Assembly (NCBI GenBank): GCA_009692425.1
Contig: SHZF01000023.1
Coordinates: forward strand, 1 to 58,630
Direction: 5' to 3'
Origin: Myxococcales bacterium
GTDB taxonomy: Bacteria; Myxococcota_A; UBA9042
Length of the DNA stretch: 58,630 bases
Shown here piece after piece: positions 1 to 58,630 of this stretch. The notes under the pieces were generated by a model, which did not search any database, was not told the DNA's origin, and saw nothing but the letters and a program-made list of their open reading frames with translations. The position numbers were made by a program, and so were the translations under genes. How positions within the stretch are numbered: position 1 is the first letter of the stretch; every line of letters begins with the position of its first letter.

Positions 1-198
1 CAGGCCGAGGCCACGGCTGCCGATGCGCAGATCGTGCGACTGCCGGCGTAGCTGGGTCAGCGCTTCGGCGGCCCCGGTGAGGCCCGATCGCACGTTTCCG
101 AGCATCACATCGATCTCGTTGATGATGTCGCGGGCCTCGTCGACGAACTTGCCTTTCAGGCGTTCGTCGAACTGCAACTCTGTGGTCATCTGGCTCAT
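1..198 (-). CDS. Hpt-domain protein, N-terminal fragment
   Basis: Reading leftwards from an ATG at 198, 66 codons run open off the window edge. The peptide starts MSQMTTELQFDERLKGKF and contains RRQSHDLRIGSRGLGL, which matches the histidine motif of histidine phosphotransfer (Hpt) domains, where the His of an H-x-L/K-x-G-S context accepts phosphate from a response regulator or kinase. Here the candidate phospho-His lies in SHDLRIGS. An in-frame ATG at 189 is an alternative start. The gene lies downstream of bcp on the same strand, 79 bp away. An Hpt or CheA-like protein is the most likely identity, but only the N-terminus is visible and a chemotaxis or phosphorelay role is inference. Confidence 0.6.
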   Translation of the reverse strand, partial: MSQMTTELQFDERLKGKFVDEARDIINEIDVMLGNVRSGLTGAAEALTQLRRQSHDLRIGSRGLGL

Positions 199-277
199 CT
201 CCGCGACGGGAGCTTCTACTCTACAGCACAGTCCCCGGCGTTGCGACAACCGGAGTGGGCTGGCCGGGTATTCGGGG

Positions 278-742
278 TCAGAGCGCTTCGAGGGCCGTCG
301 CGACCTTGGCGGCGTGCCCGGCGACCTTTACCTTGCGCCAGATCTGCCGGACGACGCCCTGTGGGTCGATCAGGAAGGTCGCCCGCTCGATGCCCATGTA
401 CTTCCGGCCATACATGCTCTTTTCACCCCAGACGCCGTAGCGCTCGCAGACATCGCCGCCGTCGTCCGAGGCGAGGGTGAAGGTCAGGGCGTATTTCTTC
501 TTGAACTTGTCGTGGCTGGCGACGCTGTCCTTCGACACGCCGATCACCACGGCCTCGCCGCCCTTGAAGCGCGGCGGCGCGTCGCGGAAGGCGCAGGCCT
601 CGGCCGTGCAGCCCGTGGTGTCGTCCTTCGGATAGAAATACAGCACGACCGGCTTGCCGCGCAGTTGCGACAGCGTCACCGTTCCCCCGCCGTCGGTCGG
701 CATGGTGAAATCGGGGGCGGGCTGGCCGACGGCGATGCTCAT
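278..742 (-). CDS. bcp: Thiol peroxidase, Bcp/PrxQ-type peroxiredoxin
   Basis: A 154-aa AhpC/TSA-fold peroxiredoxin that reduces hydroperoxides with thioredoxin or similar donors in the cytoplasm. The active-site segment DDTTGCTAEACAFRD carries the peroxidatic Cys45 and, five residues on, Cys50, the spacing of atypical two-cysteine Bcp enzymes. The N-terminal PAPDFTMP and the C-terminal ERATFLIDPQGVVRQIW segment are also typical, and the length is that of the family. Its ATG overlaps the glnE stop by four bases (ATGA, 739-742), so the two genes are translationally coupled on one transcript, an order common in Alphaproteobacteria. Confidence 0.95.
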   Translation of the reverse strand: MSIAVGQPAPDFTMPTDGGGTVTLSQLRGKPVVLYFYPKDDTTGCTAEACAFRDAPPRFKGGEAVVIGVSKDSVASHDKFKKKYALTFTLASDDGGDVCERYGVWGEKSMYGRKYMGIERATFLIDPQGVVRQIWRKVKVAGHAAKVATALEAL

Positions 743-3700
743 GGCGGGCTCTCCTCGTTCGATTCGGCATCCCCGGGCGGGCGCAGCCGCTCGGCGGGAT
801 CGTCGATCACGTCGCGATAGACGGCCGTCACCGCGGTCGCCGCAGCATCGATATCCTGCTCGGCCTCGGCGAAGTCAACAGCGCCGACGACCCTGGCGAT
901 CGCCGCCTTGAGGGCGGCGGGAGCGCGCTCGGCGTCGAACCGTCCCTCGGTGGTCAATCGCAACAGGGCCTGCAGCGACTGCCACAGACCGGCGGCTCGG
1001 ATCAGGCCGGCGGCCTGCAGCGGATCGATCAGGCCGGCATCGCCGAGGCGTTGCAGCAGCTCGACGGAATTGCCGGTGATCAGGTCGGGATGTTCGGCGG
1101 CCCGACGCAGCAGCAGATATTGCGCGATGAACTCGACATCGACCAGGCCGCCGCGGCGCAGCTTGACGTCGAATCGGTCGCCGGCCGGTTTCTCGCGTGC
1201 CATCCGCTGCCGCATGTCGGCGACGTCGAGCAGCAGCTGCGCGGGATCGCGCGGCCCGGTGAGGATGGCCGCCAGCCCCGCCTCGACGGTCCTGCGGAAG
1301 GCGGGCGGGCCCGCAACGACCCGGGCGCGGGTCAACGCCATATGCTCCCAGGTCCAGGCTTCCGTCCGGTGGTAGGTCATGAAGCCGTCGAACCTGGTAG
1401 AGACGGGGCCCTTGTTGCCGCTGGGGCGAAGCCGCATGTCGACCTGGAACAGCTCCCCTTCCGCAGTGAGCGCCGTCAGGGCCGAAATTAGGCGCTGGCC
1501 GAGGCGGCCGTAATAGAACGGGATCGGCAGCGGCTTGGGGCCGTCCGACTGCTCGACGCCGGGCGGCGCCTGGTACAGGAAGATCAGGTCGAGGTCGGAG
1601 GACAGGGTGAGCTCGCGCGCGCCGAGCTTGCCCAGGGCGAGGACCGCGAAGGCGCCGCCCTGGACCTCGCCATGGCTCGCGGCGAAGGCGGCGCGGTTGG
1701 CCGCGGCGAGCGCTGCGATGACGCATTCGGCCATCGCGCTCAGGCAACGCGCCGCCGAGGCGAACGAGACCGCGCCGCGCAGGATCTGCACGCCGATCTG
1801 GAACTTGCGGTCGCCGGTCCAGCGGCGCACCAGGTCGAGCACGTCCTGGTAGTCCGTCGCCTGGCCCAGATAGCGGGACAGGTCGCGCTCCAGCTCTCTC
1901 TCGTCCGGCAGCTGGTTGGCGAAGGTGTCGCTCAGGATCCCGTCGAGCAGGCTCGGATGCCGCCCGAGATAGTCCGCCAGCGACGGTGCCGACCCCATGA
2001 TCTCGGCGACCAGGTCGAGCAGCTGCGGGTTGGCGCAGAATAGCGAGAACAGCTGGATTCCCGCCGGCATGTTGGTCAGGAAACGGTCGAAGCGGACGAA
2101 CGCGGCGTCGGGCTCCTCGGTGCGGGCGAGCGACGACAGCAGGGCGGGCATCAGCTCCGTCAGCAGCTCGCGCGCCCGCACGCTGCGGGTGGCCCGGACG
2201 CGGCCATGGTGCCAGCCGCGCACCGTCTCGGCCACGGCGTTGCCGTCGCGGAAGCCCATGCGCGCCAGGGTCGCGACCGTTTCGGGGTCGTTCTCCGCGC
2301 CGGTGAAGACGAGGTTGCCCGGCCCGGACAGCGGCGGCGCCTCCTCGAACAGGTCGGCATAGTGGCCCGCCACCGCCTCCAGCTCGGTGCGGACCGCGGT
2401 CTCGAACGCAGCGCCGTCGGGATAGCCCATGAAGGCGGCGAGGCGCTCCAGCTCGGCGGGATCCTCGGGCAGGGTGTGCGTCTGCTGGTCGTCGACCATC
2501 TGCAGGCGATGCTCCGCGGCGCGCAGGAAGCGGTAGGCCTGCTCCAGGCGGGCGGCGGTTTCCGCGCCGATCCGCTCCGCGGCCGTCAGCGCCTGCAGGG
2601 TGGCGATGGTGCCCGACAGCCGGAGCGCCGGCAGCCGGCCGCCCCAGATCAGCTGCTGCGTCTGCGCGAAGAACTCGATCTCGCGGATGCCGCCGCGCCC
2701 GAGCTTCAGGTTGTGCCCACGCACGGCGATTCCGAGCGCACCGCGATGGGCGTTGATCTGCCGCTTGATCGAGTGAATGTCGTTGATCGCCGCGAAATCG
2801 AGATGCTTGCGCCACAGGAAGGGGCGCAGCCGGCGCAGGAAGCCGTGTCCGGCCTCCAGATCGCCGGCCACCGGGCGGGCCTTGATCATCGCCGCCCGCT
2901 CCCAGTTCTGCCCGAGGCTCTCGTAATAGGTCTCGGCGGCGAGCACCGAGATCGCTGTCGGGGTCGAGGCGGGATCGGGCCTGAGCCTGAGGTCGGTGCG
3001 GAACACGTAGCCGTCGGCGGTGCGTTCCTCCAGCATCCGCACCAGGCCCCTGACCATCCGGACATAGAGCTGCTGCAGCGTCGTTCGCTCCGCGGCGCGG
3101 TGCAAATCCGGCGGGATCCGCTCGGGGTCGAACAGGACGATCAGGTCGATGTCGCTGGAATAGTTGAGCTCGCGCGCGCCGAGCTTGCCCATGCCGAGGA
3201 CGACCAGGCCGCCGCGAACCCGCCGACAGAGGTCGGCGTTCATCGGAGAGCCACCCGGGGCGCTGCCTGTGACGGCGAGCCCGAGCAGGTGCCCGGACGC
3301 GACGTCGAGCGCGGCATCGGCGAGCTTGCTGAGGCTTGCTGTGACCTGTTCGAGCGCCCAGGTTCCGGCGATGTCGGCCACGGCGATCGTCAGCGCCGCC
3401 CGCCGCTTCGACCGGCGCAGCCGGGCCATCACCGCGTCGGTGGCGCTGTCCGCGGCCAGTTCGTCGTTGAGGTCGAGCAGGATTTGGGCGAAGGTTTCCG
3501 ATGGACCATGGGTGACCAGTGCTTGCGCGAAGCCGATGTCGCCGAGCAGCAATTCGGTCAGGAACGGGCTATTTCCGAAGATCGCGGCGAGAAGGGCGAC
3601 GCCGGCAGGATCGGCCAACAGGTCCTGGGCGAAAGCCTCGACGCTGCCGCCGATTCCCGCGGCCGTCTCGATCCAGCGCTCCGCGCCGATGCGCCGGCGC

Positions 3701-3759
3701 TCCAGGTCGCCGGGCCGTGACAAGGCACCGAGGTCGGATAGGAATGGGTAGGCGGACAT
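739..3759 (-). CDS. glnE: Bifunctional glutamine synthetase adenylyltransferase / adenylyl-removing enzyme
   Basis: About 1006 aa. It adenylylates and deadenylylates glutamine synthetase in response to PII protein. Two nucleotidyltransferase domains are visible, each with the metal-binding motif: ELNYSSDIDLIVLFDP in the N-terminal (adenylyl-removing) half and ELTLSSDLDLIFLYQ in the C-terminal (adenylylating) half, each preceded by a GKLGARE segment and followed by a PII-uridylyltransferase-like helical domain. The start is the ATG at 3759 (MSAYPFLSDL); the frame stays open for 42 codons further, but that extension overlaps the divergent gene and does not look like GlnE. It is the first gene of glnE-bcp. 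Its closest relatives should be alphaproteobacterial, unlike the genes beyond 4.7 kb. Confidence 0.97.
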   Translation of the reverse strand: MSAYPFLSDLGALSRPGDLERRRIGAERWIETAAGIGGSVEAFAQDLLADPAGVALLAAIFGNSPFLTELLLGDIGFAQALVTHGPSETFAQILLDLNDELAADSATDAVMARLRRSKRRAALTIAVADIAGTWALEQVTASLSKLADAALDVASGHLLGLAVTGSAPGGSPMNADLCRRVRGGLVVLGMGKLGARELNYSSDIDLIVLFDPERIPPDLHRAAERTTLQQLYVRMVRGLVRMLEERTADGYVFRTDLRLRPDPASTPTAISVLAAETYYESLGQNWERAAMIKARPVAGDLEAGHGFLRRLRPFLWRKHLDFAAINDIHSIKRQINAHRGALGIAVRGHNLKLGRGGIREIEFFAQTQQLIWGGRLPALRLSGTIATLQALTAAERIGAETAARLEQAYRFLRAAEHRLQMVDDQQTHTLPEDPAELERLAAFMGYPDGAAFETAVRTELEAVAGHYADLFEEAPPLSGPGNLVFTGAENDPETVATLARMGFRDGNAVAETVRGWHHGRVRATRSVRARELLTELMPALLSSLARTEEPDAAFVRFDRFLTNMPAGIQLFSLFCANPQLLDLVAEIMGSAPSLADYLGRHPSLLDGILSDTFANQLPDERELERDLSRYLGQATDYQDVLDLVRRWTGDRKFQIGVQILRGAVSFASAARCLSAMAECVIAALAAANRAAFAASHGEVQGGAFAVLALGKLGARELTLSSDLDLIFLYQAPPGVEQSDGPKPLPIPFYYGRLGQRLISALTALTAEGELFQVDMRLRPSGNKGPVSTRFDGFMTYHRTEAWTWEHMALTRARVVAGPPAFRRTVEAGLAAILTGPRDPAQLLLDVADMRQRMAREKPAGDRFDVKLRRGGLVDVEFIAQYLLLRRAAEHPDLITGNSVELLQRLGDAGLIDPLQAAGLIRAAGLWQSLQALLRLTTEGRFDAERAPAALKAAIARVVGAVDFAEAEQDIDAAATAVTAVYRDVIDDPAERLRPPGDAESNEESPP

Positions 3760-3775
3760 CGCAGTGGGCGACACG

Positions 3776-4633
3776 ATGCGCGCGCCGCGTGATGCCGTCA
3801 ACCGAGCCAATCGTGCCGGAATTCGCCCGGTGATCGGGACCCCGACGAAGCTGTTCATCGAGATCGTGGCGGCCTTGCTGGTCATGGTGACGCTGGGCAG
3901 CGGATTTCTCGTCTGGCGTCTGGAGCAGTCGCCCCTGTCGGTCGATTTCCTCGCTCCCTATGTCGAGAAGGCACTGAGCGACCCGGATCGCGGCCGCTTC
4001 GTCAGCATCGACGACGCCATCCTGGTCTGGGAAGCCGGGGACCACGCGCTCGCCGTACGCGCGGTGAATGCCGCGGTGACCGGTCCCGACGGGACGCTGC
4101 ATGCGCTGGCTCCCGAGCTGACGCTGCGTTTCGGCCTCGCCGCCCTGCTGCGCGGCAGGATCGAGGTCGTCGACATCGCGGTCCTGCGGCCGGATCTGCG
4201 TCTGGTCCGCGAGGCGGACGGGCGCTGGCAGTTCGGCTTCGGGGTAGCGGAGCAGCCGGCGCCCGGCGCGAGCGCGGACGGCGGGCCCGCCAGCGACGAC
4301 GATCCGCTGGCGGCGCTGCTCGATTCCCCGCCGAGCGAGGGCCCGACCGCCAGCCTGCGGTCGGTGCGGATCGTGGCGGCCGATCTCGTCGTCGACGACC
4401 GCCTGAAGGGTCGGACCTGGCGGGCACCGCGCGTCAGCCTCGCACTGTCGCGTCTGGCCGACGGGATCGGCCTCGACGGATCGTTCGACCTGGAGCTGCT
4501 GGGCGGCACGACCCACGCGGACCTGACGGCGCGCTACGATCGCCGCCGCGGCTGGGTGATCGGGTCGATCAGCCTGGACCGCCTGGACCTGGCCGAGGCG
4601 GCCCGGCTGGTGCCCGAGGTGGAAGGGCTCGCG
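3776..4633 (+). CDS. YhdP/AsmA-like (DUF3971) membrane protein, N-terminal half only
   Basis: About 286 residues remain. A membrane anchor (IEIVAALLVMVTLGSGFLVW) is followed by a beta-rich periplasmic segment with AsmA/YhdP features: GRFVSIDDAILVWEA, LRFGLAALLRGRIEVVDIAV and LRSVRIVAADLVVDD. Proteins of this family usually exceed 1000 aa and are thought to help move lipid or assemble the outer membrane. Here the similarity stops at about 4630, where the frame enters an 18-bp tandem repeat and continues as an unrelated Cys-rich protein. It is divergent from glnE, as in several alphaproteobacteria. The start is uncertain: GTG 3764, ATG 3776 and GTG 3830 are all in frame. The truncation is most likely an assembly join. 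Confidence 0.7.
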
Positions 4634-4660
4634 GCGCCTGTTGCTGACGCGACGCCTGTT
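4600..4660. other. Putative chimeric join between two genomes
   Basis: One open frame changes character here. Left of about 4633 it is an AsmA-type protein with low cysteine content; right of it are APVADA repeats and then a cysteine-rich secreted domain. The right-hand protein has lost its own signal peptide and the left-hand one its C-terminal two thirds. The flanking genes also change from alphaproteobacterial types (glnE-bcp) to Myxococcota-like types. A short repeat at the join is a typical place for an assembler to cross over. A genuine gene fusion is possible but less likely. Confidence 0.6.
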
Positions 4661-4741
4661 GCTGACGCGGCGCCTGTTGCCGACGCGGCGCCTGTTGCTG
4701 ACGCGGCGCCTGTTGCTGACGCGACGCCTGTTGCTGACGCT
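4634..4741 (+). repeat. Tandem repeat, six 18-bp units in frame
   Basis: Units of GCGCCTGTTGCTGACGCG encode (A/T)PVADA. There are six consecutive copies with only A/T or synonymous changes, followed by a degenerate GPLPDS unit. Such Pro/Ala/Asp-rich linkers are common just after the signal peptide of secreted proteins in the right-hand part of the window. Confidence 0.95.
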
Positions 4742-5482
4742 GGGCCGCTGCCGGACTCCACCGCCGCGCCGGACGCCGGGACGGGGCCAGATTCCGCCCC
4801 CGACTGGACCGACCTGCTCGACCCCAAGGACGTCGCCGACCCCACGGACGTCACCGCCATCGTCGTCGCCGCCGGTTGCTCGGACGGCACGCGCGAGGGC
4901 TTCGGCAACGAGCAGAAGTTCCCGACCCTGGCCGGCTGCGGCGGCGCGTGGGACCAGCCCGGCATCTTCGACAAGCCCGCACTGTGCAACCGCGAGGCCG
5001 GCAACACCGGCAAGAACGCACCCGGCAAGGGCTGCAGCGTGAGCGACCTGTGCCTCAAGGGCTGGCACGTCTGCCTGGGCAAGCAGGACGTGCTGAACCG
5101 CAACCCCGACGGCTGCCTGGGCGTGATGACGGGCGCGGTCAGCCCGGTGTTCTTTACCACGCAGATGTCGTCGAGCGGAGCCTTCCTGTGCGCGACCGGC
5201 GCCCAGGACACGAACGACCTGTTCGGCTGCGGCGACCTCGGCTGCGACTTCACCTCGAACGTCGACGTCAAGGCGAAGTGCTACCCGCTGACGATGTCGT
5301 CGCACGATCAGTGCAAGGGCCTGCGCAACGACCTGGGCTGCGGCGACTGGTGCAACCACCTCGGCAAGTACAAGGCCCTGACGAATGCGTGGGATTGCGG
5401 CAAGGACACCACGAAGGAAGCGCTCCACGTGGTCAAGTCGCAGCCGGGCCAGCAGGGCGGAGTGCTGTGCTGCCAGGATTGA
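4634..5482 (+). CDS. Cysteine-rich secreted protein, 5' end missing
   Basis: After a low-complexity Ala/Pro/Asp linker, roughly 200 residues form a compact cysteine-rich domain with about 18 cysteines (GCSDGTREGF, LAGCGGAWDQPG, KGCSVSDLCLKGWHVCLG, GCGDLGCDF, LGCGDWCNHLG, VLCCQD). This density and the absence of a cytosolic fold suggest an extracellular, disulfide-bonded protein such as Myxococcota secrete. No signal peptide is present in frame because the left part of the frame belongs to the AsmA-like gene. It probably began as a lipoprotein like its neighbours. The deacetylase gene follows 104 bp downstream on the same strand. Function unknown. Confidence 0.6.
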   Translation, partial: APVADATPVADAAPVADAAPVADAAPVADATPVADAGPLPDSTAAPDAGTGPDSAPDWTDLLDPKDVADPTDVTAIVVAAGCSDGTREGFGNEQKFPTLAGCGGAWDQPGIFDKPALCNREAGNTGKNAPGKGCSVSDLCLKGWHVCLGKQDVLNRNPDGCLGVMTGAVSPVFFTTQMSSSGAFLCATGAQDTNDLFGCGDLGCDFTSNVDVKAKCYPLTMSSHDQCKGLRNDLGCGDWCNHLGKYKALTNAWDCGKDTTKEALHVVKSQPGQQGGVLCCQD

Positions 5483-5586
5483 CGCAGTTGCCGTCTGGCC
5501 AGCCGCGCCTGCGATTTTGGTGGCACGGCGGCGCGCAACCCGGCACCATCGTCAGGTCGCCCACGGGTCGGGCGCCGGAGCACAGG

Positions 5587-6843
5587 ATGCGGACTTCGCG
5601 CATTGTCGCGGGCGGCGCGTGGACGTGGGCGTGCGTGCTGGCCACGGCGTGCACCGTCGATGTCGCGGTCGACGGCGCCGACGAGCACTACACCACGCAA
5701 GACGGCGCGCTGATCGTGTTGCCCAACGTGATTGCCCACGTGCCGTGCCTGGACTACGACGGCATCTCGAACGACGCACCGGGCGACCCCTACGTCCTGC
5801 CCGTCAGCTCCTATGCGACCCAGATGAAATGGCTGAAGGACAATGGTTACACGCCGTTGACGTTGCAGGCATGGCTGGCCAAGCTGAACGACCCGGCGTT
5901 CCCCGACAACGGCTACCCCGCCAAGCCGGTGCTGCTTTTTTCGGACACGACGGCGCAGTCGTTTGCGGCCAACGCGGTGCCGATTCTCGACAAGTATGCC
6001 TTCAAGGCGACGCTCGGCATCGAAGCCGGCCTGCTCGGGCAGTCTTGGGCAATGACACCGGCCACCCTGTCCGGCCTGCAGGCCAAGGGCTTCGAGATCG
6101 CGTCCCACTCGTGGACCCACGCCGATCTGACGACGGTGACGGCCGGCCAGTTGTCGCACGAGGTCAAGGACAGCCGCAGCCTGCTGCAGTCCCAAGGCTG
6201 GAACGTGGGCAACTTCATCTATCCGTATGGGTCCACGAACGCGACCGTCAAGGCGGCGGTGGTGGCAGCGGGCTACGGTGCGGCGCGGGCCACGGGCGCG
6301 GCCAGCCTCTCCGGTGGGGGCTATGCCGCCATCGACGCGCGCCGCAAGCTCGAGATCGGCTGTGCGCTGCCGCTGGCCACGACGACCCTGACGAATTGGA
6401 AGGCGTACGTGAACAACACGAAGTTCGAACTGGAGGACCTGTTCGTCGTGGACGCTGACCCCGGCGCCAATGTCTCGATCACGCGGGAGATTTTCCTGAA
6501 GTCGAGCTACGGCGCGGTGTACACGGGCGATGCCGGCGATGCGGTGTCAGTCAAGGTGTTCGTCGTCAAGCCCGGCAAGTACGACCTGACGTTCCGGGTC
6601 AAGACCGGCTACCAGGGCGGCGCGCTGACGTCGGCGACGAACCACCAGTACAAGGTCAATGGCGTGGTGAAAGCGTACACGCAAGCCGGGCCGACCGTGC
6701 TGGAGAACCAGTGGATCGTGTGGGGCTACCACAAGATCGCAGGCGTGCAGCTGGCCAAGGGGTGGGTGACGCTGCAGATCACGAGCCTCGAGGATTGGGC
6801 GATGCTGCTGGACTGGGTGCAGATGACGTGGAAGGCAGACTGA
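5587..6843 (+). CDS. Polysaccharide deacetylase-like lipoprotein
   Basis: 418 aa. A signal peptide ends in a lipobox (VLATAC, Cys22), so the protein is probably an outer-surface or periplasmic lipoprotein. A NodB-type carbohydrate esterase (CE4) domain covers roughly residues 40-260: the metal-binding SHSWTH motif and the YPYGS motif are intact. Motif 1, normally TFDDG, reads LFSDTT, so the usual catalytic-base aspartate is replaced by serine while the metal-binding aspartate remains. The last 140 residues look like a beta-sandwich carbohydrate-binding module. The ATG at 5587 was chosen because it starts the signal peptide; the frame is open far upstream, but that is a shadow of the Cys-rich gene. 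Activity on peptidoglycan, chitin or an exopolysaccharide cannot be told. Confidence 0.85.
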   Translation: MRTSRIVAGGAWTWACVLATACTVDVAVDGADEHYTTQDGALIVLPNVIAHVPCLDYDGISNDAPGDPYVLPVSSYATQMKWLKDNGYTPLTLQAWLAKLNDPAFPDNGYPAKPVLLFSDTTAQSFAANAVPILDKYAFKATLGIEAGLLGQSWAMTPATLSGLQAKGFEIASHSWTHADLTTVTAGQLSHEVKDSRSLLQSQGWNVGNFIYPYGSTNATVKAAVVAAGYGAARATGAASLSGGGYAAIDARRKLEIGCALPLATTTLTNWKAYVNNTKFELEDLFVVDADPGANVSITREIFLKSSYGAVYTGDAGDAVSVKVFVVKPGKYDLTFRVKTGYQGGALTSATNHQYKVNGVVKAYTQAGPTVLENQWIVWGYHKIAGVQLAKGWVTLQITSLEDWAMLLDWVQMTWKAD

Positions 6844-6967
6844 GACCAAACCCATTGAATTCAGTTCGGTGCTCGCTCACGACGGCTGCGCACGCGTTGC
6901 ACGGGGGCTCCGATGCGGCGGACATCGTCGTGGGCACCAGCGGTGCCGAATCTTGCGCCGCACACCC

Positions 6968-7567
6968 TCACGCTTCCGGCGCTGCGCCCCCCAACTCCCG
7001 CCACCGCACGCAACCGACCAGGTGATCGTTCACCATGCCTGTCGCCTGCATGTGTGCGTGCACGACCGTCGGGCCGAGGAACTGGAAGCCGCGTCGCTTG
7101 AGGTCCGCCGCCCACGCGTCACCCTCGAGGGAGCGCGGTTCGACGGTTTCGATGCGTCGATGTGCACGCTGCAGCGTGCGGCCCTGCGTCCACTGCCACT
7201 GGTAGGCCGCGAACGAGCCGAACTCGGTCTGAATGTTCAGAAAACGCCGCGCGTTGTTCACGGCTGCGTTGACCTTGGCGCGGTTCCGCACGATGGCAGG
7301 GTCGAGCAGCAGGCGCTCGATGTCGGCGGCCGTGAACGCGGCGACGGCCACGGGGTCGAAGTCGGCGAAGAGGCGCCGATAGCCCGCGCGCTTGTGAAGC
7401 ACGGTGCGCCACGACAATCCGGCCTGGGCCGACTCCAGCACCAGGAACTCGAAAAGCGTGCGGTCGTCGTGCACGGGCACGCCCCATTGCGTGTCGTGGT
7501 ACGCGACCATTTGGGGGTCGCCCTGGGGCCAGGGGCAGCCGCTGTGAGCGGGTTCACGGGCGGTCAT
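6968..7567 (-). CDS. tag: DNA-3-methyladenine glycosylase I
   Basis: 199 aa. Removes 3-methyladenine from alkylated DNA at the start of base-excision repair. The four residues of the zinc staple known from E. coli Tag are all visible: Cys11 in GCPWPQ, His24 in AYHDTQWG, and His182 with Cys186 in NDHLVGC. The core segments ESAQAGLSWRTVLHKR and FDPVAVAAF also match. Length is normal for the family. It lies downstream of ppk on the same strand, separated by 286 bp that carry a MITE-like element, so its promoter may lie within that element. Confidence 0.96.
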   Translation of the reverse strand: MTAREPAHSGCPWPQGDPQMVAYHDTQWGVPVHDDRTLFEFLVLESAQAGLSWRTVLHKRAGYRRLFADFDPVAVAAFTAADIERLLLDPAIVRNRAKVNAAVNNARRFLNIQTEFGSFAAYQWQWTQGRTLQRAHRRIETVEPRSLEGDAWAADLKRRGFQFLGPTVVHAHMQATGMVNDHLVGCVRWRELGGAAPEA

Positions 7568-7618
7568 CGGACACCTCGCGTGCCATCGTGCCCGCCGCCC
7601 GGCGTTGGGGCAAGCCCT

Positions 7619-7777
7619 AGAGCACCAATCGGAAGTCCCTCAGTCGCCTGGCTGCGGATCTGCTTCGCATGCCTTCGTTGCTCCTCCTCAACGCAGTGCT
7701 ACTGCGTCTGCGTCGTCGCGCCTCGGCCTGCTCGCACCTCCTTGCCGTGCTCGGTCGGCATTTCCGATCGGCGCTCC
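7619..7777. mobile_element. MITE-like element with terminal inverted repeats
   Basis: The 286-bp gap between ppk and tag holds a segment bounded by imperfect inverted repeats: AGAGCACCAATCGGAAGT at the left, and at the right, read on the other strand, GGAGCGCCGATCGGAAAT. About 16 of 18 positions allow pairing, and the differences are mostly transitions. An internal hairpin (CGCAGT-GCT-ACTGCG) lies near the middle. No open frame of a transposase is present, so it could only move in trans. A structured non-coding RNA or an ordinary intergenic hairpin is the alternative; no second copy was found in this window. Confidence 0.45.
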
Positions 7778-7853
7778 AGAAGCTTCGACGCAAATGGGCA
7801 CCGTGCCGGTGCGGCGACCCCACGCCAAGACCTTGGTCCATTACCCCAGTCGA

Positions 7854-9926
7854 CTACCCCAGTCCACCTTTCAACAGCGCATCCTGCAACGAAAACCCGA
7901 CCTCCCCCTCGTCCGGCTGCACCCGCGTCCACTCGCCGTCCGCATCCAATGCCCATACCTGCAGGTTGTCGCGCAGGGCACCACTGAGGCACTCCTGCAC
8001 CGCCCGCTCGGCCAGCAGCGGATCGCGAATCGGAAACGCCACTTCGACCCTGCGCGAGAAGTTGCGTTCCATCCAGTCCGCGCTCGACGCCCACACTTCG
8101 CGCTGGGGGCCGACACCGAAGCTGAAGACGCGCGCGTGCTCCAGGAAGCGGCCGACGATCGAGCGCACGCGGATCGTCTCGGACAGACCCAGCACGCCCG
8201 GCCGCAGGCAGCAGATGCCGCGCACGATCAGGTCGATCGGCACACCGGCCTGGCTGGCGCGGTAGAGCGCCTCGATGACCTGAGGTTCGGCCAGCGCGTT
8301 CATCTTCGCGATGACCCGGCTCGCCTCGCCACGCCGCGCCTTGTCGGCTTCCCGGTCGATGCGCGCGATGACTTCGGACTGCAGTTGAAAGGGCGCCAGC
8401 CACAGCGTACGCAGCCCGCGCACGGTGCCCAGGCCCGTCAGTTGCAGGAACACCTGATGGACGTCTTCGGTCACCTCCGGGTCGCTCGTGAGCAGGCCGA
8501 GATCGGTGTAGGCGCGTGCCGTCGTCGGGTGGTAGTTGCCGGTGGCGAGGTGGGCATAGCGCCGGATGCCGCCGGCCTCGCGCCGTACGACCAGCAGCAA
8601 CTTCGCGTGGGTCTTCAGGCCGACGACGCCGTACACGACATTGGCCCCCGCCTCTTGCAGCCACGTGGCCAGATCGATGTTGGCGGCCTCGTCGAAGCGG
8701 GCGCGCAGTTCGACCACCGCGGTCACGTCCTTGCCGGCGCGCGCCGCCGTCGCCAGCGCCTGGGCAAAGGGCGACTGGTGGCCGGTGCGGTACAGCGTCA
8801 TCTTGATGGCGAGCACCTGGGTGTCCGTGGCTGCCTGCTTGAGCAGTTCGAGCACGGGGCCGGGCGCATCGTACGGGTGGTGCAGCAGGACATCGCTGCG
8901 TTTGATGGCGGCGAACACGTCTGAGTTTGGCATCAGGCCGCGCGGCGTGCGCGGCACATGCACCGGCCAGCGCAGGTCAGGGCGGTCGGCGAGGTCGCAG
9001 ATCGCGGCGAGCCGGTGCACGTTGACGGGCCCCTGCACGGCATACAGGTCGGCGTCCTGCAGTTCGAACTGCTGCAACAGGTAGTGCGCCATCTCGGCCG
9101 TGCAGGCTTCGGCCACCTCCAACCGGACGGCATCGCCCTGGTTGCGCTTGTGGAGTTCGGATTGCAGGGCTTCGAGCAGGTCGTCCGTCTCCTCTTCGGC
9201 CACCCACAGGTCGGCGTCGCGGGTGATGCGGAACGGCACGCACGCCGTCACGGTCATGCCGGGAAACAGCTCGGCAACGTGGGTCTGGATGATGCGCGAC
9301 AGCATCACGAAGCTGCGCTGGCCGCGCGGCTCGCCGGGGTCGGGCACCCGCATCACCCGTGGCAGCGCGCGGGGCACCTGGACGACGGCGATGCCCGAGC
9401 GCCGCCCGAACGCGTCCTGGCCGTCGAGCGTGACGATCAGCGCCAGGTTCTTGTTCTGCACGTGGGGGAACGGATGCGCCGGGTCCAGGCCGATCGGCGT
9501 CAGCACCGGCAGGACTTCGTTGCGGAAGTGGCGTTGCACCCAGTCCTGCTGCGCGGGGCTCCAGGTGTCGGGGCGCAAGATGCGGATGCCGGCGCGGTCG
9601 AGTTCGGGCAGGAGCACGCCCTGCAACACGCGGTACTGCTCGGCGACGAGGTCGTGGGCTTCGGCCGCGATGAGGTCGAGCGCATCCTGCGGTGTGCGAC
9701 CGTCCAAGCGCGGCGCGTCGAGGCCGTAAGCGCGCTGCTGCTGCAGGCGGGAGACGCGGATTTCAAAGAACTCGTCTAAGTTCGTGCTCGTGATGGTCAG
9801 GAAGCGCAGGCGTTCGAGCAGGGGCACGTTGGGGTCGAGCGCCTGGGCGAGCACGCGGCGGTTGAACGCGAGCATCGAGAGTTCGCGGTTGACGAGGTGG
9901 TCAGAGGACAGCGCGGAGCCGGACAC
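7854..9926 (-). CDS. ppk: Polyphosphate kinase 1
   Basis: About 690 aa, the normal PPK1 length. Makes polyphosphate from ATP reversibly. The N-terminal segment LVNRELSMLAFNRRVLAQA and LTITSTNLDEFFEIR are hallmark PPK1 sequences. Further on come IKMTLYRTG, the autophosphorylated-histidine region YAHLATGNYHP and the phospholipase-D-like C-terminal domains with SSADWMERNFSRRVEVAFPI. The start chosen is GTG at 9926, giving VSGSALSSDHLVNREL; GTG at 9977 is an alternative. An ATG at 10265 would extend the frame through a dispersed repeat and into mfd, which is implausible. Divergent from mfd. Confidence 0.95.
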   Translation of the reverse strand: MSGSALSSDHLVNRELSMLAFNRRVLAQALDPNVPLLERLRFLTITSTNLDEFFEIRVSRLQQQRAYGLDAPRLDGRTPQDALDLIAAEAHDLVAEQYRVLQGVLLPELDRAGIRILRPDTWSPAQQDWVQRHFRNEVLPVLTPIGLDPAHPFPHVQNKNLALIVTLDGQDAFGRRSGIAVVQVPRALPRVMRVPDPGEPRGQRSFVMLSRIIQTHVAELFPGMTVTACVPFRITRDADLWVAEEETDDLLEALQSELHKRNQGDAVRLEVAEACTAEMAHYLLQQFELQDADLYAVQGPVNVHRLAAICDLADRPDLRWPVHVPRTPRGLMPNSDVFAAIKRSDVLLHHPYDAPGPVLELLKQAATDTQVLAIKMTLYRTGHQSPFAQALATAARAGKDVTAVVELRARFDEAANIDLATWLQEAGANVVYGVVGLKTHAKLLLVVRREAGGIRRYAHLATGNYHPTTARAYTDLGLLTSDPEVTEDVHQVFLQLTGLGTVRGLRTLWLAPFQLQSEVIARIDREADKARRGEASRVIAKMNALAEPQVIEALYRASQAGVPIDLIVRGICCLRPGVLGLSETIRVRSIVGRFLEHARVFSFGVGPQREVWASSADWMERNFSRRVEVAFPIRDPLLAERAVQECLSGALRDNLQVWALDADGEWTRVQPDEGEVGFSLQDALLKGGLG

Positions 9927-10012
9927 GGGGGAACCTGGCGCGCAACGGGGGTGCGCGGTGGGTGGGCAGTGTGGCACGTTGCGGGGGCGACGTCGCGTCG
10001 GGGGTGCGGCCA

Positions 10013-10062
10013 GGACCGACCGCAGACCTCCGAGGCGCCTGGGACTGCATCCGAATTCGGCG
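10013..10062 (+). repeat. Partial copy of the 121-bp dispersed repeat (copy E)
   Basis: The right-hand 50 bp of the family are recognisable, ending in ACTGCATCCGAATTCGGCG, and the 26 bp that follow (TTCGGGCAAGGTTGGC then TTGGATCC) match the sequence after copy B at 45353. The left part has diverged or is missing. It sits between the divergent ppk and mfd genes. Confidence 0.85.
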
Positions 10063-10104
10063 TTCGGGCAAGGTTGGCCGTTGGATCCCGGGCCGCTCCC
10101 GACC

Positions 10105-10134
10105 TTGCCCCGCGCCCCGCCCGGGCCGTACCCT
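10105..10134 (+). promoter_or_regulatory. Putative sigma-70-type promoter of mfd
   Basis: TTGCCC, an 18-bp spacer, then TACCCT. The -10 box ends 9 bp before the mfd ATG, so transcription would start only a few bases upstream of, or at, the start codon, giving an almost leaderless mRNA. No purine-rich ribosome site precedes the ATG, which fits. Confidence 0.5.
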
Positions 10135-10143
10135 GCGCGCCCC

Positions 10144-13905
<3,762 letters not shown>

Positions 13906-13911
13906 CGACGA

Positions 13912-13985
13912 GGCCCAGCCGACAGTTGACACCCCAAACGGGAATCCGGACACTCTCCGGCCCGATTTTGGTGGACGGCTGGGCC
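13912..13985. terminator. Nested inverted repeat after mfd
   Basis: A perfect 10-bp stem, GGCCCAGCCG (13912-13921) with CGGCTGGGCC (13976-13985), encloses a smaller hairpin, CCGGA-CACTC-TCCGG. It lies seven bases after the mfd stop and could end its transcription, although no T-run follows. The enclosed TTGACACCCCAAACGGGA resembles insertion-sequence ends, so a relic of a transposon end is an alternative. Confidence 0.45.
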
Positions 13986-14045
13986 CCGCGCAGCCGAACC
14001 GCCCGACAGGAAAGCTGAATCCCGTCCACAACCAGGAGCCGAGCC

Positions 14046-17000
14046 ATGAATCCGACTGCCGCCTTTTCCCGCCTGCACCGAACCGCGCTGCCGGGCCTGT
14101 TGGGCCTGCTGGTCAGTGCGGCCGTGGCGTGCAGCGACGCTCCCCCGGCGCCGAAGCCGGGCACCACGGCGACCGACGCCAAGGGCGCAGACAGCAGCGT
14201 CAACCTCGGCGACGCGGCCAAGGCGGACACCGGGGCGAGCACAGACGGTGTCACTTTGGGCAAGGACGGCGCCCAACCGGGGTCCGATCTGGCGGTCGAT
14301 GACGCCGCGCCCCCGGTGTCGTGCAAGGACGATCTGGGCTGCAAGGACAAGGTCGCGCTCAAGCCGTGCGAAGTCGCGACGTGCGACGTGGTGGCCGGCC
14401 TGTGCAAGGCGATGGCCGCTGCCGACGACACCGAGTGCGACACGACCGGCAACGCGTGCGCCGATGGCCAAGGCAAGTGCAAGGCGGGCGCGTGCACGGT
14501 CAAGGGCGTCTCTTGCGACGACGGCAACGTCTGCACCGACGACAGTTGCGAGCCGACGAAGGGCTGCCAGTACGCCAACAACACCGGGAGTTGCGACGAC
14601 GGCAAGGCATGCACCAGTGGCGACGCCTGCACCGACGGCAAGTGCGCGCCGACGAAGGATGAGTGCGTCACGCAAGAAAACGACTGCGGCAACGCCAAGG
14701 ACGACGATCTGGACGGCGCGGTGGACTGCGACGACTCCGACTGTGCGCCGTTGGATGCGTGCAAGAACAGCAAGGAGACGGACTGCGGCGACAAGGCCGA
14801 CAACGACAAGGACGGCAAGATCGACTGCGCCGACGCGGACTGCGGCACCGATCCGGGCTGCGTCACCCCGGCGCTCGAAAAGGACTGTGCGAACAAGCTC
14901 GACGACGACGGCGACAAGTCGATCGACTGCGACGACAACGACTGCGCGGCCGACGCGGCGTGTGCCAAGCCGACCAAGGAAGCGGATTGTGCCAACAAGA
15001 TCGATGACGACCAGGACGCCAAGATCGACTGCCAGGACAGCGACTGCACGCAGGACGCGGCCTGCAAGCCCGCGCTGCCCGAGGCGAACTGCACGAACAA
15101 GATCGACGACGACCAGGATGGCGCCGCCGACTGCCTCGACAACGACTGCGGCGCGGACCTGGCGTGCCAGTCGACGCAGACCGGCGCCGAAGTGAACTGC
15201 GCCAACAAGATCGACGACGACAAGGACGGCAAGATCGATTGCCTCGACACGGACTGCGCGAAAATCCAGGCGTGCGCGGTGCCGCCCGTGCCCGAGACGA
15301 ACTGCACGAACAAGATTGACGACGACAAGGACGGCAAGATCGACTGCAACGACGCCGACTGCGCCAAGGATGCGGCGTGCACGACGAAGTGCGCCCACGA
15401 CCTGTGCGCGGCCGGGGCACCGTTGCTGGCAGGCTGCGACCCGTGCGTGCAGAAGGTCTGCGACGACGACGGCTTTTGCTGCGGCGAGTTCGGCGGCACG
15501 TGGGACGAAGTGTGCGTCAAGTCGATGACGCAACTGTGCGGCAAGCAGTGCGGGGCGGCCAAGGAATCGGACTGCAAGAACAAGGTCGACGACGACCTCG
15601 ACGGCATGGTCGACTGCACGGACAACGACTGCGCGGCCGACCTGGCGTGTGCAGCCACGGGCTGCGTGGCCGACGGCAAGCTGGCGTGTGGCGGCTCTGG
15701 CACCCACAGCAACGGCGGGCCGGGCAGCACCAACAAGCTGGCGACGTATGCGTGTGCCGACGGCCCGGCCAACAACGAGACGGGGCCCGAGTATGCGTAC
15801 ACGTTCGAGGCGGAGTGCGACGGAGCGCTGACGGTCACTGTGCAGAAGACGACGACGAAGACCGGCTTCCTCGACTTGTTCGTTCTCGACGGTGCCAAGG
15901 GCTGCGCGGCCAACACGTGCCTGGCGCACGGGCTGATGAACGCCACGTCGGGCACTTCGGCCGTGACCGTCAAGGACGCCAAGAAGGGCCAGAAGTACAT
16001 CGCGCTGGTCGACGGGTTCGCGCAGTTCACGGGCGATTTCAGCCTCAAAGTGGCGTGTGGCTGCGCCGGTGGCAAGGAAGTGGCGTGCGGCGACAAGCTC
16101 GACAACGACGGCGACACGCTGGCCGACTGCGCGGACAACGACTGCGCGGTGACGCCCCTGTGCACGACGGCGACCGAAACGGTGTGTGCGGACAAGATCG
16201 ACAACGACAAGGACGGCACGGTCGATTGCAGCGACGCCGACTGCGCCAAGGACCTCGCGTGCCAGTCGACGACGACGGAGCAGAACTGCATCGACAAGGT
16301 CGACAACGACAAGGACGCGAAGATCGACTGCGCCGACACCGACTGCGCCAAGGACCTTGCGTGCACCGCACCGCCGGCCGAGGCCGACTGCAAGAACAAG
16401 CTCGACGACGACAAGGACGGCAAGATCGACTGCCTGGACCCCGACTGCGCCAAGGACGCCGCGTGCGTCGTGGTCGGCGAGACGAACTGCACGGACAAGG
16501 TCGACAACGACAAGGACGGCAAGGCGGATTGCCTCGATGTCGACTGCATCGGCAACGCCGCGTGCACGTGCAAGGGCAGCTATCCGCTGGCGTGCGGCGC
16601 GTCCGACAGCTGGACGAGCGCCGGCTTCGGCTCGACGAAGGTCGTGAACCACTACGTGTGCTCGGACGGCATCGCGTCGAACCAGACCGGCGCCGAGTAC
16701 ACCTATGACTACACGTCGCAGTGCGATGGCACGCTGACGGTGACGGTGACGCGCAAGGGGACCACGGCGGGATTTCTCGACCTGTTCGTGCTCGACGCGG
16801 CCAAGGGCTGCAACGGCTCGACGTGCCTGGCGCACGCGGCGATGATCAACAACGTCGCCACGAAGACGCTGCCGGTCAAGAAGGGCCAGAAGCTGTTCCT
16901 GACGGTCGATGGCTACCAGAACTTCGCGGGCGCCTACGACATCAAGGCCGCCTGCAAGTGCACGCTGCCCCCCGAAACGAAGTGTGCCAACAAGCTCGAC

Positions 17001-18305
17001 GACGACAAGGACGGCCAGATCGACTGCCTCGACACCGACTGCGCCAAGGACCTCGCGTGCACCGCGACGCCGACGGCCGAGCTGAACTGCACGGACAAGA
17101 TCGACAACGACAAGGACGGCAAGCTCGACTGCCTCGACACCGACTGCGCCAAGGACCTCGCGTGCACCGCGACGCCGACGGCCGAGTTGAACTGCACGGA
17201 CAAGCTCGACAACGACAAGGACGGCAAGCTCGACTGCCTCGACACCGACTGCGCCAAGGACGCCGCGTGCGCGCCCGTGGGCACCGTCGAGACGAAGTGC
17301 ACCGACAAGCTCGACGACGACAAGGACGGCAAGATCGACTGCGCCGACTCCGACTGCGTGGGCAAGGCGGGCTGCGTGTGCACGGCGACCGAGGCGCTTG
17401 CGTGCGGTGGGCAGGACAAGGCGTCGAACGGCGGCGCGGGCAGCACGAAGGCCGTCACCGACTACACCTGCGGCACGAGCAAGTACACCGGCGAGAGCGG
17501 CCCCGAGTACGCGTACAGCTACACGGCGAGTTGCGACGGGCTGGTGACGGCGACGGTAAAGCGCGAAGCGGGTGCGTTCGGCTTCCTCGACCTGTTCGTG
17601 CTCGACGCGGCCACCGGCAAGCCCTGCGCTGGGTCGGCGTGCGTGGCGGGCGCGCTGATGCTGGGCGACACGACAAAGGTCACGTTCCAGGGCAAGAAGG
17701 GCGCCAAGTACGCTCTCGTCGTCGATGGGTTCAACAACTTCACCGGCAACTACACGATCGGCGCCTCGTGCGCGTGCGCGCTGCCGCCCAAGGAGGTGAA
17801 CTGCGCCGACAAGAAGGACGACGACGGCGATGGCAAGATCGACTGCCTCGACACCGACTGCGCGGGCGACCCGGCGTGTGCCGGCGCCAAGGACTGCAAG
17901 GACGACCTGCCGCTGCTGTGCGGCGGCACCGACGACTGGAACAACAGCGACGACGGCAGCACGAAGGTCGTCTCGGCCTACCAGTGCACCGACGGCAACA
18001 TCGCCGGCGAAACGGGCCCCGAGTACAGCTACGCATTCGTGGCGGAGTGCACCGGCCAGACGACCGTGAAGTTGCAGAAGACCGGCTTTTTCGCGACCGC
18101 CCTGCTCGACATCTTCATCTTGGATGGCGACAAGGCCTGCAATGGCGCGGCGTGCCTGGCGCACGAACTGATGGATCCGTTCGCGGCCTCGGTGCAGAAG
18201 ACGTTCGCGACGGTCAAGGGCAAGAAGTACCACGTGGTCGTCGACGGCTACCAAGGCGGCAGCGCGGACTATGCGATCAGCGTGAACTGCGTCTGCCCGA
18301 AGTAG
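14046..18305 (+). CDS. Giant Cys/Asp-repeat surface lipoprotein with PPC-like domains
   Basis: 1419 aa. A signal peptide ends at a lipobox (SAAVAC, Cys29), followed by an Ala/Asp linker. I count 18 copies of a roughly 28-residue unit of the form C-x-(N/D)-K-x-D-D/N-D-x-D-G-x-x-D-C-x-D-x-D-C. Each has calcium-loop-like aspartates and three or four cysteines. They resemble the short Asp-rich repeats of Myxococcota secreted proteins and thrombospondin type 3 repeats. Between blocks lie four copies of a roughly 90-residue beta domain ending GFLDLFVLD...LVDGF, similar to bacterial pre-peptidase C-terminal (PPC) domains. ATG 14046 follows an AGGAGCC ribosome site. Probably calcium-binding and exposed; function unknown, adhesion is a guess. 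Confidence 0.85.
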   Translation: MNPTAAFSRLHRTALPGLLGLLVSAAVACSDAPPAPKPGTTATDAKGADSSVNLGDAAKADTGASTDGVTLGKDGAQPGSDLAVDDAAPPVSCKDDLGCKDKVALKPCEVATCDVVAGLCKAMAAADDTECDTTGNACADGQGKCKAGACTVKGVSCDDGNVCTDDSCEPTKGCQYANNTGSCDDGKACTSGDACTDGKCAPTKDECVTQENDCGNAKDDDLDGAVDCDDSDCAPLDACKNSKETDCGDKADNDKDGKIDCADADCGTDPGCVTPALEKDCANKLDDDGDKSIDCDDNDCAADAACAKPTKEADCANKIDDDQDAKIDCQDSDCTQDAACKPALPEANCTNKIDDDQDGAADCLDNDCGADLACQSTQTGAEVNCANKIDDDKDGKIDCLDTDCAKIQACAVPPVPETNCTNKIDDDKDGKIDCNDADCAKDAACTTKCAHDLCAAGAPLLAGCDPCVQKVCDDDGFCCGEFGGTWDEVCVKSMTQLCGKQCGAAKESDCKNKVDDDLDGMVDCTDNDCAADLACAATGCVADGKLACGGSGTHSNGGPGSTNKLATYACADGPANNETGPEYAYTFEAECDGALTVTVQKTTTKTGFLDLFVLDGAKGCAANTCLAHGLMNATSGTSAVTVKDAKKGQKYIALVDGFAQFTGDFSLKVACGCAGGKEVACGDKLDNDGDTLADCADNDCAVTPLCTTATETVCADKIDNDKDGTVDCSDADCAKDLACQSTTTEQNCIDKVDNDKDAKIDCADTDCAKDLACTAPPAEADCKNKLDDDKDGKIDCLDPDCAKDAACVVVGETNCTDKVDNDKDGKADCLDVDCIGNAACTCKGSYPLACGASDSWTSAGFGSTKVVNHYVCSDGIASNQTGAEYTYDYTSQCDGTLTVTVTRKGTTAGFLDLFVLDAAKGCNGSTCLAHAAMINNVATKTLPVKKGQKLFLTVDGYQNFAGAYDIKAACKCTLPPETKCANKLDDDKDGQIDCLDTDCAKDLACTATPTAELNCTDKIDNDKDGKLDCLDTDCAKDLACTATPTAELNCTDKLDNDKDGKLDCLDTDCAKDAACAPVGTVETKCTDKLDDDKDGKIDCADSDCVGKAGCVCTATEALACGGQDKASNGGAGSTKAVTDYTCGTSKYTGESGPEYAYSYTASCDGLVTATVKREAGAFGFLDLFVLDAATGKPCAGSACVAGALMLGDTTKVTFQGKKGAKYALVVDGFNNFTGNYTIGASCACALPPKEVNCADKKDDDGDGKIDCLDTDCAGDPACAGAKDCKDDLPLLCGGTDDWNNSDDGSTKVVSAYQCTDGNIAGETGPEYSYAFVAECTGQTTVKLQKTGFFATALLDIFILDGDKACNGAACLAHELMDPFAASVQKTFATVKGKKYHVVVDGYQGGSADYAISVNCVCPK

Positions 18306-18326
18306 TTCGCTGCGGTACGCTGAACA

Positions 18327-18355
18327 TTGACCCTCCCGCACGCCTCTGCTATATC
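18327..18355 (+). promoter_or_regulatory. Putative promoter of yajC-secDF
   Basis: TTGACC, a 17-bp spacer, then TATATC, about 90 bp before the yajC start. A second possible -10 box, TACGCT at 18316-18321, lies just upstream with a weaker -35 (CTGCCC at 18293). Both would transcribe rightwards into yajC-secD-secF. Confidence 0.5.
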
Positions 18356-18448
18356 GCCCAGCCCCGCCCTCGTCGCGGACGGGTTTCGGCGACATTTTCG
18401 CCATGATCTCAATGGAATATCGCAAGTTTGGCGAACAGCGAGCGTAGA

Positions 18449-18871
18449 ATGGCTGCATTGGGCTTGTTCGCGGATGGCTTGGGCTTGCTTGCCCAGGGGG
18501 ACTCGCTGACGGGTGCCGCGTCCGGTGCCGCGTCCGGTGCGGCGGCGGCGGCAGGCAACGGTGGAGGCTCTCCCCCGGGCGCGGCCTTCATGCAAATCCT
18601 GATGTTTGTCGGGATCTTTGCTGTTTTCTACTTCCTCGTCCTGCGTCCCCAGCAGAAGCGCGCCAAGGAACACAAGTCGTTCGTCGAACAGCTCAAGGTC
18701 GGCGCCCGGGTCGTCACCGCGTCGGGCCTGTTTGGCAAGATTACGGCGCTCGAAGGCCATGAGGCCAAACTCGAAATCGCCGACAGGGTTGTCGTGCGCG
18801 TGCTCAAGAGCCAGATCGCCGGTCTCGAGGGCAACGCGGCCGAAGCCGTCGCCCAGGCCAACCCGAAGTAG
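18449..18871 (+). CDS. yajC: Preprotein translocase subunit YajC
   Basis: 140 aa. Small membrane partner of the SecDF complex that assists SecYEG. One transmembrane helix (MQILMFVGIFAVFYFLVL) is followed by the family signature LRPQQKRAKEHKSF and the beta-rich GARVVTASGLFGKI. The N-terminal 50 residues are an unusual Gly/Ala/Ser-rich stretch with two ASGA repeats, longer than in E. coli. ATG 18449 is preferred over TTG 18428, which lies in frame. secD starts 72 bp downstream. Confidence 0.93.
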   Translation: MAALGLFADGLGLLAQGDSLTGAASGAASGAAAAAGNGGGSPPGAAFMQILMFVGIFAVFYFLVLRPQQKRAKEHKSFVEQLKVGARVVTASGLFGKITALEGHEAKLEIADRVVVRVLKSQIAGLEGNAAEAVAQANPK

Positions 18872-18943
18872 CCGCAGGCCGCCCGGCACGCGCGGCGCTG
18901 CTGCTGCCACTGCCGCGGCCCGACCCTCGCCCCAGGAAACGAC

Positions 18944-20749
18944 ATGGAAACCAAGCGCAACTGGAAAGCATGGCTGACGATCGGGCTCGCCGTCCTCAGC
19001 GTCATGCAACTGCTGCCAACGTTCGTGTCCGGCCTGCCGGACATGTACACGGCCGTGTTCGACAAGACGATCGGCTACGGCCTCGACCTCAAAGGCGGCC
19101 TCGAACTGCGCTACACGATCGACTACAAGAAGGCGATCGGCGACAACACCTTCCGCTTGCGCGACAGCCTGCTCGATCGGCTCGGCGAGGCGTCGGCCAA
19201 GGGTGCCGGCAAGGACTGGTCGACCTTGGCCGAGGCCGACAAAGCCGCGATCGAGAAGCGCTTTACGTTGACGCGCACCGCCTTCAACGCGATGGAGGTC
19301 AAGTTCGCCAACAAGGGTGACCAGGCGCTGCTCACCCGCGAGGTCGTCGACCAGATCGACCGCCGCTTCGAACTGCGCGGCGGCGACGGCGTGGCCAACC
19401 TGTTCATGCCCGACAAGGCCGTCAACGAACTGCGCAACGAAATCGTAGAGCAGACTCTTTCGACGATCCGCAAGCGCGTCGATGCGTTTGGCCTCGTCGA
19501 GCCCGACGTGCGGCGCTCCGGCGAGGGCGACATCGACCTGCAGTTGCCGGGCCTGTCCGAACGCCAGATGCGCATGGTGCGTGAGCGCATCGGCCAGGCG
19601 GCGCAGCTCACGTTCCGCATGCACCTGCAGGGCAAGCAGGTCTTCGACGACCAGCAGGCTGCCTTGGAGCAGTACAAGAAGGACAATCCCGCCAAGACGA
19701 AGACCCTCGTGCTGGTGCCCAATGCCGGTGGCGCGTTCCTGCAGGCCGACCAGAAGTCGGAACTGCTCGGGTTCGTCAAGGGCGTCAAGGTGCCCGACGA
19801 CGTGCAGATCGGCTACGAGCTCGTCGAAGACAAGGACCCGATCACGGGCGCGGTCAAGACGAAGTCGTGGCGAACCTGGACGCTGACCTCGCGGGCAGAC
19901 CTCAGCGGCGACAACCTGACGCGGTCGGCGATCGGCTACGGCGATCGCGGCGAGCCCGTCGTGAATCTGGAGTTCGACGCGCGCGGCGGCCGCATCTTCG
20001 GCGACCTCACCGAGAAGAACGTTGGCAACCAGATGGCCATCATGCTCGACGACGACGTGGCATCGGCGCCGGTCATCAAGGAGCGCATCGGCGGTGGCCG
20101 CTGCCAGATCACGCTCGGCCGCGGCACGAACCCGGGCCAGATGATGGACGAGGCGAAGTCGCTCGTGACCGTGCTCAACAACGGAGCGTACAAGGCCCCG
20201 GTCATCAAGCTGCACGACATCGAAGTCGGTCCGTCGCTCGGCAGGGACGCCGTGCGCGGTGGGCTGACGTCGATGGCGGTCGGCGTGTTGCTCGTGGTCG
20301 GCTTCATGATCGCGTACTACCGTCAGGGTGGCATGATCGCGAACGTGGCGCTGGTGCTCAACCTGCTGCTGCAACTGGCGTGCCTGGTCGCCTTCAACGC
20401 GGCGCTGACGCTGCCGGGCATGGCGGGCCTGACGCTGACGACCGCGATGGCGGTAGACGCGAACATCCTGATCTTCGAGCGCATTCGCGAAGAGTTGCGG
20501 CTCGGGCGCACGGTGCGCAACGCGCTCGACCTCGGCTACAACCGGGCGTTCTGGACCATTTTCGACTCGCACATCACGTCGGGCATGGCGGGCGCAGTAC
20601 TCATGTTCTACTCGTCGGGCCCGATCTACGGGTTCGCGGTCACGCTGCTGATCGGCATCGGCACCTCGATGTTCACGTCGATCGTCGGCACCCGCGTCAT
20701 CTACGACTGGCTCCTCTCGAAGGGCAAGCTGCAGGAACTGTCGGTCTGA
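18944..20749 (+). CDS. secD: Protein translocase subunit SecD
   Basis: 601 aa. Uses the proton gradient to complete export of proteins through SecYEG. The first transmembrane helix (TIGLAVLSVMQLLPTFV) is followed by the signature GYGLDLKGGLELRY and a large periplasmic region with a P1 domain (RKRVDAFGLVEPDVRRSG). Five more helices end in the SecD/SecF membrane domain with TTAMAVDANILIFERIREELRLG. Size is normal. It lies between yajC and secF, 65 bp from the latter, in a conserved operon. Confidence 0.97.
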   Translation: METKRNWKAWLTIGLAVLSVMQLLPTFVSGLPDMYTAVFDKTIGYGLDLKGGLELRYTIDYKKAIGDNTFRLRDSLLDRLGEASAKGAGKDWSTLAEADKAAIEKRFTLTRTAFNAMEVKFANKGDQALLTREVVDQIDRRFELRGGDGVANLFMPDKAVNELRNEIVEQTLSTIRKRVDAFGLVEPDVRRSGEGDIDLQLPGLSERQMRMVRERIGQAAQLTFRMHLQGKQVFDDQQAALEQYKKDNPAKTKTLVLVPNAGGAFLQADQKSELLGFVKGVKVPDDVQIGYELVEDKDPITGAVKTKSWRTWTLTSRADLSGDNLTRSAIGYGDRGEPVVNLEFDARGGRIFGDLTEKNVGNQMAIMLDDDVASAPVIKERIGGGRCQITLGRGTNPGQMMDEAKSLVTVLNNGAYKAPVIKLHDIEVGPSLGRDAVRGGLTSMAVGVLLVVGFMIAYYRQGGMIANVALVLNLLLQLACLVAFNAALTLPGMAGLTLTTAMAVDANILIFERIREELRLGRTVRNALDLGYNRAFWTIFDSHITSGMAGAVLMFYSSGPIYGFAVTLLIGIGTSMFTSIVGTRVIYDWLLSKGKLQELSV

Positions 20750-20814
20750 CGGCTACGCACCCGCTGCCTCCCTCTCCACCCCTTCGACGCACGTTCGACA
20801 CCCAAGAGGCGCCC

Positions 20815-22266
20815 ATGGCCACCGCAGGCAAGCCCCATTTCACGCTGTTCGACCCCGATGCGAATTACAATTTCGTCGGGCGCCGCCACGTCTACTACGC
20901 GCTGACGGGCATCGGCATCATCGCGTCGTTCGTCGCGCTGGCCACGCTCGGCTTCAACAAGGGCATCGACTTCAAGGGCGGCACCAAGCAGATCCTCGCG
21001 TTCAAACCCGACGCCAAGGTCGATCGCCAGTCGCTCCACATGACGGTCGAGAAGGTGCTGCACGAGGCGATCGGCCAGAAGCTCGGCGGGCAGATCGAAG
21101 TGCAGGAGTTCGACACGGGCGGCGCGGGCGGCGGGGCCAAGCACTTTGCCGTGATGACCGAGGTGACGAGCCTTGTAGATGCCGAGAAGAAGGCAGCACT
21201 GGGCAAGGCGATCCGGGCCGCGCTCGATGGCAAGGCCGCGGCTGGCGGAAACGTGGCAGCCGCGGCTGGCGGAAACGTAGCAGCCGCGGCTGGCGGAAAC
21301 GTAGAAGTGGAATGGGCCGCCGAGGGCGAAGACCGCGCCTTCATCACGGTCGTCGAGCCGCGCAACGTCGCCGACACGTACGCGGCGTTGGTGAAGTCGT
21401 TCAAGGACAACGGCTTTCCGACCGTCCACCCGGGCTCTGACGTCGAGGTGCAACTGGACGTCAACCTGTTCCGGCAGCTCCAGATGAGCCAGGCCGAAGG
21501 CGCCAAGGATGCCGCGGTGCTGGCAACCGAGGAGGCGACGCTGCGCGCGCAGAAGGCCTTGGAACTAAAGGGCAAATCAGACACGCGCTTTACGGTCGTC
21601 ATCGAGGAGTTCAAGGCGAAGTTGGAGGGCGGCATCAAGGCTCAGCACGGTGCCGCGTTCGTCGGCATCGTGTCGGCCACTGCGGTGTCGCCGTCGGTCG
21701 CGGGCGAGATGCTGTCACAGGGCTTGGTCGCGATCCTGTACGCGATCCTCGGCATCGTGCTGTACATCATCCTGCGCTTCGACGTGCGCTATGCGCCGGG
21801 CGCGCTGGTCGCGCTGGTCCACGACGTGGTGCTCGTCATCGGCGCCTTCAGCGTGGCGCAGGTAAAGTTCTCGATGCCGATCATCGCTGCCGTGCTGACG
21901 GTCGCGGGCTATTCGGTGACGGACACCATCGTGGTGTTCGACCGCATTCGCGAGACCCAGGAGCGCTTTCCGCACGTGCCGATCGAGACGATCGTCAACG
22001 GCTCCATCAACGCCACGATGAGCCGCACGGTGCTGACGTCGTTGACCACGTTCCTGACGTCGGCGTCGATCTTCGTCTTCGGCGGCGGCCTCATCCGCGA
22101 CTTTGCATTCGCCATGTGCATCGGCGTCATCGTCGGCACGTTCTCGTCGATCTTCGTGGCCAGCCCGATCTTCATCTGGCTGCACCACCGCTTCGAGGAC
22201 CAGAAGAAGGCGGCGAAGGCCGCGGCCCGCGCGACGGTGGCCCCGACGGCCCCGGCCGGCGCGTAG
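20815..22266 (+). CDS. secF: Protein translocase subunit SecF
   Basis: 483 aa, longer than the roughly 320 aa of E. coli SecF. The hallmark GIDFKGGTKQI follows the first membrane helix, and the C-terminal half contains the SecF membrane domain (SVTDTIVVFDRIRE, NATMSRTVLTSLTTFL). Extra length lies in the periplasmic region: a glycine/alanine-rich tandem repeat near residues 142-165 and a charged insertion around residues 220-260 (QMSQAEGAKDAAVL). ATG 20815 was chosen; the frame is open upstream as a shadow of secD. recJ follows 19 bp after the stop. Confidence 0.95.
   Translation: MATAGKPHFTLFDPDANYNFVGRRHVYYALTGIGIIASFVALATLGFNKGIDFKGGTKQILAFKPDAKVDRQSLHMTVEKVLHEAIGQKLGGQIEVQEFDTGGAGGGAKHFAVMTEVTSLVDAEKKAALGKAIRAALDGKAAAGGNVAAAAGGNVAAAAGGNVEVEWAAEGEDRAFITVVEPRNVADTYAALVKSFKDNGFPTVHPGSDVEVQLDVNLFRQLQMSQAEGAKDAAVLATEEATLRAQKALELKGKSDTRFTVVIEEFKAKLEGGIKAQHGAAFVGIVSATAVSPSVAGEMLSQGLVAILYAILGIVLYIILRFDVRYAPGALVALVHDVVLVIGAFSVAQVKFSMPIIAAVLTVAGYSVTDTIVVFDRIRETQERFPHVPIETIVNGSINATMSRTVLTSLTTFLTSASIFVFGGGLIRDFAFAMCIGVIVGTFSSIFVASPIFIWLHHRFEDQKKAAKAAARATVAPTAPAGA
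21238..21309 (+). repeat. Three 24-bp tandem units inside secF
   Basis: Units of GCGGCTGGCGGAAACGT plus GCAGCC encode AAGGNVAA-type residues. Units one and two differ by one base, and the third by its last codons. The repeat keeps the reading frame and sits in the periplasmic loop. Confidence 0.95.
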
Positions 22267-22285
22267 CCCGCAAGAGCGGCTCGCG

Positions 22286-24121
22286 ATGCCGCCCGAACGC
22301 GCCTGGGTGCTCCATGAGCCCGATCCGCACGCCGTCGCCGCCCTGACTGCGGCCGGCCACTCTCCCCTGCTCGCGCGCCTGCTCGCCCTGCGCGGCTTGC
22401 GGACCCCGGCCGCAGCGACCGCCTTCCTGCAGCCCGACCTGCGCAGCCTGCCCGACCCGTCGACGATGGCCGACATCGACATCGCGGCGGCGCGCGTCGC
22501 CGACGCCGTCGAGCGCGGCGAAAAGGTCTGCATCTACGGGGATTACGATGTCGATGGCATCACGGCGGCGGCGCTCCTGCACGGGCTGTGCGAGGCGATC
22601 GGGTTTGCCGTCGAGGTGTTCCTGCCCGACCGCTTTCGCGACGGCTACGGCCTGCACGCCGACCGGTTGCAGGAACTGTGCGACCGTGGCGTCACGCTCG
22701 TCATCAGCGTCGACTGTGGCACGACGGCGGTGGCGGAAATCGCGGCGGTGCGGGCGCGCGGCGTCGATTTCATCGTTTGCGACCACCACCAGTTGGGGGC
22801 GGTGCGGCCGAACGCGACGGCGCTGCTCAATCCCCAGCGGCCCGAGTGCGGCTACCCCGACAAGGACCTCTCGGCGGTCGGCATCGCGCTCGTGCTGTGC
22901 CAAGCGGTGCGGCGCGCGCTCGACCGGCGCGGCTGGCGGCGCGCGGGCGACGGCATTTCAGCACAGCGCCTCGAACTCAAGGGGCTCGTCGAACTGGCGG
23001 CGCTTGGCACCATCGCCGACGTGGCACGACTGCACGGCGTGAACCGTGTGCTGTGCTGGCACGGCCTGCGCAACCTCGGCTCGACGGCGCGGCCCGGTGT
23101 GCGCGCGCTCATCGAAGCATCGGGGCCCGAAGGCGTCGGCGCGGACCGCGTCGGCTTCCAACTGGCGCCGCGCCTGAACGCGGTGGGGCGCCTGCAGAAT
23201 CCAATGGACGCGTTTCGCCTGTTGACGACAAAGGATGCCGCCGAAGGCAAGCGCCTCGCCGAATTGCTCGATGTCGAGAACAACCGGCGCCGCGAGATCG
23301 AAGCGCGCGACGTCGCCACCGCGCTGGAACTCGCCTTGGCCCAGGACGGTTGCGCGGATGCCGTCGTGGTCTTCGATGCCTCCATGCACCAGGGCGTCGT
23401 CGGCATCGTGGCGGCGCGGCTGCGCGAGAAGGTGAACGCGCCTGCCTTTGCGCTGACACTGGGCGAAGATGGCCTGGCCAAGGGCTCGGGCCGCTCGGTC
23501 GATGGCTATGACCTGGTGGCGGGGCTGCACGCGTGTGAGGCCCTGGGGCCCCTGTTCGAGCGCTACGGCGGCCATGCGCACGCCGCCGGTGTCACCTTGC
23601 GGCCGGACCGCATTGAGACGTTCCGCGTCCGACTGCAGGCCCACGTGCTGCGGACGCTGCCCGCCCACAAGCGCGTGCGTGAGGTGCGGCTCGACGCTGA
23701 AGTGCTGGTGGCCGAGGCGAACTTCGACCTGCTGACCCCGCTCGAGGCGCTGGAGCCCCACGGGCGCGGCAACGCCAAGCCGGTGCTGCTGCTGCGCGAC
23801 GGCGAACTGCGCGACTTGCGCGTGGTCGGCAAGACGCGCGAATGGGTGCAGGCCAAGCTGTTCGCTCCTGGGCGGCAGGAACTGTGGGCGCGGCCGTGCC
23901 TGGAGCTTTTCGGTGCCCTCGCCGCGTTCGAAGGGCTGCAAGGGCGCGGCGAGCGCGTCGATGTGGCGGTGCGCCTGGACCGCAACGCGCACAACGGCAA
24001 GGTGCGCGTGCAGGGCAAGGTCGAGGCGGTTCGGCGCAGCGGGGGCGGGGTCGAGGTGCGCAGCGGGGGCGGGGTCGATGTGCGCAGCGGGGGCGGGGTC
24101 GAGCCACTACCCGGGGCGTAG
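22286..24121 (+). CDS. recJ: Single-strand-specific 5'-3' exonuclease RecJ
   Basis: 611 aa. Degrades single-stranded DNA in mismatch repair and recombination. DHH-family motifs are visible: YGDYDVDGITAAALL, VDCGTT and CDHHQLG. Then come LAPRLNAVGRLQNP and the DHHA1 motif GGHAHAAG, followed by an OB-fold. Length is within the family range (about 570-620). The last 30 residues are a Gly-rich tandem repeat not expected in RecJ. ATG 22286 follows secF closely, so it may be co-transcribed with yajC-secDF. Confidence 0.96.
   Translation: MPPERAWVLHEPDPHAVAALTAAGHSPLLARLLALRGLRTPAAATAFLQPDLRSLPDPSTMADIDIAAARVADAVERGEKVCIYGDYDVDGITAAALLHGLCEAIGFAVEVFLPDRFRDGYGLHADRLQELCDRGVTLVISVDCGTTAVAEIAAVRARGVDFIVCDHHQLGAVRPNATALLNPQRPECGYPDKDLSAVGIALVLCQAVRRALDRRGWRRAGDGISAQRLELKGLVELAALGTIADVARLHGVNRVLCWHGLRNLGSTARPGVRALIEASGPEGVGADRVGFQLAPRLNAVGRLQNPMDAFRLLTTKDAAEGKRLAELLDVENNRRREIEARDVATALELALAQDGCADAVVVFDASMHQGVVGIVAARLREKVNAPAFALTLGEDGLAKGSGRSVDGYDLVAGLHACEALGPLFERYGGHAHAAGVTLRPDRIETFRVRLQAHVLRTLPAHKRVREVRLDAEVLVAEANFDLLTPLEALEPHGRGNAKPVLLLRDGELRDLRVVGKTREWVQAKLFAPGRQELWARPCLELFGALAAFEGLQGRGERVDVAVRLDRNAHNGKVRVQGKVEAVRRSGGGVEVRSGGGVDVRSGGGVEPLPGA
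24035..24106 (+). repeat. Three 24-bp tandem units at the 3' end of recJ
   Basis: Units of CGCAGCGGGGGCGGGGTCGA plus two to four bases encode RSGGGV(E/D)V. The three copies are nearly identical and in frame, extending the C-terminus of RecJ. Confidence 0.95.
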
Positions 24122-24757
24122 CACCCCATCGCCCGCATGCCTCGTCGGTCCATTCTCGCGCGAGCTCTCGCATTCTCGAACAGCCACCAGCCGGAGCGGC
24201 GCCGCGGGTGAACAAGTCGTCAGTGAGGTCGTGCAGATCCTGGGCGAAGTGCCCGGTGGGAAGCGGGGTCGGGTCCTGCCGCAGGATGCTGAACAGGAAC
24301 GTCGCGCCGTGCTCGCGCAAGAAGCGCAGCATGAAGTCGAGCATGGCCGCAGCGAGCAACGGTGCGGCCGACAGCGGCGCCCCGGCGATGCGCTCCAGGG
24401 CCGCGCGCGCCCACTGCACCCAGGCCCGCTCGTAGGCGGCGCCCTTGGGGTCGAGCAGCACCGCCCACTGCAGCGCGCGACCGAGACGGCGAGCTGCAGC
24501 AGCACCTGGGTCTTGCCCACGCCGCCCGGGCTCGCCAACATCGCCACTTTGCCCAGAGGCAGGAACGGGATCCTCTGGCCCTTCTCGTCCGCCACCGACA
24601 GCAGCGTCGGCAGCCGCGGCGGGCGGGTCGCCGGGTCCAGCCAGCCTTGGGCTCCGATGGACTGGAACGGCGCGGTCGCCTGGCGCTGCGTTTCCAGGTG
24701 CACTTGGTCGCCGGGCGGCAGCACGTCGTCGAGGCCGTGCGTGCGGGACTCAGCCAT
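24107..24757 (-). pseudogene. RecA-like (AAA_25-type) replication ATPase, frameshifted
   Basis: The N-terminus matches DnaB/RepA-like hexameric ATPases of mobile elements: PFLPLGKVAMLASPGGVGKT with Walker A at residues 76-83, then QVLLQLAVSVA. Near 24475 the sensible frame shifts by one base: the following ALQWAVLLDPKGAAYERAWVQ and FLREHGATFLFSILRQDP lie in another frame, and the original frame continues as Arg/Cys-rich noise to a stop at 24107. Either the gene is decayed or the assembly has an indel. Its ATG overlaps the end of the PIN gene by 8 bp. It probably formed a replication module with the CHC2 primase upstream. Confidence 0.65.
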
Positions 24758-25160
24758 CGCCGGGCTCCTTCTTGGCCGCCAGACGCACGGTGTCGTCGGG
24801 AAACGCGCGCAACACCTGCTTGTCGGCGGTCACGAGCTTGCAGCCCAGCGCGCGAGCGGTCAGCAGGTACTCGCAGTCGCAAGGACTGCACCTCGACGTG
24901 AGCGCCAGTTGGATCACGGCCACCGGGTCGACCGGAGTCGCGTCCCGCATGAGGCTCGTCGACGCCGACCAAGCCTCCAGGGCTTGGTCGGCGGTGATCT
25001 GCCGGCGCCACACACAGGCGACCAGCGCATTGCGCAGTTCGCTGCGCCACAACGAAGGTGCGAACCATGCGGCGTCCTCCGCGAGCACGGCCATCGCCGC
25101 GGCATGCAGCGGGCCCTTCATCAGCAGGTACGCGATGACGTTGGCGTCGGCGACGATCAT
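24750..25160 (-). CDS. PIN-domain toxin (VapC/FitB type)
   Basis: 136 aa. PIN-fold ribonuclease, probably cleaving tRNA or mRNA when not bound by its antitoxin. The acidic active-site residues are all present: Asp5 (VADANVIAYL), Glu41 (WRSELRNAL), Asp95 (CDCEYLLTARALG) and Asp113 (LVTADKQVL). ATG 25160 overlaps the stop of the antitoxin gene (ATGA), a typical type II toxin-antitoxin arrangement. The frame is open upstream to 25316, but that portion is antitoxin shadow. Confidence 0.9.
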   Translation of the reverse strand: MIVADANVIAYLLMKGPLHAAAMAVLAEDAAWFAPSLWRSELRNALVACVWRRQITADQALEAWSASTSLMRDATPVDPVAVIQLALTSRCSPCDCEYLLTARALGCKLVTADKQVLRAFPDDTVRLAAKKEPGDG

Positions 25161-25444
25161 GGCAGGTGGTCGCGGTCGCGGTCTGCGCGGATGATGGCCA
25201 CGACCTCGTCGGGATCGACCCACACGCCCTGCTGGTGCTCCATGAGCCGTTCGACGCGCTGAACCGGCGACAGGCCGTCCTCGGTCGCCCCAGCCTGCAA
25301 CCCCCGGTCGATGCACACGATCATCTCCTGGTTGAGGCTACGCCGGTTGCGCTTGGCCGAGGCCTTCAGGCGCTGGTAGAGCGGGTCGGGTATCTGCTTG
25401 ATGGTGGTCGTGCGGGGCAGGGGTTCGTGGGTGGTCGTGTCCAT
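25157..25444 (-). CDS. Ribbon-helix-helix antitoxin (FitA/VapB type)
   Basis: 95 aa. The segment TTTIKQIPDPLYQRLKASA with RNRRSLNQEMIVCIDRGL is an Arc/CopG-like ribbon-helix-helix DNA-binding domain of the FitA kind. The C-terminal LMEHQQGVWVDPDEVVAIIR would wrap the PIN toxin. The pair likely represses its own promoter. It stands between the primase and ATPase genes of the island, all on one strand, so it may have been inserted into a replication operon. Confidence 0.88.
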   Translation of the reverse strand: MDTTTHEPLPRTTTIKQIPDPLYQRLKASAKRNRRSLNQEMIVCIDRGLQAGATEDGLSPVQRVERLMEHQQGVWVDPDEVVAIIRADRDRDHLP

Positions 25445-25482
25445 GGCGATCGTCCTACCGTTATGGTTCCGGTGCGGTGATT

Positions 25483-26315
25483 CTAGCCCGACGTGGCACC
25501 GTCGGCAAGCAGGCGGTCGAGCAACGGCCGCAGTTCGCCGCGTCGGTGGTGGTCGTTGGCGTCGTCATTTTCAGGAAAGGCGTGCCACAGGAAGCGCCGC
25601 CGGGCTTCGTCGGCGCCATGCAGGCGGACGAGTTCGGCGCCGATCTGTCGGGCCAGCGCCTCGCCCTTGCCGCCGGAGCGGCGAGTGCGGACTGGAAGTC
25701 GCGACAGCCGAGGGCGTGGGCGACGGTGGGGTCGATGCCGCGGCCTTGGAGCCAGGTTTCGGCTACGGGCGATAGCGGCAAGGGTTCGAGGAGCGACCAG
25801 AGTTCGGCGAAGAGCACGGACGTCTGGAAGTCTGGCAGTCCGGGCGGTTGAACGTCTGAAGGAGTTTCCACTGTGACGGCGCCTGGCGCACCGGAGGCCT
25901 GGGCGGCGGAACGTTCGGATGCTTGGACGCCTGGACGTCCAGACTGTTGGCGCTTCAACCCTCTGGACGTCCGAACGACCCGCAGTCCAGGCGTCTGAGT
26001 GCCCGGACGTCCAGACATCGGGCGTTCCAGCGACACCCCGGTCCAGTCGGCGAGCCACTGCAGCGCGCCCTTGAAGTCGGTCGCGCGCGCCGCCTCGACC
26101 AGCGCCAACGCGTCGCCGTGGTCGCCGCAGCCGTGGCAGTGCCAGCCGTCCTGCCGCAACTGTACCGACGGCGTGCGGTCCTTGTGAGCGTGGGCGTCCT
26201 CGCGAAAGCAGCGCGCCGCCTTGCCGCCGCGCAAGACCTTGCCCGGGAACAGCTCGGCGTAGAGTCGGCGCACGTCGGCGGCGGCCTTGATGCGGGCGAC
26301 CAGTTCGTCGGGCAT
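25483..26315 (-). pseudogene. CHC2 zinc-finger primase-like protein, frameshifted
   Basis: ATG 26315 starts MPDELVARIKAAADVRRLY, then FPGKVLRGGKAARCF and GWHCHGCGDHGDALALVEA, the CHC2 zinc finger of DnaG-like primases. ALQWLADWTG follows. After a Gly/Arg/Pro/Gln linker built from repeated motifs, the protein resumes (LFAELWSLLEPLPLSPVAETWLQ). Near 25680 the frame shifts: GGKGEALARQIGAELVRLHG and RRRFLWHAFPENDDAN continue in the next frame to a stop at 25483. No TOPRIM domain is visible, so this may be an origin-binding or helicase-loading primase relative of phage satellites. Decay or an assembly indel explains the shift. Confidence 0.65.
25818..26016. repeat. Cluster of GGACGTCC/CAGACGTCTGG palindromic motifs
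   Basis: GGACGTCTGG (25818), TGGACGTCCAGAC (25932), TCTGGACGTCCGAACG (25963) and CCGGACGTCCAGAC (26003) lie in the coding linker of the primase-like gene. The same motif occurs in non-coding or marginal DNA at 26350-26385, 27711-27743 and 31043-31072, but I saw it nowhere outside the 25.8-31.1 kb island. Confidence 0.75.
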
Positions 26316-26318
26316 CGG

Positions 26319-26483
26319 CTAGGGGCCTTCGTCGTCGTCGAGCAAGGGGCCAGACGTCTGGACGTCCGGACGCCTGGACGACCGTTCCAGCGCATCGAGG
26401 CCCAAAAGCAGCGCCTTGCGCACGACCACGGACCGGTTGACGCGCACGGCCAGGGCGAGCGGCTTGCCTTCGCGCCGGATCAA
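26319..26483 (-). CDS. Small protein, possible ribbon-helix-helix type
   Basis: 54 aa from a TTG at 26483, overlapping the stop of the recombinase fragment (26480-26482). The middle reads PLALAVRVNRSVVVRKALLLGL, which fits a short beta strand followed by a helix as in CopG-like regulators. The C-terminus is encoded by the CCAGACGTCTGG motif at 26350. It ends 4 bp before the primase-like start. The small size and motif-derived tail make it uncertain. Confidence 0.4.
   Translation of the reverse strand: MIRREGKPLALAVRVNRSVVVRKALLLGLDALERSSRRPDVQTSGPLLDDDEGP
26350..26385. repeat. Palindromic motif cluster upstream of the primase-like gene
   Basis: CCAGACGTCTGGACGTCCGG runs straight into ACGCCTGGACGACC, so three overlapping copies of the motif occur within 36 bp. 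They lie 35 bp upstream of the primase-like start and inside the end of the small upstream frame. This is the densest run of the family in the island. Confidence 0.7.
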
Positions 26484-26590
26484 GCGGCCTCCTGGGCCAG
26501 CAACCGGTCGGCGACCGCGCGCACGGTGCTCGCATGCCAACGGCCGCCGCGCTTGGTCGGGTGGCCTTCGGCGGTCAGGCGCTCGGCGAT
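26480..26590 (-). pseudogene. Serine recombinase, C-terminal fragment
   Basis: Too short for a gene on its own: about 36 codons reading RDIAERLTAEGHPTKRGG then RWHASTVRAVADRLLAQEAA and a TGA at 26480. This is the characteristic end of the Recombinase region of large serine resolvases/integrases (I-A-x-x-L-N-x-x-G-I-P-T-x-R-G-G-x-W-x-x-x-T-V). No catalytic domain is nearby. It abuts the truncated McrB-like gene in another frame, which indicates a deletion that joined the two. Confidence 0.7.
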
Positions 26591-27696
26591 GTCGCGAGGT
26601 GCACGCGGCGGTCGGGTTCGAGCAAGAAAATCGCCTCGCCGAGCACCTTGGCGAGATCGGCCCGGTTGACCTCGTCGATGACGAGCAGGTACGGCCGGGG
26701 CGCACAGCGGCGGGCCTCGGCGGCAGCCTGCATCAGGTGCCCGGGTGTCGGCACGAAGGCCAGCCCCATCGCCCCGTCGCTCGCCACCGGCGCCAGGCCA
26801 CCCACGAACGACTCGTACGTCGTGCCGGGGTGGAACTGCACCACGCGGCCGCAGTCGCCGTAGCGGCGCAAGAGTTCGAGCGCGAGTTCGGTCTTGCCGG
26901 TGCCGGGTGGTCCCTCAAGCACCACGAACCGGCGCTGTGCGAGCAAGGCGGTCAGGGTCTGCACATCGACCGCCGGCAACAGCGGCTCCAGCCACGCCTG
27001 CTGCAGCGTGGCCTTTTCGGCTTCGAAGTCCTTGCGCACATCGAACCCGCGCTCGCTGAGCGTGAGGTCGAGCAAGGCGGACAACAGCCGGAGCACGGTC
27101 GGTCGCTGGGCCTCAGGGCACGCGGTCGTGCCAGGCAAGACGAAGGTCGCGTAGAGCACCGTGCCGTATTTGTCGATGGCCGCCTTCCAGGCCCCGAGGT
27201 CGTGCTTGACCGCCGCGGGCACGTCGAGGTCGACGCGGACCGGGTCCACCTTCGCCCAGGCGGCCCGTGGACCCAGTTGGCGCCGGTACCATTCGGCAAT
27301 GCCCCGGCACGCGCGCGCATGCCCCGGGCGCCCGAGAAGCCCTTCATCGGGCGCAAGCCCCTGGGTGCCGACGACCATCGTCACGAGCGCGGGCCGCTGG
27401 TGGGGCACGTCGGCCGGAAACAGGACGAAGCTCATGCCTCCGTAGGGCCCCATCCGCTCCTGGCCGGGTGCGATCAGGCCGACGTAAGGGATGTTGCCCT
27501 CGTCGTCCTTGACGTTGAACCGCCCCGCGATGTGCTTGTCGCCCTGACGGTCCTTGAGGTCGCCGACGCGCTGGTAGCGGTTGCCCAGCGCCGTCTGGAG
27601 CTTGTCGTGGGCTTGGTCGGCCCAGGCCGCGGGGCGTGTTCGCCGTTGGGTTGCCGGATAGGTCAGCTGGCTGGGGAAGGCAAGCGCGCAGCCCAC
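26575..27696 (-). CDS. McrB-like AAA+ restriction protein, C-terminally truncated
   Basis: 373 aa. The N-terminal half (YVGLIAPGQERMGPYGG, FVLFPADVPHQRPALVTMVV) resembles the DUF3578/MrcB specificity domain found on McrB-type proteins. It is followed by an AAA domain with Walker A at about 262-269 (GPPGTGKT) and Walker B with the McrB signature LLVIDEVNRADLAKVLGEA at about 336-354. The protein stops 30 residues after Walker B, before sensor 1 and the arginine finger, right where a recombinase tail begins. No mcrC-like nuclease is present. In McrBC systems, McrB translocates on modified DNA and McrC cuts; this copy is probably inactive. The start at 27696 follows a GGACGTC-type motif. Confidence 0.65.
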   Translation of the reverse strand: MGCALAFPSQLTYPATQRRTRPAAWADQAHDKLQTALGNRYQRVGDLKDRQGDKHIAGRFNVKDDEGNIPYVGLIAPGQERMGPYGGMSFVLFPADVPHQRPALVTMVVGTQGLAPDEGLLGRPGHARACRGIAEWYRRQLGPRAAWAKVDPVRVDLDVPAAVKHDLGAWKAAIDKYGTVLYATFVLPGTTACPEAQRPTVLRLLSALLDLTLSERGFDVRKDFEAEKATLQQAWLEPLLPAVDVQTLTALLAQRRFVVLEGPPGTGKTELALELLRRYGDCGRVVQFHPGTTYESFVGGLAPVASDGAMGLAFVPTPGHLMQAAAEARRCAPRPYLLVIDEVNRADLAKVLGEAIFLLEPDRRVHLATSPSA

Positions 27697-27732
27697 CCGA
27701 CCAGGCGTCCAGAGGTCTGAACGCCCGAACGT

Positions 27733-28386
27733 CTACTTCACCGGCAACGCCGCCCGCTGCTCCGGCGTCGCTGCCTGGCGCGCAAGCTCGAACAACTTGG
27801 GCCGCTCGTGGCGAGCGAAGTCGCGCAGCACCGCCTCGACTGCTGTCACGTACTGGTCCGGCGCCGCCGTCGCTGCCACGCACGGACACCATGCCGCGAA
27901 CACCTGCGGCCACTGCACGCCCACCTGCCACGATCCGCCCTCGTCGGCAAAGAACACGATGTCGTCGCGGCATTCGTCGATCTGGCGCAGCAGGTCGAAC
28001 AGCAACTCGAACGCCGTGCGCAGGTCGCGCTCGTGGTCCTTGCGCGGTGCGTGCAGGCAGAGGTCGAGCAACCGGTCGTACTCGGCCATGAACGCATCGG
28101 TGCCGCGCGAGGTCTGCGTGCAATTGCGCGAGTTGACGGCGAAGTCCTCGTAGTAGTCGCCGCGAAAGGCGGCCGCATGGAAGGCATGGACCTGTTCGAG
28201 CAGCGCGGGCGTCGGGGTAGCGTCCACCTGGAACCGGCGCACGTCGACGTGATCGCGCAGCACCTGGGCGACCTGCTCTGGCGCCAGTGCGCCCAGGGCC
28301 CGGTCCAGCAGCAGGTAGAGGTCGCCGGACGGCAGATGGCGCAGGTGGGCGCGCAGCTTGACGAGGTCGAAGGTCGGCTGGGGCAT
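27733..28386 (-). CDS. Unrecognised protein, 217 aa
   Basis: I do not recognise this family. ATG 28386 gives MPQPTFDLVKLRAHLRHLP; an upstream ATG (28416) is less likely. The sequence is mostly helical and acidic-to-neutral with no membrane segment, and it contains a tryptophan/cysteine patch (WPQVFAAWCPCVAAT) and the phrase DDIVFFADEGGSWQVGV, which looks like a beta hairpin. It lies 36 bp upstream of the McrB-like gene on the same strand, so it may belong to the same defence locus. The stretch 27711-27743 between them has the island motif. Composition looks coding and intact. Confidence 0.6.
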   Translation of the reverse strand: MPQPTFDLVKLRAHLRHLPSGDLYLLLDRALGALAPEQVAQVLRDHVDVRRFQVDATPTPALLEQVHAFHAAAFRGDYYEDFAVNSRNCTQTSRGTDAFMAEYDRLLDLCLHAPRKDHERDLRTAFELLFDLLRQIDECRDDIVFFADEGGSWQVGVQWPQVFAAWCPCVAATAAPDQYVTAVEAVLRDFARHERPKLFELARQAATPEQRAALPVK

Positions 28387-28471
28387 GGTCGGACTCGTTG
28401 CGTGACACAGTTGCACGCTGGGTGCGTAACTTGCGCGGGGTGCTTGGCGGCCTGCAAGGTCCTCAACGGCC

Positions 28472-28500
28472 TTGTTCCCACCACGGGAACACGCTACGCT
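28472..28500 (+). promoter_or_regulatory. higBA promoter with overlapping operator
   Basis: TTGTTC, a 17-bp spacer, then TACGCT. A perfect palindrome, TGTTCCC-ACCAC-GGGAACA (28473-28491), occupies the -35 box and spacer, so a bound dimer would block RNA polymerase. This is where HigA-type autorepressors act. The higB start lies 20 bp downstream of the -10 box. Confidence 0.7.
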
Positions 28501-28520
28501 GTCGTTCTGGGAGGCTAGGG

Positions 28521-28817
28521 TTGCGCGTCATCGCCCGCAAGACGCTCGTCGCGTTCTGGGAAGCGGGCCACGCCGACGCCGGGCCACCGTTGCGCGCGTG
28601 GTTTGCGGAGGTGAGCCGCGCTGAGTGGAGCAGCATGGCCGACGTGAAGGCCCGCTACCCGCACGCCAGTGTCATCGACGCAGAGCGCCTGGTGTTCAAC
28701 ATCGGCGGCAACAAGTACCGGCTGGTGGTCAAGGTCTGGTTCGCGGGCCGCGCCGTGTGGGTGAAGTGGCTGGGCACCCACGCCGACTACGACCGGCTTG
28801 ACGTGAAGTCGCTGTAG
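28521..28817 (+). CDS. higB: HigB-family mRNA interferase toxin
   Basis: 98 aa. RelE-fold toxin that cleaves mRNA on the ribosome. The sequence RVIARKTLVAFWEAGHADAG, PLRAWFAEV, NIGGNKYRLVVKV and VWVKWLGTHADYDRLD is typical of the HigB family. The start is a TTG at 28521 with a GGGAGG ribosome site 6 bases before it; the longer frame from an ATG at 28398 would cross the promoter and operator. The antitoxin starts 14 bp downstream, the toxin-first order typical of hig loci. Confidence 0.9.
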   Translation: MRVIARKTLVAFWEAGHADAGPPLRAWFAEVSRAEWSSMADVKARYPHASVIDAERLVFNIGGNKYRLVVKVWFAGRAVWVKWLGTHADYDRLDVKSL

Positions 28818-28831
28818 CCGAGGAGCTTGCC

Positions 28832-29209
28832 ATGGACGTGCATCCGATCCGCACCGAGGCCGACCACGCCGTGGCGATGGCTGAAGTCGAACGCATGTGG
28901 GGTGCGCCGGTCGGCTCGTCCGATGCCGACCGGCTCGACGTGCTCGTGACGCTGGTCGAAGCGTACGAGGCGCGCCACCACGCCGTGCCGCCGCCGGACC
29001 CGGTGGACGCGATCCTGTTCCGACTGGAGCAACTGGCCTTGCCGCGCTCGGCGCTGGTGCCGCTGCTCGGCAGCCGGTCGCGGGTGTCGGAGGTGTTGCA
29101 CAGGAAACGGCCGCTGACGCTGGCGATGATCCGGCGGCTGCGGCGCGAACTGGGCATTCCGGCCGACGTGCTGGTGGGTGAGGTGGAGGGCGGGCAGCGG
29201 GCGGCTTGA
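28832..29209 (+). CDS. higA: HigA-family antitoxin, HTH-type
   Basis: 125 aa. The C-terminal half is an XRE-like helix-turn-helix: LPRSALVPLLGSRSRVSEVL followed by HRKRPLTLAMIRRLRREL and GIPADVLVGE. The N-terminal half (EADHAVAMAEVERMW, RLDVLVTLVEAYE) is the usual HigA dimer/toxin-binding helix set. It neutralises HigB and presumably binds the GTTCCC palindrome upstream. An AGGAGC ribosome site precedes ATG 28832. Confidence 0.9.
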   Translation: MDVHPIRTEADHAVAMAEVERMWGAPVGSSDADRLDVLVTLVEAYEARHHAVPPPDPVDAILFRLEQLALPRSALVPLLGSRSRVSEVLHRKRPLTLAMIRRLRRELGIPADVLVGEVEGGQRAA

Positions 29210-29228
29210 AGCGATGAGCTGGGGACTT

Positions 29229-29268
29229 CGTGTACAAGCGGCGTACACGAGACGGTCGTTTTGTGTAC
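29229..29268. promoter_or_regulatory. Inverted repeat CGTGTAC..GTACACG after higA
   Basis: CGTGTAC (29229-29235) and GTACACG (29243-29249) form a 7-bp inverted repeat, and a third half-site TGTGTAC follows at 29262. It lies between the end of higA and the 3' end of a leftward gene. It could be a terminator hairpin or a binding site; the extra half-site favours a protein site. Confidence 0.4.
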
Positions 29269-29315
29269 GCGACCCGTTCCCAACGCCAACCGCAAGCTCA
29301 CCTCGGCCGGCGCCG

Positions 29316-31034
29316 TCAGCCCTGCCCGACGAGCCAAAGGATCGGCAGCAACCGGTCGACGAGTTCCGGCCGCTTCTCCAAGGTGTACATGGCCCACCAC
29401 GCAACAGCCTCGGGCCGGTCCTCGGGCGCCTGGGCTTCGATCCACGCGAGCAGCCGGTCCTGGTGCGCCGCTGGCAGCCAAGTCAGGACGGCGTGGGCGG
29501 CAGTCGCTTGCCAGCGCATCTCGATCAGCCAGGCGAATGCACCCTCCGGATCGCGCCGCGTCCACGTCGCCACGATGGACCACCACTCGCCTTGGAGCTG
29601 CCGGGCAAGCCAAGCGAGTGCGTCGTCGGCAAGGTGCGCAACCGCCGTGTCGTCCAGTGGCGCGTGCCGCCAGAATTGTGGATCCCGCTCGACCGCCCAC
29701 TGCACGAGCGGCAGGTGCAGGCGCTGGGGGAACACGTCCTTCGTCAGCCACCCAACCACGTCGCGCGCCGGGACGTTCACCGTCGTGACCAGTTCCATGG
29801 CGAGCGCTTCGTCGATGCACGCGAGGAACAGGCGGCGCAGGTTCGGGTAGTCCGGGCGCGTGAACTGGAACAACACCGCATTGGGCTCGAGCGACCTGCC
29901 TACTGCACGAACGACGAGGCGTCCGCGCTCGATCTGGACCGGGTCCCGCTCGGCTTCGGCAAGGTCCAGGCGCCCCGCGACGAGTTCCCACCCCACCAAC
30001 TTGCCAGACAGTTCGTGTGGATCGCGACCCTGGAGCACCTGTGCGAGCACCCACGCCGTCCAGACCTCGAAGTCGGCCGTGTCGGCAGGTCGCGCGGTGG
30101 GATCCTCTTGGCAGTGCCGAACGAGGTGGTCGAATAGCGGCCCGCCTTCGTGCGCGTAAAACCCGAAGTGCTGCGGCAAGGACGCGAGCGGTGGCCGGGT
30201 CCAGCCTGGGAACAGCCACACGAAGGCAGTCGGCACGGGCGTCGCAGGCGCCGGCAACCCGAAACTCCACGCCCAGGATGTGCGAATCCACGCCGGCACG
30301 TCGTGCCATGGGTCGGTCGAACCGCGCCGACTCAGCGGCTGGGGTGGGCTTGGCGTCGTGTACCGATGGATGCAGCAGCCGATCTGCGCGGCCCACAGAA
30401 GATGGAGCTTGTCGGTGCCGCAGGCGGTCATCCGCCCGTCCTCCAGGGCTCGACCGACCGCGGCGAACACGGCTTCCACCGCACCGATGGCAGCAGGCGT
30501 CGTGGCCAACGGCGGCAGGTGGGGCAGCAGCCGGTCGAGCATGCCGGGCTCCTGGACGACGCGATCGAGAACGCGATCCAGTACATCACGCTTGTCTGGG
30601 TCGAACGCGAGCCGCCCCCACCCAAGGTCGTCCGCCGTCACCTGCTGACGCAGCCAGTCTTCGATCCACGCGGTCACATGCCACGGGGGTTCGAGCGACC
30701 AGTGCCCTCCGCCCGCCGGGGCCAGCAGCCCCGCCCGGATCAGGTGATCGACGACATCGCGTGGCGTGCGTGCGAGCAGGTCGTCCGCGAGGGCATGGGC
30801 CGCTTCGAGCCGTTTGCTCGCGTCCTTCACGCGGGCCAATGCCACCAGAGGAGCGCGCACGGAGACCCCCCGAACGCCCAACGACGGCTCGACCATCTCC
30901 TCCCACTGGCTGCGCGAGGCTCGCCGCCAGCCCCGCAGGTCGAGTCGCGGCGCCCGCCGTTCCAACATGCCCTGCACGACGACGGTCCCGCGCTCGCGCA
31001 GCCACTGGGCCGTTTCTGGGAAGCGGTCCGCCAC
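29316..31034 (-). CDS. Unrecognised 572-aa protein, helical and tryptophan-rich
   Basis: I do not recognise this protein. It is soluble, rich in Trp, Leu, Ala and Arg, and predicted helical throughout, with segments that look like degenerate HEAT/TPR-type repeats (PNLRRLFLACIDEALAME, AWLARQLQGEWWSIVATW, ATAAHAVLTWLPAAHQDRLL). No Walker, nuclease or protease motif is visible. It could be the C-terminal repeat region of a larger STAND-type or defence protein whose N-terminus has been lost: the start lies within 10 bp of a GTCCAGACGCCTGGACGTC motif (31043), a motif that also marks other gene edges in this island. No partner gene is obvious. Confidence 0.5.
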   Translation of the reverse strand: MADRFPETAQWLRERGTVVVQGMLERRAPRLDLRGWRRASRSQWEEMVEPSLGVRGVSVRAPLVALARVKDASKRLEAAHALADDLLARTPRDVVDHLIRAGLLAPAGGGHWSLEPPWHVTAWIEDWLRQQVTADDLGWGRLAFDPDKRDVLDRVLDRVVQEPGMLDRLLPHLPPLATTPAAIGAVEAVFAAVGRALEDGRMTACGTDKLHLLWAAQIGCCIHRYTTPSPPQPLSRRGSTDPWHDVPAWIRTSWAWSFGLPAPATPVPTAFVWLFPGWTRPPLASLPQHFGFYAHEGGPLFDHLVRHCQEDPTARPADTADFEVWTAWVLAQVLQGRDPHELSGKLVGWELVAGRLDLAEAERDPVQIERGRLVVRAVGRSLEPNAVLFQFTRPDYPNLRRLFLACIDEALAMELVTTVNVPARDVVGWLTKDVFPQRLHLPLVQWAVERDPQFWRHAPLDDTAVAHLADDALAWLARQLQGEWWSIVATWTRRDPEGAFAWLIEMRWQATAAHAVLTWLPAAHQDRLLAWIEAQAPEDRPEAVAWWAMYTLEKRPELVDRLLPILWLVGQG

Positions 31035-31156
31035 GTTCAGCGGTCCAGACGCCTGGACGTCTTCAAGTCCGACGCTTTGCTGGAGATACGCCCCTGCGCT
31101 TCGGCGCGGGACACGCTTCTCCCACTGTACACCTTGACCATGGTACGAACAGCGTC

Positions 31157-31678
31157 GTGCCGAAGGAGGAGTTCTTGGAACTGCAACGCTACGCCTACGC
31201 CGGGCCCGCTCACATCAGGGAGAACGCTGACTTTACGACCATGCGCCAGCCCGTCCGCTGCGCCGCTGATGTTCACGCCTAGCTTGCCCAAGATCCTTCA
31301 AAAGAGCCGGACGGCAGCGTGATCGCAACCTACGTCGTCGACATGAAAGGCGAATTGTGGATCGCCGATCGACGCTCTGAACACATCGCATGTGCGCGCG
31401 GCTCCGACGTTCTCGCCGCGGGCGAGATGCAGTTTGAGGTCAATGCCACATCGGTCCGTGCCACGACGGTCTCCAATCTCTCCACGGGCTATTGTCCCGC
31501 GCCGAGGTGCTTCGCGTCGGTCGCCCATGCGCTGGACGCGGCAGGCATCGCGCACCCTGGGCACCTCACGGCGCGCTTCACGTTCCGCAAGTGCCAAGAC
31601 TGCGGGTGGATCAACGTGATCAAGGACGACTGGTTCGTCTGCTCGGTCTGCGAATCGGATCTGCCGCTGGAAGTCTGA
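31157..31678 (+). pseudogene. Zinc-ribbon protein interrupted by an in-frame TAG
   Basis: One frame reads from GTG 31157 (VPKEEFLELQRYAYAGPAHI) to a TAG at 31280-31282, then continues (LAQDPSKEPDGSVIATYVVD) to a TGA at 31676. The two parts join naturally into a protein of about 173 aa. The second part has DMKGELWIADRRSEHIACA and, at the end, FRKCQDCGWINVIKDDWFVC-type zinc ribbon cysteines (CxxC...CxxC). An AGGAGG run lies just inside the first codons. The downstream part alone, from GTG 31319 or ATG 31344, could be expressed. Nonsense mutation or a base-call error is likely; TAG is a normal stop in neighbouring genes. Function unknown. Confidence 0.55.
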
Positions 31679-31826
31679 GCGTCCAGAAAACCGAGCCTCC
31701 AGGATCGCGCCAGAGCCCCGTTTTTACCGTCGGACGACCAGAGCCCGCAACCAGCGAGCAAGGACTTCCGCACGCCCCACACGTTCTGCCATCCTTGGCA
31801 CGCCCGACCCGACGCCCGGAGTTCCG

Positions 31827-31919
31827 ATGCCCCCGCCGCACCCGACCCGCGTCCTGACCCTGCTCGTCGTCGAAGACAACAACGACCGCGTCACCACCTT
31901 CGAGAGCTGGTTGCCTGCC
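31827..31919 (+). pseudogene. Receiver-domain gene fragment
   Basis: A short peptide, MPPPHPTRVLTLLVVEDNND then RVTTFESWLP, matches the first strand and acidic pocket of CheY-like receivers, especially the small cyclic-phosphate processing receiver type with VxEDNxDR. The frame degenerates at once into Pro/Arg-rich sequence, so only about 30 residues survive. The 304-bp gap between the zinc-ribbon gene and the lamin-tail gene contains only this and a promoter. Confidence 0.4.
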
Positions 31920-31929
31920 CGCCCCCGCG

Positions 31930-31958
31930 TTGCCCGCCCCCGCCGCGCCCGCTATCCT
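31930..31958 (+). promoter_or_regulatory. Putative promoter of the lamin-tail lipoprotein gene
   Basis: TTGCCC, a 17-bp spacer, then TATCCT, 24 bp before ATG 31983, with an AGGAGG ribosome site in between at 31971-31976. Confidence 0.6.
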
Positions 31959-31982
31959 CCCGCCTGCCGCCCAGGAGGCCCG

Positions 31983-34900
31983 ATGACCCGCCGCTCCTTT
32001 CGTCAGTCGAACTCTCTCGCCGTCCTTGTCGGCTTCCTTGGCCTTGCTGGGTTCGGCGCGGCGTGCGCCAACACCGATCCCACCAAGCCGGCGACGACGA
32101 CCCTCGTGCCCGACGCCGGCGGTCCGACCTTCGACAGCGGCCCCAAGACCGACGGCGCCAAGACCGACGGCGCCAAGACCGACGGCGCCACGAGCGACGG
32201 CGTGGCGGCCGACGCCGGGCTGAAGGACACCTGGGCCGGCTGCCCCCCGTGCGACGACAGCAATCCGTGCACCGACGACCTGTGCGGCGTCGACGGCAAG
32301 TGCGCCAACCAGCCCAACGCGGCTGACTGCGACGACAAGGACCCGTGCACGGGCGGCGACAAGTGCGCGGGCGGCACGTGCGCGCCGGGCAAGGCCAAGC
32401 TGTGCCTGGATGGCGGAGCGGCCGATGCCGGTGACACCGCGCCACCCAAGGATGCCGCCGCCGACGCGGCGCCACCCAAGGGTCCGAACCTGAAGGCGGG
32501 CGATCTCGTGGTCACCGAAATCATGACGAATCCGTTTGCCGCCCAAGACAGCGTCGGCGAATGGTTCGAGATCTTCAATACGACCGACGCCGCCATCGCA
32601 CTCGAAGGCCTCGTAGTGCGCGACGCCAAGCCCGACAAGTACTTCGTGCCCGCCAGCGTGACGATCGCGGCCAAGGGCTACCTCGTGTTCGGGCTCGAGG
32701 GCGACAAGGCGAAAAACGGCGGTGTGCCCGTCGATCACGTCATCAAGTCGTTCGCGCTGTTCAACTCGGCCGACCAGGTCATCCTGGAGTCGAACGGAAT
32801 CACGATCGATCAGGTCGCCTACGACATCCAGAAGGGCTGGCCCGACACGAACGGTGTGTCGTTGAGCCTGTCGCCGACCGCGACGGACTTCAAGGCCAAC
32901 GACGTGCCCGCGAACTGGTGCGGCGCGACGACGGCGCTGGGCCCGGGGCTCGACAAGGCGACGCCCGGCCAACCCAACGACGCGTGCCTGCCCGACGGCG
33001 ACAAGGATGGCGTGCCGGACGCCAAGGACAACTGCCCGACCATTGCCAACGCCTCGCAACTTGACGTGAACAAGAACGGCGTTGGCGACGCCTGCGAGGG
33101 AGCGAGCCCGAACTGCGGCAACAAGGCGGTCGATGCGGGCGAAGCGTGCGACGACGGCAACAAGGTGTCCGGCGACGGCTGCAGCGTGTACTGCCAGGTC
33201 GAACTGCCGATCGTGCCGGGCGGGCTCGTCATCGCCGAGTTCATGCCGAATCCCGCGGGCGTGGCCGACGACCTCGGCGAGTGGGTCGAACTGTACAACC
33301 CGACGAGCGCCGACGTTGCCCTCAACGGCGCGGTGCTACAGACCGGGACTGTGCTGCCGATCGTGCACGTGATCGAGAGCCCGCAGGCGATTGTGGTGCC
33401 GGCCAACGGGTGGCTCCTGCTCGCCAACAACGCCGATGCGGCGACGAACGGCGGCCTGAAGCCGGGCTACGTCTACGCCAAGGTCGCGCTGAGTTCGACG
33501 GCGGCGTCCTTGCTGGTGAAGTCGGCGGGTCAGGTCGTCGATGCGGTCACGTACAGTCCCAAGTGGCCGATCGTGGCAGGCAAGGCCGTCGCGCTCGACC
33601 CGGGCAAGCACGATGCGAAGTCGAACGACGACCCGGTCGCTTGGTGCAAGGCGACGAAGCCGTACGGAGACAAGGGCGACTTCGGCACGCCGGGCGCGGC
33701 CAACGGGCCGTGCGAGGAGGCTGGCGACGAAGACGGCGACACGGTCCCCGACAAGACCGACAACTGCAAGGCCGACAAGAATCCGCAGCAAGAAGACGGC
33801 GACAAGGACGGCATCGGCGACGTCTGCGACAACTGCAAGGAACAGGCCAACGACAACCAGCAGGACTCCAACCAGGACGGCACCGGCGACGCGTGCGAAA
33901 AGCCGGGCTGCGGCAACGGCATGGCCGACCCGGGCGAAGCGTGCGAGGACGGCAACAAGAAGGCGGGCGATGGCTGCGGGCCGACGTGCAAGGTCGAGGT
34001 CGCGCCGCAAGAAGGCGCGCTCGTCATCACGGAACTGATGGCCAACCCGAAGGCGGTGACCGACGACCTTGGCGAGTGGATCGAGCTGTTCAATGCATCG
34101 ACGGTCGAGGTCGAACTGGTCGGCGTCACGCTGCGGGTCGGCACGAGTGCGGCCAAGTTCGATGCGGCGGCGTCGGCGGTGCTGGCGCCCGGCGGCTTCG
34201 CGGTGCTGGCCAAGAACGGCGACAAGGCGACGAACGGTGGACTCGATGTCGCGTTGGCGTGGACCGGCGTCGCGCTGCCCAACTCCGGCACGGTCGAGGT
34301 GCGCATCGAGGCGGGCGCCGTGGTCGTGGACAAGGTCGTCTACGGCGCGCCGGGCGGTGTGGGAGCGGTCGGCGACGGGGCAAGCCTGGCGCTGGCGGGC
34401 ACGGCGAGCGCGACGACGACGGCCGCCAACGATGTCGCTGCGAACTGGTGTACCGGAAAGGACAAGTTCGGCGGCGGCGACCTCGGCTCTCCTGGCAAGG
34501 CCAATCCCGAGTGCGCGGCGGCGCCGTTGCCGAGTGGGCTGACGCCCGGCGACGTGATCTTCACCGAAATCATGCCCAACGGCCTGGGCGGCGTGGGCGA
34601 TCAGGGCGAATGGGTCGAAGTGAAGAACATGACGGCGGCCCCGATTGACCTCGCCGGCGTCACGCTGAAGAACAAGACGTCGTCGCACGTCATCAAGGGC
34701 CCGCTCGCCATCGCCGCAGGTGGCTACGTGGCGCTCGGGGCGAACGGGGATGTGGCGAAGAATGGCGGCTCGGCGATCGCGTATGTCTATGGCACCGCGA
34801 TCGTGCTCGGCAACTCCGACGGCGTGCTGTCGCTCGAGGTGAACGGCAAGGTGCTCGACGCGACGAGCTACACCTCGGCCAAGCCGTGGCCGGGCATCAA

Positions 34901-35162
34901 GCAGGGGGTGGCCATGCAACTCGACCCGAAGAAGGAGACCGCCACCGACAACGACAAGGGAGAGAGTTGGTGTCTGGCGACCGCCAAGATCGGCGGCGGG
35001 GCACTGCTCGGCACGCCGGGCGCCGCGAACAGCGCGTGTGGGCCCCCCTTGCCGCCTCCGCCACCACCGGGAGCACTGCCGGGCGGCGGTCAGCGGGGCG
35101 GTCCGCCTGGCAGCGGCAAGCAGGGCTTTGGCGGGTGGTACGCGCCGTGGTTCGGGCAATAG
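31983..35162 (+). CDS. Secreted lipoprotein with four lamin-tail domains and TSP3-like repeats
   Basis: 1059 aa. The signal peptide ends in a lipobox (FGAAC, Cys28), followed by a KTDGA repeat linker and a Cys-rich segment (CPPCDDSNPCTDDLCG). Four lamin-tail domains follow, each opening with a strand such as LVVTEIMTNP and GEWFEIFN (about residues 172, 411, 678 and 855). Between them lie thrombospondin-3-like calcium repeats (DGDKDGVPDAKDNCP, NKNGVGDACEG, EDGDKDGIGDVCDNC) and DUF4215-type Cys motifs (GEACDDGNKVSGDGCS). The end is Pro/Gly-rich. Bacterial lamin-tail proteins are often surface-exposed or nuclease-associated, but no nuclease domain is seen. Role unknown. Confidence 0.85.
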   Translation: MTRRSFRQSNSLAVLVGFLGLAGFGAACANTDPTKPATTTLVPDAGGPTFDSGPKTDGAKTDGAKTDGATSDGVAADAGLKDTWAGCPPCDDSNPCTDDLCGVDGKCANQPNAADCDDKDPCTGGDKCAGGTCAPGKAKLCLDGGAADAGDTAPPKDAAADAAPPKGPNLKAGDLVVTEIMTNPFAAQDSVGEWFEIFNTTDAAIALEGLVVRDAKPDKYFVPASVTIAAKGYLVFGLEGDKAKNGGVPVDHVIKSFALFNSADQVILESNGITIDQVAYDIQKGWPDTNGVSLSLSPTATDFKANDVPANWCGATTALGPGLDKATPGQPNDACLPDGDKDGVPDAKDNCPTIANASQLDVNKNGVGDACEGASPNCGNKAVDAGEACDDGNKVSGDGCSVYCQVELPIVPGGLVIAEFMPNPAGVADDLGEWVELYNPTSADVALNGAVLQTGTVLPIVHVIESPQAIVVPANGWLLLANNADAATNGGLKPGYVYAKVALSSTAASLLVKSAGQVVDAVTYSPKWPIVAGKAVALDPGKHDAKSNDDPVAWCKATKPYGDKGDFGTPGAANGPCEEAGDEDGDTVPDKTDNCKADKNPQQEDGDKDGIGDVCDNCKEQANDNQQDSNQDGTGDACEKPGCGNGMADPGEACEDGNKKAGDGCGPTCKVEVAPQEGALVITELMANPKAVTDDLGEWIELFNASTVEVELVGVTLRVGTSAAKFDAAASAVLAPGGFAVLAKNGDKATNGGLDVALAWTGVALPNSGTVEVRIEAGAVVVDKVVYGAPGGVGAVGDGASLALAGTASATTTAANDVAANWCTGKDKFGGGDLGSPGKANPECAAAPLPSGLTPGDVIFTEIMPNGLGGVGDQGEWVEVKNMTAAPIDLAGVTLKNKTSSHVIKGPLAIAAGGYVALGANGDVAKNGGSAIAYVYGTAIVLGNSDGVLSLEVNGKVLDATSYTSAKPWPGIKQGVAMQLDPKKETATDNDKGESWCLATAKIGGGALLGTPGAANSACGPPLPPPPPPGALPGGGQRGGPPGSGKQGFGGWYAPWFGQ
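32145..32204 (+). repeat. 15-bp tandem repeat coding KTDGA
   Basis: Three identical units of AAGACCGACGGCGCC followed by one degenerate unit, in frame just after the lipobox of the lamin-tail protein. Confidence 0.9.
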
Positions 35163-35233
35163 GCGCGCGGCGCCCAGTCATGGCGACTCGATGAGAGCGC
35201 CGACGAAAACAACGCAACATGCCCAAGGCCGTG

Positions 35234-35321
35234 ACCCGGCCCGATTTTTGTTGCCGGGTTGCCAGGCTCGCGGCCAATGCCGACTCGCGGCAACGGCAAA
35301 AGGGACCGAATTATTTCGGTC
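35234..35321. terminator. Two hairpins between convergent genes
   Basis: ACCCGGC/GCCGGGT (35234-35240 and 35253-35259, with a T-rich 12-nt loop) and GACCGAA-TTAT-TTCGGTC (35304-35321) lie between the rightward lamin-tail gene (stop 35162) and the leftward gene ending at 35341. The second has a perfect 7-bp stem. They probably form a bidirectional terminator region. Confidence 0.5.
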
Positions 35322-35340
35322 GGCACCCGAAGCACTGGCC

Positions 35341-35736
35341 TCACTTGCGCCCGAAACGCCGGATGCGTTGCACGATGTGGCGCAGTTTCCAGGCATGGGC
35401 CTCGCTGAGCGCAAGGGCATGGTCGGCGAGCACGGCTTCGAGCCCGCGCACACACCTGCCATCTCCCAACGCATCGAAGTAGGCGACGAACGCATCAACG
35501 CCAGCGTGACCAAACGCCGCGGGCGCGCATGCGAGCCGTTCCGCTACCAGCGCCTGCACGGTGGCCAGACGCAGGCGCGTGGCCTCGGCGACGGCCGCCA
35601 CCGCTTGCTGCGGGTCCGCGCTGGCGACGCGCAGGGCGAGTGCGGCGGCGACCGGGTCGAGGCCCGCGAGGAGCGGGTCGGGCGGGGTCACGCGGGCGCC
35701 GAGAAAATCGAAGTCGTCGTCTGCCACGCGAGCCAC
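35341..35736 (-). CDS. Unrecognised helical protein, about 131 aa
   Basis: Start at GTG 35736 or 35727 gives VARVADDDFDFLGARVTPPD, followed by Ala-rich helices (DPVAAALALRVASADPQQA, LATVQALVAERLA) and a basic end (WKLRHIVQRIRRFGRK). There is no signal peptide or known motif. The frame is open further upstream to 36060, but that part runs into the TPR gene and a hairpin and does not look coding. It lies downstream of the TPR gene on the same strand. Moderate confidence that it is a gene; no function proposed. Confidence 0.45.
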   Translation of the reverse strand: MARVADDDFDFLGARVTPPDPLLAGLDPVAAALALRVASADPQQAVAAVAEATRLRLATVQALVAERLACAPAAFGHAGVDAFVAYFDALGDGRCVRGLEAVLADHALALSEAHAWKLRHIVQRIRRFGRK

Positions 35737-35755
35737 CCGAGACGCGGGTTTCCTG

Positions 35756-35783
35756 GGAGTTGTCGGGAAGTCCGACAAACTCC
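35756..35783. terminator. Strong hairpin downstream of the TPR gene
   Basis: GGAGTTGTCGG, a 5-nt loop GAAGT, then CCGACAAACTCC: an 11-bp stem with one bulged A. It lies in the 259-bp stretch 35737-35995 between the leftward TPR gene and the small leftward gene, in which I see no other feature. It may end TPR-gene transcription; no T-run is present on either strand. Confidence 0.4.
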
Positions 35784-35995
35784 TGGCCGGCAGTTTGACA
35801 CAGACGGCCAACAACTGGCTGCCCAGAATCCAGTGGGGTTCATACCAGAGCCCGTCGAATCGGATCGAGGGCTCGCGACGAACGCGACGAGCGAGGCAAG
35901 GCGCGAAGGCCAAGGAACAGCAGGACGATTTTGAGCCTGAGCAACGCAGCTGTCGCGGGCGAGCGAGTACCGCTCCGAATTCAAGGGATTTGGTA

Positions 35996-38900
35996 TCAAT
36001 CGCCTGGGCGGGTTTCCTGTTGCAGGGAGCCCAAGCGCCTCTCCTCCGCACCGGCCGCATCGGCGCAGCGGGCCGCCAGCGCCGACCCTACGGGCACGGC
36101 ATCGGCGATCTGGCCACACCAGCGAGCGACGAACATTGCGCCGTCATGGCGACCCAGCACGGCCTGCTCCAGCGCCGCAGCGATGAGCGAGTCGCCGTGC
36201 TGCAGGGCGGTGGCCAGGGTGGTCCGATCCACGGTCAACCAGGGCGCCAGCGTGCGCCGCACCAGCCGACCGCGCACATCGCGCAGGGCCTCCCCGTCGC
36301 CGGCGCTGACGGCAAGGGCATCGAGCGTCGGCGCCTGCGGAGCCCCGAACAAGGCGAGCGCCATCCGCACGAGACTGGCTCGTTTGGCTCGCACGGCGAT
36401 GCCCAGCAGCGCGGCGCCGGCCGCTTCGCTGGCGGCGGCGCGCAGGGCCCACACCGCAGCGGCTTCGCGGGCACAGTCCGCTTCGCCCGCTTCTACGCCA
36501 GCTGCGACCTCGATCAGCGTGCGCACCGCTGCGGCCTGCTGGCGCGAACCGGCATGCCTGGCCGCAGCGTGCCCCAGGGCGAGCAGGTGCAGAACGCCGC
36601 CGTCGCGCCGCAGGGCACCCGCCTGCCGATCCATCTCGCCGAGCGCGATGGCGCTGCCCACGCGCGCCAGCACCCATGCCGCAAGCGGGCCGGTGTCGGA
36701 CCGAGACAGCAACGAGACGAGCGCGGGCTCCTCGCCCGGCACGGCAGGCAGCGCGGCCAGCGCCACCAACCACGCGCGCTGCACGTCGTCGTCCGCTTCG
36801 CCTTGCTGCAGGGCTTCGACGAGGAGCCGGGCGGCGCCTTCGGTGCCCGCAGCACCCAGAGCGAGGCCGACATCGCGGCGCAGCACCGGGTTCGGGCTCT
36901 GCAACAACTGGCGTGCCAATGCCACCGGAGGCGCGCGGTGCGACGCCGACAGTTGGCGCAGCGCGCGCACCTGGCTGGCGAGGTCGCCGCTGGCGAGCGC
37001 GTCGGCGACGGGACTCGGCGAAGGTGCCACGGTGTCGATGCCCACGGCGCGATCGAGCGCCGCAGTGCGCAGCCAAGCGTCGTAGGCCGACAGCCGGAAC
37101 CGCTCGATCACCTCGCGGCGTGCGTGTTGGGGGCCGACCGAATCCAGCCAGCGCACGAGTTCGGCCGAACGCCCGGCGGCGAGCGCCACCGTCAGCAGGC
37201 GCTGGCCCGCCGTGTCGAGTTCATCGGCATCGGTTGCCCGCAGGACGATGTCGCGCAGCGCACGGTCTTCCTCTGCCGCCGCCCCGGTCAACCGGTAGAA
37301 GCCAGCCAGCCGGGCCGTCGCGCGGGTGTCGGTGCGGTTCGCGGCCGCGGCACGCCGGAACAGGTCCCCCGCGCCGGCCGGGTCGCCAAAGCGCAGGTGG
37401 GCGTCGCCGAGCCGCAGCAGGACGCTGGTCGAAGCGTCGAGGCCGGGCACGAGCAGCAACGCTTCGGCGGCGGCGGTCTGGGCGGCGTCACCCTGGGCCA
37501 GCGCGGCTTCGACGAGCCCGAGCAGGTGCGGCTCAGCGGCGTCCGGGTCGAGCCGGCGCAAGGTGGCGAGCGCTGCCAGCGCCTCGGCCGGGCGATCGCG
37601 CTGTACTCGCCCGACGGCCGCGAGTTGCAGCACTTCGGGGTCCATGGGGAATGCCGTGAGCACCCTCTGCGTCAACTGGAGCCACTGCGCATCGCTTGTC
37701 GGCGACCGATCGTTCTCCTGCTGCCCCGCAAGGTCGAGCCACAACAGCGCGCCGCTCAAGTCGAGCGGCCCGTTTTCCAGCCGCGCAGCCAGTGTGCGCG
37801 CCCGCCCCGGGCCCACGCCCATGCGACGATACAACGCTGCCAGCGACTGGCGCGCCTCCGCCGCCCGCACGCGATCGGGCGCCGTCGGGGCCGGACCGAG
37901 CGCGGCCACCTCAAGCCAGCGACGTTCGGCGTCCTGCAGCCGCCCCGAGCGCTCGTCGAGTTGGGCGTACAGGCGCGCCACTGCGGGCTCGTGCGGCCGC
38001 AGCCGCTGCATGTGGGCCGCGGTTGCGCGCACTGCGTCGATGCGACCGTGGGCGAGCAGCAGCGCCGCCGAGCGCTCCAGCGCGCGCCACTTGCCGTCTT
38101 CGCCTCGGCCGGCGCGCCCGAGCACCTCGAGGGCCGTAGCGTCGTCGGCGCGGGAGAGCAGCCACTCAGCGTACGCTTCTGCGTACTGGGCCTCGGCAGG
38201 CGCCGCATCGAGCAGGGCCCGAAACAACGCTTGGATGCGCTTTGCATCGTCGCCGACCCGCTGCTCGCGATCAACCAGGCCCTCGAGCAGGACGTCGTGG
38301 CGCGGAAACCGCCGGGCGAGGTCGTCGATCAGGCCACGCGCCGCCGCCTCGTCGCGCGCGAGGATATGGGCATCGAGCACCTGCAACCACGGCAGGGGGT
38401 CCGCCGGCGCCAGGTGCACGACCTCGGCGACCGCTGCCGCAAGTTCCTCGCGCAATCCGAGCCGCTGCAGCAGTTGCAGCCATGCGGCTTGCAAGGTGCG
38501 GTGGCCGGGAAACGCCTTCCAGGCGGCCCGCAGCGTGGCCAAGGCGTCCTCGTCCTGGCCCGCGTCTTGCAGCAAGCGCGCGGCGGCCACGGCGGCATCA
38601 GGGTCGTGCCAGGCCTTGAGCGAAGCGAGCACTGTGTCGAGGTCGCCGCGCAGCCGCGCCGTGGCGAGCAGGCGGTCGAACAAGGCGGCCCGCGTACCCC
38701 GCGGCGCTGCGGCCAGGGCGGCCTGCACGACGGCGCGCGCGGCATCCGGGTCACCGGCCGCCAGCAGGGCGTCGGTGTACGCTTCGGCCACCGGACGGGC
38801 CAGCGCCCCGCGCCGGGCCGCCATCCAGGCGCGCTGGAGCAGCTTGCGCAAGATGGGGTCGTCCTGGCCCAGCCCCAGCAGGGTGGCGGCATCGAGCAGA

Positions 38901-39298
38901 GTGCCCGGCGCGACCGCAGGCAGTCGGTGCAGCACGTCCGCCGCGGCCACGGCCAGGCCACGCTGCTGCTCGGCCAGGGCGCGCCGTACGAGTTGCAGGG
39001 CGCGGTCCGGACTGGCGCGCGGGCCGTCGGCTTGGAGCGCGGCGATGGCCTGCGCGATCGGTACAGCCGTCACTTTCGGCGCTGGCGCGGACCTGACGCC
39101 GGGTTTCGGGCGCCGCCCGGGTTGGGGCGGGGCATCGACCTTGCGGGCCGACCAGGCCCACGCTTCAGGTGGCGCCACAGCGAGCGCAGTCGCCACGGCC
39201 AGGGCACAGGCAACTGCCGCAGCCGTCGTCGTGACGCGGGCCGGGGGCGCAGAAGACGCCGGGAGTGCCGGAAGTGCCGTGGGTGCCAAGCGGACCAT
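35996..39298 (-). CDS. Large exported TPR/HEAT-type protein
   Basis: 1100 aa. The start at ATG 39298 gives MVRLAPTALPALPAS followed by a hydrophobic segment (TTTAAAVACALAVATALAVA) that ends at EAWAW, a plausible signal peptide, so the protein is probably periplasmic. The rest is almost entirely Ala/Leu/Arg-rich helical repeats: TPR-like units in the first two thirds (DEDALATLRAAWKAFPGHRT, AEAYAEWLLSRADDATALEV, AEALAALATLRRLDPDAAEP) and HEAT-like units toward the end (NPVLRRDVGLALGAAGTEGA). It probably acts as a scaffold; partners are unknown. The in-frame extension upstream to 39538 overlaps its putative promoter and was rejected. Confidence 0.8.
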   Translation of the reverse strand: MVRLAPTALPALPASSAPPARVTTTAAAVACALAVATALAVAPPEAWAWSARKVDAPPQPGRRPKPGVRSAPAPKVTAVPIAQAIAALQADGPRASPDRALQLVRRALAEQQRGLAVAAADVLHRLPAVAPGTLLDAATLLGLGQDDPILRKLLQRAWMAARRGALARPVAEAYTDALLAAGDPDAARAVVQAALAAAPRGTRAALFDRLLATARLRGDLDTVLASLKAWHDPDAAVAAARLLQDAGQDEDALATLRAAWKAFPGHRTLQAAWLQLLQRLGLREELAAAVAEVVHLAPADPLPWLQVLDAHILARDEAAARGLIDDLARRFPRHDVLLEGLVDREQRVGDDAKRIQALFRALLDAAPAEAQYAEAYAEWLLSRADDATALEVLGRAGRGEDGKWRALERSAALLLAHGRIDAVRATAAHMQRLRPHEPAVARLYAQLDERSGRLQDAERRWLEVAALGPAPTAPDRVRAAEARQSLAALYRRMGVGPGRARTLAARLENGPLDLSGALLWLDLAGQQENDRSPTSDAQWLQLTQRVLTAFPMDPEVLQLAAVGRVQRDRPAEALAALATLRRLDPDAAEPHLLGLVEAALAQGDAAQTAAAEALLLVPGLDASTSVLLRLGDAHLRFGDPAGAGDLFRRAAAANRTDTRATARLAGFYRLTGAAAEEDRALRDIVLRATDADELDTAGQRLLTVALAAGRSAELVRWLDSVGPQHARREVIERFRLSAYDAWLRTAALDRAVGIDTVAPSPSPVADALASGDLASQVRALRQLSASHRAPPVALARQLLQSPNPVLRRDVGLALGAAGTEGAARLLVEALQQGEADDDVQRAWLVALAALPAVPGEEPALVSLLSRSDTGPLAAWVLARVGSAIALGEMDRQAGALRRDGGVLHLLALGHAAARHAGSRQQAAAVRTLIEVAAGVEAGEADCAREAAAVWALRAAASEAAGAALLGIAVRAKRASLVRMALALFGAPQAPTLDALAVSAGDGEALRDVRGRLVRRTLAPWLTVDRTTLATALQHGDSLIAAALEQAVLGRHDGAMFVARWCGQIADAVPVGSALAARCADAAGAEERRLGSLQQETRPGD

Positions 39299-39410
39299 CC
39301 GGATTCCTCGTGGGTGCCGCGCGTGCGGGCCCTTCGGTGCGGCGGGCGGGGCCGGACGCTGGAATTGAACGGCCGACGCGCCCCGGCGATTCCCGGTGCC
39401 CCGAGGTCTC

Positions 39411-39439
39411 AGGGTAGGGCGATGGGCGGACCGGCTCAA
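39411..39439 (-). promoter_or_regulatory. Putative promoter of the TPR gene
   Basis: On the minus strand: TTGAGC, a 17-bp spacer, TACCCT, giving a leader of about 105 nt before ATG 39298. Confidence 0.5.
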
Positions 39440-39474
39440 GGGCCAGCGCCAGAAGAGGGCTCCGACGTCGTAGC

Positions 39475-39663
39475 GGTGCGAGGCGGAGCCGGGCTGCGGC
39501 CAGACCTGGCAAGCAGCGGGCGCTCCGTGCCTGCGCACTCGGCCTGGCGCGCCTGCTGGTTGACCGGTTCGGGGCCCAGCAGGTGTGGCTGTTCGGTTCG
39601 CTGGCGTGGGGTGAGCCGGACGCGTCTGCCGACATCGATATCGCCGTCAAGCGCCCGCACGAG
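39475..39663 (+). pseudogene. MNT-type nucleotidyltransferase fragment
   Basis: A frame reads RALRACALGLARLLVDRF then GAQQVWLFGSLAWGEPDASADIDIAVK, with the GS-x10-DxD pattern of minimal nucleotidyltransferases (MntA antitoxins). The upstream part is broken by a frame change and a stop near 39470, and the downstream part ends after AVKRPHEVDT, where a copy of the 121-bp repeat begins. No HEPN partner gene is present. It is a remnant, possibly truncated by insertion of the repeat. Confidence 0.55.
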
Positions 39664-39670
39664 GTCGACA

Positions 39671-39791
39671 CCCCGATCCGCCGCCTTCGGCGCAGCTCTG
39701 CGTTGTTGCTGCGGAATCGGCGTTCGACGTACCCGGTGGACATTTTCACGCCGATTCCTTGCTCAGCCTTGATCTGCATCCGAATTCGGCG
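39671..39791 (+). repeat. 121-bp dispersed repeat, copy A
   Basis: Runs from CCCCGATCCGCCGCCTTCGG to ATCTGCATCCGAATTCGGCG. It aligns without gaps with copy D (48685-48805), at roughly four of five positions identical by eye. It shares its ends with copies B and C, although their middles differ. About 30 further bases after the right end (CGGTGGTGG...TTGGGG) are shared with copy D only. Confidence 0.9.
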
Positions 39792-39903
39792 GCCGGGAAC
39801 GGGCGTCGGTGGTGGATTTTGGGGCGGCAACCAGCTGGTTTTTTTGGCACGGAAGTGGGTGGTATCGTCACTGGCGCAAAGCCGTATCATCTTTGTCCGC
39901 GCA

Positions 39904-40582
39904 ATGACGATGGAATGTAGCTATCTAGGTGGCGTCGGCAACCTGACTACGAACACGACTGAAGCCTTTGCGGCCCAGGTGACATGGACGCGGAGTCTAA
40001 TTTCAATGAGATCATTCGAGCCGGGTACACTTGCCGTGTCCGTCACCGTCACGGACCAAGGCATCACGACGGTGGCAGGAGAACAGTGCGACCATTCGCT
40101 CGGGCCAAGCCAAGCGTGCACGCAGACAGCGTATCGCGGGCCGTTCAACAGAGATTCGTGGCTTGCCGTAGTTGACGACGCTGGCGCCGTCATTTGGACC
40201 GCACAGCAGTTGCGGGAAGCCAAGTATGATGATGTCTTGTTGAATGTCCAGATGGCGCCGATGGGCAGCGTAATCGTGTCTGGCGTACTCGTTCGCAGCA
40301 CAAGTGTTTGTTGCATTCGACGGCTCATGTCGTGTTGCTGTGTTTCACGCCCTGGGCAGCCACTGTGAGTGGGAGATTGTGAGGCTTTCCTGTGCGTTTC
40401 AGTTGCTGGGCGTACAAAAGGTGGCGGAGCGCCGGATCCCTCACGACTTTGTGAAGTTGCGGACTACCCTCATGCCCGACGGGCGCTTGGCGGTGGCGGG
40501 GTGGGTGAAGGACTACCACCTGTTCCGGCCGTGGACCCAGTTCCTCGACAAGAACGGGGTGATGGAGTGCCCGGCGAAGTAG
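39904..40582 (+). pseudogene. Relic of a secreted beta-rich protein, frameshifted
   Basis: From ATG 39904 the frame reads ECSYLGGVGNLTTNTTEAF, VTVTDQGITTVAGEQCDHSL and LAVVDDAGAVIWTAQQLREA, a beta-strand-rich style like delta-60 or propeller repeats. Near 40300 the sense moves to another frame (AQVFVAFDGSCRVAVFHALG ... DYHLFRPWTQFLDKNGVM) and ends at 40582. There is no signal peptide. The base composition of 39.85-40.45 kb is visibly more A/T-rich than its neighbours, which suggests foreign origin or decay. Confidence 0.5.
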
Positions 40583-40659
40583 GCGAGAAGGTGACCGTGC
40601 CGCAACGCGCGCCGGGGGTTGGAGAGCGGACCCCGCTCCACTGGCTGATTCTTCCTGGA

Positions 40660-40780
40660 CGCCGAATTCGGATGCAGTTCTCAGGGCCTGGGAGGCTGGC
40701 GGTCAACGCGTGCCGCGGGCCCGTCGAACCGACAACTGGCGACGGCAACGACGCAATGCGCCCAACGTCGGGGATCGGGG
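40660..40780 (-). repeat. 121-bp dispersed repeat, copy C
   Basis: Read on the minus strand from CCCCGATCCCCGACG (40780) to ACTGCATCCGAATTCGGCG (40660), exactly 121 bp. Closest to copy B: both have CGTCGTTGCCGTCG, GGTTCGACG, ACGCGTTGACCGCCA and CCTCC in register. It lies immediately downstream of the znuB-like stop (40785). Confidence 0.9.
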
Positions 40781-40784
40781 ACGG

Positions 40785-41645
40785 CTACTCCCGCCGCCCC
40801 CGCACTGCACCCACGGCCCACCCCAGCGCCGCCACCACGACCGCCACCAGCGCCTGCGCCGCACCCACCGGCAGGCGCCAGCGCCACGCGACCACATACC
40901 CCGCAAAGCCGCACGCAGCGCCCACACAGCCCGCGGCCAGCAGCGCCCAGGGCACGTTCGGCGTCAGGCGCAGCACCGTCAGCGCTGGCAGGATCGTGAA
41001 CGCGAACACCGGCAGGGCGCCCAGCGTGCGCGTGGTCACCGCGACCGCCAGCGCGAGCGAGCCGACCAGCACCAGTTCGAGCGCTAGCACGGGCAAGCCG
41101 CGCACTCGGGCGCCGTCTTCGTCGAGCACGACCTGCACGAAGCCGCGCTGCAGCCAGGCGTGCACCAGCAAGATGGCGCTGGCCGTCCAGGCGAGGAAGG
41201 CCAGTTGGTCATCGGTAACCGCCACCGCGCTGCCGTGCAGCAGTTCTTCGATGTCGTGCAGTTCATGCACCACGCGCGTGCCGAGCGCCAGCACGCCGGC
41301 TTCGCACGCCAGGTAGGTCCAGCCAAGCAGCGCGTCGCGTTGGCGGCCACCCAGCGCGCGCCCGACCGTCACCGCGAGCACGACGCCCGCCGTCGCGACC
41401 GTGGCACCGAGCGTTGGGCTGGCCAGCCCTGCCGGCACCCCCCAGGCCACCTGCAGCCACCAACTGCCGGCAATGCCGAGCCCCGCCGCCTGCGACAGCA
41501 CCGCGCTAAGGAACACCATGCGCCGCAGCACGACGTACGTGCCGACCACACCGAGCAGGCCGCCCGCGACGGCACCGGCCAGAGCGGGCGCCCGGAACAA
41601 GTCCCATGCGGCGAAGAACTCGGCCAGCGCCGGCGCGTCGGTCAT
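40785..41645 (-). CDS. znuB: Zinc/manganese ABC transporter, permease
   Basis: 286 aa with about eight hydrophobic helices. ABC-3 (ZnuB/MntB) permease: AGGLLGVVGTYVVLRRMVFL followed by LSAVLSQAAGLGIAG near residues 30-60, and in the C-terminal half LALAVAVTTRTLGALPVFAF with LPALTVLRLT. The long soluble loop around residues 100-150 (DALLGWTYLACEAGV, HELHDIEELLHGSAVAVTDD) matches the HDLEELLFG-type segment of the family. Its ATG overlaps the znuC stop (ATGA 41642-41645). Last gene of a five-gene uptake operon. The metal is zinc or manganese; the symbol is by analogy. Confidence 0.9.
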   Translation of the reverse strand: MTDAPALAEFFAAWDLFRAPALAGAVAGGLLGVVGTYVVLRRMVFLSAVLSQAAGLGIAGSWWLQVAWGVPAGLASPTLGATVATAGVVLAVTVGRALGGRQRDALLGWTYLACEAGVLALGTRVVHELHDIEELLHGSAVAVTDDQLAFLAWTASAILLVHAWLQRGFVQVVLDEDGARVRGLPVLALELVLVGSLALAVAVTTRTLGALPVFAFTILPALTVLRLTPNVPWALLAAGCVGAACGFAGYVVAWRWRLPVGAAQALVAVVVAALGWAVGAVRGRRE

Positions 41646-42370
41646 GGTGTGACCTCGAGCGCCTGGCCGTAGCGTTGCCGGAACGCCGGGTGGTGCATCA
41701 CGTCGTGGCGCACGCCCGCGACCAGCGCGTCCTGATCGCGGTCCACCAGCAGCAAGTGCGTCGCGACCTGCAGCACCTGGTGCAGTTGGTGGCTGACGAC
41801 CACCACGCCGAGGCCGCGCCGCGCAGCCAGTCGCCGCAGCAGGGCAAACAGTTCGCGCTCGGCGTCCAGGTCCATCGCGCTCGTCGGCTCGTCGAGCACG
41901 AGCAGGCTCGGGTCGGCAGCCAGTGCGCGCGCCACCAGCGACCGCTGCTTTTGCCCCTCGGACAGTTCACGGAACTGGCGCAAGGCCAGGTCGCCGAGGT
42001 CGCAATCCGCCAGTGCGCGCTGGGCCTGGGGGGCCCGCGTGCGCTCCCAGAACGGCACCAGCACGCTGAACCCGCGCTCGCACCCACTGCGCACGAGGTC
42101 GAGCACGCGGCCGGGCACGCCCACGTCGAGTTCGCTGCGCTGGGGCACGTAGCCGATGGTTTGCGGCCGCCGCACCTTGCCCGCCAGTTCGCGGTGCAGC
42201 CCGAGCAGCGTGCGCACGAGCGTGGTCTTGCCGGCGCCGTTGGGTCCCAGCACGCCCCACACTTCACCCGCGCACACCGTCAGCTGGAGCGGCGGCAACA
42301 GCGCCGTTCGGCCGTGGCCGATGCGCACCGCACTCGCTTGCAGCAGGGGCGTGGTGGGGGAGGCGGTCAC
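41642..42370 (-). CDS. znuC: Zinc/manganese ABC transporter, ATP-binding protein
   Basis: 242 aa. Walker A GPNGAGKT, Q-loop IGYVPQRSELD, signature LSEGQKQRSLVARALA and Walker B LLVLDEPTSAMD, then the switch His in VVVSHQLHQV. The family-specific QRSELD after the Q-loop fits metal-chelate importers. The start is GTG 42370, which overlaps the znuA stop (GTGA); the frame upstream is shadow. It energises ZnuB on the inner face of the membrane. Confidence 0.92.
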   Translation of the reverse strand: MTASPTTPLLQASAVRIGHGRTALLPPLQLTVCAGEVWGVLGPNGAGKTTLVRTLLGLHRELAGKVRRPQTIGYVPQRSELDVGVPGRVLDLVRSGCERGFSVLVPFWERTRAPQAQRALADCDLGDLALRQFRELSEGQKQRSLVARALAADPSLLVLDEPTSAMDLDAERELFALLRRLAARRGLGVVVVSHQLHQVLQVATHLLLVDRDQDALVAGVRHDVMHHPAFRQRYGQALEVTP

Positions 42371-43305
42371 GGCTGGAGCGCCCCGTACAGGTCGTCCGCC
42401 AACGCCAGCAGCCACGCATCGTAGCGCTGCCTGGCATCGATGCGCACGCCGCCGGCGGCAATCACGAGCCGCGCCTTGGCGAGGTCGGCGACGGTGCGGG
42501 CGGTCGCAGCCGGATAGAACTCCTCTTGCAGCAGTACGCGCACGCCGTCGGCCTTGGCCCGGCGCAGCACCTCGGCCATGTGTGCCGGGTCGGGCGGGAT
42601 GCCGGGTTTGGGTTCGAGCGTCGCCACCAGCCGCAAGCCCAGCCAGCGCAGCAGGTAGGGCCACGAATCGTGGTAGGTGATGACCGCGCGCCGCTCTGCC
42701 GGCAACTTGCCGAACCGCGCGACCTGCGTCAGCGCGAACACGCCAAGCCGCGCGGCCACGGCCTGGGCGTTGGCCTGGTACGCGGCGGCATGGTCGGGGT
42801 CGAGGCGGGCGAGCGCGGCGCCCAGCGCGGTGGCGACCAAGGCGCCATTGCGCGGGTCGTACAGGGAATGCGGGTTGCCGCCCGGGTGCACGTCGCCCTG
42901 GCTGCGATCGACGGCGACCTGCGGGCCTGGCAGCGGCGTGATGGCCCAAGCTGCATCGAAGTAGCCTGCGCCGCCGCGCTGTACTTGAGGGTTGCGCGCC
43001 TGCAGCAGCAGCGCCGGGAGCCAGCCGGCTTCGAGGTCGAGGCCTTGCAACACGACGAGGTGGGCACGGTTGAGCCGCAGCACGAAATCGGGGCGCGCAT
43101 CGACGAAGTGGGGGTCCTGGCGCGGCGACGCGAGCGCCGTCACGTCGGCGTAGGGGCCGGCGACTTCCTGGGCGATGGCGGCAAGCGTCGGCACGGTGGC
43201 GACCACGCGCAATGGCTCGGCATGGGCTGTCGCGCTGAGGCTGGCAGCGCTCAGGCCGGCAGCGCACGCGAGAAGCCCGCTCACGACCCGGTGGATGCAA
43301 TCCAT
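42367..43305 (-). CDS. znuA: Zinc/manganese ABC transporter, substrate-binding protein
   Basis: 312 aa. Sec signal peptide (LLACAAGLSAASLSATAHA), then a cluster A-I binding protein: VVATVPTLAAIAQEVAGP, RQDPHFVDARPD with ligand His66, HPGGNPHSLYDP (His140/His146), VITYHDSWPYLLRWLGL with a third His and LLQEEFYP with the acidic ligand region. A His-rich loop, typical of zinc-specific ZnuA, is absent, so manganese cannot be excluded. The outer-membrane protein gene lies 13 bp upstream. Confidence 0.92.
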   Translation of the reverse strand: MDCIHRVVSGLLACAAGLSAASLSATAHAEPLRVVATVPTLAAIAQEVAGPYADVTALASPRQDPHFVDARPDFVLRLNRAHLVVLQGLDLEAGWLPALLLQARNPQVQRGGAGYFDAAWAITPLPGPQVAVDRSQGDVHPGGNPHSLYDPRNGALVATALGAALARLDPDHAAAYQANAQAVAARLGVFALTQVARFGKLPAERRAVITYHDSWPYLLRWLGLRLVATLEPKPGIPPDPAHMAEVLRRAKADGVRVLLQEEFYPAATARTVADLAKARLVIAAGGVRIDARQRYDAWLLALADDLYGALQP

Positions 43306-43318
43306 CTCTGACCTCCCC

Positions 43319-44545
43319 CTACCACGGATGCGCGGCGTGGTCGCCGGTGAACACCTCGAGCGCAAGCACCGTGCCGTACTGCCAGGCTCCGGCTCGCGCC
43401 GGGCCGTCCAGCGCACCCGTGGCCGGCGCCGAGCGCGCCAGGTGGGCCTGCAGGCGCAGGCGCGAGAACTCGGTTGGCTTCCACGCCAGCAGCGCCGTGT
43501 GCCGTCGCTCGCTCCACGCGCTGCCAACGTTGTCGTTCGCTTCGATGAATTCGGCGCGGACGCCCGCTTCCCAGCGCGGGTCGATGCCGACGATGAATTG
43601 GGCCGCGCCGCCCAGCAGTCCGGCGTCGGCGTGTGTGCCGGACGTTTCGGCGTGCCCGTGGGGCGGCGGCGCGACGCGGAGCGCCTCGACCAGCAGCGCG
43701 GCGAACCGGCGCTCGGGGTCGCCCAACGGGCGCCAGCGCAGCAGCAGATCGGTGGCGGTGAGCAGCTTGGCGTCGTCATGGGGTTCGCCGGGCACTCTCG
43801 CGGGCGCGCCGCCAGGTTGGGCCCACGGTTCGCCGCGCAGCGCGCCAAGCTGGCCCGCCACGCCAAACTGCACGCCCCAGTCGTCGCCCAGCGAGACGAA
43901 CTGCTTGACCTGGAGCGTCGCCAGGGCGTCGTCCACGCTGCCGATGACCCCGCCGCTACCGTGCCCGCCCGCCGCGTCTTCTCGTTCCGCGCCGGCCGCC
44001 GCCGTGCCCGCCAGCGCGACCTCGCACGACCACGGCAACGGCGCCAGCCACGATGCGAGAAGCCCGAGCGCGCGGCCGCCTTCGCCGCCATAGACCCGGC
44101 CCAGGTGAAGCGGTTGGTCGACGAAATGCCACGCGTGCAGGTGCTGGCCATTCAGACGCCCGACCGGCAGCAGGAACTGGCCGACCTTGAGTTGCAGGCT
44201 CGCCGGCAGCGCGGTGGTCTGGGCGAAGGCCTCCTCGATCTCGACGCCGCCGGCCGTGAACACGGCGACGCCCGTGAAGTGGAAGTACGGATCGACGTGC
44301 GCCGTGCTCGTCCACTCCAGGCCCTGCAGCGTCAGGCCCGAACGCAGGGGGTCGTGGCCACCGGTCTGGCTGGGCGCAGCGCTCGAGAACCACGCGCCGG
44401 CCAGGTCGAGGATCAGCGATTGCTGCAGGAACGCACCCCGGCCCGGCGCGGCACCGGCACCCTCCTGGGCGCTGGCACACGGCGCGATCAGCAACCCAGA
44501 CAGGGCCAGCAGCAGGCGCGTGCGAATCAGGGTCGAAAGACTCAC
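43319..44545 (-). CDS. Outer-membrane beta-barrel protein of the metal operon
   Basis: 408 aa. Start GTG 44545; signal peptide IRTRLLLALSGLLIAPCASA. The mature part shows amphipathic strands, aromatic girdles (VDPYFHFTGVAVFTAGGVEI, LQLKVGQFLLPVGRLNGQHL) and a terminal strand ending in aromatic/hydrophobic residues, like porins of the phosphate-selective or DUF-type families seen in Myxococcota. The phrase GQFLLPVGRLNGQHLHAW is typical of such barrels. Position between the His-rich protein and znuA suggests it lets metal ions cross the outer membrane; this is inference from context. Confidence 0.7.
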   Translation of the reverse strand: MSLSTLIRTRLLLALSGLLIAPCASAQEGAGAAPGRGAFLQQSLILDLAGAWFSSAAPSQTGGHDPLRSGLTLQGLEWTSTAHVDPYFHFTGVAVFTAGGVEIEEAFAQTTALPASLQLKVGQFLLPVGRLNGQHLHAWHFVDQPLHLGRVYGGEGGRALGLLASWLAPLPWSCEVALAGTAAAGAEREDAAGGHGSGGVIGSVDDALATLQVKQFVSLGDDWGVQFGVAGQLGALRGEPWAQPGGAPARVPGEPHDDAKLLTATDLLLRWRPLGDPERRFAALLVEALRVAPPPHGHAETSGTHADAGLLGGAAQFIVGIDPRWEAGVRAEFIEANDNVGSAWSERRHTALLAWKPTEFSRLRLQAHLARSAPATGALDGPARAGAWQYGTVLALEVFTGDHAAHPW

Positions 44546-44711
44546 GAGGGCCTCGCGGGGGGCGCACGCCGGGTTTGCCCGGGCGGTCCGACGCAGCGTC
44601 CACCGCGCTGAAGCGGGGGTGCGGCACGGCAGGTTCAGCCGAAGAAGTAGCAGATGTGGCGGCAGGTTCCCGCGCGGCCAAGGCAGGCGCGCACGGGAGA
44701 CGACGGGATCG

Positions 44712-45179
44712 CTAGACCGGCGGCGACGACTTTGGCGCGTACGCCAAGACGGGCGCTGGCGCACGCGTACTGGTGGCCGGTGCAAAGGCCGCGACGGCGT
44801 GGGCACGGCCATTGGCGAGATGGGCGAGTTCGGCGGCTGCGGCCGGGGCCAGGCGTTCGCGCAGCAGGAGCGCGACCGCACAGTGGTCGTGCGCGTGGGC
44901 GGCGGGCATGGACGAAAATGCGGCGGGCATGGGCGCAAAGTGGTCGCCTGCGGTGGGTGCCGCCGGCGCAGCCGTGCCCTGGGCGGCGGCGTGTGCGCTC
45001 GGGCCCGGCCGGTCGCGGCGATCCTCGGCGTCGTGATGCTCGGCGTCGTGCACCCACTGCCCGTGGGCCGCGCACGACTCATGTTGCACGATCAGCCAAT
45101 GCGCAGCGGCCGCCCCGTGGGTGCCCAGCAGCACGAGCGCGCTGGCGGCAAGAACGGTGGGGTGCGGGCGCCGGAGCAT
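44712..45179 (-). CDS. His-rich exported protein, first gene of the metal-uptake operon
   Basis: 155 aa. A hydrophobic N-terminus (TVLAASALVLLGTHGAAAAH) looks like a signal peptide or anchor. The mature part has many histidines: HESCAAHGQWVHDAEHHDAE and SMPAAHAHDHC, flanked by Ala/Pro-rich linkers. Such proteins bind zinc or copper in the periplasm and occur beside ZnuABC homologues. It starts the operon (His-rich, barrel, znuA, znuC, znuB), with a 166-bp gap to the barrel gene. It resembles DUF2946-like proteins in layout. The exact role, chaperone or buffer, is inferred. Confidence 0.7.
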   Translation of the reverse strand: MLRRPHPTVLAASALVLLGTHGAAAAHWLIVQHESCAAHGQWVHDAEHHDAEDRRDRPGPSAHAAAQGTAAPAAPTAGDHFAPMPAAFSSMPAAHAHDHCAVALLLRERLAPAAAAELAHLANGRAHAVAAFAPATSTRAPAPVLAYAPKSSPPV

Positions 45180-45188
45180 GAGTCGTGC

Positions 45189-45217
45189 AGGGTAGGGCCG
45201 AGGGGTGCGGGCGTCAA
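45189..45217 (-). promoter_or_regulatory. Promoter of the metal-uptake operon
   Basis: Minus strand: TTGACG, exactly 17 bp, TACCCT. The -10 box ends 9 bp before ATG 45179, so the transcript would begin within a few bases of the start codon. No clear Zur-type palindrome is visible between the boxes. Confidence 0.65.
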
Positions 45218-45231
45218 TGCGGCCGTCATCA

Positions 45232-45352
45232 CCCCGACCCGCCGCCTTCGGCGCAACCCGTCGTTGCCGTCGTCGGTTGGCGGTTCGACGTAACCGGTGT
45301 ACGCGTTGACCGCCAACCTCCTGGGCCCCTAGAACTGCATCCGAATTCGGCG
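45232..45352 (+). repeat. 121-bp dispersed repeat, copy B
   Basis: From CCCCGACCCGCCGCCTTCGG to ACTGCATCCGAATTCGGCG, exactly 121 bp, followed by 26 bp shared with copy E (TTCGGGGAAGGTTGGC, then GGTGGATCC). It lies between the divergent-side promoter of the metal operon and the 3' end of the lysozyme gene. Confidence 0.9.
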
Positions 45353-45382
45353 TTCGGGGAAGGTTGGCTGGTGGATCCTAGA

Positions 45383-46963
45383 TCACCGCAACCGCCGCAC
45401 TCGGTGGCTGCTGCCCCAAGCCCGGCGCGCCAGCCACACCGCCAGCGCAAACATTGCTGCAACGCCAGCCGAAGGAACCGGCACGGGCTGCGCCCGACAG
45501 CCGGGATCGGCAGCGTCACCCGCCTGCAAGCTCGCGGCAACACCGCCGTTGACCACGTCTTGCCCGAGGCCAGCGCCCGCGCCGCCGGCGCCGTCAGCAA
45601 CAGGTGTGCCGCGTGCTGCGCCGACCTCGGCTCCGTCGCTGGCAGCGCGGCCATCGGGCAGGACCGCAACGTCGTCGGGCGTCGATTCGGCGTCGTCCGC
45701 GTCTTCGGCGTCAGATGCATCCGCATCGGCCGCGTCGCCGAACCCGACGTCCGGCACCCACGCCACGTCGGGTGCGGCGGCGCTGTCCGGCACGGCCGGC
45801 CCATCCGCCGCGCCGGGCACATCGGGTGGGGCAGGCACATCGGGCACCACGGTTGCGTCCGGGGGCTTCGGCACGTCCAGCTTCGGGGCGATGTCGGGCG
45901 CGCTGCCCGCATCCACATCCGTCGGGCCAGCGTCGGGCTTGGGCGGCGCCTGGCACTGGGCGGCACCCTGCACCATGACGCACACCGTCTCCGCCGGGCA
46001 GGGCTTCTTGGCGATGTCGCCATTGGCCGCGCACGCGTGGCGCACGCCGTCGGGCAGGCACACGTCTTTGGCGACGGGCGCGACATTCGGCGAGGCCACG
46101 CAGAACACCGACACGCACTTCGGCTGGCCCCCCACCTGCGTCGTGCACAGCGCGCCGAACTTCGCGCAGTCGCCCTTGCCGCACGCTTTGTCGACGACGA
46201 CCGTGCCCTCGCAGTGCGGTTGGCACACCGGCGGCGCCGCACCGCCAGCGAAAAGTGTCAACGCGGCCTGCGTGCCGTTCCACTTGTTGAGGTCGACGTT
46301 GCCGGCGATGCCGCCGACCTTGCCCGATGACGTGTACTGCCAGAACTTCCACGATTTCCACGGGCTCGCGATGTTCGGGCAACAATTCGAACAGTACTGC
46401 GCGTGCCACAGCGGGTGATTCACGAACGCGGCCGACTTGACGTTGTCCTCCCAGAAATACGCGCCGGAATAGATGATCGGCACGCGGCCCGTCTTGGCCT
46501 GCACGTGGTCGATCCACTTCTTGAGGTTGGCGGCCACGGTCACGGGCGGCTTGCCGTCGGTCGCCTCGACATCGGCGACGGGGGCGAGATCGGCGGGGCC
46601 GAGCTTGCCCATCTTGGTCAGCAGCAGGTCGGCCTGCGCGATCGGGTCCTGGCCGGGGCGGAAGAACTGGTAGACGCCGCGGATCAGCCCCTGCTTCTTC
46701 GCCTCGGGCCAGTTGAAGTCGAACGTCTTGTCCTTGTACATGCCGTCGCTGACGCGAATGATGGCGTAAACCTTGCCGGCCGCCTTCACCTTGCCCCAGT
46801 CGATGGCAGCCTGCCAGTGCGAGATGTCGATGCCTTCGATCGTCACCGGTCCCGGGCAGACGACGGTCTTGGCGTGCGCCGCCGGGCCGCACAGGGCGCT
46901 GGCTGCGAGACCTAGGACGAGCAACACACTGCGCCACGCGGTCGGTTCCAAGCTGGCCATCAT
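45383..46963 (-). CDS. GH25 lysozyme with MYXO-CTERM-like sorting tail
   Basis: 526 aa. The start at ATG 46963 gives a signal peptide (SVLLVLGLAASALCGPAAHA). The GH25 muramidase domain follows, with GIDISHWQ (Asp46) and the catalytic pair DVE in PVADVEATDG (Asp131, Glu133), then FWQYTSSGKVGGIAGNVDLN. A Cys-rich domain (VCQPHCEGTVVVDKACGKGDC) and a long Asp/Pro linker precede the C-terminus GCRAQPVPVPSAGVAAMFAL then AVWLARRAW: a cysteine, membrane helix and arginines, as in MYXO-CTERM surface-anchoring tails. It cuts peptidoglycan, perhaps of prey or during remodelling. The start overlaps the stop of the upstream gene. Confidence 0.88.
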   Translation of the reverse strand: MMASLEPTAWRSVLLVLGLAASALCGPAAHAKTVVCPGPVTIEGIDISHWQAAIDWGKVKAAGKVYAIIRVSDGMYKDKTFDFNWPEAKKQGLIRGVYQFFRPGQDPIAQADLLLTKMGKLGPADLAPVADVEATDGKPPVTVAANLKKWIDHVQAKTGRVPIIYSGAYFWEDNVKSAAFVNHPLWHAQYCSNCCPNIASPWKSWKFWQYTSSGKVGGIAGNVDLNKWNGTQAALTLFAGGAAPPVCQPHCEGTVVVDKACGKGDCAKFGALCTTQVGGQPKCVSVFCVASPNVAPVAKDVCLPDGVRHACAANGDIAKKPCPAETVCVMVQGAAQCQAPPKPDAGPTDVDAGSAPDIAPKLDVPKPPDATVVPDVPAPPDVPGAADGPAVPDSAAAPDVAWVPDVGFGDAADADASDAEDADDAESTPDDVAVLPDGRAASDGAEVGAARGTPVADGAGGAGAGLGQDVVNGGVAASLQAGDAADPGCRAQPVPVPSAGVAAMFALAVWLARRAWGSSHRVRRLR

Positions 46964-47457
46964 GGCCGGCTCCGGGCTGCCAAGACTTCGGCCGCCCGGG
47001 CGGCGTCGTCGAGCGCGCGATCGGCGGCGAGTTCCCAGCCGTCGGCCGTCTTGCGCAGGAACACGAGGACCTGCTGGCCCGGCGCCGGTTCGCGCGCCAG
47101 CGTGCCCCGGTAGGTGTCGAGTGCGGGCGGCGTGCACGAAGCCCGTGTGACGCAGGCGACATGGGCGGCGAACTGGCGGCGCCAGGCGTGATCATCGACG
47201 GTCAAGCTCGCCGGGGGTGCCGTACCGACAAGCGTGCGCACGAGCCGAAAGTGACGCAGGTAGCGCTGGTAGGGCTCAGCCTTGGGCGCTCCCGGTACCG
47301 GCAAGTCCGCCACGCTCGAGGGTGGGTCGTCAATCTGGACGAGGGCCGTGACCGGTGCCGATCGGGCCAGTGTCGCCAGATCGACGTCGGCGGCGTGGGC
47401 GCGGGCGGGCACCAGGGCCCACACGGTCAGGAGCAGGGGAGCGAGCTTGCGGGTCAC
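46960..47457 (-). CDS. Small exported protein upstream of the lysozyme
   Basis: 165 aa from GTG 47457; signal peptide VTRKLAPLLLTVWALVPARA then HAADVD. The mature part has PVTALVQIDDPPSSVADLPV, FRLVRTLVGTAPPASLTVDD with one cysteine pair, and QVLVFLRKTADGWELA, a beta-rich pattern that recalls small domains seen in secreted Myxococcota proteins. Function is not recognised. The stop overlaps the lysozyme start (ATGA), so the two are co-expressed. Confidence 0.65.
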   Translation of the reverse strand: MTRKLAPLLLTVWALVPARAHAADVDLATLARSAPVTALVQIDDPPSSVADLPVPGAPKAEPYQRYLRHFRLVRTLVGTAPPASLTVDDHAWRRQFAAHVACVTRASCTPPALDTYRGTLAREPAPGQQVLVFLRKTADGWELAADRALDDAARAAEVLAARSRP

Positions 47458-47485
47458 GACGGCCTCAGTTCGGTCTTGGCAGTCT

Positions 47486-47514
47486 ACCCTACGCTTGCGG
47501 ACGGGAGCGCGCAA
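47486..47514 (-). promoter_or_regulatory. Putative promoter of the lysozyme operon
   Basis: Minus strand: TTGCGC, 17 bp, TAGGGT, about 29 bp before GTG 47457. Confidence 0.45.
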
Positions 47515-47659
47515 TCGGAAATGGGGTCGGCAAGCCCGTCGTGCAGTGCCGTGACGGTCCAATGCGGCCAGGAACTTGCTGCCGAGCCCGTCCTGGTCGT
47601 CCCAGCTTCGACTCCGACCATGCTCGGTGCTCATTCTGCGGTCTGGATGGTGTTGGAAG

Positions 47660-48010
47660 TCACGCGTAGGAGCCGTCGTCGCTGCGAATCGTATCGGCTG
47701 AAGCCTGCAAGAGACGGTTTTCGGTCATGGCGACGAGGCGTCCACCGCATGTGGCACAGGTACACTTCCGCAACTCCCATTTCGCGGCCAGAACGCCGAC
47801 CAGGTCACTCAGGTTCGGGGCGAAGCGTTGAGGGTTGATGCCCACAACGGGCCCCAGACCTCGCTCGACTCGATTCCTGACCAGCATGGCCATGCGGGTA
47901 AGCTCCGCTCGGACGCCCCCATCAAACGTAAACGCCGCTGACATGCTCATGAAGGCGGCGGCCTCCCCACACAGGTCGATGTCGACTTCGTGTAGCTCAA
48001 GATCAATCAT
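47660..48010 (-). CDS. Unrecognised protein with a Cys cluster, 116 aa
   Basis: Starts MIDLELHEVDIDLCGEAAAF, continues with MAMLVRNRVERGLGPVVGIN and ends with KWELRKCTCATCGGRLVAMT, where CxC and CxxC may hold a zinc ion. It is not recognised. It lies between the lysozyme operon and the HsdR/IstB scar, an area of decayed genes, so it could itself be a fragment. The preceding gap, 47515-47659, shows nothing identifiable. Confidence 0.45.
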   Translation of the reverse strand: MIDLELHEVDIDLCGEAAAFMSMSAAFTFDGGVRAELTRMAMLVRNRVERGLGPVVGINPQRFAPNLSDLVGVLAAKWELRKCTCATCGGRLVAMTENRLLQASADTIRSDDGSYA

Positions 48011-48072
48011 GGCTTATCGTTCGGCGTCCAAGGTGTCAAGCGCCACACCATACGGACCACCCCGCGCCACAA

Positions 48073-48633
48073 TTAGGGGCCAGCGCTCTTGCGGCCCGGC
48101 TTCTGGTTCTCGCGGTACGAAGGTCCTTCGAGAATCAGGTCGTGTGCTGCATTCACGAAGCGATCGACTGCGCTTTGGGCCAGCAGCGGCTCGCTCATCA
48201 TCCGCACCCACTCGCCCGGATCGCGGTTGCTGGTCAGGATCATGGACGCTTTGTGGTGCCGTTCCTTGGTCAGTTCCTCGTCTTCTGCGTCTGGGTCGAA
48301 TTCCGGCTCGCCCTTCAGCATCGAGTACAGCCGCTGGACGGTCGTGATGACCACCTTGGTCGAGTTGGCGATGGTGTTGCCTTGGAGTCGTTGCACGGCA
48401 TACAGGTCTGTGAACTTGCGATGGTCGTCGGGCAAGCCCTGACCGCGACACCTTTGGCCGTCGTGCACGTTCATCTCGTCGTGGTCTTGCACAACCCAAC
48501 CCGACGCATGAAGCGCCGCGTCGATGCGGACTCGCGCTAGCTCCTCCGGCTTCTTGGCGGTCGCGGCCATGTCGAGGCGCTGCTGCTCCCGTTTCTGCTC
48601 AGTCCGCGACGGCTGGAAGGTACGTCGCGGCAA
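48073..48633 (-). pseudogene. HsdR fragments fused to an IstB C-terminus
   Basis: A single open frame of 186 aa built from three pieces. Residues 21-58 (KKPEELARVRIDAALHASGW then VVQDHDEMNVH) match the N-terminus of type I restriction HsdR. The expected continuation GVAVR is present but in another frame. Residues 73-118 (KFTDLYAVQRLQGNTIANST then KVVITTVQRLYSMLKGEPEF) match an internal HsdR segment before the helicase Walker B region. Residues 121-182 (SMILTSNRDPGEWVRMMSEP then LLAQSAVDRFVNAAHDLILE) match the end of IstB, the ATPase helper of IS21-family transposases. It is therefore a deletion scar; it may still be translated but should not be functional. Confidence 0.8.
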
Positions 48634-48684
48634 CGGTCGCCGAGAACAGGCCTGCCGCTTGACCCCGTCGAGGGCTCTCAGCAG

Positions 48685-48805
48685 CCCCGATCGGCCGCTT
48701 TCGGCGTATCTCTGCGTTGTCGCGGCGGACTCGGCGTTCGACGTGCCACAGGTAGGCCTTCACGCCGAGTCCTTGCTCCGCCTTGATCTGCATCTGAAAT
48801 CGGCG
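48685..48805 (+). repeat. 121-bp dispersed repeat, copy D
   Basis: From CCCCGATCGGCCGCTTTCGG to ATCTGCATCTGAAATCGGCG, exactly 121 bp, aligning without gaps to copy A. It sits between the HsdR/IstB scar and the 3' end of xth. Confidence 0.9.
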
Positions 48806-48817
48806 TCCGGGGGAGGC

Positions 48818-49633
48818 TCACGGTGGTGGGCTTGGGGCAGCGCCCTTTTCGGGGGCTCTACCGTCGAGCGTCACCAAAATCGGGCAATGGTCCGAACCCC
48901 GAACTGCATGGTGGATCTCTGCCGACCTGAGAAAAGGCATCGCCCCCGGCGAAGCCAGCGCCAAATCGATCCGCCACCCGATGTTCTTTTCCCTGACGCC
49001 GAACCGCTGGCTCCACCACGAATACGCGCCGGTCTGGTCGGGATGAAAGTGCCGAAACGTGTCCACCCACCCCGCCGCCAGCCACCTGCGCACCTCGGCG
49101 CGCTCGATCGGCGTAAAGCCGCTCGTCTTCTCGTTGTCCTTGGGGCGCGCCAGGTCGATGGCCTCGGGCGCCGTATTGAAGTCGCCCAGCACGACGATCG
49201 CCTGGCCGGCGTCGAATGCAGGCTTCAGGTGGTCGAACACGGCCTGGTAGAACGCCAGCTTGTACGGGATGCGGCTGTTGTCGCGTTCTTTGCCATTGCC
49301 GTTTGGGAAATACCCGTTCACCACCGTGACGTCGCCCCAGCGCGCCACCTGCAGCCGCCCTTCGACGTCAAACTCTGGCTCGCCGAGGCCGACCTGGAGC
49401 GCATCCGGCGCACGCCGAGCGTACAGGGCCACCCCGCTGTAGCCGAGGCGTTCGGCCGGCGCGAGTGCGCTGAACCAGCCGGGCGGCGCGACCAGTTCGG
49501 GCGGCAACTGTTCGGGACGCGCACGGATTTCTTGCACGCATACAACGTCCGCACCGCACCCGGCCAGCCACGGCAGGAAGCCCTTGGCATGGACCGCGCG
49601 CAGGCCGTTGACGTTCCAGGACACGATGCGCAT
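48818..49633 (-). CDS. xth: Exodeoxyribonuclease III
   Basis: 271 aa. AP endonuclease and 3'-5' exonuclease of base-excision repair. The family motifs are complete: SWNVNGLRA, VCVQEIRA with the metal-binding Glu, YFPNGNGKERDNSR, VVLGDFNTAPEAIDLARPKD, WRIDLALAS and the catalytic SDHCPI. Length and order are as in the ExoA/Xth family. It is transcribed in the same direction as the kinase gene upstream, 36 bp away. Confidence 0.96.
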   Translation of the reverse strand: MRIVSWNVNGLRAVHAKGFLPWLAGCGADVVCVQEIRARPEQLPPELVAPPGWFSALAPAERLGYSGVALYARRAPDALQVGLGEPEFDVEGRLQVARWGDVTVVNGYFPNGNGKERDNSRIPYKLAFYQAVFDHLKPAFDAGQAIVVLGDFNTAPEAIDLARPKDNEKTSGFTPIERAEVRRWLAAGWVDTFRHFHPDQTGAYSWWSQRFGVREKNIGWRIDLALASPGAMPFLRSAEIHHAVRGSDHCPILVTLDGRAPEKGAAPSPPP

Positions 49634-49669
49634 GGGGACCGACCGGTGGAGCAGTGGAAGCGCGCGCGG

Positions 49670-51865
<2,196 letters not shown>

Positions 51866-51906
51866 TGGCGGTCCTGGGCCCGGGGCTCGGAGTTCCGGAC
51901 CGAGCC

Positions 51907-51934
51907 ATGGTAGGCCAAGCAGCGCGAAGGGCAA
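51907..51934 (-). promoter_or_regulatory. Putative promoter of the kinase gene
   Basis: Minus strand: TTGCCC, 16 bp, TACCAT, about 42 bp before GTG 51865. Confidence 0.4.
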
Positions 51935-52096
51935 CGGCCGGCGTCGGCCCGGATCCGCCGACATGGGCCCATCTGCGTCGTTTTGGCGGCGGCGTCTACA
52001 CAAGATCGACTTGGCGCCGCCTGCGCAGTTGCCGTGGGCGGCGAACTTGACGCGACCCGAGGTGGGTTCGACGATGCCCGGCGGAGGACATGAACC

Positions 52097-52575
52097 ATGA
52101 CAAGACGTTGCGCGATGGTCTTGGGCCTGTTGCTGGCAGCGGGGTGCTTGAGTGTGGGACCGGCTGGCTAGACCGGAACGCTGCCGGTCCAGACCGGCTT
52201 GGATGTGGCTACCGACGCATCGGCCGCGGCCGAAGGCAAGACGCCGCCGGATGCGGCCGCTGGATCGAGTGCCCGTTGACCTACACGCCCGAGTGCATCG
52301 ACGGCTCACAGAAGGCCGGCAGGTACATTTGCAGCACGGCGTTGGGGGCCAAGTGCGAGACGTCGTGGTACATCAATTGGCCGATCAGCGACGGCCCGCA
52401 CTTCTGCGCCCAGAAGGAGATCGAGTGCCCAGCGGTCGGCGCCGAACTGCCCGGCGAAATCCTGTGCGGCGGCCCGGCTGGCCCCGTGGTTCCCGGCAAG
52501 CAGAAGTGCCAGAACGGCGACTGCGGCTCCAAGTACTGGTCGCTGTGCTGGGGCGACAAACCCTGCCCCAAGTAG
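52097..52575 (+). pseudogene. Cys-rich lipoprotein gene with a stop and a frameshift
   Basis: ATG 52097, 9 bp after a GGAGG site, begins a clear lipoprotein signal peptide (MTRRCAMVLGLLLAAGCLSV) but meets a TAG at 52169. The same frame then continues TGTLPVQTGLDVATDAS, a typical linker, to a TGA near 52277. The Cys-rich mature domain (CPLTYTPECIDGSQKAGRYI, CSTALGAKCETSWYINWPIS, KCQNGDCGSKYWSLCWGD) is in the next frame and ends at 52575. Two lesions are needed to explain this, so it is a pseudogene or doubly misread. The domain resembles the secreted proteins at 4.7-5.5 kb in style. Confidence 0.65.
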
Positions 52576-52597
52576 CGTGCTTGGCGAGAGAACGTGC

Positions 52598-54157
52598 CTA
52601 CAGCGCGCCGACGACCTTGCTCGCGCACGCGTCCTTGCCGTTCTTCTCTTCCCATTGCACCGCAGCCTTGACGGCCTCGGAGCGCGTCGGCCCGAGCGGC
52701 AGGCCCTTGTGCAGCATCGCGACGTCGTTCTTCTTGAAGCCGCCCTGCGAACACAGCGCGCGCGCGACCTGGGCGAGACACTTGGCGCCGAACGGTCGAC
52801 CGACCAGGTAGCCGGCGACCTCCTTGCCCGCGATCATTTCAGCCTGCTGTGTCACGATGTCGCAATTGCCGGGCGTCTTGGACAACTGCGCCTCGATCCA
52901 GCGCGCGACGAAAAGGTCGGCGATGGTCTGGTGGCCGAATTTCCACTGCGGCGTGGTCGCCACCATCGGCTCGAAAAGCACCGATTGGAAAATTTTCTCG
53001 CAGACCTGCCGCGCGTCCGGCCCGGCGTCTCCCGGCTGGGCCTGGACGCAGCGCTCGACCTTGAACGCGAGGTTCCAGTCGCCGTCGACGATGGCGCCGT
53101 TGGTCACCATGGCATCGACCAGCCCAAGAACCCGCGGGCCGTCCCAGCCTATGTGCTGCAGTTCCTTGAGCAGGCGCTCGGCCAGGATCGCCTCGTGCAC
53201 CGTGGCCAGGTTCGAGCGCAGGCCGCCCATCTCTGCGTCGGGCTGGAATGCCTTGGCCAGCCGCTGCACGACCTGGACGTCGCGGTAGGTCGCCAGATAC
53301 GGAAAGTAGCACTGCTGCCCGACCAGGCTTTGGCGATCGAGGTGCCATGTCTCGACGAACGCCGCCATGCGCGCCTTGTCTTCGTCGTCCTCCGACAGGC
53401 GTGTCAGGTTCGAGCGCGCGCGGCCACAGTCGAGCGGGGGCACCTCGAGGTGTCCGTCGAGGCCCTGGAGCCCGTAGGTGACGTCGAACACGGCGGGCCG
53501 ACCCATCACGACGACCTGCACCGCCTTGAACTGCGCGCGAAGCGCAGCCAGCGCGGCCAGCGCGGCGGGGCGGCGGGCGGCGGGCAGTTCCTCGATGCTG
53601 TCGAGCACGAGCACCCAGCGCTGGCGGCCGAGCATGTCGACGAGACCCCCGCGCTGTTCGGGGGCCGCCATGCCGCTCTGCGTCGCCACGGCGCCGACCA
53701 GCGTGTTGGCGTCTTGCCCGCCCGGCTGCAGAAAGAGTTCGCGCAGGTCGGCGCGAAACGTCGGCACCGTGTTGCAGATTTCGGCCGCGATCGCCTTGGA
53801 CATCTCGCTCTTGCCAATGCCGCCGCGCGCTTGGACGTGGACAAAGCGGGCCCGACCGCTGCGCAGGGCTTCGAGCAGGTCGGCCTCCGGGATCATGCCG
53901 TCGGCTTCGGGTGTGGGCTCGTCGATCCACCGGATCACCTTGAGCTTGGGCGGCAGGTAGGCGAGGTCCTTGATGGACTGGGCGTGCAAGGTGGCGGCCT
54001 CACGGCACGCGCTGACCAGCCCCGCAGCGCGGTCGAGCGATGCGGGCGTGTCCGACGGGGATTGGGCGCCGCCACATGCGGCGAGTGGGCCAATGGCCAG
54101 GGTCACGGCGGCAAGCTGGGTCGCGGTGGCAAGAGCGAGCGAGCAAAGGGTGTGCAT
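52598..54157 (-). CDS. Lipoprotein-type STAND/NACHT-like NTPase
   Basis: 519 aa. The N-terminus (TATQLAAVTLAIGPLAAC, lipobox Cys28) is a lipoprotein signal peptide like those of clear surface lipoproteins nearby. A P-loop NTPase domain follows: Walker A GGIGKS at about 112-118 after VHVQA, and Walker B WVLVLDSIEEL at about 181-191, then VVVMGRPAVFDV, the layout of STAND/NACHT ATPases. The C-terminal 250 residues are helical with a WKFGHQTIADLFVARWI segment as in NACHT proteins. Ten further cysteines lie after the lipobox, which fits an oxidising compartment. An exported STAND ATPase would be unusual, since ATP is scarce outside the cytoplasm. Divergent from the next gene. Confidence 0.75.
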   Translation of the reverse strand: MHTLCSLALATATQLAAVTLAIGPLAACGGAQSPSDTPASLDRAAGLVSACREAATLHAQSIKDLAYLPPKLKVIRWIDEPTPEADGMIPEADLLEALRSGRARFVHVQARGGIGKSEMSKAIAAEICNTVPTFRADLRELFLQPGGQDANTLVGAVATQSGMAAPEQRGGLVDMLGRQRWVLVLDSIEELPAARRPAALAALAALRAQFKAVQVVVMGRPAVFDVTYGLQGLDGHLEVPPLDCGRARSNLTRLSEDDEDKARMAAFVETWHLDRQSLVGQQCYFPYLATYRDVQVVQRLAKAFQPDAEMGGLRSNLATVHEAILAERLLKELQHIGWDGPRVLGLVDAMVTNGAIVDGDWNLAFKVERCVQAQPGDAGPDARQVCEKIFQSVLFEPMVATTPQWKFGHQTIADLFVARWIEAQLSKTPGNCDIVTQQAEMIAGKEVAGYLVGRPFGAKCLAQVARALCSQGGFKKNDVAMLHKGLPLGPTRSEAVKAAVQWEEKNGKDACASKVVGAL

Positions 54158-54248
54158 GGCCGGTTCCCCGTTGGGCGCTGCGGCGCCGACAGGGGCCGCG
54201 TTGTACCTGCATTGGACCGCAGTTGGAAAGCCGCCGGTTGCGGCGCAC

Positions 54249-54277
54249 TTGCCGCTGGACGCACGAGACCCTACGCT
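54249..54277 (+). promoter_or_regulatory. Putative promoter of the 54.3-56 kb operon
   Basis: TTGCCG, 17 bp, TACGCT, 36 bp before ATG 54314, inside the 156-bp gap to the divergent NTPase gene. Confidence 0.55.
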
Positions 54278-54313
54278 TGCCATTCGCGCCGCAGGCCGGC
54301 GTGCGAGTGTGCC

Positions 54314-54871
54314 ATGTATTCGCCCGCGACCGCTCCCGCGACCACTGCCGCCGCGCCCGAACCCTTCGATGCCGCTGCTCACGTCGCCGTGTTGCAGGCT
54401 GCGCTGGAGCGGGCCGCACCGGGGATGTCCGTCGACCTCGACCCCGGCACCGACCTCGCGGCGCTGTCGTTCGTGCATCCGGCCCACGAAGCGACCGTGC
54501 TCGTCGTGGTCGAAGGGCCGGCAGCACACGTGCCGATGCCGACCGTGCTGGTGGCCGTGGTGATCGGCGACTGGAACGACCTGCGCAGTCGCCCCGACGG
54601 CGGCGCGGCGATGTTCGCGCTCAATTCGCGCCTGATGGCGGGTGCCATCAGCCTGCTGCCGCTGAACCAGGACGAACTCGCTGTCGCCGTGTGCCGCCGC
54701 GTGCCGGTGGACGCCCTGCCGGCCGACATGCTGACAGGGCTCGTCGACGACCTCATCTGGGACTACGCCCGCTGCAGCGGCTGGACCGAGCGCGGTGCCC
54801 AGGTCGTCAGCCCGCGCTCCGATCTCGAACCGCCACGGCGCCGGATCATCACGTCGCTGGACGAAGCGTGA
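54314..54871 (+). CDS. Unrecognised protein, possibly YbjN/type III chaperone-like fold
   Basis: 185 aa. Cytosolic, with the pattern of a small alpha/beta domain: PFDAAAHVAVLQAALERAAP, VLVVVEGPAAHVPMPTVLVA, MFALNSRLMAGAISLLPLNQ, LAVAVCRRVPVDALPADMLT and LVDDLIWDYARC. The order helix, strands, LNSRL, helix recalls YbjN or type III chaperone-like proteins, but I would not name it. The stop TGA overlaps the ATG of the lipoprotein gene that follows (GTGATG), so both are co-translated. Confidence 0.6.
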   Translation: MYSPATAPATTAAAPEPFDAAAHVAVLQAALERAAPGMSVDLDPGTDLAALSFVHPAHEATVLVVVEGPAAHVPMPTVLVAVVIGDWNDLRSRPDGGAAMFALNSRLMAGAISLLPLNQDELAVAVCRRVPVDALPADMLTGLVDDLIWDYARCSGWTERGAQVVSPRSDLEPPRRRIITSLDEA

Positions 54872-55953
54872 TGCGTCGGGTTCGGCCTGGAACCGGGACG
54901 ATGGCGGCGAGCATCGCGGGGGCCGCGCTGGTCGCCGGTTGCACGATGGGCATTCAGCAGATCGGCATGGCGCCGCCTGCCGCGGGCCGCTTCACCTTCA
55001 CGGGCGTGGACCTCACGGCGCGCACGCCGCCGTCGCCGACCGGCCAGCGCGAGACCTTCGAAGTGCGGTTGCCGGCGGAGAGCGGCAATTTGCCCTCGAT
55101 CTACACGGCGCCGATGCTGATGTTCGGCTTCGACGCTCCGTTCTTGCGCATGAGCACGGCGTTTGCGGTGGTCGGCGGCGACCGCATCGTGATGGGAGCG
55201 CTCGACCTGCTGTACAAGCATCGCCTCGGCGACGACCCCAGCCGCTGGCGGGTGCTCGGCGGCCTGTCGATGTTCCTCGTCGAGGCCTTTACGCGCGCCG
55301 AGCAGGTGCTCACGCTGGCGCAGCCCATCCTCGTCGACGGTGCCACGTTGCAGAGCGGCGACCGCGTGCAGTACCAGGCCACCGACATGCACATGGCGTG
55401 GGCGGTCACGGGCGGCGCGGAATACCAGATCACCGACTGGTCCCACTTCTACGTGCAGGCGAGCCTGCTCGGCGGCGACCACGTTCAGCGCGGCCAGAAC
55501 CTCCAGATCACGGCGCGCTCGGGCGCGACGACCGACGGGGGCGGCCAGCGCGAGGCCCAGACCTTCCAACTCCTGAGCGACACCCGCTTCGACGTCGCCC
55601 TGCGCCAGAACGGCGTGTTCAGCACCGACCTCGTGCTGCCCTCGTTCACGGCGCTGGTCGGCGTCTCCGTGACGTTTCCGACCTTCGGCTTCCTGCGTAC
55701 CAATGTGAAGCACACGCCCCAGCCGTTCCAGGCCCCCGCCGGGCCCGATGCGGACCCGAGCGCGCCCATCTTGTCCACCGATCCGCCGACCCGGACCTGG
55801 ACGTGGAACGATTCGGACCCGCCGCCTGACCCCGCCGGGCCCACGCCGCCGCCCGGCTGGCAACCGGAATCCGGGCCCGAGTTCCCGCCCGTGGCTCTGC
55901 CCGAATCCGTCACACCGTCGGCCCCGCGGCCCGAGTGGGCGCCGCCGCCCTGA
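54871..55953 (+). CDS. Beta-rich lipoprotein with Pro-rich tail
   Basis: 360 aa. Signal peptide with lipobox (GAALVAGC, Cys24). The mature part is beta-strand-rich and aromatic (FTFTGVDLTARTPPSP, MLMFGFDAPFLRMSTAFAVV, ALDLLYKHRLGDDPSRWRVL, HFYVQASLLGGDHVQRGQNL) with paired strands typical of an outer-membrane barrel or beta sandwich. The last 80 residues are Pro/Asp/Ser-rich. Family not recognised. Co-translated with the preceding gene; glgP starts 90 bp downstream but has its own role. Confidence 0.65.
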   Translation: MRRVRPGTGTMAASIAGAALVAGCTMGIQQIGMAPPAAGRFTFTGVDLTARTPPSPTGQRETFEVRLPAESGNLPSIYTAPMLMFGFDAPFLRMSTAFAVVGGDRIVMGALDLLYKHRLGDDPSRWRVLGGLSMFLVEAFTRAEQVLTLAQPILVDGATLQSGDRVQYQATDMHMAWAVTGGAEYQITDWSHFYVQASLLGGDHVQRGQNLQITARSGATTDGGGQREAQTFQLLSDTRFDVALRQNGVFSTDLVLPSFTALVGVSVTFPTFGFLRTNVKHTPQPFQAPAGPDADPSAPILSTDPPTRTWTWNDSDPPPDPAGPTPPPGWQPESGPEFPPVALPESVTPSAPRPEWAPPP

Positions 55954-56043
55954 CCGCATGGCTCCGCACCCGCGCTCCCCTGCGCGCTGCTCCCTCTCCC
56001 TGTCTGCTGCGCTTCGGTCCGCAGCCCCCAGCAAGGCCTCCTG

Positions 56044-57756
56044 ATGCAACGCCAGCACCGTTCGAGCCGTCATTTTGCCTACGTCACCGCCGAGATCGGG
56101 CTGACGACCGCGATCCCCACCTATTCGGGCGGCCTGGGTGTGCTGGCCGGTGACCATATCAAGGCGTGCGCCGACCTGGGTGTGCCACTGGTCGGCGTGA
56201 CGCTTTTCTACAAGCAGGGCTACGGGATGCAGAGCGTCGACACGTACGGCGAGCAGCACCTCGATTTCCCGCTGTGCGACCCCCAGGACGTGCTCGAGAA
56301 CACGGGCGCGCTCGTCGAACTCCAGTTCGAGGGCGAGACCGTGCGCATCCAGACCTGGCGGCGATGGGTGGTGGGGCGCCACGGCCACCGCGTGCCCGTG
56401 TTCTTTCTCGACACCGACGTCGATGGCAACAGCCCGGTGTGGCGGCCCGTGTCGAACCTGCTGTACGGCGGCGACAACCTGAACCGCCTGCGCCAGGAGG
56501 CGATCCTCGGCTTCGGCGGCTACGCGGTCGTCAAGGCGATGGGCTACGGCGACCACTTATGCGCGCACCTGAACGAAGGCCACACGGCGTTCTTCGCCGC
56601 CGCCTTCTGCAAGGACCTCGGCTCGGTCGCAGCCGTGCGCCAGCGCGTGCACTTCACCACCCACACGCCCGTGCCGGCGGGCTACGACAAGTTCGAGCAG
56701 AAGGACGTGCAGCGCATCGTCGGCGCCCAACTCTCCGAAGAACTCGCCGCGCTCGGCGGTGCCGACAGCCTGAACATGGCCCATCTCGCGGCGGCGCTGT
56801 CGGCAAGCGTCAACGGGGTCAGCCACATCAATGCGCGCGTGGCGCAGTCCCTGTTCGACGGCGTCCAGATCGAGGCCGTGACGAACGGCGTCCACTTCGA
56901 CACCTGGGTCAGCCCCGAGATGGGCGCGCTCTACGACGAATACCTGCGCGGCTGGCGCGACGACCCCACCTTGCTGGTGGGCATCGGCGGCGTGGACTCG
57001 ACCGACTTCGACGTCGCGCGCAGCCGTGCCAAGCACGAACTGCTCGAGTACGCCAACGGCATGACGCAACTCGGCTTCGACGAGGACGTGCTCACGCTGG
57101 GTTTCGCGCGGCGCGTCGCTCCGTACAAGCGCGCGCTGCTGATCTTCAGCGACCTGGACCGCCTGCTCGACCTGGGGCGCGGACGGTTGCAGATCCTGTT
57201 TGCCGGCAAGGCGCACCAGAACGATGCCGAGGGGCGCAAGCTGGTGCGCGAACTCGTGGCGCTGTCGCACAAGCTGCGCGGCGACCTGCGCGTGGGGTTT
57301 CTCACGAACTACAACATGTGGCTCGGACACAAGCTGACTTCGGGCGTCGATATCTGGCTGAACAATCCCGTGCGGCCGCTCGAAGCTTGCGGCACGTCGG
57401 GGATGAAGGCGGTGCTCAACGGCGTGCCGAACCTGAGCGTGCTCGACGGGTGGTGGGCCGAGGCGTGTACGGACGGCGTCAACGGTTGGGCGGTCGGCGC
57501 GGGCTCCGAAGAGCGGGACGACGAGCGTGACGCCGAGTTTCTGTACACGACGCTGGAAACGCGCGTGTTGCCGGTGTTCTACGGCGACCGCAAGGCGTGG
57601 CGCGCGCTGCAGATGGCGGCGGTCGCAACGGCGCCCCAGTTCAGCGCCCAGCGCATGGTGCGCGAGTACACGGCGCGCTACTACGACTGGGTGCCGGGGC
57701 CAGCGGCGGTGCCGAAGTTGGCGGAGCGGTCAGGCCTGGCGGTGGGCGGCGCTTGA
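56044..57756 (+). CDS. glgP: Alpha-glucan (glycogen/maltodextrin) phosphorylase
   Basis: 570 aa. Releases glucose-1-phosphate from alpha-1,4-glucans; GT35 family, short type. The opening HFAYVTAEIGLTTAIPTYSG then GLGVLAGDHIKACADLG is the signature of short phosphorylases (about 550-600 aa core, versus about 800 for E. coli GlgP). The PLP-lysine motif ACGTSGMKAVLNG, phosphate-binding GFARRVAPYKRALL and GWWAEACTDGVNGW are present. ATG 56044 opens the conserved core with no N-terminal DUF3417. The isolated position gives no hint of a glycogen operon. Confidence 0.93.
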   Translation: MQRQHRSSRHFAYVTAEIGLTTAIPTYSGGLGVLAGDHIKACADLGVPLVGVTLFYKQGYGMQSVDTYGEQHLDFPLCDPQDVLENTGALVELQFEGETVRIQTWRRWVVGRHGHRVPVFFLDTDVDGNSPVWRPVSNLLYGGDNLNRLRQEAILGFGGYAVVKAMGYGDHLCAHLNEGHTAFFAAAFCKDLGSVAAVRQRVHFTTHTPVPAGYDKFEQKDVQRIVGAQLSEELAALGGADSLNMAHLAAALSASVNGVSHINARVAQSLFDGVQIEAVTNGVHFDTWVSPEMGALYDEYLRGWRDDPTLLVGIGGVDSTDFDVARSRAKHELLEYANGMTQLGFDEDVLTLGFARRVAPYKRALLIFSDLDRLLDLGRGRLQILFAGKAHQNDAEGRKLVRELVALSHKLRGDLRVGFLTNYNMWLGHKLTSGVDIWLNNPVRPLEACGTSGMKAVLNGVPNLSVLDGWWAEACTDGVNGWAVGAGSEERDDERDAEFLYTTLETRVLPVFYGDRKAWRALQMAAVATAPQFSAQRMVREYTARYYDWVPGPAAVPKLAERSGLAVGGA

Positions 57757-57989
57757 CGGGTGCTGAAGTGCGCGAGCGGGCAAGGCCTGCAAGGCATCGT
57801 CCGGTCGCGGTGAGCAGTGGTCGATTGTTGCTGGAGTCGACCGATTGCTGGCCACAAGGTGCCAATTCTTCAGGAACAGCTATCGATCTTTTGCGTCAAG
57901 TGAGCGATTCTGCGAAAAAGCGGCCTCTGATCTTGATGCAACGGCCGATTCTTACCACCATCCGCACGACTTTGAGCATGGAGGACCCG

Positions 57990-58304
57990 ATGGCAGCCAG
58001 AAAGCAGTCCGCAGCTTCGCACATACAGGACGCCGGCCTCGTCGCCGCCGCCGCCAAGAAACACGCCAAGGTGCTGCCGGCCGCGACCCAGGAGCACGCC
58101 AAGGCCTTGTTGGCCGACAAGGCCGCGGCCGAGGACCTCAACGTCCAGCAGGAACAGCTCAAGGCCGACCTCAAGGTGGCGTCGGGCAAGCTGCGCGCCA
58201 AGCTCAAGGAACTCCGCGCCCGGCGGACGCGGATCGTGCGCATGGCAGAGGCGACGTTTGGCGAGCGCGCGGCGGAGTTGAAGGACTTCAGGACCCAAGG
58301 GTAG
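57990..58304 (+). CDS. Small coiled-coil protein, 104 aa
   Basis: Preceded by a GGAGG ribosome site (57980-57984) 5 bp before ATG 57990. The sequence is helical with heptad spacing: LVAAAAKKHAKVLPAATQEH, LNVQQEQLKADLKVASGKLR, AKLKELRARRTRIVRMAEAT, ending GERAAELKDFRTQG. No other motif. The 233-bp region upstream (57757-57989) is noticeably A/T-richer than average and probably holds its promoter, but no clean TTG-N17-TA pair is visible. Similar short helical proteins recur in Myxococcota genomes; function unknown. Confidence 0.7.
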   Translation: MAARKQSAASHIQDAGLVAAAAKKHAKVLPAATQEHAKALLADKAAAEDLNVQQEQLKADLKVASGKLRAKLKELRARRTRIVRMAEATFGERAAELKDFRTQG

Positions 58305-58380
58305 ACGGTCCGGCGCGAGACCGCCGAGTCGTTCGGGCTCGACGTTCCGCACCACCCGTGGCTCAAGCCTGTCCGGTGCC

Positions 58381-58441
58381 GGGTGAGACGCCGCCGCCGC
58401 CCTGGGGCCTGGGCTTGCCGCTCGCGTTGGGCGTCTCACCC
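58381..58441. promoter_or_regulatory. Long inverted repeat after the coiled-coil gene
   Basis: GGGTGAGACGCC (58381-58392) and GGCGTCTCACCC (58430-58441): a perfect 12-bp stem with a 37-nt loop. The half-site GTGAGAC recurs at 58476, and GAGACCGAGACGGG occurs twice (58455-58468 and 58478-58491), 23 bp apart. The 58305-58630 stretch has no gene. The array lies 40-150 bp upstream of a sigma-54 promoter, as activator sites do. Confidence 0.6.
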
Positions 58442-58532
58442 CTGCCGCGCGACCGAGACCGAGACGGGCCGCGGGGTGAGACCGAGACGGGGCGACGTGG
58501 AGCACATGGGCGTAAATCCATGTAGTTGGGTA

Positions 58533-58549
58533 TTGGCACGGAAGTTGCT
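58533..58549 (+). promoter_or_regulatory. Sigma-54 (RpoN) promoter
   Basis: TTGGCACGGAAGTTGCT: GG at -24 and GC at -12 with exactly 10 bp between, and flanking bases as in the consensus TGGCAC-N5-TTGC. It reads rightwards; its gene begins beyond the window edge. It needs an enhancer-binding activator. Confidence 0.85.
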
Positions 58550-58630
58550 GTGGGTTGAGGCGCCGCGCGGACCGATGCGCGGTGACCGCCAGCGGACGCG
58601 CGCTCCGGAGGTGGTCGGGTTGCTGCCGCG

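Follow-up and report, generated by a model that had tools for sequence, protein, structure and literature searches.

A conserved family of predicted lipoproteins with a NACHT-type ATPase module in a myxococcal lineage

Introduction

According to the textbook view, there is no ATP in the bacterial periplasm. A gene that appears to join an export signal to an intact ATPase site therefore raises the question of whether the combination is real and, if so, what such a protein would do. We analysed a gene of this kind in the window, a contig of 58,630 nucleotides (SHZF01000023.1) from a Myxococcales bacterium (assembly GCA_009692425.1). The original prediction described a STAND-like ATPase with a lipoprotein signal, intact Walker A and B motifs and ten cysteines, and named no described system of the kind. 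Literature searches agree with it in that they returned no described exported NACHT or STAND protein; their coverage was incomplete, hence novelty is not proven. An exported SecA-like protein was considered as a precedent and set aside, as the passages of its source (PMC4452313) on NACHT, ATP and the periplasm do not make it one.

Results

The gene and its motifs

The gene occupies positions 52598 to 54157 on the minus strand, as do all of its parts given below, and its open reading frame translates from an ATG start into 519 amino acids, with homologues in 24 genomes. Residues 1-27 form a predicted signal peptide (MHTLCSLALATATQLAAVTLAIGPLAA; 54077 to 54157), with cleavage expected before Cys28, and this position is kept in 82 members of the family. 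The n-region lacks Lys and Arg and has only His. The lipobox LAAC (54074 to 54085) fits the pattern [LVI][ASTVI][GAS]C, with Cys28 as the predicted lipidated residue and Gly at +2. Walker A reads ARGGIGKS (residues 110-117; 53807 to 53830) and includes Lys116, and Walker B reads WVLVLDSIEEL (53585 to 53617) and includes Asp186 and Glu190. A GRP/ARP motif at residues 219-221 (53495 to 53503) holds a sensor-type arginine, Arg220. Further along (52898 to 52939) is the motif F-x-H/N/D-Q-S/T-x-x-D-L-F-x-A-R-W, which we take to resemble the C-terminal motif of NACHT winged-helix regions. The protein has 12 cysteines: C5 in the signal peptide, C28 in the lipobox, and ten in the mature chain at residues 51, 128, 244, 283, 370, 386, 432, 460, 469 and 511 (52625 to 54007).

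Other features of the window were recorded by the way. A 21-base tandem repeat at 49693-49785 encodes the AADSAVR units found at the C-terminus of a membrane Ser/Thr kinase (49670-52309, minus strand). Several arrays of repeats of about 105 bases at 14991-17358 encode Asp/Cys-rich units, read by eye as DKxDNDKDGKIDCxDxDCAKD, which resemble cell-surface proteins with calcium-binding repeats.

Conservation of the export signal, the ATPase site and the cysteines

Residue counts are based on an alignment of 88 members extracted from fetched loci. The lipobox cysteine is kept in 82/83 members, and the sole member without it (in genome G051) still has a signal-like N-terminus. The n-region is net positive in 65/82 and neutral in 17/82; none is negative. 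Walker A follows ARGGxGKS/T, which fits GxxGxGK[ST], and its lysine is kept in 84/85. Walker B consists of hhhhD followed by an acidic pair (D-x-x-D/E-E), with Asp in 88/88, the D/E position in 86/88 and the final Glu in 86/88. The arginine of the ARP/GRP motif is present in 88/88 members, and in the winged-helix-like motif Arg419 is kept in 85/88 and Ala418 in 81/88. All ten mature-chain cysteine columns are near-invariant, each being kept in between 85/88 and 88/88. Three members lack both C244 and C283, and this joint loss suggests that the two residues would pair in a disulfide.

Joint conservation of the lipobox cysteine, the Walker residues and ten cysteine columns indicates that the observation is not due to chance, and predicted export together with a conserved ATPase site is well supported at the sequence level. 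Homologues that start after residue 30 and lack a signal peptide were not seen, and the Walker residues are kept in most of the homologues. The lipoprotein signal, the Walker motifs and the ten cysteines claimed from the single gene thus hold across the family, and they are conserved together. Of 13 ordinary NACHT-type proteins from this class, some of them truncated at the 5' boundary of their locus, none has a lipobox-like site.

Sorting of lipoproteins depends on the residue at +2, and the inner-membrane retention signal at this position in E. coli is Asp. In Myxococcus xanthus, inner-membrane lipoproteins are marked by Lys at +2 (PMC3222651). In the present family +2 is Gly or Ser in 75/82 members and Asp or Lys in 0/82, so by the M. 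xanthus rule the proteins are likely to sit on the outer membrane, although the sorting rules of this lineage may differ.

Fold and class assignment

STAND/NACHT identity had been proposed from the sequence, and fold comparison upholds it. An AlphaFold2 model of the mature window protein, built with 15 relatives, reached pLDDT 85 and pTM 0.83. It presents the 492-residue mature chain as a short N-terminal helix followed by a NACHT module. The best Foldseek matches were NLRC4 (1.1e-9), NOD2 (1.1e-8) and NLRP3 (1.9e-8), all with probability 1.00 over about 500 columns. The TM score was 0.55 against the active NLRC4 disk (inflammasome) vs. about 0.37 against closed forms. Profile matches lie below the Pfam cut-offs: the window protein matches AAA_16 alone (20.9 bits, cut-off 32.6), and the best family member reaches 24.8 bits against NACHT (gathering cut-off 26.7). 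The mature chain has no effector and no repeat sensor domain (LRR, TPR), and thus departs from the tripartite layout. We read the modelled protein as a diverged NACHT module, NBD-HD1-WHD-HD2, without effector or repeat sensor, and refer to the family as lipoNACHT.

Distribution and descent

The window's genome (4.94 Mb in 137 contigs, 96% complete) holds four paralogues of the window protein. In three of them a lipobox is present and the Walker motifs are intact. The remaining one (G000:C67:45583-46869, L005/L039) has a broken Walker A (GLGTT, with the Lys lost), an early end and no C-terminal four cysteines, and its signal would fit either type I or lipoprotein; it is perhaps a decaying or repurposed copy.

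Profile searches found lipoNACHT homologues in 22/22 genomes of the window's family, with 2-6 copies each, and in two genomes of the same class, G026 and G051, each of another family. In the rest of the phylum the only matches were partial ones, to NACHT-type proteins that are long and of the ordinary kind. Named relatives are metagenome-assembled genomes labelled Myxococcales, Deltaproteobacteria or Proteobacteria, many of them from lakes, to judge by isolate names, and no cultured member of the family was among these records. The tree (FastTree, midpoint-rooted) has deep lipoNACHT paralogue groups that are kept by descent.

Other origins were considered. Carriage as phage or plasmid cargo was rejected, as tblastn gave no match to the family in either the phage or the plasmid collection. 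A viral fold search gave generic AAA+ matches only, and the single weak NCBIfam match, of one member to a holin, was taken as chance. A gene-call artefact or lone oddity was likewise rejected, since the signal is common to the four paralogues and dozens of homologues.

Gene neighbourhood

In several other genera, the window's orthologue group lies in a conserved, co-directional operon with the order GH13-GH13-lipoNACHT (one or two copies)-OMP-lipoprotein-hydrolase-NTT, in which the NTT gene is often last. The OMP, lipoprotein and hydrolase genes encode three further proteins with export signals. The GH13 pair are glycogen-type enzymes with CBM_48 and alpha-amylase domains. The product of the OMP-like gene is rich in Pro and begins with a signal peptide; it has no Pfam match and, by eye, looks like an outer-membrane barrel. 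The small lipoprotein carries an invariant cysteine. The Cys-rich lipoprotein has, by eye, a hydrolase-like motif (GHSQG) and no convincing Pfam match. The OMP-like and hydrolase-like proteins (L189, L194, L187 and related loci) also have strong matches in some lipoNACHT-free members of the class.

The window's own copy and several others lie outside this operon. In the window's genome the OMP and hydrolase genes are on contig C32 and the NTT gene on C43. A glycogen phosphorylase-like gene (56044 to 57756, plus strand; Pfam PF00343, 6.5e-23) lies 2 kb from the window's copy.

Parts of the operon recur in another family. In G026, the OMP-lipoprotein-hydrolase-NTT set extends up to a contig end. 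At a different contig end the HEAT part starts, with lipoNACHT behind it, as would be expected if assembly had split a single locus. The second lipoNACHT copy of this genome is directly behind a double cNMP-binding protein. In G051, from a third family, an NTT-HEAT-cNMP gene is directly upstream of lipoNACHT. In two different families, lipoNACHT genes that belong to other paralogue groups also have a neighbour encoding a protein with a cNMP-binding domain (L043:9492-10595, L093:5406-6701). In one genus, a gene for a SurA-type periplasmic chaperone is directly before the lipoNACHT gene (L066:5977-8586).

The NTT-HEAT-cNMP gene

The operon-linked NTT gene encodes an ATP/ADP-translocase-like NTT-HEAT-cNMP membrane protein, which matches TIGR00769 (1.3e-6), PF03219 (3e-7) and the chloroplast ATP/ADP carrier 9j3j (0.0032). 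PF03219 is matched by 2/5 linked members, the best at 3e-7 and L094 with 27.0 bits (cut-off 21); L063, 46% identical to L094, does not match it. A Glu of the plant carrier is unmatched in the aligned stretch of the linked proteins, so transport by them is uncertain.

Of the genomes in the class, 22/24 with lipoNACHT have a strong NTT match (E<1e-90) vs. 1/28 without lipoNACHT (Fisher 2e-11, uncorrected for kinship). Outside the home family the figures are 2/2 vs. 1/28 (p 0.007). Most home-family genomes are related, and the co-occurrence thus does not represent many independent events. NTT-HEAT relatives are widespread in the phylum in genomes that have no lipoNACHT. The carrier is therefore not reserved for lipoNACHT everywhere, and an exclusive partnership was rejected.

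Discussion

The locus belongs to a real, conserved and unusual family rather than being a single odd gene; its fold is known and, as far as we found, its compartment is new. The family is kept vertically, and its members are probably disulfide-bonded. We consider it reasonably probable that lipoNACHT is an exported, lipid-anchored NACHT switch or scaffold that acts on envelope partners, with nucleotide perhaps supplied through the NTT protein.

We infer that the window protein would be exported by Sec and then lipidated at Cys28. Its NBD-HD1-WHD-HD2 module would then face the periplasm, and Gly at +2 makes the outer membrane its probable site. There it would bind nucleotide in the envelope and most likely serve as a nucleotide-dependent switch or oligomerising scaffold, whose output would fall on other proteins of the envelope. 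For the orthologue group of the window protein, the OMP-type protein, the small lipoprotein and the Cys-rich lipoprotein hydrolase of the operon are the likely partners. Genome context suggests an ATP source other than lysed prey or neighbours, namely the cell's own NTT-type carrier, whose gene several lineages have within the operon or next to it, and periplasmic nucleotide may come from this carrier. A more specific version, in which NTT-HEAT-cNMP would export ATP across the inner membrane and so power outer-membrane-anchored NACHT switches on the co-encoded envelope proteins as an ATP-energised periplasmic machine, is a tentative possibility.

The main rival explanation is that the exported P-loop senses nucleotide from outside (lysed prey, neighbours or self-released ATP) as a signal and that the NTT link is incidental or reflects salvage. 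The P-loop and sensor Arg are conserved, NTTs are known chiefly as importers (PMC5381601), and release of ATP by bacteria is reported (PMC7432876, PMC6335424). However, a sensor domain such as LRR or TPR is absent, the protein would be placed by a lipid anchor and not secreted, and 2-6 vertically kept copies look core, not accessory. We regard extracellular sensing as unlikely.

An exported scaffold whose P-loop binds another ligand or is structural, for example with a permanent nucleotide loaded before or during export, is quite improbable. NACHT folds are generally known to tolerate tight ADP binding, and disulfides would lock the fold. However, the Walker B acidic pair and the Arg are conserved to the same degree as Walker A, a sign of turnover or switching, and preloading would be hard since Sec export unfolds its cargo. 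It is very improbable that the protein is cytoplasmic, with the hydrophobic stretch an uncleaved anchor or gene-call artefact: a few ordinary NACHT proteins do have membrane parts and the window protein's n-region is neutral, but the lipobox cysteine (82/83), mostly positive n-regions (65/82), ten conserved cysteines and the lipobox-free controls (0/13) all argue against it.

A conserved and intact NACHT family with lipoprotein signals challenges the view of an ATP-free periplasm, or else requires that the envelope is supplied with nucleotide. If the preferred reading of an envelope-anchored switch is correct, NLR-like switches would also operate in a compartment new for them, and the NTT-HEAT-cNMP proteins would gain a possible role.

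Compared with NACHT-type STAND ATPases and NLRs (NLRC4, NOD2, NLRP3 and bacterial NACHT defence proteins), lipoNACHT shares the P-loop, the D-S-x-D/E-E Walker B, the R-P motif and the predicted NBD-HD1-WHD-HD2 fold. It differs in having a signal peptide, a lipobox and ten conserved cysteines, in lacking an effector or repeat sensor domain, and in occurring in every genome of its family rather than patchily. Torsins are AAA+ ATPases of the endoplasmic reticulum lumen and, as proposed for lipoNACHT, place a P-loop ATPase in an oxidising, exported compartment. They differ in belonging to another P-loop subclass, and the endoplasmic reticulum imports ATP whereas the bacterial periplasm has no established supply. 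NTT-HEAT-cNBD nucleotide-carrier fusions (PF03219/TIGR00769), described as of unknown function (PMC5381601), have the same three-domain architecture as the linked membrane gene. This architecture belongs to the neighbour and not to lipoNACHT itself and, as far as we found, such a fusion is here tied to a predicted exported ATPase for the first time.
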